From Bacillota bacterium (GTDB taxonomy: Bacteria > Bacillota > Clostridia > Acetivibrionales > DUMC01), in contig JABUEW010000015.1 in the NCBI GenBank assembly GCA_013314855.1, positions 1-48,179 on the forward strand: a stretch of 48,179 nucleotides of DNA, written 5' to 3'. Within the stretch, counting starts at the first letter, position 1. Each line of letters begins with the position of its first letter. Positions 1 to 48,179 of this stretch are shown in pieces. The position numbers were made by a program, and so were the translations under genes. Below the pieces are notes generated by a model that saw only the letters and a list, made by a program, of their open reading frames with translations, ran no database searches and was not told the origin of the DNA.

Positions 1-159
1 GAAAATTCGTTATTATTTTATCAATCTCCTTCTAATATGCATTCCTTCGTTAAATTTTGGGGTAAAGTCTTTTTTTAGTACCCTGTAATATTACTATAAC
101 AGTTGTTTTCAACTTCGCAGTTAGCTTAGAAAATCAGCAAATTGCAGACCACTTTCTAT

Positions 160-954
160 TTATTCCCTTAAGATATCTTCCAGTGATATTATTAGATCAT
201 CAAAAATCCCAACTTGAATTTTATCAGCCCTACAGTATATTTCCGGACGTCCATATTTATTTTCCTTATTGAGCTTAAAAACTGTAACTGTTTCCTCTTC
301 AGGTCTTATAATCCAGTATTCTTTAACTCCAAACTTTTCATAAGAGTCAAATTTTCTAATAATATCTTTTTTTACCGTATGCGGTGAAATAACCTCTACG
401 ACAAGGTCGGGAGCTCCTTTGCACCCTCTTTTATCCAATTTTGATCTGTCGCAGATTACTACAATATCAGGTTGTAAAACTGTAGAAGCTTCATCATCTG
501 ATTCTCCTTCACCAGCCATACGCACATCAAAAGGAGCAATGTAAACTTTGCAAGGTTTACCTTTTAAATAATTATAAAATTCTACAAACAATGCTCCAGT
601 AATTTCTTGATGCCTTTTTGAAGGAGCAGGACTCATATTATATGGAACACCATCTATAAGTTCCCATCTCTCATCTTCAGGCCATTGCAGATAATCTTTG
701 TAGGTATATCTCTCACCTTCATAATCTTCATATTTACTGACTATTTCCATGACGTAATTTTCAACAGCTTCACGCTTTTCCGGGTTTATATCAAGATACT
801 CATATTTAATTTTTGGTGGTTCTTTACTTTCTATATATTGTCTGGCTGCTTCCCTTATAAGCTCTGACCTGGAGCGGGATTCTTGTTTGGCTACTTTATC
901 AATTTTCTCCAGTAAATCTTTTTTAAATGAAAGATTAACAGTAACATTCTGCAT
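160..954 (-). CDS. Ribbon-helix-helix / Uma2-family nuclease-like fusion protein
   Basis: The first ~45 residues look like a CopG/MetJ-type ribbon-helix-helix DNA-binding domain: a short beta strand (VTVNLSF) followed by two helices containing SRSELIREAARQYI. Residues ~80-264 match the Uma2 (DUF820) fold of the PD-(D/E)XK superfamily: WELIDGVPYNMSPAPS, then QPDIVVICD and APDLVVEVISP, which carry the expected Asp and Glu, and a C-terminal KEYWIIRPEEETVTVF strand. Uma2 proteins are usually stand-alone, and their biochemical role is poorly known; nuclease activity is inferred from fold only. The ATG at 954 has a GGGGTGA ribosome site about 8 nt upstream. The gene points away from its neighbours and has its own promoter with a palindrome in the spacer, so it probably represses itself. 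It could be a regulator, a toxin-like nuclease or a decayed mobile-element passenger. Confidence 0.8.
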   Translation of the reverse strand: MQNVTVNLSFKKDLLEKIDKVAKQESRSRSELIREAARQYIESKEPPKIKYEYLDINPEKREAVENYVMEIVSKYEDYEGERYTYKDYLQWPEDERWELIDGVPYNMSPAPSKRHQEITGALFVEFYNYLKGKPCKVYIAPFDVRMAGEGESDDEASTVLQPDIVVICDRSKLDKRGCKGAPDLVVEVISPHTVKKDIIRKFDSYEKFGVKEYWIIRPEEETVTVFKLNKENKYGRPEIYCRADKIQVGIFDDLIISLEDILRE

Positions 955-1031
955 TCAAATATCACCCCATAAATGCAAGACTTGTACTAAATATTGTATT
1001 TGAACATTACATGCAAGTAATTTATACAAAT

Positions 1032-1059
1032 ATTATATACAAACTTTGTATATTGTCAA
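1032..1059 (-). promoter_or_regulatory. Promoter with palindromic operator for the RHH-Uma2 gene
   Basis: On the minus strand a perfect -35 TTGACA (1054-1059) and a perfect -10 TATAAT (1032-1037) are separated by 16 bp. A perfect 17-bp palindrome (TATACAAA-C-TTTGTATA, 1036-1052) fills the spacer, and a further half-site TATACAAA lies at 1023-1030. MetJ/CopG proteins bind such short inverted or direct repeats, so autorepression by the encoded RHH domain is the simplest reading. Confidence 0.7.
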
Positions 1060-1395
1060 GAAAAATAATTACCTGAACTTTTTTATGCTTTTCTCCGTTT
1101 TCTGTTTAATAAATAATTAATATTGATAGTAAACAGGGGGCAGGGACAACTGTAACAATAAAAATCATAAAATTTATTATAAATCCGGTTTAAAAATTCG
1201 TATGTATGTGATAAAATAGAAAAAAATGCTACCTATATGTAATCATAAAAACTGTGTAAGCATAGTAAACTTTTTTTAATAGAGAAGGGTTCTTATAAGT
1301 ATTTTTTAAAATCTCAATGCGAGACGGGAAAGCTAGAAAGAGCCCGGAGGTTTACATTTTTATCCATAAAAGGAAGTGATATTATAAAAACCCGA
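1060..1395. other. Intergenic region upstream of the YesM-like kinase
   Basis: AT-rich stretch without a convincing gene. A weak -10-like GATAAAAT lies near 1211 and a purine-rich segment near 1320-1350. The AGGAAGTG at ~1370-1377 is rather far from the ATG at 1396, so initiation of the downstream kinase is not well defined. No other structure was recognised. Confidence 0.4.
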
Positions 1396-3198
1396 ATGAA
1401 AAATCTACTTCAGAGAATAGCGAATAATACAAGTATGTCACGGAAATACATTTTTTCTATAGTTTTTTTTGTGACGGTTACTTTCATATTTTTAACTTTT
1501 GCATATTGTTTTCATTTTCAGAAGATAATTGAAAGTGAGATTCTTTCGTCTTATGAACAAGTAGTGGAACAATATATAGCAAATGTAAATTATAAACTAA
1601 ACTTGTATCGTAGTATGGCAGATGCTATTTCTGAAAACGGAGTAGTACAAGATATTATGTCAAGGCAAAATGAAATTACTCCTATGAATATTATGGAGAC
1701 AATTAACAAATTAAGGAAAGAAATAACAAGTGTATTTCTAAAGAAAAATGAAGAAGATATTTACCTGATTGTTTTGTATACATACAATACAGATTTGCCC
1801 CTGGATGGTATGTTATTGAGAAATATTGAGCATGTTAAAGATGAGGAATGGTTTAAAAATATCAAACAAAAGAAGATTTTCTACAATTATTTCTTTCATA
1901 CATCTCAAATAAATAATTTCAGGCTTTTATCCATAATAAGACCGATAATAAACATAAATGAAGGTGATTTTACTAAACATCTAGGTATTGTACAAGTAAG
2001 TTTAAAGGCAAATGAAATATTCAGATTAGCAAAGGAAATGTCTGAAAAAAATCCCATGGAGATATTAATTTTAGATCAAGAAAGAAATATTATATTCAAT
2101 GATAACATAAACAGTGCTGATAACATCCTAAATAATCAAGACATACTTAATGGAAAAGTTAAAAATGGTCTAATCAGAGATGGTGGGAAAAAGAAAATTG
2201 TAGTCAATAAGAATATTCTTCCTTATGGATGGCAGGTTGTTGCACTCTTCCCTTATGATAAAGTGGAGTCAGAGATAAGAGCACTTAGCATGCTTATCTT
2301 TCTTATTGTTACTGTTATTTTAATAATCTCTGTTAGTCTAGCCTTAATGTTTTCTAAATTATTTACAAAAAGACTCCATTTACTCGTTCAAAAAATGAAA
2401 ATGGTAGAAGAAGGAAAACTGCAAATTACAAATGTTATCGAAGGGAATGATGAGGTGGGACTGTTAGATAGAAAATTTAATAATATGGTGAAAAGACTAA
2501 AAAGTCTCATCAATGAGAATTACATTCAACGGCTGGAAAAAAGAGAAGCTGAGCTAAATGCGCTACAACTCCAGATTAATCCACATTTTCTCTACAATAC
2601 ACTAGAATGTATCAGTGCAATTGCTGCTATCCATAATTGCTTTGATATATGCAACATTTGTCAGAAACTAGGAGATATGTTCAGATATAACATAAATATG
2701 AAAAAAAACGAATTTGTGTCTCTTAAAGAAGAGATTAACCATATACAGAACTATATTTATATACAAGAGATGCGGTTTGAAGGGTGTTTTGAAGTACGAT
2801 ATAATATTCCCGAGGAATTGTCAGAATGTAAGGTGCTAAAATTTATTTTGCAACCGATTATAGAAAATGCCCTAAATCATGGTCTTGATGGAAAAGAAGA
2901 AAAGGGACATCTCTTAATTTCCGGTACAGTTCATGATAACGTGCTGTTTTTGACTGTCGAAGACGATGGTGTAGGAATGCCTCCAGGGAAAGTAGAAGAG
3001 CTGAATGCGTATATCAATCAGATTGATAATAATGAAATAGAGCAAGTAAAGAAAAGCATAGGGTTGAAGAATGTGAACGCAAGGATTAAAATAGTATATG
3101 GAGATATTTATGGTGTTTCGGTTGAGAGCCAATTAAATGTTGGTACGCGAGTAACTATCACCTTACCTTATTATAGGGAAAGTAAAGGGGAGGTATAA
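1396..3198 (+). CDS. YesM-type sensor histidine kinase
   Basis: This is a membrane sensor kinase of the YesM/LytS class. A transmembrane helix at ~18-39 is followed by a large extracytoplasmic sensor (probably dCache-like), a second helix at ~295-318, a HAMP linker, and a His_kinase domain with the phospho-acceptor His397 in QINPHFLYNTLE. The ATPase domain shows an N box (IIENALNHG) and G box (VEDDGVGMP, SIGLKNVNARI). The length of 600 aa is typical. The partner regulator begins immediately after its stop codon, so the two are co-transcribed. In Bacillus and clostridia such pairs sense carbohydrates or peptides and control the adjacent LplABC-type importer; that target is inferred from position. 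Start choice is uncertain because the nearest ribosome site is ~19 nt upstream. Confidence 0.9.
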   Translation: MKNLLQRIANNTSMSRKYIFSIVFFVTVTFIFLTFAYCFHFQKIIESEILSSYEQVVEQYIANVNYKLNLYRSMADAISENGVVQDIMSRQNEITPMNIMETINKLRKEITSVFLKKNEEDIYLIVLYTYNTDLPLDGMLLRNIEHVKDEEWFKNIKQKKIFYNYFFHTSQINNFRLLSIIRPIININEGDFTKHLGIVQVSLKANEIFRLAKEMSEKNPMEILILDQERNIIFNDNINSADNILNNQDILNGKVKNGLIRDGGKKKIVVNKNILPYGWQVVALFPYDKVESEIRALSMLIFLIVTVILIISVSLALMFSKLFTKRLHLLVQKMKMVEEGKLQITNVIEGNDEVGLLDRKFNNMVKRLKSLINENYIQRLEKREAELNALQLQINPHFLYNTLECISAIAAIHNCFDICNICQKLGDMFRYNINMKKNEFVSLKEEINHIQNYIYIQEMRFEGCFEVRYNIPEELSECKVLKFILQPIIENALNHGLDGKEEKGHLLISGTVHDNVLFLTVEDDGVGMPPGKVEELNAYINQIDNNEIEQVKKSIGLKNVNARIKIVYGDIYGVSVESQLNVGTRVTITLPYYRESKGEV

Positions 3199-4851
3199 GT
3201 GTATAAAATATTGATTGTAGATGATGAAAAACTGATTCGAAGAGGTATAATTGCTAAACTTGTACACAACAAGATCGAGTTTTCCTGGATTGGGGAAGCT
3301 TCTGACGGAAAAGAAGCATGGGCTATGATAGAGTCGGAACGTCCACATATTGTTATTACCGATGTTCGGATGCCGGTTATGGATGGAATACAACTCATTA
3401 AAAACTGCCGTGAAAAGTACCCTCAAATGAAGTTTATCGTAATCAGTGGGTATGCCGAATTTGAGTATGCTGAACAAGCGCTGAATATGGGTGCTAGTGG
3501 CTACATCCTAAAACCAATTGATGATAAAAAACTGGCACAAATAATGAGAAGAGTGACAGAAGAAATTTCCAACTATCGAAAAGCTGAAAAAAATGCCAGG
3601 GAAGTTCTACTTTTTGAGAAAGAGAGAGAAAGTGTACGCCAGGAACAAATTCTTAACCAGATATTTTTTTCCTCCCAGACCCTTGAAGAAGAGATTTTGT
3701 TACAGCAAATCAACTTACCAAACGTTGATCAAAATACCAGTTATATTCTTGCACTGCTCCATGTAGATAGCTCGAGTTTTTATCAGTCATCTTTTAAAGT
3801 GGGAGATTTGGAGCTTATTAAGTTTTCCATCAAAAACATATTAAATGAAATTGATTTTGATTGCGGCAAAATTTTTGTCGATAACCTAAAAGATGTAAAT
3901 CAGTTGTTTTTACTTTTTTATGACAGTGATGAGAATAAGCTTAAGAGATCCTGCAAAAAATTTATTATAAATGCATTTTCTTTTATCCAGAAGTACTTAA
4001 ATATTTCTATAACGATTGCGGTAAGTGGGGTTGAAGGTAAGCTGTCAAATAAAATATATAAGCAAGCCTCTATTGCCTTTGACCGGAGACTGATTCAAGG
4101 GGGCAATCAAATATTTTTTTATGAAGAAATCAATGGATACTCCCAATTTTCTATTTCTAAGCATAAGTTCAAACTTTTAGAGAGATGTATGGAAATTTAT
4201 GATTTAAATGGCATACAAAATGTTTTAAATGATATTTTTTCATCTAAAGAAGCCGTGGACATACCCGGAATTTATATAAGGTTGGCCTATTCCGAGGTAA
4301 TCAGCAGCCTCTTGAAAGTTTGCAATAGATTTGATATCAAAGGTTTAACAGATTCTGAATTTTTATCTGGCAGAGTCATTGACTCTTTTGAGAACTCACG
4401 CCAAATTGTTGATTACCTTTATTCAAAGATTGTCGATACTTTAAAAGATAAAAAATTAGTTAGAGCTGACTGTAAAAAAATTATTGAAGATATAGAAGCT
4501 TTTATTCAAAAAAATTTTGCCAGTAAAATAACAGTCGCAGAATTGGCAAAGAAATATGCTATTAACCCCGATTATCTTTCTTTTCTTTTCAAACAGGAAA
4601 CGGGGGAAAATATTACCAAGTATCTAATGGAAATTCGCATTGAAAGGGCTTGTAAATTATTAAAGGAGACAGAATTGACGATTTCCGATATTTCGTATAG
4701 TGTGGGATATCAGGATCAGCAATATTTTAACCGCATATTTAAAAAAGTGATTGGAATGACTCCAGGAGAATATAGAAATTTGAGTAAGGAATGCTCTGAA
4801 ATTGAAAATTTAAATAAGGATCAATTCAAGTCCCGATTTTTAAAGTATTAA
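3199..4851 (+). CDS. YesN-type response regulator (REC + AraC helix-turn-helix)
   Basis: This is the partner of the upstream kinase. The N-terminal receiver domain has acidic residues DDE at 8-10, the phospho-acceptor Asp55 in VITDVRMPVMDG, and a Lys in YILKPIDD. A ~300-residue middle region is poorly conserved, as in other YesN proteins. The C-terminus (~450-540) is an AraC/XylS DNA-binding domain with two helix-turn-helix units (ITVAELAKKYAINPDYLS and ISDISYSVGYQDQQYFNRIFK). The GTG start follows GGGGAGG with a 5-nt gap. It likely activates the permease and binding-protein genes that follow. Confidence 0.93.
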   Translation: MYKILIVDDEKLIRRGIIAKLVHNKIEFSWIGEASDGKEAWAMIESERPHIVITDVRMPVMDGIQLIKNCREKYPQMKFIVISGYAEFEYAEQALNMGASGYILKPIDDKKLAQIMRRVTEEISNYRKAEKNAREVLLFEKERESVRQEQILNQIFFSSQTLEEEILLQQINLPNVDQNTSYILALLHVDSSSFYQSSFKVGDLELIKFSIKNILNEIDFDCGKIFVDNLKDVNQLFLLFYDSDENKLKRSCKKFIINAFSFIQKYLNISITIAVSGVEGKLSNKIYKQASIAFDRRLIQGGNQIFFYEEINGYSQFSISKHKFKLLERCMEIYDLNGIQNVLNDIFSSKEAVDIPGIYIRLAYSEVISSLLKVCNRFDIKGLTDSEFLSGRVIDSFENSRQIVDYLYSKIVDTLKDKKLVRADCKKIIEDIEAFIQKNFASKITVAELAKKYAINPDYLSFLFKQETGENITKYLMEIRIERACKLLKETELTISDISYSVGYQDQQYFNRIFKKVIGMTPGEYRNLSKECSEIENLNKDQFKSRFLKY

Positions 4852-5025
4852 GAAAGATCAAAAACAAAACAAAGTTTTGTCCAAAAAGAATCAAAGTTTA
4901 ATCCATATACACTAGTACTTTTTTCAATTATAATTATCCTATGGTTGATAGGGTAATATTTCAGTATTTCATAAATTTATATCAATGTATAAGGTATATT
5001 TTAGAGAGGTGGGCTAGTAACAATA
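4852..5025 (+). promoter_or_regulatory. Intergenic region likely holding the ABC-importer promoter
   Basis: An AT-rich gap separates the regulator from the permeases. It contains a small inverted repeat (ACAAAAC-AAA-GTTTTGT, ~4865-4881) that could be a weak terminator or an operator for the YesN-like protein. A GAGAGGTGG ribosome site precedes the next ATG. No confident -35/-10 pair was assigned. Confidence 0.35.
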
Positions 5026-5982
5026 ATGAGGAACGAGCTTGTAAGTGTTTTGAGAACGTCAATTAAATTACATAAAAAACGTTTATATATAAAAAAAATA
5101 TGGTATTTTAGACATATATACCTTTTCTTGCTGCCGGCTATTATCTGGTACGTGATATTTGCGTACTATCCAATGTATGGAGTTTTATTAGCTTTTAAAG
5201 ATTTTAAATATAATTTAGGCATTTTAGGGAGCCCATGGGTAGGTTTTAAATACTTCGAAGCATTTCTTCTGGATCCTAGATTTTACACAGTTATAAAAAA
5301 TACCCTAGCTATAAGTATATTAAAATTAATTTTTGGATTTCCTGCTCCGATAGTACTAGCACTCATGTTGAATGAAGTTATACATAATAGGTTTAAGCGT
5401 GTAATACAAACTGTTTCATATCTTCCGCACTTTGTTTCCTGGGTTGTGGTAGTTTCATTGATGCAAAAAATTCTATCTCCAAGTGCCGGAATATTAAATG
5501 ATATACGATATCAGCTGGGAAAAGAACCGATATTTTTCATGGGACAGTCGTCCCTGTTTTACCCTTTGGTTGTTATGAGCGATATATGGAAAGGTGTCGG
5601 CTGGGGATCAATAATATATTTATCAGCATTAACTGGTATTGACCCTAATTTATACGAAGCGGCAGAAATTGATGGTGCAGGAAGGTGGAGTAAGATTTTC
5701 AAAATAACTTTACCATGCCTTGCTCCTACCATAGGCATACTACTTATATTGTCCTTGAGTAACATTTTGAATGCCGGATTTGAACAGATATATCTAATGC
5801 AAACTCCTCCTACCTTAAGTGTCTCAGAGGTGGTAGAGACATATATTTTAAAGAGGGGTATACGTCAGGGTGAATTTGCATATGCAACAGCAATTGGAGT
5901 ATTTAAATCTTTTGTGTCAATGGTTCTTATTATAACTGTAAATAATCTTTCAAGAAAATACACCGAAATTTCACTCTGGTAG
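5026..5982 (+). CDS. ABC transporter permease, LplB/YtcP-associated (sugar-type)
   Basis: Inner-membrane permease of the CUT1/binding-protein-dependent class with about six predicted helices. The first hydrophobic segment (HIYLFLLPAIIWYVIFAYYPM) and the EAA loop (LYEAAEIDGAGRWSKIFKITLP) are diagnostic of LplB-like polysaccharide or aldose permeases. The second permease and the binding protein follow, but no ATPase gene is present. This is usual for this subfamily, whose ATPase (MsmX/UgpC-like) is encoded elsewhere. Expression is probably controlled by the upstream two-component system. The substrate is unknown; oligosaccharide is the family default. Confidence 0.9.
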   Translation: MRNELVSVLRTSIKLHKKRLYIKKIWYFRHIYLFLLPAIIWYVIFAYYPMYGVLLAFKDFKYNLGILGSPWVGFKYFEAFLLDPRFYTVIKNTLAISILKLIFGFPAPIVLALMLNEVIHNRFKRVIQTVSYLPHFVSWVVVVSLMQKILSPSAGILNDIRYQLGKEPIFFMGQSSLFYPLVVMSDIWKGVGWGSIIYLSALTGIDPNLYEAAEIDGAGRWSKIFKITLPCLAPTIGILLILSLSNILNAGFEQIYLMQTPPTLSVSEVVETYILKRGIRQGEFAYATAIGVFKSFVSMVLIITVNNLSRKYTEISLW

Positions 5983-6024
5983 GCAATAAATGAAAACAAA
6001 GGCTACGATTTGGAGGAAAGATAC

Positions 6025-6936
6025 ATGAGTACAAGAAAAGCTACTATGTCAGACAAGATATATATGGTAATTAACTACTCTTTACTTACATTACTTGCAG
6101 TTACAACAGTATACCCTTTTATATATTTTTTGGTTCTTTCATTCAACGATGGCTATGATGCTATGAGAGGAGGAATTTACCTTTTTCCTCGTGAATTCAC
6201 TCTTGAAAACTATCAGAAAGCTTTCCAACATCCGTTGATTCTAAGCTCCTTTTTGGTTTCAGTATCCAGGACGATTGTCGTAACCATACTAGCTGTACTG
6301 CTAACAGCAATGATGGCATATGCATTATCCAGGAAAGGGCTTCCCGGGAGAAAATATATTGTGTTTTTTTTCTTCTTTACTATGCTATTTTCCGGAGGAC
6401 TGATACCTACTTATGTACTTTACAGACAATTAGGTATTTTCAATACTTACTGGGTTCTTGTAGTGCCTTCTTTATACAGTTTTTTTAATGCGATTATTAT
6501 TAAAACGTACTTTGATACTATACCAGAAAGTTTGCCGGAATCAGCAAGAATAGATGGAGCAAGCGATCCGGTGATATTTTTTAAAATAATGCTGCCTTTG
6601 TCCGTACCGGTTCTTGCTACTATAGCCCTTTTTGTTAGTGTAGGTTGTTGGAATGATTGGTTTACAGGTGAGTTTTTTATACACGAGCAAAAGCTTAGGC
6701 CAGCCGCCACGCTTCTTCGCTACTTGCTAGCGGAGGCTAGTTTTGAGGAGAGTACCACGGCATTTGAAACTTCAACAGTGCAGCACGCAAGAGAAGCCAT
6801 GCGAATTAGAGGTGTAACTCCCGAGTCATTAAGAGTGACATTTACAATACTCATTGTTACTCCAGTCCTATGTGTATACCCGTTTCTCCAAAAGTATTTT
6901 GTTAAGGGAGTTATGATAGGTTCTCTTAAGGAATAA
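6025..6936 (+). CDS. ABC transporter permease, LplC/YtcP-type
   Basis: Second permease subunit with about six predicted helices. The EAA loop (LPESARIDGASDPVIFFKIM) is followed by a typical C-terminus ending in FVKGVMIGSLKE, as in YtcP/LplC proteins. I place the start at the ATG at 6025 because GGAGG lies 8 nt upstream; the earlier in-frame TTG (6010) overlaps that ribosome site. It pairs with the preceding permease to form the membrane channel. It is separated from the binding-protein gene by ~110 nt that contain a terminator-like hairpin. Confidence 0.9.
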   Translation: MSTRKATMSDKIYMVINYSLLTLLAVTTVYPFIYFLVLSFNDGYDAMRGGIYLFPREFTLENYQKAFQHPLILSSFLVSVSRTIVVTILAVLLTAMMAYALSRKGLPGRKYIVFFFFFTMLFSGGLIPTYVLYRQLGIFNTYWVLVVPSLYSFFNAIIIKTYFDTIPESLPESARIDGASDPVIFFKIMLPLSVPVLATIALFVSVGCWNDWFTGEFFIHEQKLRPAATLLRYLLAEASFEESTTAFETSTVQHAREAMRIRGVTPESLRVTFTILIVTPVLCVYPFLQKYFVKGVMIGSLKE

Positions 6937-6974
6937 GAAATAAAACCATAGCTTTTATAGCAAGCTTAGTAGTT

Positions 6975-7010
6975 AATTTCAGATAGTTAATAAAAGGCCG
7001 CTATGCCTTT
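6975..7010. repeat. Left arm of inverted repeat flanking the solute-binding protein gene
   Basis: This 36-bp segment is the imperfect reverse complement of 8788-8823: about 31 of 36 positions match, including an uninterrupted GGCATAGCGGCC and ACTATCTGA. The two arms enclose the entire solute-binding protein gene. Confidence 0.75.
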
Positions 7011-7012
7011 TT
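6993..7012 (+). terminator. Intrinsic-terminator-like hairpin between permease and binding-protein genes
   Basis: AAAGGC and GCCTTT form a 6-bp stem around a CGCTAT loop, ending in a run of five T. It lies inside the left inverted-repeat arm. It may partially terminate permease transcription, or the downstream gene may have its own promoter. Confidence 0.5.
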
Positions 7013-7045
7013 GATAAAAAAAATTATGCTAGGAGGTATTAAAGT

Positions 7046-8725
7046 ATGAAAAAGCTTAAATCAATTAAACTACTTTGTCTTTTTGTTTCACTTATAATAC
7101 TTACATCCGGATTGGCTGCGTGCAAAGGTGATAGCAGTAAAACGGATACAACTAAACCAGAGACAATTAAAGGCGAAGCAGCAAAAACGGAGAAAAAGGA
7201 GGTTGAACTTACTTGGCTGCATTGCTGGTGTGGAGGTGGTGCAGGTTTTCCACAAGATCAGGTAAATAATCCAGTAGCAAAGAAAATTCGAGAACTCACA
7301 GGAATAACAATTAAAATGGAATCAATAACTATCCCGGAAACAGAAAAACTCAATACAATGTTTGCTTCGGGTGTATTGCCTGATTTTGTATATGCACCTT
7401 TCTGGGGTTCGAATGACGGAGAAGGCAAGATCCTTGTAAAAGCTGCTCAGGAAGGACAGATTCTAGCACTTGATCCTTACCTTGACAAGTACCCAAATAT
7501 TAAAAACAATTTGCATACTTTTGTCTCTAAAGAATTTCTGGAATTTCACTTAAAACGTCCTGAGCTTGGAGGCAAAACATATTTTATGCTTAGAACTCCT
7601 GCTTCGCCTGAAGACTTGGACAATTGGGGATACGGAGTTTTTGCTCGCGGAGATATCCTTAAAGCTCTGAATATAAAACCTGGAGAGATTGATAGTTCTG
7701 AGAAACTATATGAACTTTTGAAAAAAATTAAGGCGGGCAACTTTAAAGACGCAAATGGTAAACCGGTATTTCCAGGAGGTACATTGCATAACGGTTGGGA
7801 TTATCGAACGTACCTTTATTCCTGGTCAGATTATTACCTTTCGAGTTATAGAAAAGAAAACGATAAGATAATACATTATCTTTTCTCAAAAGATGAAGAA
7901 GAGAAGCTTATGTTTATGAGAAAACTTATGAAAGAAGGTCTTTTTGACCCTGAAGCTTTCAGCAATACTGATACGATGGCTAAAGAAAAAATGGCTGTTG
8001 GTAAACTAGCTACTGTTGGCTGCCATGCCTATAGTGTCGTTGATCAGTGTAAAGAGACACTTTACAAGACCAATCCTGAAATGAAGTACGAATTTCTTGG
8101 GCCTCTTAAGAATAAGAGTGGAAATATTCAAACACAAGTTGAGAGGAAAGGTGCAAGTGGAGGTGCCGTAACTTTTATAAGTGCAACTAGCAAAAAGGCG
8201 GAAGATGTCTTAAGGTTCCTCGATTTTATGAACAGTGAAGAAGGACAAATGCTTGCTTATTGGGGTATTGAGGGTGTACATTATGAAATTGTAAACGGAA
8301 AACCAAAGTGGCTACCTGAATGGAAACAAAAAATGGACAGCGACCCCAATGCATTAAGAGATTCGGGTATACAAATTATGCGCGAATTTATTCTTGCATA
8401 TACCAAGTGGCCGAAACCGGAAGAAGAAAAAACCGAATATGACAAATGGCTGGAGGAAGTTGCTGCTAGAGCTCCAATTGTAGTTATTGACAAGATTGGT
8501 GCTAACGCTCTTCAGGAGGATTGGCCGAAAATTCAGGAATTTAGAGATGCAGTTGCGCTAGTTAACTATAGGGATGAATTTATAAGAGCCATATATGTAC
8601 CTACTGACGAAGAAGCTTTAAAAATACTAAATGCTGTTAGAGAAACGTATAAAAAGGCAGGTATCGATGAGTTAACGGAATATGTTGCCAAGAAAGCAGC
8701 AGGAAGAGATGATATAGGCTGGTAA
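7046..8725 (+). CDS. Extracellular solute-binding lipoprotein, LplA/YtcQ-like
   Basis: This is the substrate-capturing lipoprotein of the ABC importer. A basic N-terminus and hydrophobic segment end in a lipobox (GLAAC, Cys ~26) followed by a Ser/Thr/Lys-rich linker, so the mature protein is anchored to the outer face of the membrane. The 559-aa length and the motifs in GVLPDFVYAPFW and the C-terminal YDKWLEEV region fit the LplA/YtcQ group of family-1 binding proteins for oligosaccharides. The ATG has an AGGAGG site ~9 nt upstream. Its position last in the operon, flanked by inverted repeats, is unusual. The substrate is not determinable from sequence; uptake of a peptide or glycan cannot be excluded. 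Confidence 0.88.
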   Translation: MKKLKSIKLLCLFVSLIILTSGLAACKGDSSKTDTTKPETIKGEAAKTEKKEVELTWLHCWCGGGAGFPQDQVNNPVAKKIRELTGITIKMESITIPETEKLNTMFASGVLPDFVYAPFWGSNDGEGKILVKAAQEGQILALDPYLDKYPNIKNNLHTFVSKEFLEFHLKRPELGGKTYFMLRTPASPEDLDNWGYGVFARGDILKALNIKPGEIDSSEKLYELLKKIKAGNFKDANGKPVFPGGTLHNGWDYRTYLYSWSDYYLSSYRKENDKIIHYLFSKDEEEKLMFMRKLMKEGLFDPEAFSNTDTMAKEKMAVGKLATVGCHAYSVVDQCKETLYKTNPEMKYEFLGPLKNKSGNIQTQVERKGASGGAVTFISATSKKAEDVLRFLDFMNSEEGQMLAYWGIEGVHYEIVNGKPKWLPEWKQKMDSDPNALRDSGIQIMREFILAYTKWPKPEEEKTEYDKWLEEVAARAPIVVIDKIGANALQEDWPKIQEFRDAVALVNYRDEFIRAIYVPTDEEALKILNAVRETYKKAGIDELTEYVAKKAAGRDDIGW

Positions 8726-8764
8726 GTAAATAATGGTAAGTAAATAAAAACTATAAATAAAGGG

Positions 8765-8788
8765 GGGCTCTCTTAAAAGAGAGCCCTT
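8765..8788 (+). terminator. Terminator hairpin after the importer operon
   Basis: GGGCTCTCTT and AAGAGAGCCC are a perfect 10-bp inverted repeat (8765-8774 with 8777-8786). Only two T follow, so termination may rely on the strength of the stem. Confidence 0.65.
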
Positions 8789-8823
8789 AAGGCATAGCGG
8801 CCCTTTATAAACTATCTGATTTT
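8788..8823. repeat. Right arm of inverted repeat flanking the solute-binding protein gene
   Basis: Partner of 6975-7010 in opposite orientation. It directly follows the terminator hairpin of the importer operon. Confidence 0.75.
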
Positions 8824-9124
8824 CTATTAGTTCTTGATTTTAATATTGGAACTTAATGTTAGAATGATTAATTCAATAATCAGAATTATATGACAGCAAT
8901 ATTTATAAAAAGCATACTCATTTATTCAAATTCAATTGAGCCACTCATAAATAACCAGCTCCCTGAATAAATACATGTGGAATCAATCGCGAAATTTGTT
9001 AAAACAGAAAGCAGAGACAAAGTATGGCAGAAACAGAGGTGTTCATACCTGTCTATATAAATCTTTATTACATTTTCTGTTAACTTTAATATAAACTATA
9101 CATGCAAGAAAGGGGGTCAGTATT
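8824..9124 (+). promoter_or_regulatory. Leader and promoter region of the RiPP locus
   Basis: AT-rich and without a supported gene. A candidate promoter is -35 TTACAT (9068-9073), 16 bp, -10 TATAAA (9090-9095), about 30 nt before the precursor start codon. The ribosome site AGGGGG (9111-9116) is strong and sits 8 nt before the ATG. No obvious regulator operator was recognised. Confidence 0.4.
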
Positions 9125-9277
9125 ATGGAATGGATTATCGAGCCGAATGAAATTGTTGATGAAGCTGAGAATACTACTTGTTGGTGCATATCCGGGCACT
9201 GTCCCTCACATATGTGTTCGTGCCCAAGTAAAACGCCCTGTTATTGCAGCATGACGGCATATAGCAGTTGCTATTAA
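9125..9277 (+). CDS. Putative Cys-rich RiPP precursor peptide (50 aa)
   Basis: This small gene has a strong AGGGGG ribosome site 8 nt before its ATG and sits directly upstream of four radical SAM maturase genes. Residues 1-18 (MEWIIEPNEIVDEAENTT) are acidic, Cys-free and leader-like. Residues 19-50 hold eight Cys at 19, 21, 26, 31, 33, 39, 41 and 49, including three C-x-C units (CWC, CSC, CYC), plus many Ser/Thr/Tyr. This split into acidic leader and Cys-dense core is typical of ranthipeptide/sactipeptide-type precursors matured by SPASM enzymes, and Cys/Ser/Thr are also YcaO substrates. In layout it recalls short clostridial Cys-rich precursors such as the Clo7bot type; this is from memory, not a search. 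No transmembrane segment is visible. The mature product and activity are unknown. Confidence 0.78.
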   Translation: MEWIIEPNEIVDEAENTTCWCISGHCPSHMCSCPSKTPCYCSMTAYSSCY

Positions 9278-9376
9278 TGTAGCTTAATGACAGTTATGAA
9301 ACTTCTGTTTTCTGCTTTATAAAGACAAAGTGTAATTCAAAATATAATACTTATGTTAAAGGATGGTGTAGACTTG

Positions 9377-10720
9377 ATGAAAGCTTCCGTATTCAATATT
9401 TTTGTGGATACCGAAAATGGAGAAAAACTTCTGTACAACAGTTTTAGGAATTCCCTTGTCAAACTTGATAAAAGTACATATGAAACGTACAAAAAAATTA
9501 CATTACAGGGTGGAGAAGATGCAATTGATATGTTGGATCCTTTGGTATTGGCAACTATTGCGGATTTTAAAAGGGGAGGCTTTATAATAGACGATGATAT
9601 GAACGAAGTTGATTATATTAAGGTAGTTGATGTTCAAAGCAGATTCTCACACAGTAAAAATTTTGGATTAACCATAGCGCCCACCCTGGATTGCAATTTT
9701 GATTGCGTATACTGCTATGAGAATCACAAAGAACCCAAATATATGAGCAGGGAAACAGAGAATAAAGTAATTGATTATGTGAAGGAACATTTGGAGGATG
9801 ACGGGTATCTTTCCATTACATGGTATGGTGGAGAACCACTGCTGGCACTTGAGACAATCTACCGCCTTTCAGAAACGTTTATAAAAATTACTGGTGATAA
9901 AAATGCCGGGTATGACTCTATGGTTATCACTAACGGGTACTTATTAAGTCGGAAAGTTGCTGAAAATCTAAAAAAATACAAAGTTACAAGGGCACAAATA
10001 ACGGTTGATGGTGCACCGGAATACCATGATAGCGTAAGACGGCTCAAAAACGGCAAAGGAACGTTTGACAGAATATTAAGCAATATCAGGGAAGCAAAAG
10101 AAATATACGAAGAATTCATGATTTCAATAAGGATGAATGTAGGAAAAGAAAATGTGGATTCCTTTCCGGTATTTATAGACAAGCTGGAGGAGTACAAGAT
10201 TAAAAATAAAATATCGCTGGGTATTTCAGAAGTTGAACCTCATGAGTATTTATGCGGTCAAGTCAATGATGCTACATTTACTCCTGAAGAGTTTTCAAGG
10301 GTATATGTCAGGCTTGTGGATATGGCAGTGGAAAGAGGAGTACCACTGGCAGTAATATCAAATAATAATTTGGCACACTGTTCATCTACAAAAAAAGACG
10401 CATTTCTTATAGGTCCTGACGGAAAGCTGTACAAATGCTGGGATGTTATAGGAAATCATTTAGAAAGTGTAGGAGAAATCGGCGAGGATATAAAAATATT
10501 GAATGGATCTTTAAAGTGGCTGGCATGGGATATGTTTAAAAATAAGATGTGCCATGAATGCAATGTCCTGCCACTTTGTATGGGTGGCTGCCCGCGCAAA
10601 TCCCTTGTGAAGGATAAAATTGTTAATTCAATGGACCATTGTAATCATATAAGATACTGCATGCCGGAGTTGATAAAAATTATGTATAAGCAGCGGAGGC
10701 TTATGAAAAAGATAGGCTGA
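9377..10720 (+). CDS. Radical SAM/SPASM peptide maturase 1
   Basis: First of four paralogous maturases. An N-terminal ~90-residue module (MKASVFNIFVDT... to KRGGFIIDDD) is shared by all four and may bind the precursor leader. The radical SAM cluster motif CxxxCxxC is at Cys106/110/113 (DCNFDCVYCYE), followed by WYGGEPLL. The C-terminal SPASM region (GPDGKLYKCWD, CHECNVLPLCMGGCP and a later CNH) should bind two auxiliary [4Fe-4S] clusters. Known relatives form Cys thioether or other crosslinks in RiPPs. I chose the ATG at 9377 because the paralogues start with MKAS and AAAGGATGG lies ~10 nt upstream; an in-frame ATG exists at 9353. It is most similar to maturase 3. Confidence 0.88.
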   Translation: MKASVFNIFVDTENGEKLLYNSFRNSLVKLDKSTYETYKKITLQGGEDAIDMLDPLVLATIADFKRGGFIIDDDMNEVDYIKVVDVQSRFSHSKNFGLTIAPTLDCNFDCVYCYENHKEPKYMSRETENKVIDYVKEHLEDDGYLSITWYGGEPLLALETIYRLSETFIKITGDKNAGYDSMVITNGYLLSRKVAENLKKYKVTRAQITVDGAPEYHDSVRRLKNGKGTFDRILSNIREAKEIYEEFMISIRMNVGKENVDSFPVFIDKLEEYKIKNKISLGISEVEPHEYLCGQVNDATFTPEEFSRVYVRLVDMAVERGVPLAVISNNNLAHCSSTKKDAFLIGPDGKLYKCWDVIGNHLESVGEIGEDIKILNGSLKWLAWDMFKNKMCHECNVLPLCMGGCPRKSLVKDKIVNSMDHCNHIRYCMPELIKIMYKQRRLMKKIG

Positions 10721-10734
10721 AGGGAGGGAGTAGC

Positions 10735-12090
10735 TTGAAAGCATCAATGTTTAATATTCTGACAGAGCAGGATGACGGGTCAATCCTATTTTATAACAGT
10801 ATGTGGGGAACACTCGCCACTATGGATAAAAAAAGCTATGATATCTATAAAGCAATAATAGATACTGGATATAAAGAGGACGAAGCGGACCCTGAAATAC
10901 ATACCCTGGCTGTTCAGCTTAAGAAAGGCGGTTTTATTGTTGAAGACAGTATTGATGAACTTAAATGCCTGAAACAGCGGTATGAAAATAATAAATCATC
11001 CTTTTCGATATTTCGGTTATATATTGTTCCTACAAGTGCTTGTAATTTTGCCTGCAAATATTGCTACTATGAAGGTTGTGGAAATAATAAAATGCCGGAA
11101 GAGGTGCAGGACGCATTGCTGGAGTTTGTAAAAAAAAGAATCGGAAGCAGAAAAGTTCTGAACATTGTATGGACAGGAGGTGAGCCGACACTTGCGCCTG
11201 ATGTTATTATTCGCCTTTCAAAAGGATTAATGAAAATTACAAAAGAACTAGGCATAGCTTATGTTTCATCCATCTTTACAAACGGATATCTTTTTGACAG
11301 AGATATGGCGGAAGAACTGTATGAGTATGGTGTACGTATAGCTCAGATTGTAGTGGACGGTCCGCGCCAGGTGCATAATCAAAGAAGACCTTTGATTAAC
11401 GGTTCTGGAACTTTTGATGTTATTATGAAAAATCTCAAAGATATATCAGCAAAAATGGATGTAGCATTAAGGGTAAATCTTGATTCAACGAATGCGAACA
11501 GCCATAATATTACAAGCCTGCTTGATTCTCTCAGACAATGTAATTTGCCTGGAACTACTATTATTGAACTGGCGCATGTAATGCCGTTTACTTCACACTG
11601 CTTTGAGTTTATCAAGAAATACGGTCTAAGTAGTAAAGAATTTGGGGACAGGCTTTCCAAACTTTATCCACTGGTTTATGAGAGTGGTTTCAGGCCGAAG
11701 ATTGACATATCTCCTGAAATAAGTATTTCTCCCTGTATGACAGATAGTTGTTTTGGCATTTCGGAAGAAGGAGATCTCTACAGATGTTTTTTGCTTATAG
11801 GGGATAAAAATGAATGTGTGGGAAATCTTTTAAAAGATAACAGTTCTCTGGAAAACGACAAGAAATATATCATATGGAATACATGGAGTCCATTTTCACA
11901 GGAAGAATGTCGCAAGTGCAATATACTTCCCATATGTATGGGAGGAGGATGTCCTTTGTATGATGTTGTTCAGAATGATGATTTACATAAAGATGTCCGT
12001 TGTATACCGTTAAAATTTTATATAAATGAGGCCATAAAATTAAATTGCAGGATGCTGCAGAGATGGAGGAAAGATGAAAATGCAATATAG
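10735..12090 (+). CDS. Radical SAM/SPASM peptide maturase 2
   Basis: Second paralogue, 451 aa, starting with TTG just after a GGGAGGGAG ribosome site; its start MKASMFNI aligns with the siblings. The CxxxCxxC motif is at Cys103/107/110 (ACNFACKYCYYEG), followed by VWTGGEPTLA. The SPASM part has EEGDLYRC and CRKCNILPICMGGGCP. The last spacing carries an extra Gly (C-x4-C rather than C-x3-C in the other three), and this copy is the most divergent overall. It is translationally coupled to the following reductase. A distinct residue or bond specificity on the same peptide is likely but unproven. Confidence 0.87.
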   Translation: MKASMFNILTEQDDGSILFYNSMWGTLATMDKKSYDIYKAIIDTGYKEDEADPEIHTLAVQLKKGGFIVEDSIDELKCLKQRYENNKSSFSIFRLYIVPTSACNFACKYCYYEGCGNNKMPEEVQDALLEFVKKRIGSRKVLNIVWTGGEPTLAPDVIIRLSKGLMKITKELGIAYVSSIFTNGYLFDRDMAEELYEYGVRIAQIVVDGPRQVHNQRRPLINGSGTFDVIMKNLKDISAKMDVALRVNLDSTNANSHNITSLLDSLRQCNLPGTTIIELAHVMPFTSHCFEFIKKYGLSSKEFGDRLSKLYPLVYESGFRPKIDISPEISISPCMTDSCFGISEEGDLYRCFLLIGDKNECVGNLLKDNSSLENDKKYIIWNTWSPFSQEECRKCNILPICMGGGCPLYDVVQNDDLHKDVRCIPLKFYINEAIKLNCRMLQRWRKDENAI

Positions 12091-13171
12091 AAAGCTAGGT
12101 CGGACAAATCTGGATGTATCGTTTATAGGTCTCGGAGGGCTTTATTTCCCAGCTCTTTCTAATGTAGAGGCTGTAAAGATAATAATGAAAGCCAATGAAC
12201 TTGGAATAAACCTTATTGAACTGGGGAGAGCATATGTGAATAGTGAGGAAAAAGCTGGGTTTGTTATGCAGAAAAAGCGAAATGAATTTTGTATTGCTAC
12301 TAAGACACCTCAGAGAAAAAAAGAAGGTGCAATGAGAGATATAGATGCAAGTCTTACCAGCTTAAAAACGGATTATATAGATGTATATCAGTTGCATCAG
12401 ATCGATAGCCTGGAAATGCTTGACAGGGTATTGGAACCTGATGGCGCCTGTGAAGCATTGAAACGTGCTAAGGAACAGGGTAAAATCAGGTATACGGGTA
12501 TTACAGGCCACTCACCCACTGTTCTTACAAAAGCTATAAAGACAGGTGAATTCGATACTGTGCAGGTTTTGTTTAATATTGTAGAAAGGGAAGCCCTTTC
12601 TGAACTTATTCCGCTTGCTCAAGAAATGAATATAGGTATTCTTGGTATGAAACCTTTCGGGGGTGGGGCTTTCCTTGAAAAAGACAGTAGCATATTTGCA
12701 GTTTTGAATAAATATACCGGCACTGTTACCAGGACACTTTTGAGATTTGTACTATCCTTCAATATATCATCTATACTTGCGGGGGTAAAGACCATAGAGG
12801 AACTCGAAGCAAATATTACTTTCAAAGAAACGTTTAAACCTTTTTCAGACCAGGAGATTGTCAATATTATTAGTGAAATTGACAGTCTGGGTTTAGAAAG
12901 GGAAAAATTCTGCCACCGATGTGGTTATTGCTTATGCTGCCCGCAGCATATTGATATTCCTCTTATTTTAAGACTGGATGAGTATTTACATAAATATGGA
13001 AGTACAGGTTGGCCTGTCCAACAATACAGCCATATTAGACAAAACGCGTTAAAATGTGTACAGTGTGGTCATTGTGAAGAGAGATGCCCATTTAAACTTC
13101 CAATTAGGGAAATGCTAAAAGCTGCACATAAAAGGCTTTCCTCAATTTCTGCATACAATGGTTCTCAGTAA
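12080..13171 (+). CDS. Aldo/keto reductase with C-terminal ferredoxin-type domain
   Basis: The N-terminal ~270 residues form an aldo/keto reductase barrel, starting MQYRKLGRTNLDVSFIGLG. The catalytic Tyr (GRAYVNSEEK), Lys (IATKTPQ) and His (VYQLHQID) are present. The usual catalytic Asp of the DTA-Y motif appears as Glu (LIELGRAY). The C-terminus carries two Cys clusters (CHRCGYCLCCP and CVQCGHCEERCP), predicted to bind [4Fe-4S] centres, as in the ferredoxin-type COG1453 group. The ATG at 12080 lies 9 nt after GGAGGA; the ATG at 12074 would leave only 3 nt. The gene overlaps maturase 2 and sits between maturases. This suggests a tailoring reduction or electron supply for the radical SAM enzymes; both roles are inference. 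Confidence 0.85.
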   Translation: MQYRKLGRTNLDVSFIGLGGLYFPALSNVEAVKIIMKANELGINLIELGRAYVNSEEKAGFVMQKKRNEFCIATKTPQRKKEGAMRDIDASLTSLKTDYIDVYQLHQIDSLEMLDRVLEPDGACEALKRAKEQGKIRYTGITGHSPTVLTKAIKTGEFDTVQVLFNIVEREALSELIPLAQEMNIGILGMKPFGGGAFLEKDSSIFAVLNKYTGTVTRTLLRFVLSFNISSILAGVKTIEELEANITFKETFKPFSDQEIVNIISEIDSLGLEREKFCHRCGYCLCCPQHIDIPLILRLDEYLHKYGSTGWPVQQYSHIRQNALKCVQCGHCEERCPFKLPIREMLKAAHKRLSSISAYNGSQ

Positions 13172-13199
13172 AGCCATTAACTAAGGGGGTAAAAATAGA

Positions 13200-14537
13200 A
13201 TGAAAGCTTCTAGGTTTAATATCATAACCGATATAGGTAATGGGGATATTCTTTTATATAACACTTTAAAAAATACGTTTGTAAAAATTGATCAAGACTT
13301 GTACGATGTTTTTCAAAAAATAACAACCCAAGGTGAGAAAGAGAATATTGATGAATCAGACCCACATATAGCTGCAGCTATTATGGATTATAAAAAAGGA
13401 GGTTTCATAGTAGAGGATGATTTAAATGAAAATGATTATTTGAGATTAAATGATATAATAAGAAGATTTTCCGATTATAAACGTATCGGATTGACAATAG
13501 CACCAACTATGGACTGCAATTTTAGTTGTATATACTGTTATGAAAGCGACAAAAAAAAGTGTGAATATATGAGCAGAGAAGTTGAGGATAAAATAATAAA
13601 ATATGTGGATGAAAACCTGGAGCCATATGGTGCTCTTAAAGTTACTTGGTTCGGAGGCGAACCGTTGCTTGCTGTTGATACCATTTACCGTCTTTCTGAT
13701 GCTTTTATGGAAATAACTGAAAAGAAAAAATCAAGGTATTATGCTACAATTCTAACTAATGGATACCTACTTACTCCAGAGGTAGTAACCAATCTTAAGA
13801 AATATGGTGTCGACGGAGCACAAGTCACGCTGGACGGTCCGCCGGAGTATCATGACCGTGTGAGATGCCTTAAAAACGGAGAAGGAACATTTGATAGAAT
13901 AGTAGATAATATTAAAAAAATGGACTATAATTTCATGATATCGGTACTGACCAACATCGGAAAGGATAATGTAGAGATGTTTCCTACTTTCCTGGATATA
14001 TTGGAGGAAAGAGGAATTAGAAACAGAATAGTACTAAGCATTGCTCCACTTCAGCCGCGTGAATACCTGTGCCGGCAGGTCAATAACGCTGTATTCGACC
14101 CGGAAGAGTTTTCAAAGGTTTATGTAAGGCTTGTAGAAATGCTGGTTGACAGAAGAGTGGGTACGGATGTAGTACCTAAAAGCTATGAGTCACAATGCGC
14201 ATCCATTTCACAGATGGGGATGCTGATTGGACCTGACGGATGCCTGTACAAATGCTGGGATGTCATTGGTAACTATTCCGAATGCGTAGGGCGGATTGGT
14301 CAAAAAGTTAAGCTTCTGGACGGATCTTACAGGTGGTTGGCTTGGGATGTATTCAAGAATGAAGAATGCCGTAACTGCAGTGTTCTTCCACTTTGTATGG
14401 GAGGGTGTCCCCGCAAGATACTTGTAAAGGACAATATTCTCAATCGGCAAAATCACTGTTCGCATTTAAAATACAATATGCCTGAATTATTAAAGATACT
14501 ATACAAACAGTATAAGGATGTTAAAAAGACTGGATAG
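13200..14537 (+). CDS. Radical SAM/SPASM peptide maturase 3
   Basis: Third paralogue, 445 aa, with AAGGGGGT 9 nt before the ATG. The N-terminal module (MKASRFNI to KKGGFIVEDD) is followed by the radical SAM motif at Cys106/110/113 (DCNFSCIYCYE), WFGGEPLLA, and a SPASM domain with GPDGCLYKCWD and CRNCSVLPLCMGGCP. It aligns almost end to end with maturase 1, including the C-terminal MPELLKILYKQ, so the two look like a local duplication that later diverged. The retained motifs suggest both remain active. Confidence 0.88.
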   Translation: MKASRFNIITDIGNGDILLYNTLKNTFVKIDQDLYDVFQKITTQGEKENIDESDPHIAAAIMDYKKGGFIVEDDLNENDYLRLNDIIRRFSDYKRIGLTIAPTMDCNFSCIYCYESDKKKCEYMSREVEDKIIKYVDENLEPYGALKVTWFGGEPLLAVDTIYRLSDAFMEITEKKKSRYYATILTNGYLLTPEVVTNLKKYGVDGAQVTLDGPPEYHDRVRCLKNGEGTFDRIVDNIKKMDYNFMISVLTNIGKDNVEMFPTFLDILEERGIRNRIVLSIAPLQPREYLCRQVNNAVFDPEEFSKVYVRLVEMLVDRRVGTDVVPKSYESQCASISQMGMLIGPDGCLYKCWDVIGNYSECVGRIGQKVKLLDGSYRWLAWDVFKNEECRNCSVLPLCMGGCPRKILVKDNILNRQNHCSHLKYNMPELLKILYKQYKDVKKTG

Positions 14538-14591
14538 CCAATTAGTTTAAATTGCATAATCACATATATTTATAGAAAAAGGAGGGAGAAT

Positions 14592-16442
14592 GTGAAAGAA
14601 TATGGTTATGCAACACGATATAAAGAATGTAGTCCGTTAGAGACAATCCATAATGTAAGGAATATTCTGTACCATCTCGGTATTTTGACTAAGGAAGAAT
14701 GGAAACAAGACGTGAAAGGGTATTATTCCCTTAACCTGTCCATCGTGGGGACCAGCTTGTTTTCCAACGGCAAGGGAACTTCCTGTGAATATGCTCTTGC
14801 CAGTGCATATGGCGAGCTTATTGAAAGACTGCAGAATTTTGTTGTATTCAAGTACACTAAGGCAATGAGGAAGGAGGCACTGGAATATAGAGACTTTTAT
14901 CTTGCTCCGGACGAGAAGTATGTAAGTATTGATGAAATATTGCATAACAGTGAGAAATGGCTTGAGGTGTTTACTTTTGAAGCTGAAGATATAAATGAGA
15001 AAAAATCTCTTCTGGAGAGATGGAAAATGGCAGATTATTTAAGCAGTGATAGGCCGGATTTTGTTGCTTTGCCTTACCTAAATATTACTGAAAACAGCAT
15101 AAATTACATTCCTGCAATTATGCTTATTAGCAGGTACGGCTCAAATGGTATGTGTGCTGGAAATACGGTTGAAGAAGCTCTTGTCCAGGGCATTTCCGAA
15201 ACAATAGAGAGATATGTAAATTTTAAAATTATTAGTGATGGAATCGTACCTCCAACCATCCCTGAATCTTATATTATGGAACACTGTACCCACCTTTACA
15301 AAATGATAAAAGAACTGGAGAGCAGAGGGCCATTTAAGCTTGTTATCAAGGATTGTTCACTAGGACAGGGATTTCCGTGTATAGGAATAATCTTTTTAGA
15401 TAAAAAGCGTGGAACATATTTTGTAAAATTTGGTGCCCATCCTATATTTGAAATCGCACTTGAGCGGGGTATGACAGAATTGATGCAGGGAAGAAGAATG
15501 GATGATTTGGATTGGATGGTAAAATTTTCATACCTTGAAAATACCGAAATTAGTAAATTCAAGAATAAAGATAATATATTTTGCTTTGGTTGTGGCTATT
15601 ATCCTGCCAGATTTTTCGGTGAAGACTGTAATTATGGATTTTCTGAATTCGAATACTGCGGAAATGGCAGCAACGGGGAAATGCTGTCATATCTTATCAA
15701 TATTATACAGGGTAAAGGGTACGATATACTTATAAGGGATGTATCTTTTCTTGAGTTTCCCAGCTTTCATGTGGTTGTTCCATTTTTCAGTGAGGTAAAT
15801 GATTCGAACCTTCATTCAATCAATATTATAACAGGAAGAAAGAGCGCATCTTCTGTATTAATGCATCTTGAGAAGGCATGCAACGAGGAGTTGCAGCAAG
15901 TAATTGATTATATGAATCTTGCCGAGTACAGTCCTTATGATTCAATAACAAAACCTCTGCATAGGTCGTTCAGTATGAATTTCCCCTGGAATAAAATAAA
16001 GAGGGATTTGTTCATATGCTCTGCTTATTACAAGATGAGACAGTTTAGAAAAGCCTATGATGCAATGGACCGTTTTTTAAAATCATCTATTGTGGATTTG
16101 GGAGAAAGAAGCCTTGCATATTACAGTTGTATCAGGGACTATATTGGTGCACGTGTGGAAGGAATTGATCAAGAAGACAGGATTTATGGCATCTTGAATA
16201 AAATGTATCCGGAAGATATTGTAAAAATGGTTTTTTCCGGTATGAGAAATCCTAATGACGTTTTTAAAAACTGTGGGAGGTTGGATTGCTTTGAGTGTAA
16301 CAAGTGTCCCTATACTGAATACTGTACATATCCTGAGATGGAAAAATTGTATAAGAAGTTGAAAGACAGGTATGCAGAAAATGTAATTGACCAGAGAAGG
16401 ATTATGAATTTCTGCACTTGTAAAAAGGAGGTCCAGGTATGA
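14592..16442 (+). CDS. YcaO-domain protein with C-terminal repeat/Cys-rich tail
   Basis: The N-terminal ~430 residues are a YcaO fold. ATP/Mg-binding motifs appear as SCEYALASAYGELIERLQNF (~57-76) and CAGNTVEEALVQGISETIER. YcaO enzymes use ATP to activate peptide amides, giving azolines, amidines or thioamides. The next ~100 residues resemble a TPR-like helical repeat (YYKMRQFRKAYDAMDRFL). The tail has CGRLDCFECNKCPYTEYC (C-x4-C-x2-C-x2-C-x5-C) plus CTC, a possible metal or Fe-S site. No E1-like cyclodehydratase partner, flavin dehydrogenase or TfuA gene is nearby, so the reaction is open. The GTG start follows GGAGGG by 5 nt. The stop codon overlaps maturase 4 (ATGA), showing operon coupling. 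Confidence 0.85.
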   Translation: MKEYGYATRYKECSPLETIHNVRNILYHLGILTKEEWKQDVKGYYSLNLSIVGTSLFSNGKGTSCEYALASAYGELIERLQNFVVFKYTKAMRKEALEYRDFYLAPDEKYVSIDEILHNSEKWLEVFTFEAEDINEKKSLLERWKMADYLSSDRPDFVALPYLNITENSINYIPAIMLISRYGSNGMCAGNTVEEALVQGISETIERYVNFKIISDGIVPPTIPESYIMEHCTHLYKMIKELESRGPFKLVIKDCSLGQGFPCIGIIFLDKKRGTYFVKFGAHPIFEIALERGMTELMQGRRMDDLDWMVKFSYLENTEISKFKNKDNIFCFGCGYYPARFFGEDCNYGFSEFEYCGNGSNGEMLSYLINIIQGKGYDILIRDVSFLEFPSFHVVVPFFSEVNDSNLHSINIITGRKSASSVLMHLEKACNEELQQVIDYMNLAEYSPYDSITKPLHRSFSMNFPWNKIKRDLFICSAYYKMRQFRKAYDAMDRFLKSSIVDLGERSLAYYSCIRDYIGARVEGIDQEDRIYGILNKMYPEDIVKMVFSGMRNPNDVFKNCGRLDCFECNKCPYTEYCTYPEMEKLYKKLKDRYAENVIDQRRIMNFCTCKKEVQV

Positions 16443-17791
16443 AAATGTCTCGTTATAACTTTTTCGTTGAGGACGACCATGGAGTGATACTTGCATATAA
16501 CGCTCTTAGTGGGGCTTTTGCATGTATTGACAGGGAACTCTACCGGCAGTTTCTCAAGGTATGCTCGAATCCGCATTTGATGGATGAGTATAATGGTACC
16601 GATGAAGATGACAAAAAGCTGTCTTATGCCATTAACCAATTTAAAAAAGGTGGATTCCTTATTGAGGATAGTATAGATGAAATTGATATACTCAAAAAAA
16701 AACAGTACCATATGAGATTTCAACAAAGTAACATGCTGAGCATGACCATAGTGCCGACACTTGACTGCAACTTCAAATGCGTTTATTGCTATGAAGGCAT
16801 TTGCAAGGATAGATATCGTATGACCAGAGATACTGCAGATCACATAATAAAGTATATAAATGACTTTTCTCCTAATAAAGGTATCCTAAGAATAACATGG
16901 TTTGGCGGCGAACCTACGCTTGCACTAAATATAATATATTATATTTCTAATGCGGTTAAGGATATTCTATCCAAAAAGCAGGCTGGCTATTTTTCAATTA
17001 TTTTTACGAACGGGTATCTTTTAGATAAAAAAGTGGCTTCAGAACTGCGAAGATGTGGCGTGGAAGAGGCATGCATAACAATTGACGGTTACGCGGAAGG
17101 CCATAACGCCAGGAGACCTTTGAGAAACGGGGGAAATACATTCCAGACCATTATGAGTAATATAATTGATATATCGGATATTATGAATGTATGTGTCAGG
17201 TATTCAGTTGACAGGGACAATATAAAGGAGTTTTCCGGGTTTTTGGATATATTAGAAGAATCAAATGTCGCGGAGAAAATCAGAATGGAGATAGTTAGGA
17301 TTGAAGCGTACCCTTATTCAATCGATGCTGTTAAAAGCAGGGCATTGTCCACCTTTGAATTTTCCGCGATTTTTTATGAGCTTGCTGAACAGGCTGTTAA
17401 AAGAAAAATAAAAATAGACTTTCTGCCAGCTAAAGACAGAGGGGCATGTTCCGCCTTGTTGGCAAACCATGTTGTTGTAGCACCGAGAGGAGAACTTCAT
17501 AAATGTACATATACCATCTGGAACCCTGATGAATCTTTCGGCAAAATAGACAGACCCTTTGAATGGAATGAAAATCTGGAAAAATGGATGGATACCTCCC
17601 CAATAGATAATGAAAACTGTAAAAATTGCAGGATATTGCCTATATGTATGGGTGGATGTTTGCGCAACATGATTATAAAGGATACTGCACCGACTAATAC
17701 AGAAGGCTGCTGTATGCAATATAAGTACAATATCGAGAAGTTCCTAAAACTGAAGTACAGACAAAGCAGAATTAAAAGTGAGAGTCTATAG
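16439..17791 (+). CDS. Radical SAM/SPASM peptide maturase 4
   Basis: Fourth paralogue, 450 aa, overlapping the YcaO gene by 4 nt. The N-terminal module (MKMSRYNFFVED to KKGGFLIEDS) precedes the radical SAM motif at Cys110/114/117 (DCNFKCVYCYEG) and WFGGEPTLA. The SPASM part includes APRGELHKC and CKNCRILPICMGGCL with a final CC pair. It is more divergent from copies 1 and 3. Coupling to YcaO implies matched expression of the two modifying activities. A second in-frame ATG at 16445 is possible. Confidence 0.87.
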   Translation: MKMSRYNFFVEDDHGVILAYNALSGAFACIDRELYRQFLKVCSNPHLMDEYNGTDEDDKKLSYAINQFKKGGFLIEDSIDEIDILKKKQYHMRFQQSNMLSMTIVPTLDCNFKCVYCYEGICKDRYRMTRDTADHIIKYINDFSPNKGILRITWFGGEPTLALNIIYYISNAVKDILSKKQAGYFSIIFTNGYLLDKKVASELRRCGVEEACITIDGYAEGHNARRPLRNGGNTFQTIMSNIIDISDIMNVCVRYSVDRDNIKEFSGFLDILEESNVAEKIRMEIVRIEAYPYSIDAVKSRALSTFEFSAIFYELAEQAVKRKIKIDFLPAKDRGACSALLANHVVVAPRGELHKCTYTIWNPDESFGKIDRPFEWNENLEKWMDTSPIDNENCKNCRILPICMGGCLRNMIIKDTAPTNTEGCCMQYKYNIEKFLKLKYRQSRIKSESL

Positions 17792-17804
17792 AATGGGTGG
17801 TTGT

Positions 17805-18503
17805 ATGGGAAAAACCGATTTACTGGAATCCAGAAAAGAAACAGAGCACTTTAAATTCTTTTGTATGGAGAAGGATGTGATATGTCTAGAAAACTTATCC
17901 GGCATACTTGAATATAATTGTAAAAAAATTCTGCATGATTTAAACTTAACACTGGAAGAAAAAGTTGAGGTAAAAATATATCCCGATATAAAAACATTTC
18001 ATGAAGAAGTTATGGAGGACGCCGATTCGCCCGAATGGCTGGTAGGGACGGCACAGTCTGGGTTAATCTGTATTGTATCGCCGCTAAACCCGGGTCCGGT
18101 ACACAACTATGCCAGCATACTAAAGACTGCGGTCCATGAATTTACCCATACCCTTGTAAAAAAGGTCAATTGCAAGGGTGTGTGGAGATTTCTGGATGAA
18201 GGCTTAGCACTATTTGAAGCAGAACAAATGGATAATAAACATAAAGTAATATTGGCAAATATGATTTCAAGAAAGAAAATACCGACTATTAATGAACTTG
18301 AATCGGATTTTATTGGACAAAGCGGGTTTATTTTTGCATACACAATTGTTGAATATATAATAAAACGATATGGTTTTGATAAACTAAACGAACTGATTAG
18401 AAATCCTTCTGATTTTAGAAAAATCTTCAACACTACAGAAGATGAATTTGAGAAGGAATGGGTTGAATTTCTAAATGAATATTATAGAGCTTGTATGGAG
18501 TAG
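17805..18503 (+). CDS. Gluzincin-type (peptidase MA-like) metallopeptidase
   Basis: A Zn-peptidase signature HEFTH is followed ~25 residues later by FLDEGLALFEAE, which supplies the third Glu ligand. This is the arrangement of the gluzincin/peptidase-MA family. The protein is ~232 aa, lacks a signal peptide and is therefore likely cytoplasmic. I prefer the ATG at 17805, preceded by GGGTGG; in-frame starts at 17778 (GTG) and 17793 (ATG) would overlap or abut maturase 4 and have no clear ribosome site. Its place in the operon makes it a candidate leader peptidase for the modified precursor. This is inference from context. Confidence 0.75.
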   Translation: MGKTDLLESRKETEHFKFFCMEKDVICLENLSGILEYNCKKILHDLNLTLEEKVEVKIYPDIKTFHEEVMEDADSPEWLVGTAQSGLICIVSPLNPGPVHNYASILKTAVHEFTHTLVKKVNCKGVWRFLDEGLALFEAEQMDNKHKVILANMISRKKIPTINELESDFIGQSGFIFAYTIVEYIIKRYGFDKLNELIRNPSDFRKIFNTTEDEFEKEWVEFLNEYYRACME

Positions 18504-18544
18504 TAAATCTGTTATATTTGCTGATTGGAGGTGCTGTGTGTTAT

Positions 18545-19024
18545 ATGGAGTTAAATGTAAGAAAAGCAAGCTTAAGTGATGCTGAGAGTTTGAAACATCT
18601 CTGGAGAAAGCTTGCGGACGACCAATTGGATAAAGACCCTTATTATAAGGGAGATTTTATTGTTGAAAGAGACTATATGATTGAAAAATATATGCAAATG
18701 CAGGAATGCATAATATATGTAGCAACGGCAGATGAAAAAGTTGTCGGTTTTATTGAAGCATGGATGCGAAAGAAGGATTTTGAGTTTTTTGTAGACGACT
18801 ACCTTTACATAACACATTACTATATTGAACCCGGCTATAGAGGCTATGCAAAATTATTCCAACAATTAATTAAAAAAGTTGAAATATGGGCTGCTGAGCA
18901 TAATATTAAGTTTATTGTGGCAGATATGTTGCGAAATAACAGCAGAGCTGTTGATTTGGCTAAATTATTAAAATACAACGAATATAAGGTTAAGTTGGTT
19001 AAGCCTTTAATAAAAAGCGAATAA
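18545..19024 (+). CDS. GNAT-family N-acetyltransferase
   Basis: The ~159-aa protein has a GNAT fold. VRKASLSDAESLKHLWRKL begins the first strand and helix; EKVVGFIEAW and YLYITHYYIEPGYRGYAKLFQQLI form the acetyl-CoA pyrophosphate-binding loop region (variant of the R/Q-x-x-G-x-G/A motif). The ATG at 18545 lies 11 nt after GGAGGTG. It overlaps the next gene by a few bases and follows the peptidase closely. It could acetylate the processed peptide N-terminus or confer self-protection; no substrate can be read from sequence. Confidence 0.78.
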   Translation: MELNVRKASLSDAESLKHLWRKLADDQLDKDPYYKGDFIVERDYMIEKYMQMQECIIYVATADEKVVGFIEAWMRKKDFEFFVDDYLYITHYYIEPGYRGYAKLFQQLIKKVEIWAAEHNIKFIVADMLRNNSRAVDLAKLLKYNEYKVKLVKPLIKSE

Positions 19025-19074
19025 TGCTTGGAAAGAACATGAAAACGAGGTTAAACGAAGTGGGGGGATTGAAA

Positions 19075-19883
19075 GTGGAACAGGTAGCTTTGTTGCAAAT
19101 GCCGTGGGGAGTAATTGACAGGGGATCGTTATGCCTTGGGTTGTTAAAAAGAGTTTTGGAAGATGAAGGTATTTCAGCTAGGGTATATTACCTGAACCTG
19201 CGTTTTGTAAAATATTTAAAACAAGACACATATGAAATCATATCATCCAAAATGTTTTATATTGGCGAATGGCTTTTTTCACAATTTCTTTTCAGGGACC
19301 TTTTGCCCAAACAGAGAAATACAAATTTTACCGGACTTATAGAGGGCCTTTCTTCTAAAGGCAAGCACTATTTGAACCTGGTAAACAAATTAATTCATAT
19401 GAAAGAAGAGTTGGAGAATATTATTAATATCTCTATTCCAAGGTATATTAATGACTGTTTGGATAGCATACCATGGAAAGATATTGCCATAGCGGGTTTT
19501 TCTTGTAAAGTCGGAGCACAGGTTTCCTCCCTTGTTTTTGCCCGGGAACTCAAAGAACGGTTTCCACACATAAAGATTATATTTGGCGGTTAAAAAAAGA
19601 CATTTATGTCTATTGCAGTGAAATACGGTCATTCCTTGAAATCCAGGAATATTTGAATAAAAAGACAAGTTTAATATATAGCAAAGATAACTTAAGAGAA
19701 TTGTTGAAGGAATTTATAGATAAGAAACTGATGATTCTAAAAATGCTTAATGACGGAGAGAGGCCTACTTCTTGTCAAGGCCAAGCTTTGCTTATTCATT
19801 TTAGCCTTGACAAAATAGCTTATGGTACAATCAATTCTGCATATAATTTTATTCCAAGACTTTTTTCAAGCCAGTTTTTATAG
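19075..19883 (+). pseudogene. Internally deleted B12-type radical SAM RiPP maturase
   Basis: The intact N-terminal piece (19075 to the stop at 19593; in-frame ATG at 19024) has LLQMPWGVIDRGSLCLGLLK and IAIAGFSCKVGAQVSSL...IKIIFGG, the start of cobalamin-binding radical SAM proteins of the RiPP maturation protein 1 type, which are normally ~600 aa. It stops exactly where the family continues from FGG. Downstream, in another frame (about 19593-19883), DIYVYCSEIRSFLEIQEYLN and NLRELLKEFIDKKLM look like that family's C-terminal helical tail. The radical SAM core with its CxxxCxxC motif is missing. An internal deletion plus frameshift is the simplest explanation. A GTG at 19075 has GGGGGGA 6 nt upstream. 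Confidence 0.7.
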
Positions 19884-20032
19884 GATTGTACAAACCTGTT
19901 AATTTTTTAATAACGCCTGAATACATATTCCTGAAATTAACAACAGATGGCGGATGGCATCAAGCTCGGATGCTCGGATGTAGAAGTAACACTTATGTTT
20001 CTGGGATATATTTCTTCAAATTTAATTACACC

Positions 20033-20077
20033 CAATCAATTGTAATTGATTGCAGGTATTGTTAAGTATGGTATAAT
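20033..20077 (+). promoter_or_regulatory. uvrB promoter with overlapping palindrome
   Basis: A -35 TTGCAG (20050-20055), 16-bp spacer and perfect -10 TATAAT (20072-20077) lie 43 nt before uvrB. A perfect inverted repeat, CAATCAATT-GT-AATTGATTG (20033-20052), overlaps the -35. It does not resemble the GAAC-N4-GTTC LexA box of Gram-positives, so the binding protein is unknown. Confidence 0.55.
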
Positions 20078-20119
20078 ATATTGAGTCAATAAAAAAGCTG
20101 TCTATTCGGAGGTAGCTAT

Positions 20120-22153
20120 ATGCGGGAATTTAAAATTGTGTCGGATTTTAAACTGCAGGGCGACCAGCCCGAGGCTGTGGAAAAGCTGGTAGAGGGTATA
20201 AATAAAGGATACAGGAAGCAGACATTGCTGGGTGTTACCGGTTCAGGCAAGACTTTTACCATGGCTAATGTCATTGAGAGGGTCCAGAAGCCTACCCTGG
20301 TAATTGCCCACAACAAGACTCTAGCAGCCCAACTTTGCAGTGAGTTTAAAGAGTTTTTCCCAAATAATGCCGTTGAATACTTTGTAAGTTACTACGACTA
20401 TTACCAGCCTGAAGCATATATACCTTCCACAGACACTTATATTGAGAAGGATTCATCCATAAACGATGAGATTGACAAACTGAGACACTCTGCTACTGCT
20501 GCTCTGCTTGAAAGAAGGGATGTAATTATTGTAGCCAGTGTTTCATGCATATACGGCCTTGGAGACCCGGAGGACTATACTGAGCTTATGCTTTCTTTGC
20601 GACCGGGAATGCGTAAAGACAGGGATGAGATAATAAAAAAACTGGTGGAAATACAATATACAAGAAATGAAATTGACTTCAAACGCAGTACCTTTCGTGC
20701 CAGGGGAGATGTGTTGGAAATATTCCCGGCATCTTCATCCGAGCGCGTTATCCGTGTAGAGTTTTTTGGTGATGAGATTGAAAGGATAACTGAAATTGAG
20801 CCACTTACAGGTGAAATAATAGGTATAAGGTCTCATGTTGCAATTTTCCCTGCATCCCATTACACTACCACACGGGCAAAAATGGAAAGGGCTCTCGTTT
20901 CCATACAAGAAGAATTGGAAGAACGTCTGAAAGAGCTTCGAGGACAGGGAAAACTGCTGGAGGCCCAACGCCTTGAACAGAGAACAAGGTACGATATTGA
21001 AATGATGAGGGAAATAGGGTTTTGCCAGGGGATTGAGAACTACTCAAGGCATTTGAGCGGCAGGGCGCCCGGAAGTCCTCCTTATACATTAATTGACTAT
21101 TTCCCCGATGATTTCCTGTTGATTATTGATGAATCCCACGTGACAGTACCACAGATAGCGGGCATGTATAATGGGGACAAATCAAGGAAAGAAGCCCTGG
21201 TTGAGTATGGCTTCAGGCTTCCTTCAGCTTTTGATAACAGACCTCTTAAATTTGAGGAGTTTGAGGAAAAAATCAACCAAGTGATATATGTAAGTGCAAC
21301 ACCTGCACAGTATGAAAGAGAATGTTCAGCACAAATAGTTGAGCAGATAATAAGGCCTACGGGGTTAATGGATCCGGAAGTTGTTGTAAAGCCTGTCGAG
21401 GGGCAAATAGATGACCTTATGGACGAAATCAGCAAAAGGACTGCAAAGAATCAGCGTGTGCTGGTAACTACCCTTACAAAAAGAATGGCGGAGGATTTAA
21501 CTGGTTATCTTACAGAAATGGGTTTTAAAGTAAAGTATCTTCACTCTGATATTGATACTATTGAACGTATGGAAATTATAAGAGATCTCAGGCTGGGTGT
21601 TTTTGATGTACTTGTTGGGATAAACTTACTAAGAGAGGGCCTTGACTTGCCTGAAGTGTCTCTTGTTGCTATACTGGATGCTGATAAGGAGGGTTTCCTG
21701 AGGTCTGAAACTTCTCTTATACAGACTATAGGAAGAGTTGCAAGGAATGTGGAAGGTAAAGTAATAATGTATGCCGATATTGTTACTGAATCCATGAGAA
21801 GAGCAATTAATGAGACCAACAGGAGAAGAAGGATCCAGATGGAGTATAACCGTAAACACGGTATTACTCCTAAAAGCATCCAAAAAGGGATAAGAGATAT
21901 TATAGAAGCTACCAGGGTTGCAGAAGATAAGGGAAAGTACGGGATTGAAGAAGAGGTAGGAGTTAAAAGGACTAAAGGAATTGAAGAGAACAGAAAAGAC
22001 GGTGCTTTAAGTAAGGAAGATTTGGAGAGGATTATTGAAAGGCTGACAAAAGAAATGAAGGCTGCGGCAAAAAATTTGGAGTTTGAAAGGGCAGCGCAAC
22101 TGAGAGATAGAATTACTCAGCTAAAAGAAGAGTTCAAAAGTAAGAGTTTATAA
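20120..22153 (+). CDS. uvrB: Excinuclease ABC subunit UvrB
   Basis: Central helicase-like damage-verification subunit of nucleotide excision repair; it receives damaged DNA from UvrA and recruits UvrC. The Walker A motif GVTGSGKT is at 38-45. The damage-probing beta-hairpin [20 protein letters not shown], the helicase motif DESHVT, and the C-terminal UVR motif ([18 protein letters not shown]-type) are all present. At 677 aa it is full length. The start follows CGGAGGTAG. uvrA follows ~110 nt downstream on the same strand, the usual clostridial pairing. Confidence 0.98.
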
Positions 22154-22267
22154 GTGAGAAGTTGAAAACAGGAATAGAGAAACTGTAAATTTACAGAAAT
22201 GGAGAAAACGTAAATTTAAAGCTAAAGCTGAAGCTAAAGCTGAGGGAAATACGGGGTGCGAATAATA

Positions 22268-25096
22268 ATGGTAAGAAACAGCATTTATATAAAAGGGGCA
22301 AGAGAACACAACTTAAAAAACATTGATCTGGAAATACCAAGGGACAAGTTTGTGGTTATTACGGGACTAAGCGGTTCAGGGAAATCCTCCCTGGCTTTCG
22401 ACACCATATATGCTGAAGGACAGAGAAGATATGTAGAGTCCCTTTCTGCATATGCCAGGCAGTTTTTAGGACAAATGGAAAAACCTGAAGTGGACTATAT
22501 AGAGGGGCTTTCCCCGGCCATATCAATAGACCAGAAGACCACCAGCAGGAATCCCCGTTCAACAGTTGGTACGGTAACGGAAATATATGATTATCTAAGG
22601 CTTTTATATGCAAGAATTGGCATTCCCCATTGTTACAACTGTGGAAGAGAAATATCCCAGCAGACGGTAGACCAGATGGTGGACCAAATAATGTCCCTGG
22701 AAGAAGGAACAAGAATCCAGATTTTGGCGCCTGTTGTGAGGGGAAGGAAGGGCGAGTATAGTAAACTAATTGATGATGCCAGAAGGGGTGGATTTGTAAG
22801 GGTAAGGGTTGACAAGGAAGTATTTGACGTAAATGATCCGATAAAGCTTGATAAGAATAAAAAGCATAATATTGAAATAGTAGTGGACAGGCTGGTGGTA
22901 AGGTCTGACATCAGGAAAAGGCTTGCAGAGTCAATAGAAACCGTATTAAGATTGTCCGGAGGGCTTTTGCGGGTGGATGTTGTAGGCAAGGAAGAACTGG
23001 TGTTCAGCCAAAACTTTGCCTGCAGTGACTGTGGTATCAGCATAGAAGAACTTACACCAAGGATGTTTTCTTTTAATAATCCCTTTGGTGCCTGTCCTGT
23101 ATGTACAGGATTGGGGGTTCTGCTAAAAATGGATCCTGACCTGATTATCCCCGATAGATCCAGGTCTTTGGCTGAGGGTGCAATAGTAATAAACGGTTGG
23201 AATCTGGAAAATGGAGACGGATATTCAAGAATGATTTTTGAAGCCCTTGCAAAGTACTATCAATTTAGCCTTGATATACCTGTTGAGAAGCTGCCTCCCC
23301 ATATATTGGACATAATATTATACGGTACAGGTGGAGAGAAAATCAGGATAGAATATGAAAGGGATTACGGAAGCGGAAATTACATGGCAGCATTTGAAGG
23401 GATAATTAATATTTCTGAAAGAAGGTATAATGAAACCCAGTCAGAAAGTATGAAGCAATACTATGAAAGTTTTATGAGCAGCACGCCATGTCCTGAGTGT
23501 AAAGGTGCACGGTTGAAAAAAGAGAGTCTTTCAGTAACTATTGGAGGTAAAAATATTTATGAGTTAACATGTATGCCGGTATATGAAATAAAAGCTTTTT
23601 TAAGTAATTTGCAGCTTACTGAACGTCAGAAACTAATAGCCCATCAGATATTGAAGGAGATTAATGCAAGATTAGGATTTCTTATTGATGTGGGGCTGGA
23701 TTATTTAACCCTTTCCCGGTCTGCCGGTACTCTATCAGGGGGAGAGGCCCAAAGGATAAGGCTCGCAACACAAATAGGTTCAGGATTGATGGGTGTCCTG
23801 TATATACTTGATGAACCAAGCATAGGCCTACATCAGAGGGATAATGGCAGACTTTTGGCTACATTGAAGAAACTTAGGGATTTAGGAAATACTTTAATTG
23901 TTGTAGAACATGACGAAGAAACCATGTATGCTGCAGACCATATAATTGACCTTGGCCCGGGGGCGGGGCTCCATGGGGGGTATGTGGTGGCTGCCGGTAG
24001 TATTGAAGAAATAAAAAAATGTGAAGAATCTGTTACAGGACAATATCTTAGTGGTAAGAAGAGAATAGAGGTTCCTGAGAAAAGACGTAAGCCTGACGAA
24101 AAATGGCTGGAAATAATAGGAGCCAGGGAAAATAATCTAAAGGACATAAATGTAAAAATACCTTTAGGGGTTTTTACTTGTGTTACCGGAGTGTCAGGGT
24201 CAGGTAAAAGCTCATTGATTAATGAAATACTGTATAAAAGGCTTGCTGTCGAACTAAACAGGGCAAGGCTGAAACCTGGAGATCATGATGCAATCCTTGG
24301 CCTTGAGCACCTTGATAAAGTAATAAATATTGATCAGTCGCCTATCGGAAGGACGCCCAGGTCAAACCCTGCTACCTATACAGGTGTATTTGACCATATA
24401 AGGGAAGTCTTTTCTTCTACTACAGAGGCAAAAATGAGAGGATACAAACCCGGAAGGTTCAGTTTTAATGTAAGAGGTGGAAGGTGTGAAGCGTGCAACG
24501 GTGATGGTATTATTAAAATAGAAATGCATTTTCTTCCTGACGTGTATGTTCCATGTGAAGTTTGCAAAGGTAAGAGGTATAACAGGGAAACCCTGGAAGT
24601 AAAATACAAGGGGAAGAATATATCGGATGTACTTGATATGACAGTGGAAGACGCATTAGAGTTTTTCGCGAACATACCCAAAATTCAAAGAAAACTTCAA
24701 ACCCTATTTGATGTCGGACTGGGTTACATTAAGGTAGGACAACCTTCCACTACCCTTTCGGGCGGGGAAGCGCAGAGAATCAAGTTGGCTACCGAACTCT
24801 CAAAACGGGGTACAGGGAGGACAATGTATATACTTGATGAACCTACAACAGGGCTTCATATAGCTGATGTGCACAGACTTATTGATGTGTTGCAGCGCCT
24901 GGTTGATGCCGGTAACTCTGTAGTGGTAATAGAACATAATCTGGATGTTGTAAAGACAGCGGATTATATAATTGATTTAGGTCCGGAAGGAGGAAATGGC
25001 GGCGGCTATATAGTTGCAGAAGGCACGCCTGAGGAGGTATCAAAATTGGAAGTTTCATATACCGGGCAGTTCCTTAGTAAGATACTTGATAAATAG
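22268..25096 (+). CDS. uvrA: Excinuclease ABC subunit UvrA
   Basis: DNA damage sensor of nucleotide excision repair with two ABC ATPase modules. Walker A sites are GLSGSGKSS near the N-terminus and GVSGSGKSS in the second half. Both signature motifs ([19 protein letters not shown] and [17 protein letters not shown]) are present. Zn-binding Cys motifs include CSDCG...CPVCTG and CEACNGDG...CEVCKGKRY. The ATG at 22268 lies 9 nt after GGGGTG and is preferred over the GTG at 22256. Full length at ~942 aa. The gap after uvrB carries a short AAGCTAAAGCTG-type repeat of no clear meaning. Confidence 0.98.
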
Positions 25097-25200
25097 TATT
25101 TTTTATGGAAATTAATTAATTAAAGTTAATTAAAATAAATTAAATAGGTATATTTAACGTACTTGGGCATATAAAGGCCTTTTTAGACCTTTTATTTAAC

Positions 25201-25230
25201 TAGACTTTAGGTATGATTATGTGATATACT
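25201..25230 (+). promoter_or_regulatory. Candidate promoter of the ClpE-like gene
   Basis: -35 TAGACT (25201-25206), 18-bp spacer, -10 TATACT (25225-25230), 31 nt before the start codon. A clear CtsR-type GGTCAAA repeat was not found. Confidence 0.45.
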
Positions 25231-25260
25231 ATAATGTCTAATATTTAGGAGATGATAAGT

Positions 25261-27630
25261 ATGATGATGTGTACTGCTTGCAACAAAAATATTGCTGTAG
25301 TTTTTATAACTAAAATAGTAAACGGCAGACAGACCCAGGAAGGTTTATGCCTGTCATGCGCAAAGAAACAGGGGATTCAACCTATTAACCAACTTATTGA
25401 GCAGACAGGCATGACTGATGAGGATATAGAGAATTTAAATAACCAGGTAAGCGGTTTTCTTGAGAATATTGATATAGATAAATTAATTGAAGAAGCTCCT
25501 GACCATAATCCAGGAGGAATGGGGAATTTGTTTTTCAATTTCTTTAATAAAGCATTTCCCAGGAATACCGGCCAGGATGAAAATCCGTCTGATGGAAGGA
25601 GACGGGGAAAATTTGAGGATAGAGAGCTCAAAAATACGACACGTACTAAAACACAGGAAAGAAAAAACAACAAAAAGAAAAAATACCTGGATATGTATGG
25701 GATCAATCTTACTGAGAAGGCTAAGGAAGGGGATATTGACCGCATAATAGGAAGAGAAAAGGAAATTGAAAGAGTAATCCAGATCTTGAACAGAAGGACA
25801 AAAAACAATCCTGTTTTGATAGGAGAACCGGGTGTAGGGAAGACCGCCATAGCGGAAGGTTTAGCATTAAAAATTGCAAACAGGAGTGTACCTGCAAAGC
25901 TGTTAAATTCTGAAGTGTATTTGCTTGATTTGACTTCAATTGTAGCCGGCACACAGTTTAGAGGACAGTTTGAAGCCAGGATGAAAGGCATAATTGAGGA
26001 GGCAAAAGCTCTAGGGAATATAATTTTTGTAATTGATGAATTGCATAACATTATAGGAGCAGGAGATGCAGAAGGGGCAGTGAATGCTGCAAATATATTA
26101 AAACCTGCCCTGGCAAAAAGAGAAATCCAGGTAATTGGAGCAACAACCCTGGATGAGTACAGAAAATATATTGAAAAGGATTCAGCTCTTGAAAGGCGTT
26201 TTCAGCCTGTTATTGTGGATGAACCCTCAATTGAGGAAAGTATTGAAATATTAAAAGGAGTAAAGGATTATTACGAAAAGTACCATAACGTAAAAATACC
26301 TGATGAGGTTATAGAGGCGGCCGTATACTTGTCTGAAAGGTATATAACGGACAGATATCTTCCTGATAAAGCTATTGACGTAATTGATGAAGCAGGTTCA
26401 AGAGTTAATTTAAACAATAAAACTCTTGTGGAGCTCGAAATGCTGAAAGAGGAGCTTGCGCGAGTCCAGGAAGAAAAAGAAAATGCAGTATCTGCAGATT
26501 CAATAGAAGATTATCAAAAAGCGGCAGACTTGAAAGTTAGAGAATGTAAGCTTGTGGAAAGGATTAAGGCCATAGAGGAAAAATGCGAGGATATTGAGAT
26601 TACAGTGGAAGATGTAGCCTATGTTGTTGAAGCATGGACCGGTATTCCGGTGCAAAGGATAACGGAAATTGAGACCCAGAAGCTTTTAAATCTTGAAGAG
26701 AGACTTCATAAAAGGGTTATAGGCCAAAACGAGGCTGTAAGCAGCCTGGCACGGGCCATAAGAAGAAACAGGGCAGGATTCAGAAGAAAGAAAAAACCTA
26801 GTTCCTTTGTCTTTGTAGGTCCGACCGGGGTTGGGAAAACTGAACTTGTTAAGGCCCTTGCCGTGGAATTATTTGAAAGTGAAGAGGCACTGATAAGACT
26901 GGATATGTCTGAATATATGGAGAAACATTCTGTTTCGAAACTGATAGGTTCTCCCCCTGGATATGTTGGGTACGATGAAGGGGGACAACTAACTGAAAAG
27001 ATCAGAAGAAAACCTTATTCGGTTATATTGCTGGACGAAATTGAAAAAGCCCATCCCGATGTGTTCAATATGCTCTTGCAGATACTTGAAGATGGAAGAT
27101 TAACCGACAGCCAGGGAAGGACAGTAAGTTTTGAGAATACAGTAATAATAATGACATCTAATGCAGGAACAACTTTGAAGTCGAGTGGTATTGGTTTTGG
27201 TAAAGACCAGTATAAGGACATGGAGGGAAAGGTAAAGGAAGTCTTACGGGAAACTTTTAGACCGGAATTCTTAAACCGTCTTGATGAAATAATTGTGTTT
27301 ACAGAGCTTGATAAAGATGAGTTAAGGCAAATTGTAGAGCTTATGCTAAAAGAAGTTGAAGATAATGTAAAAGAAAAAGGTATGACCATAAGTGTTACAG
27401 ACAGAGTAAAAGAATTTTTACTCGAAAAAGGTTATGATGCGAAATTTGGAGCCAGACCATTAAGACGAACAATACAAAGATATATTGAAGATGAGCTGTC
27501 TGAACTTTACTTGAGGGGTGTATTCAAAGAAGGAAGCAATATTATTGTTGATGTTGAGAATGGAGAGTTGGTTTTTAAAGAAACCGTAATGAGCCTTGCT
27601 GCACCTGTAAAAATGGGATTAGACAATTAA
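25261..27630 (+). CDS. ClpE-like AAA+ unfoldase with N-terminal zinc finger
   Basis: HSP100 ATPase that unfolds substrates for ClpP. Instead of the double Clp_N repeat it has an N-terminal zinc finger (CTACNK ... CLSCAKK), as in ClpE. A charged linker follows, then AAA1 with GEPGVGKT and the DELHNIIGAGDA Walker B region, a short coiled middle domain, and AAA2 with GPTGVGKT. The C-terminal D2-small domain contains GYDAKFGARPLRR. The ATG at 25261 is 9 nt after AGGAG, better spaced than the ATG at 25252; 25264 is also possible. Length of ~789 aa fits ClpE/ClpC. No mcsA, mcsB or ctsR genes are adjacent, so it is not the classical clpC operon. Confidence 0.9.
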   Translation: MMMCTACNKNIAVVFITKIVNGRQTQEGLCLSCAKKQGIQPINQLIEQTGMTDEDIENLNNQVSGFLENIDIDKLIEEAPDHNPGGMGNLFFNFFNKAFPRNTGQDENPSDGRRRGKFEDRELKNTTRTKTQERKNNKKKKYLDMYGINLTEKAKEGDIDRIIGREKEIERVIQILNRRTKNNPVLIGEPGVGKTAIAEGLALKIANRSVPAKLLNSEVYLLDLTSIVAGTQFRGQFEARMKGIIEEAKALGNIIFVIDELHNIIGAGDAEGAVNAANILKPALAKREIQVIGATTLDEYRKYIEKDSALERRFQPVIVDEPSIEESIEILKGVKDYYEKYHNVKIPDEVIEAAVYLSERYITDRYLPDKAIDVIDEAGSRVNLNNKTLVELEMLKEELARVQEEKENAVSADSIEDYQKAADLKVRECKLVERIKAIEEKCEDIEITVEDVAYVVEAWTGIPVQRITEIETQKLLNLEERLHKRVIGQNEAVSSLARAIRRNRAGFRRKKKPSSFVFVGPTGVGKTELVKALAVELFESEEALIRLDMSEYMEKHSVSKLIGSPPGYVGYDEGGQLTEKIRRKPYSVILLDEIEKAHPDVFNMLLQILEDGRLTDSQGRTVSFENTVIIMTSNAGTTLKSSGIGFGKDQYKDMEGKVKEVLRETFRPEFLNRLDEIIVFTELDKDELRQIVELMLKEVEDNVKEKGMTISVTDRVKEFLLEKGYDAKFGARPLRRTIQRYIEDELSELYLRGVFKEGSNIIVDVENGELVFKETVMSLAAPVKMGLDN

Positions 27631-27750
27631 ATTGAATTGTATAATTGTATAAACGAATATAAAATTATAAAATGAAAATTTGTCTACAGAGTAGTATCAC
27701 AGAAGCATGGTGCAATTGAAAGGATAAATGTTCGGCATTTACCGAGAAGA

Positions 27751-29589
27751 TTATTTATACGGGAAACGGACTATAAATTCCGTTCCTTGCCCAATTTGAC
27801 TTCTAACATTAATATCCCCGTTATAAAGATTGACTATATGCTTTACTATGGAAAGGCCGAGCCCGGTTCCGCCCATGCTTCTTGACCTACCCTTATCTAC
27901 CCGGTAAAAACGCTCAAAAATCCTTGGAAGATGTTCTTCCGGTATTCCTATACCTGTATCTTTGATCCTTATAATCAGGCAGCCTTCCTCCCTGTACGCT
28001 GAAATAAATACACTGCCGCCGGTTATATTGTATTTTATACCGTTATCAACCAGATTTATTAGCATTTGCTTAATCCTGTCCTTGTTTGCATTCATTAAAA
28101 GCTTATCGTCAACATTCTCGGTTTGAAGGACAATTCCTTTTCTATCCGCTTCAGGTTTTAATATTTCCACACATTCGTCAATTGTATGTTTGATATTGAA
28201 GGTCTCAATGTTTATATCACTCTTACGAGATTCAATCTCTGAAAGCTGAAGAATATCGTTAATTAATGTATACAGCCTTTCAGCTTCAATATCAATTATT
28301 TCAAGGAATTTATCAGCAACCTCTTTATCATTGACTGCACCGTTCCTTAAAGTTTCAACAAAACCCCGTATTGAAGTGAGAGGCGTCTTCAGTTCATGTG
28401 TAACATTGGATACAAACTCAGTACGAATCTGTTCAAGCTTTTTTATATTTGTTATGTCCTGCACGGATATAACGGCTCCATGACTAAATTCTGAAAATGT
28501 GCTTTCGCCGAAAATAAAGCTTTCATCGTTTTCTCCAATTTGCTCACTTTTTAACTCTGCTTGAACAGGTACCGTAGTTATTCTGTATACCTTATTGCCT
28601 GAATAGCCCATGTTAATTTCCTCGGACAAAACAACCCTGTTTTTTAAAGTTTCGTTCAGCATCTTATTAACTTGAGTGTTTCTGACAATTTCCACGAATT
28701 TTTTCCCGGTAATTACTTCCTCTTCAGAAAAAGAGATGTTAAACAGTCGGTATGCCACCGAATTTATTAATACTACCGTGCTGTTTTTATCTACAGCTAT
28801 AATCCCGTCAGTCATGTTATTTAATATTGTATCCATCTTAAGATTCCTATCCTTTAAATCGTATACTGTCTTTTCAAGTTGAGAAGCCATATTGTTAAAG
28901 GTCTCCGCCAATTGGGCAATCTCATCCCGGGATTTTATTTCTGCCCGCACCTTATAGTTGCCTGAAGAAATCTCACCGGATTTCAGAATAAGTTCATCTA
29001 TAGGGTCCGTAATGGAACTTGAAAATCTTAAAGTTACTATTAAAGTAAGAGTTATACTTGCCAATAGCCCCAGAAATTCATAATTCAGGATGATGCTGTA
29101 TATTTTTTGTATCTGTGTAAGTGGTACTGATAACCTTACTATGGTTTTTATTTCTTTTACAGGAAATGCAATGTAAAGAAAATCCATATTAAGAGTATTG
29201 CTAAAACGAATGTCTTTTCCCATACTGCCATGAATGGCTTCCTGAATTTCTTTCCGGTTCAAATGATTCTCCATGGTATGGTAGTCTGCTTCAGAATCGC
29301 CAAGGACTCTCCCTTCGGAATCAATAAATGTAATCCTTATCTTATTCTGGCCTGACACTTCAGAGTTTAGGACTTCCGAATAGAACTTTGCAGCTTCGTT
29401 AAAATCAACAGCTTCGCCATTGTGGAGTTCCTCTAGTAAATGATGACGAATAAGTAGAGCGCAGCTTTTCATTCTTTCTTCCACTTCAGTTTTATAAAAG
29501 TGCCGAGTCAGATAAAAAGTAAAAATTCCTGTAATTGACATGCATATTAATATTAATATTGAGTAATATGAAAATATTTTCTTTCTCAT
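27751..29589 (-). CDS. phoR: Phosphate-regulon sensor histidine kinase PhoR
   Basis: Membrane-bound kinase with an N-terminal helix (~4-26), an extracytoplasmic region, a second helix (~165-188), HAMP and PAS domains. The HisKA domain carries the phospho-acceptor His (~400) in SNVTHELKTPLTSIRGF. The ATPase domain shows NLVDNGIKYN, DTGIGIPEEHLPRIFERFYR and GGTGLGLSIVKHIV. At 612 aa it fits PhoR/WalK-type kinases. It is the last gene of the pst-phoU-phoP-phoR group, so a role in sensing phosphate status through Pst/PhoU is the best call. WalK-like function is the main alternative but is disfavoured by context. Confidence 0.88.
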   Translation of the reverse strand: MRKKIFSYYSILILICMSITGIFTFYLTRHFYKTEVEERMKSCALLIRHHLLEELHNGEAVDFNEAAKFYSEVLNSEVSGQNKIRITFIDSEGRVLGDSEADYHTMENHLNRKEIQEAIHGSMGKDIRFSNTLNMDFLYIAFPVKEIKTIVRLSVPLTQIQKIYSIILNYEFLGLLASITLTLIVTLRFSSSITDPIDELILKSGEISSGNYKVRAEIKSRDEIAQLAETFNNMASQLEKTVYDLKDRNLKMDTILNNMTDGIIAVDKNSTVVLINSVAYRLFNISFSEEEVITGKKFVEIVRNTQVNKMLNETLKNRVVLSEEINMGYSGNKVYRITTVPVQAELKSEQIGENDESFIFGESTFSEFSHGAVISVQDITNIKKLEQIRTEFVSNVTHELKTPLTSIRGFVETLRNGAVNDKEVADKFLEIIDIEAERLYTLINDILQLSEIESRKSDINIETFNIKHTIDECVEILKPEADRKGIVLQTENVDDKLLMNANKDRIKQMLINLVDNGIKYNITGGSVFISAYREEGCLIIRIKDTGIGIPEEHLPRIFERFYRVDKGRSRSMGGTGLGLSIVKHIVNLYNGDINVRSQIGQGTEFIVRFPYK

Positions 29590-29669
29590 ACCGGCTCCTT
29601 ATACTTTATTTCCTGGTTCGTTGTACTATAACTGGCTTGTTATACTAACTTTTTTGCTCTGATGAACAG

Positions 29670-30374
29670 TCACTTATCTCTAAAACGGTAACCTATACCT
29701 CTTACGGTTTCAATATATTCCGGGTTGGCATCGTCGTCTTCAATCTTCTGCCTTAAATACCTTATGTGCACATCTACTGTCCTGGTCTCTCCATAGTAAT
29801 CAAAACCCCAAACCTTATCAAGCAAAAAATCTCTGGACAACACTTTTCCTTTATTAACCAAAAGAATTTTTAAAAGTTCAAATTCCTTTAAGGTCATATC
29901 AAGGAGTTTGCCGCCCTTATATACTTCACGGCGCTCAGGGTATATACAAATGTCTTTGTACTTTATCACACTCTCACTGCTTTCCCCTTCAGAAACATTG
30001 TTCACCCTCCGCAAAACTGCTCTGACTCTGGCAGTAAGTTCCCGCACACTGAAAGGTTTTGTAATGTAGTCGTCCGCTCCAAGTTCCAGCCCCAATACTT
30101 TATCAAACTCTTCACTTTTCGCCGTCAGCATAATTACAGGGATGCCGGCTGTCCTTTTGTTTTTACGGATGATTTTGCATACTTCAAGCCCGTCTATGCC
30201 TGGAAGCATAATATCAAGTATAAAAAGACCAGGGAGGGATGTTTCGATTTCCTTTAAAAGGTCTTCGCCCTTATCAAACAGGGAAACCCTATAACCATTT
30301 AATTCAAGATTATACTTAATCAATTGCTGGATGTGGATATCATCCTCCAATATATATATCAATTCTTTTTCCAT
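29670..30374 (-). CDS. phoP: Phosphate-regulon response regulator (PhoP/PhoB, OmpR family)
   Basis: Two-domain OmpR-family regulator. The receiver domain has DD at 11-12, the phospho-acceptor Asp54 in FILDIMLPGIDG, and Lys in DDYITKPFS. The winged-helix DNA-binding domain contains LTLKEFELLK-like (MTLKEFELLKILL) and TVDVHIRYLRQKIE motifs. It lies directly upstream of phoR and downstream of phoU on the same strand. It should bind Pho boxes such as the candidate repeats upstream of pstS. A 155-nt AT-rich gap separates it from phoU and may contain an extra promoter. Confidence 0.92.
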   Translation of the reverse strand: MEKELIYILEDDIHIQQLIKYNLELNGYRVSLFDKGEDLLKEIETSLPGLFILDIMLPGIDGLEVCKIIRKNKRTAGIPVIMLTAKSEEFDKVLGLELGADDYITKPFSVRELTARVRAVLRRVNNVSEGESSESVIKYKDICIYPERREVYKGGKLLDMTLKEFELLKILLVNKGKVLSRDFLLDKVWGFDYYGETRTVDVHIRYLRQKIEDDDANPEYIETVRGIGYRFRDK

Positions 30375-30529
30375 AAAAACCCCTTTTAAAAATTTTAGTT
30401 TAAAATAATACTTTAGTGCAAAACTAATACTTTCATATTAATATTCAAAAATTGATATTCAAATATTTTATACCCTTTAAATTTTATACCTATTAAATAT
30501 TTTAACAGAACAAGCTCTTTAATTAAACT

Positions 30530-31240
30530 TCAAATTTCAATGTCTGCAAATGGATTCCGTTTTGCGTCATCCTTATGGAGTATTTTTGCAAGGTGTTCAT
30601 GTTCTCCCGTCACATTAAATACAACCCACTCCCCTATATTTGTTGCGTGGTCAGCCATTCTTTCAAGGTATTTTGCAATAAACAGGAAATTTATTACCTG
30701 GTCAATGGAGTCAGGCTCATTTTTCACTATATTGATGAGCTCCAGCTTTATCTTTGCAAAAAGGTTGTCAACATCATCATCGTCAGAGCACACTTCTTTG
30801 GCAAGCTCAATATCTTGTTTTACATAGGCGTCAAGCGACTTTTTTACCATGTTTTTAGCTAATTCGGCCATTAGAGGTATGTCAATCAAAGGTTTTATAT
30901 ATTTTTCTCCTGCCATGCGTATTGTTATTTCCGCAATATCTGCTGAATGGTCGGCTATTCTCTCCATGTCTGTAATGATTTTCAGCGCTGTACCTATTGA
31001 ACGCAAATCCTTGGCAAGGGGTTGCTGGGTAGCTATAAGGTGCAGGCATTTCCTTTCAATTTTCTGCTCAAGGTCGTCGATAATGTCATCATCTAAGAAA
31101 ACTCTTTTTGCCAATTTGATGTCTTGTTTTTTTAGCGCAAGAATTGTTTTCTCAATGGATTCTTCCACAAGGCTGCCCATTTTAATCAATTCCATGTGCA
31201 ATTCTTTTAACTCGGTATCGAATGAATGTCTTGTTACCAT
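30530..31240 (-). CDS. phoU: Phosphate signalling protein PhoU
   Basis: Two repeated three-helix PhoU domains with the characteristic acidic metal-binding pattern, seen as DLRSIGTALKIITDMERIADH and FLFIAKYLERMADHATNIGEW. PhoU is a cytoplasmic peripheral protein linking PstB and PhoR and restraining signalling when phosphate is plentiful. The ATG at 31240 is preferred over the upstream TTG (31258) because GGGAGGG overlaps the latter and lies 7-8 nt before the ATG. It follows pstB by ~40 nt. Confidence 0.95.
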   Translation of the reverse strand: MVTRHSFDTELKELHMELIKMGSLVEESIEKTILALKKQDIKLAKRVFLDDDIIDDLEQKIERKCLHLIATQQPLAKDLRSIGTALKIITDMERIADHSADIAEITIRMAGEKYIKPLIDIPLMAELAKNMVKKSLDAYVKQDIELAKEVCSDDDDVDNLFAKIKLELINIVKNEPDSIDQVINFLFIAKYLERMADHATNIGEWVVFNVTGEHEHLAKILHKDDAKRNPFADIEI

Positions 31241-31278
31241 AATAACCCTCCCGTACAATGTTTTTTGTATTAATTTTA

Positions 31279-32082
31279 TTAACCAAATCTCCCTGTAATG
31301 TAGTTTTCTGTCCTGACATCAGTTGGTTTGCTAAATATTTCTTCAGTATCTCCGTATTCTATAACCTCACCGTTGAGGAAAAAGGCGGTTTTGTCCGAAA
31401 TACGGCCGGCCTGCTGCATGTTGTGGGTGACAATGACAATAGTATACTTTTCCTTTAATTCATGGATTAAATCCTCAATTTTAAGGGTGGATATAGGATC
31501 AAGGGCCGAAGTGGGCTCATCCATTAACAGCACCTCGGGTTCTACAGCCAGTACCCTGGCAATACAGAGTCTTTGCTGCTGGCCTCCCGATATACCCAAA
31601 GCACTATGTTTAAGCCGGTCTTTTACTTCTTCCCAGAGAGCGGCGCTTCTTAAACTCCTTTCAACAATCTCATCAAGTCTGGACTTATTCTTAATGCCGT
31701 GTATTCTGGGACCATAGGCAATATTATCATATATTGACATTGGAAAGGGATTGGGCTTTTGAAATACCATTCCTACCCTTTTTCTCAAGTTTACAACATC
31801 ATAATTTTCGTCATATATACTATGACCATCAAGAAATACTTTACCCGTTATTGTAACATTAGGTATCAGGTCATTCAATCTGTTAAGAGATTTAATGAAA
31901 GTTGATTTTCCGCAACCCGAGGGGCCTATGAGTGCGGTAACCTTATTTTCTTCAATATCCATATTTATGTTTTTTAAAGCTTGCACATTCCCATAAAAGA
32001 GGTTCAAGCCCAGTGAGGAGATTTTAATTGCATTGTTATTTGTATTTATTTTTTTTGTTTTTGTTTCACTGCATACGTCCAT
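31279..32082 (-). CDS. pstB: Phosphate ABC transporter ATPase PstB
   Basis: Cytoplasmic ATPase of the high-affinity phosphate importer. Walker [10 protein letters not shown], signature [13 protein letters not shown] and Walker [14 protein letters not shown] are intact, as is the H-loop VTHNMQQA. The 267-aa length and C-terminal [18 protein letters not shown] are typical of PstB. Its ATG directly follows the pstA stop codon, so the two are translationally coupled. Confidence 0.97.
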
Positions 32083-32910
32083 CTATTTTCTAACTCCTTT
32101 ATTTATTCTATTTGTAAGCAAAGAGGCTGCCATGTTTATAAATGTTACAAGGATCACAAGCACGGCAGCGGTGGCATATGTCTTTTCAAAAGATATGCCT
32201 TCTTTAGCTAGGATATAGAGGTGGACCGAAAGAGTCCTTCCTGAATTCATTATATTTCTCGCAATATTTTTTCCCATTCCTGCTGTTAAATAAACAGCTG
32301 CAGTTTCACCTACAATACGGCCTGTACTAAGTATTACTGCCGTTAGGATGCCTGGTATGGCACAGGGCAAAACAACTTTTGTTACAGTGGTGAGCTTTGT
32401 GGCACCAAGGGCAAGGCTGCCTTCTCTGTAAGAGTTGGGCACTGCTTTTAAAGATTCTTCGGTAGTGCGGATAATTGTTGGGAGCACCATTATACTCAAT
32501 GTCAATGCTCCTGCAAGTATTGAAAAGCCGAATTTAAGTATGGTTACAAAGAATATGAAGCCAAACAAACCGTAAAGTATGGAAGGGATTCCAGCCAATG
32601 TTTCAACTGTAAACCGAATTGTATTTATTATTTTCCCCGGTTTTGAATACTCCACCATATATATTGCGGCACCAATGCCTATGGGAACAGAAACAGCAAG
32701 GGATACAATTATTATAAAAAGGGTATTTATTATCATGGGAAATATTCCATCATGCCTGGTGTTGTTCGGCAAAGTTAGAAATCCCCATGTTATATGAGGG
32801 AATCCCTTTATAAAAATATAAATCAGTAACCACAGCAAGAAGCCTATTGCTGCAAGTGAAAATGACCACAAAGCTATTTCCAGCAGCTTATCTATTTTTC
32901 TTTTTGTCAT
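32083..32910 (-). CDS. pstA: Phosphate ABC transporter permease PstA
   Basis: Integral membrane subunit with about six helices. The N-terminal segment up to GFPHITWGFLTLPN, the LAGIPSILYGLFGFIFF motif and the EAA loop SYREGSLALGATKLTTVTKVVLP are typical of PstA. It forms the channel with PstC and overlaps functionally with the coupled pstB gene. Confidence 0.96.
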   Translation of the reverse strand: MTKRKIDKLLEIALWSFSLAAIGFLLWLLIYIFIKGFPHITWGFLTLPNNTRHDGIFPMIINTLFIIIVSLAVSVPIGIGAAIYMVEYSKPGKIINTIRFTVETLAGIPSILYGLFGFIFFVTILKFGFSILAGALTLSIMVLPTIIRTTEESLKAVPNSYREGSLALGATKLTTVTKVVLPCAIPGILTAVILSTGRIVGETAAVYLTAGMGKNIARNIMNSGRTLSVHLYILAKEGISFEKTYATAAVLVILVTFINMAASLLTNRINKGVRK

Positions 32911-32970
32911 GTTTTACACCTGCCTGAATTCTTTCGCATTTTAGTTTAGGGTTTAAATTTCTATTTGTTT

Positions 32971-33975
32971 TTATTTGCTTTCCTTGATGACTTTGTTTAT
33001 TTTACCTGTTTTGCAGCCTGTTTTGCCCGTCTTACTTACAAGAACGTTAAATATTATGTTTAATGCCATAATAAAAAGGAATAAAATAACTCCTGTGGCA
33101 AAAAGGGCATTTTCATGCTCGCCAAATGCATAACCCATTTCAAGTGCAATGTTAGCTGTAAGAGTACGGACAGGGCTTAAAAGTGATTTTGGCATTAATG
33201 TCGAATTTCCGGCCACGAGAATAACTGCCATGGTTTCTCCTATTGCCCTGCCCATTCCAAGTACTATTGAGGCCATAATCCCGGACCTGGCAGCAGGCAG
33301 TATTACTCTGAATATTGTCTGGATATGAGTTGCTCCAAGGGCAAGGGAGCCTTCCCTGTACTCAACGGGTACAGTCCTGATAGCAGTTTCAGATATGTTT
33401 ATTATTGTAGGCAGTATCATAAAAGTTAATATTATGATAGCAGCCAGCAGGCTGTTGCCTGGGGGAGCGAGGTGTGTTCTGATTAAAGGGACAATAACAA
33501 CAAGGCCGAAAAAACCGTATACAACTGATGGTATACCGGCAAGAAGCTCAATAGCAGGTTTAAACAGTTTAACAATAACAACCGGCGCAATTTCGGAAAG
33601 GAAAATTGCAGTAAATATTCCTATAAGTGTACCTGCAAACACTGAACCGAGAGTTGCAAGTAGGGATGCTGCAACCATGGGTAAAATTCCAAATGACGCA
33701 TCTCCATTTGCAGGAGTTGGATTCCAGTCCCTACCGAAGACAAAATTAAAGAACCCTATTTTAAATATTATAGGGGTTCCTTTAATTAAAATATAAACTG
33801 TTATGAGGATAAGAGATAAAAGAGAAACAAATGCGCAGAAAAACAGCAATTTTTCAATCATTATTTCTTTTACAATTTCTTTAACTGTTTTTCTTCCTTT
33901 TCTGTTAAATTTATCTTCATTTTTGTCTGTTGTTATATTCTTTTTTACTGCAGTGAGGTTTTTAGTTACGCTCAT
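32971..33975 (-). CDS. pstC: Phosphate ABC transporter permease PstC
   Basis: Membrane permease partner of PstA. A ~40-residue basic cytoplasmic N-terminus precedes the first helix (LLFFCAFVSLLSLILITVYI). FGRDWNPTPANGDASFGILP is the classic PstC periplasmic motif, followed by AGIPSVVYGFFGLVVIVP and the EAA loop VEYREGSLALGATHIQTIF. Located 26 nt after pstS. At 334 aa it is slightly long because of the N- and C-terminal Lys-rich tails. Confidence 0.96.
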   Translation of the reverse strand: MSVTKNLTAVKKNITTDKNEDKFNRKGRKTVKEIVKEIMIEKLLFFCAFVSLLSLILITVYILIKGTPIIFKIGFFNFVFGRDWNPTPANGDASFGILPMVAASLLATLGSVFAGTLIGIFTAIFLSEIAPVVIVKLFKPAIELLAGIPSVVYGFFGLVVIVPLIRTHLAPPGNSLLAAIIILTFMILPTIINISETAIRTVPVEYREGSLALGATHIQTIFRVILPAARSGIMASIVLGMGRAIGETMAVILVAGNSTLMPKSLLSPVRTLTANIALEMGYAFGEHENALFATGVILFLFIMALNIIFNVLVSKTGKTGCKTGKINKVIKESK

Positions 33976-34001
33976 TAAATTTCCTCCTGTTTTACTTATT
34001 A

Positions 34002-34886
34002 CTACTTGTTGACAGGAATATAGCCTTCTTCTTCTACAATGTTCTGCCCTTCATCACTTAATACAAAATCTACAAATGATTTTGCCAGCCCTTGTACATC
34101 ACCTTTAGTTAACATTATAAAAGGCCTTGATAACGGGTATGAACCGGCAAGAACATTATCTACTGAAGGTTCTACACCATCAATTATCAACGTCTTTATT
34201 GAGCCATCAATGAAACCGAAAGATACATAACCTATAGCATCTTGGTTGCTTGCGATTGCAGCTTTCATTGGACCATTGCCGTCAAAAACCAGAGCTTCTT
34301 TGACAACCTGGTCTTCAATCTTTAATAACTCTTCAAAAGCCCCTCTAGTACCTGACCCTGCTTCACGGCTTAACACTACTATTTTTTTGTCACTGCCTCC
34401 AACTTCTTTCCAGTTGGTTATTTCGCCTTTGAATATTTTAATTGCCTGTTCTGTTGTCAGCTCTTTTACAGGGTTGTCGGGATGAACTGCAATGGCAATA
34501 CCGTCTTTTGCTATCACATACTCTTTAAGTCCCCAGCCTTTTTCTTCTTCTTTTAATTCACGGGAAGATGTTCCTATATCCCCTGTGCCATCTTTAGCTG
34601 CAAGTATTCCTTTGCTTGAACCTACACCCTGATAGTTGATTACCACATCGGGATTTTTATCCTTAAATTTTTCTGCCATAATTTCCGCAAGGTGTTGTAC
34701 AGATGTCGAACCGATAATTTCAAGAGTGCCTTTTTGGCTAGTATTTTCTTTACTGCCTTCACTTGATAAATCACAGCCGGCAAATAGAATTGTTGATGTA
34801 ATTATTACAGCGGCCAGAATTGATATTAGCTTTACATTCAGAATGGATTTCCCATTTAAAATACTTAATATTCTTTTCATTTTCAT
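34002..34886 (-). CDS. pstS: Phosphate-binding lipoprotein PstS
   Basis: Extracellular phosphate-binding component, membrane-anchored through the lipobox LFAGC after a signal segment. Ligand-loop motifs are visible as IIGSTSVQHLAEIMAEKF, YQGVGSSKGI, DIGTSSRELK and LSREAGSGTRGAFEELL. These match the PstS family of type-2 periplasmic binding proteins. I take the ATG at 34886 with AGGGGG 9 nt upstream; the in-frame TTG at 34913 precedes the ribosome site. It heads the pst operon, divergent from the hydrogenase genes. Confidence 0.95.
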   Translation of the reverse strand: MKMKRILSILNGKSILNVKLISILAAVIITSTILFAGCDLSSEGSKENTSQKGTLEIIGSTSVQHLAEIMAEKFKDKNPDVVINYQGVGSSKGILAAKDGTGDIGTSSRELKEEEKGWGLKEYVIAKDGIAIAVHPDNPVKELTTEQAIKIFKGEITNWKEVGGSDKKIVVLSREAGSGTRGAFEELLKIEDQVVKEALVFDGNGPMKAAIASNQDAIGYVSFGFIDGSIKTLIIDGVEPSVDNVLAGSYPLSRPFIMLTKGDVQGLAKSFVDFVLSDEGQNIVEEEGYIPVNK

Positions 34887-35047
34887 AAGTTTATACCCCC
34901 TAACTTTAAACAAAGTTTAGTATTTTTTTTCTGAATCCAGCTTATGTATTGAAGGTTAATGTCGTATTAACTATATGTTAAATCCATGTAAAATCATTGA
35001 GTTTTATTATAAATAAACACAATTTTTCCCCAAAATTTATTGATTCT

Positions 35048-35112
35048 TTATAAATAAGTATGATATAATTTTAACAGTTTAGTATAACTATGTTATAATT
35101 TTAACAATTTAG
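35048..35112 (-). promoter_or_regulatory. Candidate Pho-box repeats upstream of pstS
   Basis: Two near-identical 24-nt segments (35059-35082 and 35089-35112; two differences) repeat with a 30-bp period. Read on the minus strand they contain TTATAA, TTATAC and TGTTAA hexamers at ~11-bp steps, resembling the spaced TT(A/T/C)A(C/T)A boxes bound by Gram-positive PhoP. They lie ~160-230 nt upstream of pstS. Assignment is tentative. Confidence 0.4.
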
Positions 35113-35226
35113 ACGTAATAACTAACTTACGATAGTAGTTTTAATTATTTTGCATGTTTTTAGGGTGTGTAGGAGGAGCTTGATTTATAAATGACTACAT
35201 ACACACTTTATAATTTTGCTTAATAT

Positions 35227-35289
35227 TGTTAAATAAAACACAAACAATGTTAAATATAATACAAACAATGTTAAATATAATACAAACAA
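35227..35289 (+). repeat. Three 21-bp tandem repeats upstream of the hydrogenase operon
   Basis: Three head-to-tail copies of TGTTAAATATAATACAAACAA; copies 2 and 3 are identical and copy 1 differs at two positions. Each of copies 2 and 3 contains a TATAAT. The array ends 39 nt before the NuoE-like start codon, placing it in the promoter region. Confidence 0.9.
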
Positions 35290-35328
35290 TTTAAGCATGA
35301 CATAAAATTTCTATTATGGGGGGATTGT

Positions 35329-35832
35329 ATGAGAAATAATAATTTAGCACTATGTAAGTGCAAAGAGGAAACCGACAGGGAAAAATATGCCAGGATAGGT
35401 GAAATTATTGATGAGTATAAGGACAAAGAAGGCAGCTTAATACCAATTCTGCATATGGCGCAGGGAATTTTCGGATACCTTCCAATGGAACTTCAGCAAT
35501 TTATAGCTGATAAACTTGGGAAACCTCTGTCGGAAGTCTATGGAGTTGTGACATTCTATTCATTTTTTTCTACAAAACCGCGAGGAGAAAATACAATCAG
35601 GGTATGTCTTGGGACTGCTTGTTATGTAAGAGGTGGAAAGAAGATACTAGAAAAGCTTAAGCAGCTTCTTGGAATTGAGGTGGGGGAGACAACTGAAGAC
35701 TTAAAGTTTACCCTTGAAGTCATGCGGTGTATGGGCGCGTGCGGGCTTGCACCTGCCATTACAATAAATGGAAAGGTTTATAAACAGGTTAATCCTGATA
35801 AGCTGGAGGCCATTCTTGAAAAGTATTATTAA
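35329..35832 (+). CDS. NuoE-like [2Fe-2S] subunit of the NAD(P)-linked hydrogenase
   Basis: Thioredoxin-like [2Fe-2S] protein of the NuoE/HydC/HndA family, 167 aa. The helical N-terminus includes IPILHMAQGIFGYLPMELQQ. The cluster Cys lie in RVCLGTACYVRGG and VMRCMGACGLAPAI (C-x4-C ... C-x3-C). It passes electrons between the flavin subunit and the rest of a soluble hydrogenase. It is the first gene of a three-gene operon with a GGGGGG ribosome site. Confidence 0.93.
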   Translation: MRNNNLALCKCKEETDREKYARIGEIIDEYKDKEGSLIPILHMAQGIFGYLPMELQQFIADKLGKPLSEVYGVVTFYSFFSTKPRGENTIRVCLGTACYVRGGKKILEKLKQLLGIEVGETTEDLKFTLEVMRCMGACGLAPAITINGKVYKQVNPDKLEAILEKYY

Positions 35833-35854
35833 TGGATTGGGGTGAGAGGAATAT

Positions 35855-38800
35855 ATGGGTGAGGAAATTAATAAGGATAATTGCCAAAAAACTATTCTAA
35901 TTAGAACTAAAGAGGATTTGATAAAGATAAAGGAGAATTACATTAATGAAACAAGACGGTACAAATACAAAATAATGGTATGTTCAGGGGCAGGGTGTAT
36001 TTCGTCAAATTGCTACGCTGTTAAAGAAGCACTGATTAAGTCTTTGAAAGAAAACAATATGCAAAATGAAGTACTTGTGACCGAAACAGGATGTATGGGG
36101 ACCTGCGACTTAGGCCCGGTTATGCTTGTAATGCCTGGGGGAGTTTTTTATACCAAACTGGACCCTTCGATTATTCCGGATATAGTGTCTTCGCACCTTG
36201 TCAACGGTAAAATCAAGATAGACAATACTTACTTTGATAGAAAGAAAAATGAATATATACCATACTTGAAAGATATAGACTATTTTAAAGACCAGGTGAA
36301 AATCGCCTTAAGGAATTGCGGTAATATAGCCTTTTCGTCTCTTGAGGAGTACATAGCTAATGACGGATACATGGCATTGGCAAAGGTACTCAGTGGGATG
36401 TCTCCTGAAGAAGTTGTAGAAGAAATCAAAAAATCCGGATTAAGAGGCCGGGGAGGCGGAGGATTCCCTACCGGCATAAAATGGCAGTCAGGGTTAAATG
36501 CTGAGGGCAGTGTTAAATATATTGTTTGCAATGCAGATGAGGGTGACCCTGGAGCATTTATGGACAGAAGCATACTGGAAGGCGATCCTCATTCTGTTAT
36601 TGAGGGTATGCTTATTGGCGGATATGCCATTGGGGCATGCAAAGGGTATGTGTATGTAAGAGCTGAATACCCCCTTGCAGTAGAGAGGCTTGAGGATGCA
36701 ATTAAAAAAGCCCGTGAAGCCGGGTTGTTGGGAGAAAATATTTTACAGAGCGGATTTGACTTTGATATTGAAATAAGGATTGGTGCCGGTGCTTTTGTAT
36801 GTGGAGAAGAAACCGCACTTATGGAATCTATAGAAGGAAACAGGGGAGAGCCCAGGCAAAAACCGCCATTTCCATTTGAGAAAGGCCTTTTCGATAAACC
36901 TACCATTATCAATAATGTTGAAACTTTTGCCAATGTCCCTCCAATTATTCTAAAGGGGAGCGAATGGTTTGCAAAATATGGCACAGACAAAAGCAAAGGT
37001 ACCAAGGTGTTTGCTCTTGCCGGAGATATAAACAATACCGGGATTGTTGAAGTGCCAATGGGCATAACCGTGGGCGATATTATTTTTAACATTGGCGGAG
37101 GAATTCCAAAGAAGAAAGAGTTTAAAGCCGCCCAAACCGGAGGCCCTTCAGGTGGGTGTTTAACCAGAGAGCACCTGAACACTCAAATCGATTATGATTC
37201 CCTTACCAATCTAGGAACTATCATGGGTTCTGGCGGGCTAATAATCATGGATGAGGATACATGCATGGTTGATATGGCGAGGTTCTTTATGGAATTCGTA
37301 CAGGATGAATCATGCGGGAAATGTGTCCCTTGCAGGCTTGGAACAAAAAGAATGCTGGAGATTCTGGAAAGGATAGTAAAAGGAGAAGGCCGAGAAGGAG
37401 ATATAGAGCTTCTGGAAGAAATCGGGTATATGGTAAAAGAGGCTGCCGTCTGCGGTTTGGGCCAGACTGCGCCGAATCCTGTGCTTAGTACCATTAGGAA
37501 CTTCAGGGAAGAATATGAGGAACATATAAAGCATAAATATTGCCGTGCAGGAGTATGCGCTGATTTGTTTATTTCTCCTTGCCAGAATGCATGTCCTGCT
37601 GGAGTAAATGTACCGGGGTATATTGCTTTAATAGCTGCCGGAAGGATAAGGGACGCATACAACCTTATAAGAAAGGAAAACCCTTTTCCGGCGGTATGTG
37701 GAAGGGTTTGCACACATCCGTGCGAAAGCAGGTGCAGAAGAGCGCAGCTTGATGAACCTATTTCGATTGCCGATTTAAAAAGATATGTTGCCGATTATGT
37801 AATGATGCATGAAGAACCGTATATGGATTTAGTATTCCCCAAAAAGGGCAAAAGCGTCGGTATTATTGGTGCAGGACCTTCAGGACTGACTTGCGGTTAC
37901 TATCTTGCAAGGCTTGGTTACGATGTAGAAGTTTATGAAGCACAAAGTGTTGCAGGAGGGATACTTGCTTTTGGGATACCGGAATACAGGCTTCCAAAGC
38001 ATATACTTCAGCATGAAATAAAATTGATAGAGCAGGTTGGAGTAAAGATACACCTGAATACTGAAGTGGGTGTTGATATCAGCTTCTACCAGCTCAAGGA
38101 GCGGCATGATGCAATATATATTGCGACAGGAACACAGTTCTCAAGAAGGGTGGACATCCCCGGCGAAGATTTGAAGGGTGTATACCATGGCCTTGAATTC
38201 TTGAGGGATATAAACTTAGGAAGGAATGTCAAAGTCGGTGCCAAGGTCGCTGTTATAGGCGGAGGAAATACGGCTATTGATGCAGCAAGATGCGCAGTAC
38301 GGCTGGGAGCGAAAGAAGTTACCATCCTGTACAGGAGAGGCATAGAAGACATGCCTGCGGATGAAAGGGAAGTGAAGGATGCAATTGAAGAGGGTATAAA
38401 CATCATACCTTATGCAGCGCCCGTGGAGTTTACCGGAAAAGATAGGGTACAAGAAGTCCGGTGCATAAGAATGGGGCTGGGACAGTTTGATTCCAGCGGC
38501 AGGAGAAAGCCAATACCAATTCCGGGTTCGGAATTCATAATTGAAGTTGACATGGTAATTCCCGCTGTAAGCCAATATTCGGATTTGCCATTTATAAATA
38601 AAGACGAGGTTGAGGTTACAAAGTGGGGTACATTTGTCACTGATAGCGAGACCCTGATGACAAAGATGAAAGGCGTGTTTGCCGGCGGAGATGTAGTAAG
38701 GGGTTCTGATGTGGTAATTACGGCTATTGCCGATGGAAAAAAAGCGGCAAAATCCATAGATATATACCTGGGCGGCAATGGGATCCTGAATACCGGAGAA

Positions 38801-38980
38801 GACATAGAAATACCAAAACCTTCGGGTGAAGAGGAAATAGTTGAGCATGAAAGGTTCCCCATGAAATACCTTGCTCCCGAAGAGCGCAAGAAATCTTTTG
38901 ATGAAGTTGCGGTTGGATTCCATAAATTAAATGCTATTGCTGAAGCCATGAGGTGCTTAAGATGTGACAGGAGGGTTTAA
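35855..38980 (+). CDS. NuoF-like flavin subunit fused to a GltD/NfnB-like NAD(P)H oxidoreductase
   Basis: This 1041-aa protein joins two electron-transfer modules. Residues ~1-120 form a thioredoxin-like [2Fe-2S] domain (CSGAGCISSNC ... CMGTCDLG). Residues ~120-560 are NuoF: GLRGRGGGGFPTGIKW (NADH/FMN), CNADEGDPGAFMDRS, CGEETALMESIEGNRGEP and the [4Fe-4S] motif ESCGKCVPCRLGTKRM. Instead of the usual 2x[4Fe-4S] tail, residues ~570-1041 form a GltD/NfnB unit: Cys clusters CQNACPAGV and CGRVCTHPCESRC, FAD site GIIGAGPSGLTCGYYLARLG, and NAD(P) site VAVIGGGNTAIDAARCAVRLG. The fusion suggests that the hydrogenase can use two pyridine nucleotide sites, perhaps NADPH in addition to or instead of NADH; this is inference. 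It sits between the NuoE-like and HydA genes. Confidence 0.92.
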   Translation: MGEEINKDNCQKTILIRTKEDLIKIKENYINETRRYKYKIMVCSGAGCISSNCYAVKEALIKSLKENNMQNEVLVTETGCMGTCDLGPVMLVMPGGVFYTKLDPSIIPDIVSSHLVNGKIKIDNTYFDRKKNEYIPYLKDIDYFKDQVKIALRNCGNIAFSSLEEYIANDGYMALAKVLSGMSPEEVVEEIKKSGLRGRGGGGFPTGIKWQSGLNAEGSVKYIVCNADEGDPGAFMDRSILEGDPHSVIEGMLIGGYAIGACKGYVYVRAEYPLAVERLEDAIKKAREAGLLGENILQSGFDFDIEIRIGAGAFVCGEETALMESIEGNRGEPRQKPPFPFEKGLFDKPTIINNVETFANVPPIILKGSEWFAKYGTDKSKGTKVFALAGDINNTGIVEVPMGITVGDIIFNIGGGIPKKKEFKAAQTGGPSGGCLTREHLNTQIDYDSLTNLGTIMGSGGLIIMDEDTCMVDMARFFMEFVQDESCGKCVPCRLGTKRMLEILERIVKGEGREGDIELLEEIGYMVKEAAVCGLGQTAPNPVLSTIRNFREEYEEHIKHKYCRAGVCADLFISPCQNACPAGVNVPGYIALIAAGRIRDAYNLIRKENPFPAVCGRVCTHPCESRCRRAQLDEPISIADLKRYVADYVMMHEEPYMDLVFPKKGKSVGIIGAGPSGLTCGYYLARLGYDVEVYEAQSVAGGILAFGIPEYRLPKHILQHEIKLIEQVGVKIHLNTEVGVDISFYQLKERHDAIYIATGTQFSRRVDIPGEDLKGVYHGLEFLRDINLGRNVKVGAKVAVIGGGNTAIDAARCAVRLGAKEVTILYRRGIEDMPADEREVKDAIEEGINIIPYAAPVEFTGKDRVQEVRCIRMGLGQFDSSGRRKPIPIPGSEFIIEVDMVIPAVSQYSDLPFINKDEVEVTKWGTFVTDSETLMTKMKGVFAGGDVVRGSDVVITAIADGKKAAKSIDIYLGGNGILNTGEDIEIPKPSGEEEIVEHERFPMKYLAPEERKKSFDEVAVGFHKLNAIAEAMRCLRCDRRV

Positions 38981-38982
38981 TT

Positions 38983-40752
38983 ATGGTAAATTTAATTATA
39001 AATAACAAGAAGATTTCAGTGCCAGAAGGTACTACAATCCTTGAGGCTGCAAAACAACATAATATATTAATCCCAAGTTTTTGTTACCTGGAGGGTGTTC
39101 ATAAGGTTGGTTCCTGCAGGATATGCGTAGTTGAAGTAGAGGGGGCAAAAACCCTTCAGGCTTCGTGCATAACAACAGTAAGGGAAGGAATGGTTGTAAG
39201 GACTAATACGGAAAAGGTAAGGAAGGCAAGAAAGCTAATATATGAACTGATGCTTTCCGACCACCCAAAAGACTGCCTTAATTGTGCAAGAAACCAAAAC
39301 TGTGAATTGCAAAAGCTGGGTGAGGTTATACAAATAAGCGAGTCAAGGTTTGAAGGTGAAAAGTCCAAGATGAAGATTGACAATTCTTCACCTTCCATAA
39401 CCAGGGACACTTCAAAGTGTATCTTGTGCCGGAGGTGTGTAACCGTTTGTAATGAAATACAGGGCGTAGGCGTACTGAATGTCCAGCAAAGGGGATTCAA
39501 GACTGTTATAGCTCCTGCCGGTGATTTGCCTTTAAATTCAGTAAATTGTGCCTACTGCGGGCAGTGTACTGTTGTATGCCCTGTGGGGGCGCTGCAGGAG
39601 AAAGATTCCATAGGGAAAGTGTGGGAAGCTTTGCATGATAAAAATAAAAGAGTTGTGATACAGACGGCTCCCGCCATAAGAGCAGCCCTGGGCGAAGAAT
39701 TCGGATATGAGCCTGGTACTCTTGTAACCGGAAAAATGGTAACTGCCCTTAAATGTATGGGTTTTGATGATGTCTTTGATACAAATTTCACTGCTGACCT
39801 GACGATAATAGAAGAGGGCAACGAATTTCTACAAAGGCTTAAGCTTGCCTTTTCGGGAGGTCATGCCGTGTTTCCCATGATTACAAGCTGCAGTCCTGGT
39901 TGGATTAAATATGTGGAACACAACTTTCCTGATGAACTTGACCACATTTCTACATGCAAATCGCCCCATATGATGATGGGAGCGCTTGTAAAATCTTATT
40001 ATGCAGACAAAATAGGTGTAGACCCTGAAAACATATTCGTAGTTTCTGTCATGCCCTGTACCGCCAAGAAATTTGAAATTACCCGACCTGAAATGGTGAA
40101 TAATGGTGTACCTAATGTAGATGCGGTTATTACGACAAGGGAACTTGCAAGAATGATAAAAGAAGCGGGTATTGATTTTAAAACACTTGAAGACAGCCGG
40201 TTTGACAATCCATTAGGGCTTTCAACAGGAGCGGCAGATATCTTTGCAACCACCGGGGGTGTTATGGAAGCTGCCTTAAGGACTGTATATGAAATTGTAA
40301 CCGGAAGAGAGCTCCCTTTCGATAAGCTCCACGTAACCCCTATTATGGGATTGGAGCAAATTAAGACTGCTGAAATTAAAATAGAGGACCCTTTGGATGA
40401 ATATGAATTCCTTAATGGCGTAACGGTAAAAGTGGCTGTAACCAGCGGCCTTGCAGGAGCCAAAAAACTGATGGAAGAGGTGGCAAAAGGCCAATCACCG
40501 TACCATTTTATTGAAGTGATGGGTTGCCCTGGAGGCTGTATCAGCGGGGGAGGCCAGCCTAGACCCACCAATGATGAAATCAGAAAAAAGAGGATGGAGG
40601 CAATATATAAGGAGGATGAAGGAAAAGAATTCAGAAAGTCCCATGAAAACCCATTTATAAAGAAACTTTACGAAGAATTTCTCAAGGAACCTCTTGGACA
40701 TAGATCCCATGAACTGCTTCATACTTACTATACGAAGAGGAGAGGCAGCTAA
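38983..40752 (+). CDS. hydA: [FeFe]-hydrogenase catalytic subunit HydA
   Basis: 589-aa hydrogenase. An N-terminal [2Fe-2S] domain (GSCRICVVEVEG) is followed by the His-ligated [4Fe-4S] motif HPKDCLNCARNQNC. Two ferredoxin clusters come next (CILCRRCVTVC, CAYCGQCTVVCPVGAL), then the H-cluster domain. H-cluster motifs are L1 TSCSPGW, L2 MPCTAKKFE and L3 EVMGCPGGCISGGGQP. L1 has Ser where TSCCPxW has its second Cys. The domain set matches cytoplasmic hydrogenases of the HydABC (bifurcating) type, and the gene begins 2 nt after the flavoprotein gene. Proton reduction with electrons from NAD(P)H and possibly ferredoxin is the expected role. Confidence 0.95.
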   Translation: MVNLIINNKKISVPEGTTILEAAKQHNILIPSFCYLEGVHKVGSCRICVVEVEGAKTLQASCITTVREGMVVRTNTEKVRKARKLIYELMLSDHPKDCLNCARNQNCELQKLGEVIQISESRFEGEKSKMKIDNSSPSITRDTSKCILCRRCVTVCNEIQGVGVLNVQQRGFKTVIAPAGDLPLNSVNCAYCGQCTVVCPVGALQEKDSIGKVWEALHDKNKRVVIQTAPAIRAALGEEFGYEPGTLVTGKMVTALKCMGFDDVFDTNFTADLTIIEEGNEFLQRLKLAFSGGHAVFPMITSCSPGWIKYVEHNFPDELDHISTCKSPHMMMGALVKSYYADKIGVDPENIFVVSVMPCTAKKFEITRPEMVNNGVPNVDAVITTRELARMIKEAGIDFKTLEDSRFDNPLGLSTGAADIFATTGGVMEAALRTVYEIVTGRELPFDKLHVTPIMGLEQIKTAEIKIEDPLDEYEFLNGVTVKVAVTSGLAGAKKLMEEVAKGQSPYHFIEVMGCPGGCISGGGQPRPTNDEIRKKRMEAIYKEDEGKEFRKSHENPFIKKLYEEFLKEPLGHRSHELLHTYYTKRRGS

Positions 40753-40774
40753 GCAGCTAATATGTAACCTGCTT

Positions 40775-40809
40775 CCGGTGTACCTGCATTGCTTTGCAGG
40801 GTACACCGG
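40775..40809. terminator. Hairpin between convergent hydA and speD
   Basis: CCGGTGTACCTGCA pairs with TGCAGGGTACACCGG (one bulged G) around a short loop. There is no T-run on either strand, but the position between convergent stop codons fits a bidirectional terminator. Confidence 0.6.
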
Positions 40810-40823
40810 TTCAGGACAGTCCG

Positions 40824-41675
40824 CTAATAATCATTGGTCATATTTTGTCCGTAAAAGATTTCATCCATTTCTTTGAGTAAGCGGCGGGTTATTTCTTTTG
40901 CTTCTCCAGGATGGATGTCTTTTTTAGAGAAACCGAACAGGTAATTGTCAAGATCAAATTCTTTGAGTTTGCACTTTGTGTGAAAAATGTTTTCTTGGTA
41001 AACATTTACATCTATCATATAATAACGGTTACGAACATCCTCCGAAATATAATTTTGTATGGAATTAAATTTATGGTCGTTAAAAATTTTCCTGCCGGTT
41101 ATGTCCCTTGTGAAACCCCTAACGCGGTAATCAATAGTCATGATATCCGCTTCAAAGCTACTGATAAGGTAGTTAAGAGCATTTAGGGGGGATATTTTCC
41201 CACAAGTTGAAACATCAATATCAGCCCGGAACGTGCAAACACCGCCGTCAGGATGGTATTCAGGGTAAGTGTGGACTGTAATATGGCTTTTATCCAGATG
41301 GGCCACTACTGCCTCGCACTTTATATTATTAGTTCCATTACCGTCTAGGATACTACTATTAGAATCATTTTTATCCGGAGAAATATAATCATTATTTGAA
41401 ATAACACTTACAGGCTCTTCACATACAAGTATTGTAACACTGGCTCCCTGGGGGTCATAATCCTGTTTGGCAATATTTAGTATATTCGCCCCAATAATTT
41501 CTGTAACGTGTTTTAAAATATTTGTGAGCCTTTCAGCATTATATTGTTCATCGATATAAGAAATATAAGCATTTCTGTCTAACACCGATTTTGTGTAGCA
41601 GATATCATACATATTAAACGATAAGGTTTTTGTCAGGTTATTGAATCCATACAATTTTATTTTATTCTTTTTCAT
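40824..41675 (-). CDS. speD: S-adenosylmethionine decarboxylase proenzyme (SpeD)
   Basis: Polyamine-pathway enzyme giving decarboxylated AdoMet for spermidine synthesis. It is the long, E. coli-like SpeD class. The self-cleavage site, where Ser130 becomes the pyruvoyl group, lies in [14 protein letters not shown], followed by [16 protein letters not shown]. The ATG at 41675 is preferred: an upstream in-frame GTG (41699) overlaps the AAGGAGG ribosome site, which is 14 nt before the ATG. A low-complexity Asn/Asp/Ser insertion occurs at ~93-118. No speE lies in the window. Confidence 0.93.
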
Positions 41676-42080
41676 TTTTACATTATCAACCTCCTTCACA
41701 AAAACTCGTTATTTAACTGAATATGATATATTTTAGCACGATTATTACAAAATACAATACCTTAGTATAAAATATTTTTTGTTTTCAGTAAAAATCTATG
41801 TATAACTTAATTAATGTGCATTTTAGCTTTACTTTTTTTATTTGAAACTTTTGTTTTGAGGTAAAGTTTTTTGGTATTATACTATCTATTATAAATAAAT
41901 TCGAAAAGTGAATAGAAAAACGATTGATAACTAATTGCTGTTCTATTTTATGAAGATGTTTCCATAAAAAGGGGCTAATAAATAAGCAATTTTTTTAAAA
42001 ATATTTAGCTATTTAGCCCCTTTTATTTATATCAACAAAATAATTCATAAAATACTTCTTACAAAAGCCAAAAAGGTGAC
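41676..42080. other. Intergenic region between argJ and speD
   Basis: AT-rich gap holding the argJ terminator (41966-42024) and presumably the speD promoter on the minus strand, near 41730-41900. No gene is supported here. Confidence 0.5.
41966..42024 (-). terminator. Terminator downstream of argJ
   Basis: AAAAGGGGCTAAATA on the minus strand pairs with TATTTATTAGCCCCTTTT after an AT-rich loop that itself contains TTTTTAAAAA. The 3' arm ends in five T. It lies ~55 nt after the argJ stop codon. Confidence 0.75.
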
Positions 42081-43283
42081 TTAAGTTCTGTAGCTTCCAT
42101 TTATTTTAACATAGTCATATGACAAATCACAAGTCCACATTTTGTCGGAGAATTTACCTTCCTTTAGTTTTAAGGTTATAACAATTTCTTTTTGCTGAAG
42201 TATGCTTTTAGCCCTGGCTTCGTCAAAACCCACAGCAGCTCCATTTTTGCACACCAGCAAATCCCCTATATAAATGTCTATCTTTTCAGGGTCAAAGACT
42301 GCACCGGAATATCCTGCTGCAGTAAGAATCCTTCCCCAGTTAGCATCTTCACCAAACAAAGCGGTTTTGACAAGAGGTGATTTTGCAACTGCGCTTACTA
42401 TCTTGTACGCGTCCTCTTCAGTGGCTGCACCTTCTGCAATTATTTCCACAAATTTAGTTGCTCCTTCACCATCTTTTGCTACCATCCGGGCAAGTTCAGT
42501 ACATACATAGTTGAGAGCATCTTTAAATTTCTTATAGTCCCCATCTTCATTTATTATTGGGGAATTATCGGCCATTCCGTTTGCCATAATAATTACCATG
42601 TCGCAGATGCTTGTATCTCCATCAACAGAAACCCTGTTAAATGTATGGTTTACAACTTCGCTTAAAGCTTTATTTAAAAGTCCTCTTGATATATTGACGT
42701 CTGTTGTAATTACGCCAATCATTGTAGCCATTTGCGGATGAATCATTCCGGAACCTTTAGCCATACCGCCGATTATTACAGGTTTTCCCTGTATTTTAAA
42801 TTCAACGGCAATTTCTTTGGAAATAAGATCGGTAGTCATTATCGCTTCTGAAGCATCATGGCCTCCATCAGGTGACATGTTGGAAACAAGGTCTTCAATA
42901 GCGGGACGAATAACTTCCATATTTAAAGGCACTCCTATTACACCAGTGGAGCCGACAAGAATATTTTCGGGCATACATTCAAGATATTGCGCGGTTATTT
43001 CAGCGATTTCTTTTGCATCCCTGTAACCCTGCTCGCCAACACAGGCATTGGCATTACCGCTGTTTATAACAATAGCAGTAGCATAACCGCTTTTTATATG
43101 TTCCATGGTTACTTGTAATGAATGACCTTTTACAATGTTTGTAGTAAAAACACCGGCTGCAGCTGCAATATCTTCGGAACAGACTATTGCTAGATCTTTC
43201 TTTCCGTTTTTCTTAATGCCGCATGCTATTCCTGCGGCAAAAAAACCTTCAGAGGCTGTAACACCTCCATCTATAAGACGCAT
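42081..43283 (-). CDS. argJ: Bifunctional glutamate N-acetyltransferase / ornithine acetyltransferase ArgJ
   Basis: Arginine biosynthesis enzyme that moves the acetyl group from N-acetylornithine to glutamate. It is made as a proenzyme that cleaves itself before Thr187 in HPQMATMIGVITTD; the alpha-chain motifs VINSGNANAC and GSTGVIG and the beta-chain ending VKINGSYRT are conserved. The ATG at 43283 is chosen because GGAGTG lies upstream at good spacing and the family begins MRLIDGGVTA; the TTG at 43301 is an alternative. No other arg gene is adjacent. A T-box-like leader lies ~280 nt upstream on the same strand, suggesting amino-acid control. Confidence 0.95.
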   Translation of the reverse strand: MRLIDGGVTASEGFFAAGIACGIKKNGKKDLAIVCSEDIAAAAGVFTTNIVKGHSLQVTMEHIKSGYATAIVINSGNANACVGEQGYRDAKEIAEITAQYLECMPENILVGSTGVIGVPLNMEVIRPAIEDLVSNMSPDGGHDASEAIMTTDLISKEIAVEFKIQGKPVIIGGMAKGSGMIHPQMATMIGVITTDVNISRGLLNKALSEVVNHTFNRVSVDGDTSICDMVIIMANGMADNSPIINEDGDYKKFKDALNYVCTELARMVAKDGEGATKFVEIIAEGAATEEDAYKIVSAVAKSPLVKTALFGEDANWGRILTAAGYSGAVFDPEKIDIYIGDLLVCKNGAAVGFDEARAKSILQQKEIVITLKLKEGKFSDKMWTCDLSYDYVKINGSYRT

Positions 43284-43299
43284 ATGATTCACTCCAGTC

Positions 43300-43365
43300 A
43301 AATTTAGAATTATTTGTTTTTTTATTTATCATAAATGTTTACATAAAGTAAATTTAGAATTATTT
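43300..43365. repeat. 16-bp direct repeat upstream of argJ
   Basis: AAATTTAGAATTATTT occurs at 43300-43315 and again at 43350-43365 (50-bp period). It could be an operator pair or a small duplication. Confidence 0.6.
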
Positions 43366-43505
43366 AAATTATACAGAAATGAATAACAATGTTCAATGAT
43401 TTTATATAAAATTTACGATATTTTTTCATCTTAAAACTTGTTATAAGAATAATGAGTCTTGAAACATAGTAAAAACAATAGTTATAGGAAGAACAAAATC
43501 AAGTA

Positions 43506-43555
43506 GTTTGCGTTTCATCTCATTCATGACTGAAGTCAGGAGTGTTCACGCAAAC
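43506..43555. other. Two-tier inverted-repeat structure in the argJ leader
   Basis: An outer 8-bp inverted repeat (GTTTGCGT 43506-43513 / ACGCAAAC 43548-43555) encloses a small hairpin TGACT-GA-AGTCA (43527-43538), followed by AGGAGTGTTCAC. The inner part resembles the subterminal hairpin of some IS200/IS605-type right ends, so it may be a transposon remnant or simply an RNA structure in the leader. Confidence 0.4.
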
Positions 43556-43562
43556 AAATTAT

Positions 43563-43740
43563 AAAAAAGCTCCCACCTCCAGGAATAATCCTGGGGACGA
43601 GAGTATTATGATTATGCTTCGTGGTACCACCTTGGTTTACCAATGCTTTGCAGCATCAGCCTCAACAGTAACTAATGGAAGGCTACACATCTTTAATTGT
43701 AAACATGGGGCTTTGCTTACAGTAAAAAATTTTACCACAA
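43563..43740 (-). promoter_or_regulatory. T-box-like leader upstream of argJ
   Basis: On the minus strand, AAGGTGGTACCACG (43633-43620) matches the T-box antiterminator bulge consensus. It is followed by a terminator with stem ACTCTCGTCCCCAGG / CCTGGAGGTGGGAGC (43603-43569) and six T. Upstream lies a stem III-like hairpin, ATGCT-GCAA-AGCAT. Only ~115 nt separate the bulge from the amtB stop codon, so any stem I must be very short; AGCCT...AGGCT (~27 nt) is the only candidate. The tRNA specificity cannot be read. Confidence 0.7.
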
Positions 43741-43754
43741 TAACTTACGGTAAC

Positions 43755-45017
43755 TTACTGTAATCTGCTTACAAAATCTGCATAACTTTCAATGCCATGC
43801 TCGTGAATATCAAGTCCCTGGATCTCCTCAATCCTTGATACTCTAAGACCGACTGTTTTCTTAATAACAGTAAAAAGTATAAAAGTAGTTACAAGGGTCC
43901 ACACTGCAACGGAGATAACTCCAAGGGCTTGAACTCCAAGAAGATTGAATCCTCCACCGTAAAAAAGACCTAGTATGGCGCTAGCTGTTCCCGGTTTGTA
44001 GTTTGCGAACAATCCTACAAAAAGGGTTCCTGCAATACCGTTCAAACAATGTACAGTAATTGCCCCGACAGGGTCATCAACTTTTAATACTTTATCAATG
44101 AACTCAATACCAAACGTAACAACAAAACCGGACATTATGCCGATTATAATAGCACCCCACATGGTAACAACCTGGCATCCCGCAGTGATTGCAACAAGTC
44201 CCCCAAGCGCACCGTTGAGAGTTATTCCTACATCGGGTTTTTTATATTTGAACCAGGTAATAGTCATTGTAGAACAAGCGGCTGCAGCGGCAGCAAGGTT
44301 GGTAGTCATTGCTATACGGCCGATTTCTTCGTTTGCAGCAAGAGTTGAACCTGGGTTAAAACCAAACCATCCTACCCAAAGAATGAAAGCACCAAGTGCG
44401 CCAAGTGTTAAGCTGTGACCGGGAATTACATTTATTGTGCCGTCCTTGTTATATTTGCCTATACGAGGACCGAGCATGGATGCACCTACCAGTGCCGCCC
44501 AACCACCTACGGAGTGAACTACTGTAGAGCCTGCAAAGTCTACAAATCCTAAAGTGGACAGCCAGCCGCCTCCCCATACCCAGTGACCTACGACAGGGTA
44601 AATAAGAAGGCTTATAACTGCTGAATAAATCACATAAGCAATAAATTTTGTGCGTTCTGCCATGGCACCTGAGACTATAGTAGCAGAAGTTGCACAGAAT
44701 ACGGTTTGAAAAAATATGAATACACCTGGAGTAAGTTCGGAAAACTGGGATACGTTTGTAATTTTATCCGGGTTAAAAAATCCATTTGTACCAAAAAGCC
44801 CAAGAAAACTATCGCCAAACATAAGCCCGAATCCTATAATAAAATACAGAACAGAACCTATTGCAAAATCCATAAAGTTTTTCATTATAATATTGCCGGC
44901 ATTTTTTGCCCTGGTAAAGCCGGTTTCCACCATTGCGAAGCCGGCTTGCATAAAGAAAACAAGAACAGCTGCAATCAAAGTCCACAAAATATTCAAATAG
45001 TTAAAATCCAAACTCAT
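43755..45017 (-). CDS. amtB: Ammonium transporter AmtB
   Basis: Membrane ammonium channel with about 11 predicted helices, 420 aa. Family motifs include AGFAMVETGFTRAKNAGNI near the N-terminus, FVDFAGSTVVHSVGGWAALV, NPGSTLAANEEIG and HCLNGIAGTLFVGLF with the pore His residues. It is co-oriented with glnK upstream, and the 9-nt inverted repeat TTACAGTAA/TTACTGTAA just after its stop may act as a weak terminator. Confidence 0.96.
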   Translation of the reverse strand: MSLDFNYLNILWTLIAAVLVFFMQAGFAMVETGFTRAKNAGNIIMKNFMDFAIGSVLYFIIGFGLMFGDSFLGLFGTNGFFNPDKITNVSQFSELTPGVFIFFQTVFCATSATIVSGAMAERTKFIAYVIYSAVISLLIYPVVGHWVWGGGWLSTLGFVDFAGSTVVHSVGGWAALVGASMLGPRIGKYNKDGTINVIPGHSLTLGALGAFILWVGWFGFNPGSTLAANEEIGRIAMTTNLAAAAAACSTMTITWFKYKKPDVGITLNGALGGLVAITAGCQVVTMWGAIIIGIMSGFVVTFGIEFIDKVLKVDDPVGAITVHCLNGIAGTLFVGLFANYKPGTASAILGLFYGGGFNLLGVQALGVISVAVWTLVTTFILFTVIKKTVGLRVSRIEEIQGLDIHEHGIESYADFVSRLQ

Positions 45018-45094
45018 AAATAATCACCCTTTCATTTACATTTTCAATCTCTCATAGAAATGAAATAATTTTTGCTGATATTTACCGAAGTTTA

Positions 45095-45433
45095 TTAGAG
45101 CGCTTTTTCTCCACGTTCTCCTGTACGTATTCTTATTACATCGGCAACATCATAGAGAAATATTTTGCCATCGCCGACATCGCCTTTTGCTAATTTACTG
45201 CATACAGCTTTTACGATATTTTCAGCTATAGTATCACTTGTTACTGTTTGAACTCTGATTTTAGGAAGAAGGTTTACTGTGTAGGTTGTTCCTCTATATT
45301 GGGCGGTAAACCCTTTTTGGTTCCCATATCCCATAACATTACTAATCATAAGCCCTGTTATTCCGCATTCCTGTAATACGATTTTTAATTCCTCAAGACG
45401 CTCCGGTTTGATTATGATTTCTACTTTTTTCAT
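45095..45433 (-). CDS. glnK: PII nitrogen regulatory protein GlnK
   Basis: 112-aa PII signal protein. The T-loop QYRGTTYTVNLLPKI carries Tyr51, the site uridylylated in proteobacterial PII, and the C-terminal signature GDGKIFLYDVADVIRIRTGERG is intact. It binds ATP/ADP and 2-oxoglutarate and gates AmtB, encoded just downstream. Transcription starts from a strong promoter and must pass an attenuator-like hairpin ~90 nt upstream, a module shared with asnA. Confidence 0.95.
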   Translation of the reverse strand: MKKVEIIIKPERLEELKIVLQECGITGLMISNVMGYGNQKGFTAQYRGTTYTVNLLPKIRVQTVTSDTIAENIVKAVCSKLAKGDVGDGKIFLYDVADVIRIRTGERGEKAL

Positions 45434-45517
45434 TGTGTTATCTCCTCGCTTTCTTAAAATAATGTTTTAAGATTAACTTGCATTTATCAATTTGGGTATT
45501 GCACTTTTTGCTCTTAT

Positions 45518-45559
45518 AAAAAAGGCGCTTGGGTGGAAAATCCACCAGCGCCTTTGCTG
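45518..45559 (-). promoter_or_regulatory. Attenuator-like leader of glnK-amtB
   Basis: Minus strand: CAGC-AAAGGC-GCTG (45559-45546) can form a 4-bp hairpin with a six-base loop. The same bases are the 5' arm of a terminator, in which GGCGCT and GGTGGA pair with TCCACC and AGCGCC with a 2-nt bulge, followed by six T (45523-45518). The two folds are mutually exclusive. It lies between the promoter and glnK, with no minus-strand gene upstream. The 14-nt core is identical to that before asnA. Confidence 0.75.
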
Positions 45560-45577
45560 AAATTTAATTATAAATCC

Positions 45578-45606
45578 AGTTTAACACAAAATATGCAATA
45601 TGTCAA
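45578..45606 (-). promoter_or_regulatory. glnK-amtB promoter
   Basis: -35 TTGACA (45601-45606), 17-bp spacer, -10 TAAACT (45578-45583). The spacer begins TATTGCATA and ends TGTGT, closely matching the asnA promoter. Confidence 0.75.
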
Positions 45607-45653
45607 ACTAAAAATTGCAAAAAGACCAATAAGAATTAGTTATATTGGTTATA

Positions 45654-45705
45654 AACACTATAATTATGCAAGTTTACCAAATCAATCTTGCATAATTATA
45701 GTGTT
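45654..45705. repeat. Perfect 19-bp inverted repeat with 14-nt loop
   Basis: Left arm 45654-45672 and right arm 45687-45705 are exact reverse complements (AACACTATAATTATGCAAG). There is no T-run after either arm. It sits between divergent glnK and folA. Smaller inverted repeats ATTGCTA/TAGCAAT (45715-45733) and AGCAATAA/TTATTGCT (45728-45752) follow. Confidence 0.9.
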
Positions 45706-45799
45706 ATTGTATATATTGCTATAAGGTAGCAATAAAATGATACATTATTGCTTTAATTAAATATTTGGATAAATTATTGTTATTCTTATATAATTATAT

Positions 45800-45838
45800 A
45801 GAATATATAATTAGAATATATAATTAGAATATATAATT
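45800..45838. repeat. Three 13-bp tandem repeats upstream of folA
   Basis: AGAATATATAATT occurs three times head to tail (45800-45812, 45813-45825, 45826-45838). The AT-rich array may contribute the folA -10 region. Confidence 0.85.
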
Positions 45839-45888
45839 ATGAAAAGCAAGAAGGGTATGCCGTATATTGTAATTCGGAGGTAACAAGC

Positions 45889-46380
45889 GTGATTATATCA
45901 ATAATTGCTGCTGTTTCAAAAAATAATGTAATAGGTAAAGACGGAAGAATTCCCTGGAATATTCCAGGAGAAAAGAAGCGCTTTAAGGAACTTACAATTG
46001 GTAAAACAATAATAATCGGCAGAAAGTCTTTTGAAGAGATTGGCAAGCCGTTAACAGACAGAACCACCATTGTTGTTTCAAAAACAAAAAAGTTTTTTGC
46101 CGAAAACTGTATGACTGTAAATTCACTTGAAGAGGCTTTTGAGTTGCTAAAAAATGAAAAGGAAGTATTTATTGCCGGCGGAGCTCAATTGTATGAAGAA
46201 GCTTTGCCATATACAAAATATATTTACTTAACGGTAATTGACAAATATTTTGAAGGAGATGCCTATTTCCCAAGTTTTAACCATGATGATTTTATTATAA
46301 CCTACGAAAAAAGGGTTGAAGGTCCAATATCATATACCTACTATACTTTTGAAAGAAAAGCCATGGTTCAAAAGTTATAG
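45889..46380 (+). CDS. folA: Dihydrofolate reductase
   Basis: 163-aa enzyme reducing dihydrofolate with NADPH. The N-terminal MIISIIAAVSKNNVIGKDGRIPW holds the substrate and cofactor Met20-type loop. TIIIGRKSFEEIGKPLTDRT is the NADPH-binding segment, and VFIAGGAQLYEEALPY completes the fold. The GTG start is supported by CGGAGGT 7 nt upstream. No thyA or thyX is adjacent. A clear hairpin terminator follows. Confidence 0.95.
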   Translation: MIISIIAAVSKNNVIGKDGRIPWNIPGEKKRFKELTIGKTIIIGRKSFEEIGKPLTDRTTIVVSKTKKFFAENCMTVNSLEEAFELLKNEKEVFIAGGAQLYEEALPYTKYIYLTVIDKYFEGDAYFPSFNHDDFIITYEKRVEGPISYTYYTFERKAMVQKL

Positions 46381-46394
46381 GTTGAGGATGGAAT

Positions 46395-46424
46395 GACAGA
46401 GAAAATGTAAACATATTCTCTGTC
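46395..46424 (+). terminator. Terminator after folA
   Basis: GACAGAGAAAATGT (46395-46408) and ACATATTCTCTGTC (46411-46424) form a 14-bp stem with one mismatch and a 2-nt turn, 15 nt after the stop. The following T-run is weak. Confidence 0.65.
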
Positions 46425-46438
46425 TTCCATGTTAATCC

Positions 46439-46745
46439 ATATACTATTTTATAGTACCTCGTCTCTATATGTAGGGCGCATTTTCAAATTTTGAAGAAAA
46501 TGCTGGAAGTAACATTGCGGAAAGTCTTATAGAGCCTGTTAATCCGACGAGGGATAAGCAAATCAACTGTATGAGCAAAATAATTACATTGAAATATTAT
46601 TAAATTCCATTCAAATTATTTTGCAAGTTTGATTTGCCCCGAAGTGAATTTACAGGCTCTTAAGACTTGGAGCATTTAGTTACTGGAAGCATTTTCTTCA
46701 TAAAAATAAAATGCGCCCCTATATGTATACTATTTTACAGTACTT
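46439..46745. mobile_element. ~300-bp foldback (MITE-like) element between folA and asnA
   Basis: The segment is one long imperfect palindrome. The outer arms share GGGCGCATTTT and TGAAGAAAATGCT in inverted orientation (left ~46474-46503, right ~46688-46723). The matching continues inward through AGTCTTA-AGAGCCTGT, GCAAATC and GCAAAATAATT to a centre near 46600. Just outside, a ~21-bp direct repeat (TATACTATTTTA-AGTAC at ~46439-46459 and ~46725-46745) resembles a target duplication. It has no coding capacity. It could be a non-autonomous transposon or a large convergent transcription terminator. Confidence 0.65.
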
Positions 46746-46767
46746 CTCTACTAGAGTTATAAGAGAA

Positions 46768-47793
46768 CTATAGTAGTGCTATACCTGCTTTTTCACACTG
46801 GCTAACCATATCATCAGGCCAAACGGATACTTGAACTTCACCAATGTGTGCTTTGTTGAGGAAGAACATGCATAGCCTTGACTGTCCTATCCCTCCTCCT
46901 ATTGTAAGAGGCAGTTCTCCTTCAAGCAACGCCTTGTGGAAGGGAAGCTGTGCCCTTTCCTCACAGCCTGCTTCTTTAAGCTGTGAAACAAGAGATTTTT
47001 CATCCACTCTTATACCCATAGATGAAACCTCGAATGCTCTGCCCAGCACAGGATAGTAAAATACCATATCGCCGTTTAGTGACCAGTCGTCATAATCGGG
47101 CGCTCTGCCATCGTGGAGAATACCGGATTTAAGTTTTCCTCCTATCTGCATGATGAAAATTGCTCCATATTTTTCTGCTGCCGCAGTTTCTCTTTTTGCT
47201 GGCTCAAGTGTGGGATATCTGTCTTCCAGCTCTTGAGAGGTAATAAAAGTAATTTCTTTGGGCAGGTATGAGTCAAGCTGTGGAAACATTGAAGTTATGC
47301 GGGATTCGGTCTTTAAGAATACGGAATATATTTTTCTTACTATCATTTTTAGAAAATCTATGTTCCTATCGGCTTTGCTGATAATCTTTTCCCAGTCCCA
47401 CTGATCAACATAAATCGAATGCAGGTTATCGGTAATTTCATCTCTGCGAATTGCGTTCATATCGGTATAAAGTCCATAACCTTCTTTAATTCCATAACGT
47501 TTTAATGCATAACGTTTCCATTTGGCAAGAGATTGTACAACCTCTGCTGTTTTCCCGTTGTGATATTTGATGTCAAAGGTCACAGGCCTTTCTACGCCGT
47601 TTAAGTTATCATTGAGGCCTGTTTCGGGCAGAACAAAAAGAGGTGCGGAAACACGAATTAGATTCAGTTCCTGTGCCAGTGCCGTTTCAAAGTAATCCTT
47701 TAGCTCTTTGATTGCTTTTTCTGTTTCAAGTATACCCATTTTCGGTTTGTACCCTGGTGGTATAAATAGCCTGTAGGTAGTGTCTTGTGCCAT
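46768..47793 (-). CDS. asnA: Aspartate-ammonia ligase AsnA
   Basis: Ammonia-dependent asparagine synthetase, 341 aa, a class II aminoacyl-tRNA-synthetase-like fold. Diagnostic segments are FVLPETGLNDNLNGVERPV, AVVQSLAKWKR-type (EVVQSLAKWKRYALKRYGI), GLYTDMNAIRRDE, SIYVDQWDWEK and the C-terminal GGGIGQSRLCMFFL. It uses free ammonium, which fits its sharing of a promoter/attenuator module with glnK-amtB. The ATG is 8-9 nt after GGGGG. Confidence 0.96.
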   Translation of the reverse strand: MAQDTTYRLFIPPGYKPKMGILETEKAIKELKDYFETALAQELNLIRVSAPLFVLPETGLNDNLNGVERPVTFDIKYHNGKTAEVVQSLAKWKRYALKRYGIKEGYGLYTDMNAIRRDEITDNLHSIYVDQWDWEKIISKADRNIDFLKMIVRKIYSVFLKTESRITSMFPQLDSYLPKEITFITSQELEDRYPTLEPAKRETAAAEKYGAIFIMQIGGKLKSGILHDGRAPDYDDWSLNGDMVFYYPVLGRAFEVSSMGIRVDEKSLVSQLKEAGCEERAQLPFHKALLEGELPLTIGGGIGQSRLCMFFLNKAHIGEVQVSVWPDDMVSQCEKAGIALL

Positions 47794-47831
47794 ATTAAAC
47801 TTCCCCCAATTCTAATTAAAAATATAAAAGT

Positions 47832-47869
47832 AAAAGCGCTGAGTGCAAATCCGCACAGCGCCTTTGCTG
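47832..47869 (-). promoter_or_regulatory. Attenuator-like leader of asnA
   Basis: Minus strand: ACAGC-AAAGGC-GCTGT can form a five-pair hexaloop hairpin (47870-47855). It overlaps a terminator stem (GCGCTG/CAGCGC plus TGC/GCA, 2-nt bulge) followed by TTTTACTTTTAT. The 14-nt core equals that before glnK, while the upper terminator stem differs with its pairing preserved. Confidence 0.7.
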
Positions 47870-47909
47870 TTAATATCAATTATAGTGTAATAAAATATTA
47901 TTACAAGAT

Positions 47910-47938
47910 AATTTAACACAGGCTATGAAATATGTCAA
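47910..47938 (-). promoter_or_regulatory. asnA promoter
   Basis: -35 TTGACA (47933-47938), 17-bp spacer, -10 TAAATT (47910-47915). The spacer begins TATTTCATA and ends TGTGT, nearly the same as in the glnK promoter. Confidence 0.7.
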
Positions 47939-48112
47939 TACAAAAATCTTCAAAAAATCTTCAATTTTTTCATCAGAGATGAAGCACGAATTTAAAAGAA
48001 AGAGAAAACAAGAGTTATAGAGAGTAGCAAAAAAATATTTTCGCAAAACCGGGTTGGACACGTACAAGATTAGTATTGTATAGTAGACTTGGGGGAGGTA
48101 GGTAATCAAGTC

Positions 48113-48179
48113 ATGAACAATACTAATAGAACATTTTCAGGTAGGACATTTAGTCCTGAAGATATAGAAATGATAAAAT
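48113..48179 (+). CDS. 5' end of a protein-coding gene cut by the window edge
   Basis: An ATG with GGGGGAGG upstream opens a frame reading MNNTNRTFSGRTFSPEDIEM and continuing past the window. The FSPEDIEMIK segment resembles the beginning of DUF4338-like/transposase-associated proteins, but 22 residues are too few for a firm call. Confidence 0.5.
   Translation, partial: MNNTNRTFSGRTFSPEDIEMIK

Follow-up and report, generated by a model that had tools for sequence, protein, structure and literature searches.

A candidate Cys-rich RiPP operon with four sister SPASM maturases and a stand-alone YcaO protein, related to Clo7bot and TIGR04463 systems

Introduction

What would an operon make that provides one small Cys-rich peptide with four SPASM radical SAM enzymes and a YcaO protein? 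The question is raised by positions 9125-19883 of contig JABUEW010000015.1 of a Bacillota bacterium (Clostridia, Acetivibrionales), whose 48,179 nucleotides are called the window here. A sequence-only reading had proposed a RiPP locus with a single precursor and had not recognised the gene set as a described class.

Results

Gene organization

The open reading frames comprise a gene for a 50-aa peptide with eight Cys residues and nine further genes, all in the same direction (Table 1). The gaps between successive genes are 75, 14, −17, 28, 54, −4, −14, −13 and −1 nt, which agrees with the co-oriented genes with short gaps or overlaps described in the sequence-only reading. The radical SAM, YcaO, aldo/keto reductase, Peptidase_MA_2 and GNAT domains each scored above the Pfam gathering score, confirming the earlier assignments. 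Likely starts of rS1, GNAT and, less clearly, the peptidase were refined by the position of ribosome-binding sites. Promoter matches were at chance level (49 against 45.0 expected, sd 6.2). The G+C content is 0.369 in the cluster and 0.372 outside, and nothing in the base composition suggests recent transfer.

Table 1 Features of the candidate RiPP locus and the evidence for each
Feature	Position	Strand	Evidence and remarks
Precursor peptide gene (very probable), 50 aa	9125..9277	+	ORF, ribosome-binding site, leader motif
rS1, SPASM radical SAM maturase	9353..10720	+	Pfam/NCBIfam profiles, motifs; likely start 9377
rS2, SPASM radical SAM maturase	10735..12090	+	Pfam/NCBIfam profiles, motifs; TTG start
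Aldo/keto reductase, C-terminal 4Fe-4S ferredoxin-like domain	12074..13171	+	PF00248 8.9e-35, PF13534 3.9e-6
rS3, SPASM radical SAM maturase	13200..14537	+	Pfam/NCBIfam profiles, AlphaFold model
Stand-alone YcaO, 616 aa	14592..16442	+	PF02624 1.1e-47
rS4, SPASM radical SAM maturase	16439..17791	+	Pfam/NCBIfam profiles, motifs
Peptidase_MA_2 metalloprotease-like protein	17778..18503	+	PF13485 2.3e-10; start possibly about 17805
GNAT acetyltransferase	18491..19024	+	PF00583 2.8e-9; likely start about 18545
B12-binding RiPP radical SAM C-methyltransferase remnant, N-terminal	19024..19593	+	TIGR03975 1.5e-36
Possible C-terminal remnant of the same methyltransferase, another frame	19593..19883	+	Weak likeness to L095 homologue

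The peptide and its leader

The peptide begins with MEWIIEP, followed by a core with eight Cys, and matches nothing in NCBIfam at E 10 or in Pfam at E 0.01. Its start matches the leaders of peptides adjoining related maturases, some of these peptides (MKYIVKP) scoring above the Clo7bot cut-off; the nearest, MEWIVEP, was found in locus L043, described below. This match makes it very probable that the 50-aa product is a RiPP precursor. In 35 loci (34 fetched and the window), the leader motif together with at least four Cys occurred in 27 of 1969 small frames near maturases (within 3 kb and on the maturase strand) versus 2 of 8480 frames elsewhere in the same loci, the motif having been defined after several of the peptides were already seen. 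The 27 frames include nested starts, with 24 different stop codons, and come from 12 loci; the other 23 have none. This enrichment supports the earlier proposal of a RiPP locus with a single Cys-rich precursor. A locus with many precursors was rejected, since near the window maturases we found a single leader-motif frame with at least four Cys, and so was the alternative frame 9102-9254, which starts off-motif and had no NCBIfam match at E 10.

When 398 genomes of the phylum were searched with a degenerate leader pattern, strict enough to miss the MEWIVKP peptide of L086 in one of these genomes, it was found in the window and at one place in genome G1070, the latter without a nearby maturase. 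Within the order it was present in 1 of 58 genomes, which is that of the window itself; the two nearest genomes examined (one of the same genus, 89% complete, and one of the same family) lacked it.

Four SPASM maturases and a sister cassette

All four maturases are intact and carry the radical SAM motif (CX3CX2C) and the SPASM Cys pattern of peptide-modifying enzymes (C..C.....C...C, with one extra residue in the run of rS2). In an alignment of 33 relatives, six Cys of the SPASM region are invariant and a seventh is retained in 90% or more. Profiles, Cys motifs and the 57% identity of rS1 and rS3 bear out the four paralogous SPASM enzymes named in the sequence-only reading. The AlphaFold model of rS3 (pLDDT 89.1) aligned with CteB (5wgg/5why) from residue 4 to 436-438 (Z 27.4, rmsd 5.3, 411 residues aligned) and with TigE (8vpo) from residue 1 (Z 24.9). 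The fold modelled for rS3, the one maturase of the four treated in this way, thus contains a predicted N-terminal peptide recognition domain that may bind the leader.

For comparison we used 34 other maturase loci, leaving out L049, where the maturase is cut off, the viral loci L073-L082, plasmid hits and the remote relatives within the window's own genome (L038-L042, L101). Contig ends truncate several of the 34, which makes absence there a lower bound. Viral contigs held 10 loci with remote maturase relatives, and plasmids gave 222 records, all below 60% identity.

Among these loci, L043 encodes the Cys-rich MEWIVEP peptide, four tandem maturases and a B12 radical SAM protein; it is a single contig of a single Desulfobacterales MAG, for which a binning error is possible. 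In a tree of 42 maturases, which also omits L070, L071, L072 and L098, the four of the window and the four of L043 formed one clade (support 98/97). The paralogues do not correspond one-to-one: in the tree, three of those in L043 arose by later duplication, as did rS1 and rS3, and the four maturases of each cassette grouped together in 26% of bootstrap trees. Since such a peptide recurs together with four sister enzymes in a single, distant metagenome-derived genome, the core of the set seems genuine.

Up to its contig end, L043 shows neither YcaO nor reductase, peptidase or GNAT. Contig C193 of G430, the genome that holds L043, was considered as a continuation of L043 (C194) and rejected, as its YcaO is only 25% identical and the contig cannot be put beside L043. 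A YcaO lies beside the maturase in none of the 34 loci, and peptidase and GNAT together in one. The precursor and four maturases recur in this second cassette; a fixed ten-gene class is not supported. The rest of the gene set looks unusual and partly decayed, and since the four accessory genes are missing from the visible part of L043 and YcaO from the 34 loci, their role is argued from their position in the operon.

The YcaO protein

The 616-aa protein belongs to the YcaO superfamily (PF02624, 163.4 bits against a gathering score of 25.7) and is nearest to the E. coli YcaO type, aligning with E. coli YcaO (4q84) over residues 21-415 (395 residues, 6.9e-44). Its score of 279.1 bits to NF040716, against a cut-off of 700, leaves it outside the S12 methylthiolation accessory factors. 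It likewise falls outside the TOMM/LAP type, defined by a SagD-type YcaO with a ThiF-like partner (TIGR03604, 42.3 of 219.25 bits); TfuA, whose gene adjoins YcaO in thioamidated RiPP loci, a ThiF-like partner and a dehydrogenase could not be matched to any of the ten genes at E 0.01.

Seven of nine fetched YcaO relatives had no maturase relative in the stretch examined (BLAST against the window proteins). Relatives in L016 and L019 sit in radical SAM peptide loci, and that in L012 is separated from a related maturase by about 14 kb and lies on the opposite strand. Cys-rich frames beside YcaO in L011 and L017 were considered as substrates; these consist of short-period repeats, which stay open in several reading frames of either strand, and we therefore make no substrate claim for them. 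The two nearest genomes had no YcaO relative at 1e-20, and a first scan of the genome contigs with the YcaO query gave no match.

Peptidase, GNAT and the methyltransferase remnant

The peptidase has an intact HEFTH ... EGLAL motif, common to a homologue adjoining a Clo7bot maturase; its structure model was poor (pLDDT 44.5) and was set aside. The GNAT is 37.5% identical (8e-31) to that of L032, a true Clo7bot locus that holds homologues of both proteins. L032 also served as a positive control: its maturase scored 775 bits to TIGR04334 (cut-off 600), and five scanned peptides scored 39-52 bits to TIGR04333 (cut-off 31).

The last of the ten genes is broken. Its product covers positions 1-164 of 606 of the TIGR03975 profile, the N-terminal quarter (126.1 bits against 281.85), is homologous to the N-termini of proteins in L035, L095 and L043, and lacks the radical SAM domain. 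The L043 homologue reaches 283.6 bits though cut by the contig end. B12 radical SAM genes adjoin maturases in L043, L035, L087 and L095; 30 of the 34 sister loci show no methyltransferase of the TIGR03975 kind. The frame that follows shows a weak likeness to the L095 homologue at residues 609-656, equalled by 4 of 2000 shuffles against the last 150 aa of that protein and by 17 of 500 against the whole of it, and there was no signal with the L035 homologue (495/2000 and 275/500). An ABC permease is present in 7 of the 34 loci and no relative was detected in the window genome, an empty answer that in this search shows little. Because the methyltransferase is broken and this permease was undetected, the locus may be decaying, and any such decay could extend to function. 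The sequence-only reading had neither named the broken gene nor noted the kinship with Clo7bot and TIGR04463; the end it gave, 19883, takes in the possible C-terminal remnant.

Discussion

Proposed pathway and alternatives

From these features we infer a pathway in which the MEWIIEP leader would bind the recognition domain at the N-terminus of the maturases, and the four paralogues would work at different positions of the one 8-Cys core, or as complexes, forming crosslinks by radical chemistry, with Cys thioethers the likeliest kind. The stand-alone YcaO, with ATP, would activate a backbone amide to give most likely azoline(s) or an amidine, and the reductase with its ferredoxin-like tail would hand on electrons, whose acceptor would be either the peptide or the clusters of the maturases. 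Leader removal would then fall to the metallopeptidase, and GNAT would acetylate the new N-terminus or the core lysine; C-methylation by the B12 enzyme was probably once part of the pathway and lost here. The peptide would be the substrate of all enzymes, and the order (radical bonds first, then the YcaO step, reduction, loss of the leader and finally acetylation) would be that of the sequence-only reading. Taken whole, a duplication-enlarged Clo7bot/TIGR04463-like RiPP operon acting in this way has a probability of roughly 0.6. Its boldest form appears doubtful to us: that in two distant lineages each of four duplicated maturases sets its own crosslink in one Cys-rich peptide of 45-50 aa, with YcaO backbone modification in the window branch and a reductase powering the radical enzymes from a nicotinamide cofactor.

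Other explanations overlap with the preferred one and with each other, and their odds do not sum to one. The operon might serve two functions, with the maturases, peptidase and GNAT modifying the peptide, and YcaO and the reductase acting on another substrate. E. coli YcaO is tied to methylthiolation of ribosomal protein S12, and the proximity of the window protein to this type, the seven relatives without a maturase and the absence of YcaO beside other maturases favour such a division; however, the gene lies between maturases and overlaps rS4 by 4 nt, its product is far below the S12 cut-off, and the settings of L016, L019 and L012 speak against it. We regard a split operon as rather unlikely. 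It is also unlikely, and somewhat more so, that the maturases merely look intact in a pathway made unproductive by loss of the methyltransferase core and perhaps an exporter. The truncation, the possible out-of-frame remnant and the undetected permease would fit this, yet the remaining nine frames are open, the motifs of the four maturases and the peptidase are intact, most sister loci likewise lack such a methyltransferase, and the peptide could stay intracellular or leave by another transporter.

Least probable is a thioamidated or azole ranthipeptide hybrid. Actinobacterial clusters that combine a SPASM enzyme with YcaO-TfuA are reported (PMC8120280), whereas the window genes include no match to TfuA, a ThiF-like partner or a dehydrogenase at the threshold above, and the YcaO is nearest to another subtype.

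If the preferred RiPP reading is right, one peptide with four sister enzymes would be a natural test of how SPASM enzymes divide labour, whether between sites, in sequence or within complexes. The operon's stand-alone YcaO, of the E. coli type, offers a way to learn how this subtype acts on peptides, and its reductase with the ferredoxin tail points to a candidate physiological electron donor for radical SAM enzymes.

Comparison with known systems

TigE and its B12 partner make cyclopropyl residues. TigE is a SPASM enzyme of the same fold as the rS3 model, but in the window the B12 partner is broken and there are four maturases. CteB (SCIFF/thermocellin) and other maturases of ranthipeptides, which are defined by a thioether from Cys sulphur to a non-alpha carbon, share the fold of the rS3 model, including its N-terminal domain, and the SPASM Cys pattern; the window enzymes differ from SCIFF maturases in reaching at most 102 bits to TIGR03974 (cut-off 425). 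The E. coli YcaO shares its domain with the window protein, whose operon context is that of peptide maturation and whose score to the S12 family is low. To our knowledge, YcaO is not part of the thuricin CD pathway. This pathway also uses more than one SPASM enzyme, two of them reportedly acting as one complex (PMC12093266), but it has two enzymes and two peptides instead of four enzymes, and makes a sactipeptide.

Clo7bot (TIGR04333/TIGR04334) shares the short Cys-rich peptide, M-K/E-Y/W-I-V/I-K/E-P leader and adjoining SPASM maturase, and in L032 also the peptidase and GNAT homologues. The window maturases score 255-297 bits to TIGR04334 against 600, however, and the peptide has no TIGR04333 match at E 10 (cut-off 31 bits); L032 has many peptides and one maturase where the window has one peptide and four maturases, with YcaO and the reductase added. 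In NCBIfam, the four window maturases and three of the four in L043 match TIGR04463 best, although the former score 274-314 bits against an equivalog cut-off of 525 and the latter are likewise below it. While scoring below the curated cut-offs of both families, the locus is rated by us as a variant of Clo7bot/TIGR04463-like Cys-rich RiPP systems.

Organization of the cluster and its probable precursor peptide

The source genome, probably clostridial judging by its genes, has 4.43 Mb in 252 contigs, and the window is the whole of contig C15. The cluster under study consists of a 50-aa gene encoding eight cysteines and nine further genes, all co-oriented, with intergenic gaps of at most 75 nt; at six of the nine junctions the genes overlap or lie 14 nt apart. 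Pfam and NCBIfam identified four SPASM radical SAM enzymes (rS1-rS4) and the proteins listed in the table, whereas the precursor peptide, with the leader MEWIIEP, matched no model in either database.

Coordinates of the features in the window and in the comparison loci (L-numbers)
Feature	Sequence	Position	Strand	Basis
Hairpin scoring as terminator, upstream of cluster	Window	8765-8786	minus	
Cluster	Window	9125-19883		
Aldo/keto reductase with 4Fe-4S tail	Window	in cluster		Pfam/NCBIfam
YcaO	Window	in cluster		Pfam/NCBIfam
Peptidase_MA_2 protein	Window	in cluster		Pfam/NCBIfam
GNAT	Window	in cluster		Pfam/NCBIfam
TIGR03975 B12-type radical SAM C-methyltransferase, first 164 of 606 profile positions	Window	in cluster		Pfam/NCBIfam
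Methyltransferase-like stretch, other frame	Window	from 19593		
uvrB start, past cluster	Window	20120		read by eye
Leader-motif match away from maturases	Window	47876-48067	minus	
Tandem peptides	L087	8220-9112		
515-aa protein	L035	7635-9182		
373-aa protein	L068	7648-8769		
Six-Cys peptide locus	L042	4642-6235		
YcaO and SPASM locus	L016	4103-17848		
Small YcaO locus	L019	7677-11223		
DNA repeats	L011	9079-9420		
DNA repeats	L017	8810-9151		
Three-maturase locus	L083	7536-15108		

We counted frames of 30-90 aa that have four or more Cys and start with M, 0-2 residues, W/Y/F, I/L/V, two residues and P, in 35 loci with a relative of the window maturases (34 fetched loci and the window). This motif, defined once some of the counted peptides were already seen, occurred in 27 of the 1969 frames that lie no more than 3 kb from the maturases on their strand, versus 2 of 8480 elsewhere. 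The 27 frames represent 24 different stop codons in 12 of the 35 loci, including the window; no such frame was found near the maturases of the other 23, among which L090 and L093 have Cys-rich peptides with other leaders. One of the two matches elsewhere, in L089, itself resembles such a peptide, and the other lies in the window.

Peptides of other forms were also observed. L087 has a tandem array of four peptides, with leaders of the MxWVV/LVxP type and the core start DAGCPWLC in common, beside a single maturase and a B12 radical SAM gene. In L035, from the same taxonomic order as the window, a related maturase and a B12 radical SAM gene adjoin a 515-aa protein; its N-terminal repeats, beta/gamma-crystallin-like by eye, are followed by a long CefA-like Cys-every-fifth repeat (NF038108, 2.4e-14), and it is an unusually large putative RiPP precursor. 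The 373-aa protein of L068, with 23 Cys and directly before a related maturase, is possibly a large precursor as well. In the window's own genome, a 46-aa six-Cys peptide adjoins a SPASM enzyme in a locus (L042) that is SCIFF-like by eye.

The four maturases and their relatives

The maturases rS1, rS4 and rS2 are 57%, 36% and 34% identical to rS3, and the CX3CX2C motif and the SPASM Cys run are intact in all four. Their top NCBIfam models were TIGR04463 (274-314 bits, cut-off 525) and the Clo7bot maturase model TIGR04334 (255-297 bits, cut-off 600); since the scores are below both curated cut-offs, the enzymes are relatives of these families and members of neither. The AlphaFold model of rS3 (33-row alignment, mean pLDDT 89.1) resembled thioether-forming CteB almost from end to end (5wgg: model residues 4-438, 411 aligned, Z 27.4, rmsd 5.3). 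TigE matched it at model residues 1-439 (8vpo: 395 aligned, Z 24.9, rmsd 3.6), whereas sulfatase-maturating enzymes (4k38) scored as high (Z 28.1) but covered residues 94-441 only. The N-terminal 90 residues, modelled as three strands and three helices, may be read as a peptide recognition domain, which rS1, rS2 and rS4 presumably carry too.

A kinship with Clo7bot systems was found in L032, whose maturase (775 bits) and five scanned peptides (39-52 bits, cut-off 31) pass the curated Clo7bot models. Homologues of the window GNAT (37.5%, 8e-31) and peptidase (27%, 1e-6; HEFTH and EGLAL common to both) adjoin this maturase. The leader together with the peptidase and GNAT kin therefore ties the window to Clo7bot-like systems. 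According to phmmer, L032 is the only one of the 34 other maturase loci with both GNAT and peptidase, and a single locus (L045) has an aldo/keto reductase, which lies on the other strand at a distance of about 6 kb.

We also searched the GTDB genomes with two degenerate peptide patterns derived from rS1-rS4, which more divergent relatives would escape. Of the 73 stretches matched, 8 encode relatives. The top match, L043, comes from a Desulfobacterales MAG and carries four maturases in tandem on one contig. Directly upstream lies a 45-aa peptide with MEWIVEP and 7 Cys, and farther upstream an ABC-2 transporter pair and a transglutaminase-like protein. The ABC-2 permease of L043, which presumably exports the peptide, is related to proteins of six other loci. 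A search of the window's genome at E 1e-3 detected no relative, though an empty result of this search shows nothing unless a positive control accompanies it.

The eight maturases of the window and L043 formed one clade (support 98/97) in a 42-maturase tree. Within this clade, rS1 and rS3, and three of the L043 enzymes, are later duplications. rS2 grouped with the L043 maturases (82/91), and the four of each cassette grouped together in 26% of bootstrap trees. The tree thus supports common descent of the eight, not one-to-one correspondence. Since L043 is one contig of one MAG, a binning error is possible: the contig may be misbinned, the cassettes might then not come from two phyla, and the two-phyla claim is provisional.

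rS3 had matches in 8 of 391 class genomes at 1e-45, more than one only in the window's genome. An eight-row profile matched 15 of 398 phylum genomes at 1e-75 and, at 1e-60, 18 of the 297 from the L043 phylum; more than one match was seen only in the window (4), the L043 genome (5, four being the cassette), G1028 (3) and G562 (2), and larger sets may be missed because four or five candidates were scored per genome. In L083, from the window's phylum, three related maturases lie within 8 kb, the first separated from the second by an ABC transporter; phmmer found no YcaO nearby.

YcaO and the broken methyltransferase gene

The window YcaO aligned with E. coli YcaO (4q84) over residues 21-415 (6.9e-44), and the blocks common to both hold what we take to be the ATP and magnesium ligands. 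Pfam and NCBIfam gave no match to a ThiF-like or TfuA partner in the operon. Counting the window's genome, YcaO relatives were present in 4 of 58 order genomes (1e-20) and 7 of 391 class genomes (1e-40). Two of the nine others, L016 and L019, sit in radical SAM peptide loci; L012 has a related maturase about 14 kb away on the opposite strand of the same contig, and BLAST against the window proteins found no maturase relative near the rest. In phmmer searches with proteins of the window and of the loci, none of the 34 other maturase loci had a YcaO beside it.

L016 combines a peptide that is Nif11-like by eye (C-terminal ACCGNACAQC) with three radical SAM enzymes, a Dph6-like protein and an E. 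coli-type YcaO. The locus also has a B12 radical SAM gene, for which ApyD is the nearest match (320/750 bits), and an NHLP-like exporter (775/853 bits). L019 is small: a peptide with C-terminal CSKDGCWCPDPPGGCRC precedes an E. coli-type YcaO and a radical SAM enzyme, which makes the locus suitable for testing the function of this YcaO type. Short-period DNA repeats with several open frames directly adjoin the 3' ends of two stand-alone YcaO genes (L011 and L017, two genomes).

The broken METHYLTRANSFERASE is a 189-aa gene homologous to the N-termini of longer enzymes that stops before the radical SAM domain (L035 3e-21, L095 7e-20, L043 1e-8 in a six-sequence comparison). The stretch from 19593 resembles residues 609-656 of the 697-residue L095 enzyme: 17 of 500 shuffles were equally good against the whole protein, and 4 of 2000 when the comparison was confined to its last 150 residues, with no signal against L035 (275/500 and 495/2000). 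An internal deletion likely broke the gene, and a misassembly is a less likely source of the break. B12 radical SAM genes were found by phmmer in 4 of 34 loci (L035, L043, L087 and L095), the same loci that supplied the queries; the L043 gene reaches the TIGR03975 cut-off (283.6 bits) despite being cut by the contig end, and the L087 gene, also cut by a contig end, was recognised via that of L043 (7e-11).

Proposed pathway and comparison with known systems

As in the sequence-only reading, a single precursor would receive several radical-installed bonds and a YcaO modification. The leader would dock on the recognition domains of the maturases, which would install several crosslinks in the single core, and YcaO would modify a backbone amide. 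The ferredoxin-tailed reductase could be an electron source or an electron user; the peptidase would release the core, and the GNAT would cap it. What is demonstrated of this mechanism is genes, motifs, one modelled fold and kinship, nothing more.

To our knowledge, neither the pairing of one precursor with a fourfold maturase set, here in two lineages, nor the addition of a stand-alone YcaO and a reductase to such a set has a precedent. The individual parts and the general scheme of the locus are already known. In a literature survey that covered few subscription papers and included PMC8120280, PMC10352776 and PMC12093266, we found no account of a single Cys-rich precursor accompanied by four paralogous SPASM maturases, and no description of this gene set. 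Two SPASM enzymes are reported to work as a complex for one pathway in thuricin CD (PMC12093266), and actinobacterial SPASM and YcaO-TfuA clusters annotated as ranthipeptides have been reported, so that the SPASM/YcaO pairing per se has precedent (PMC8120280).
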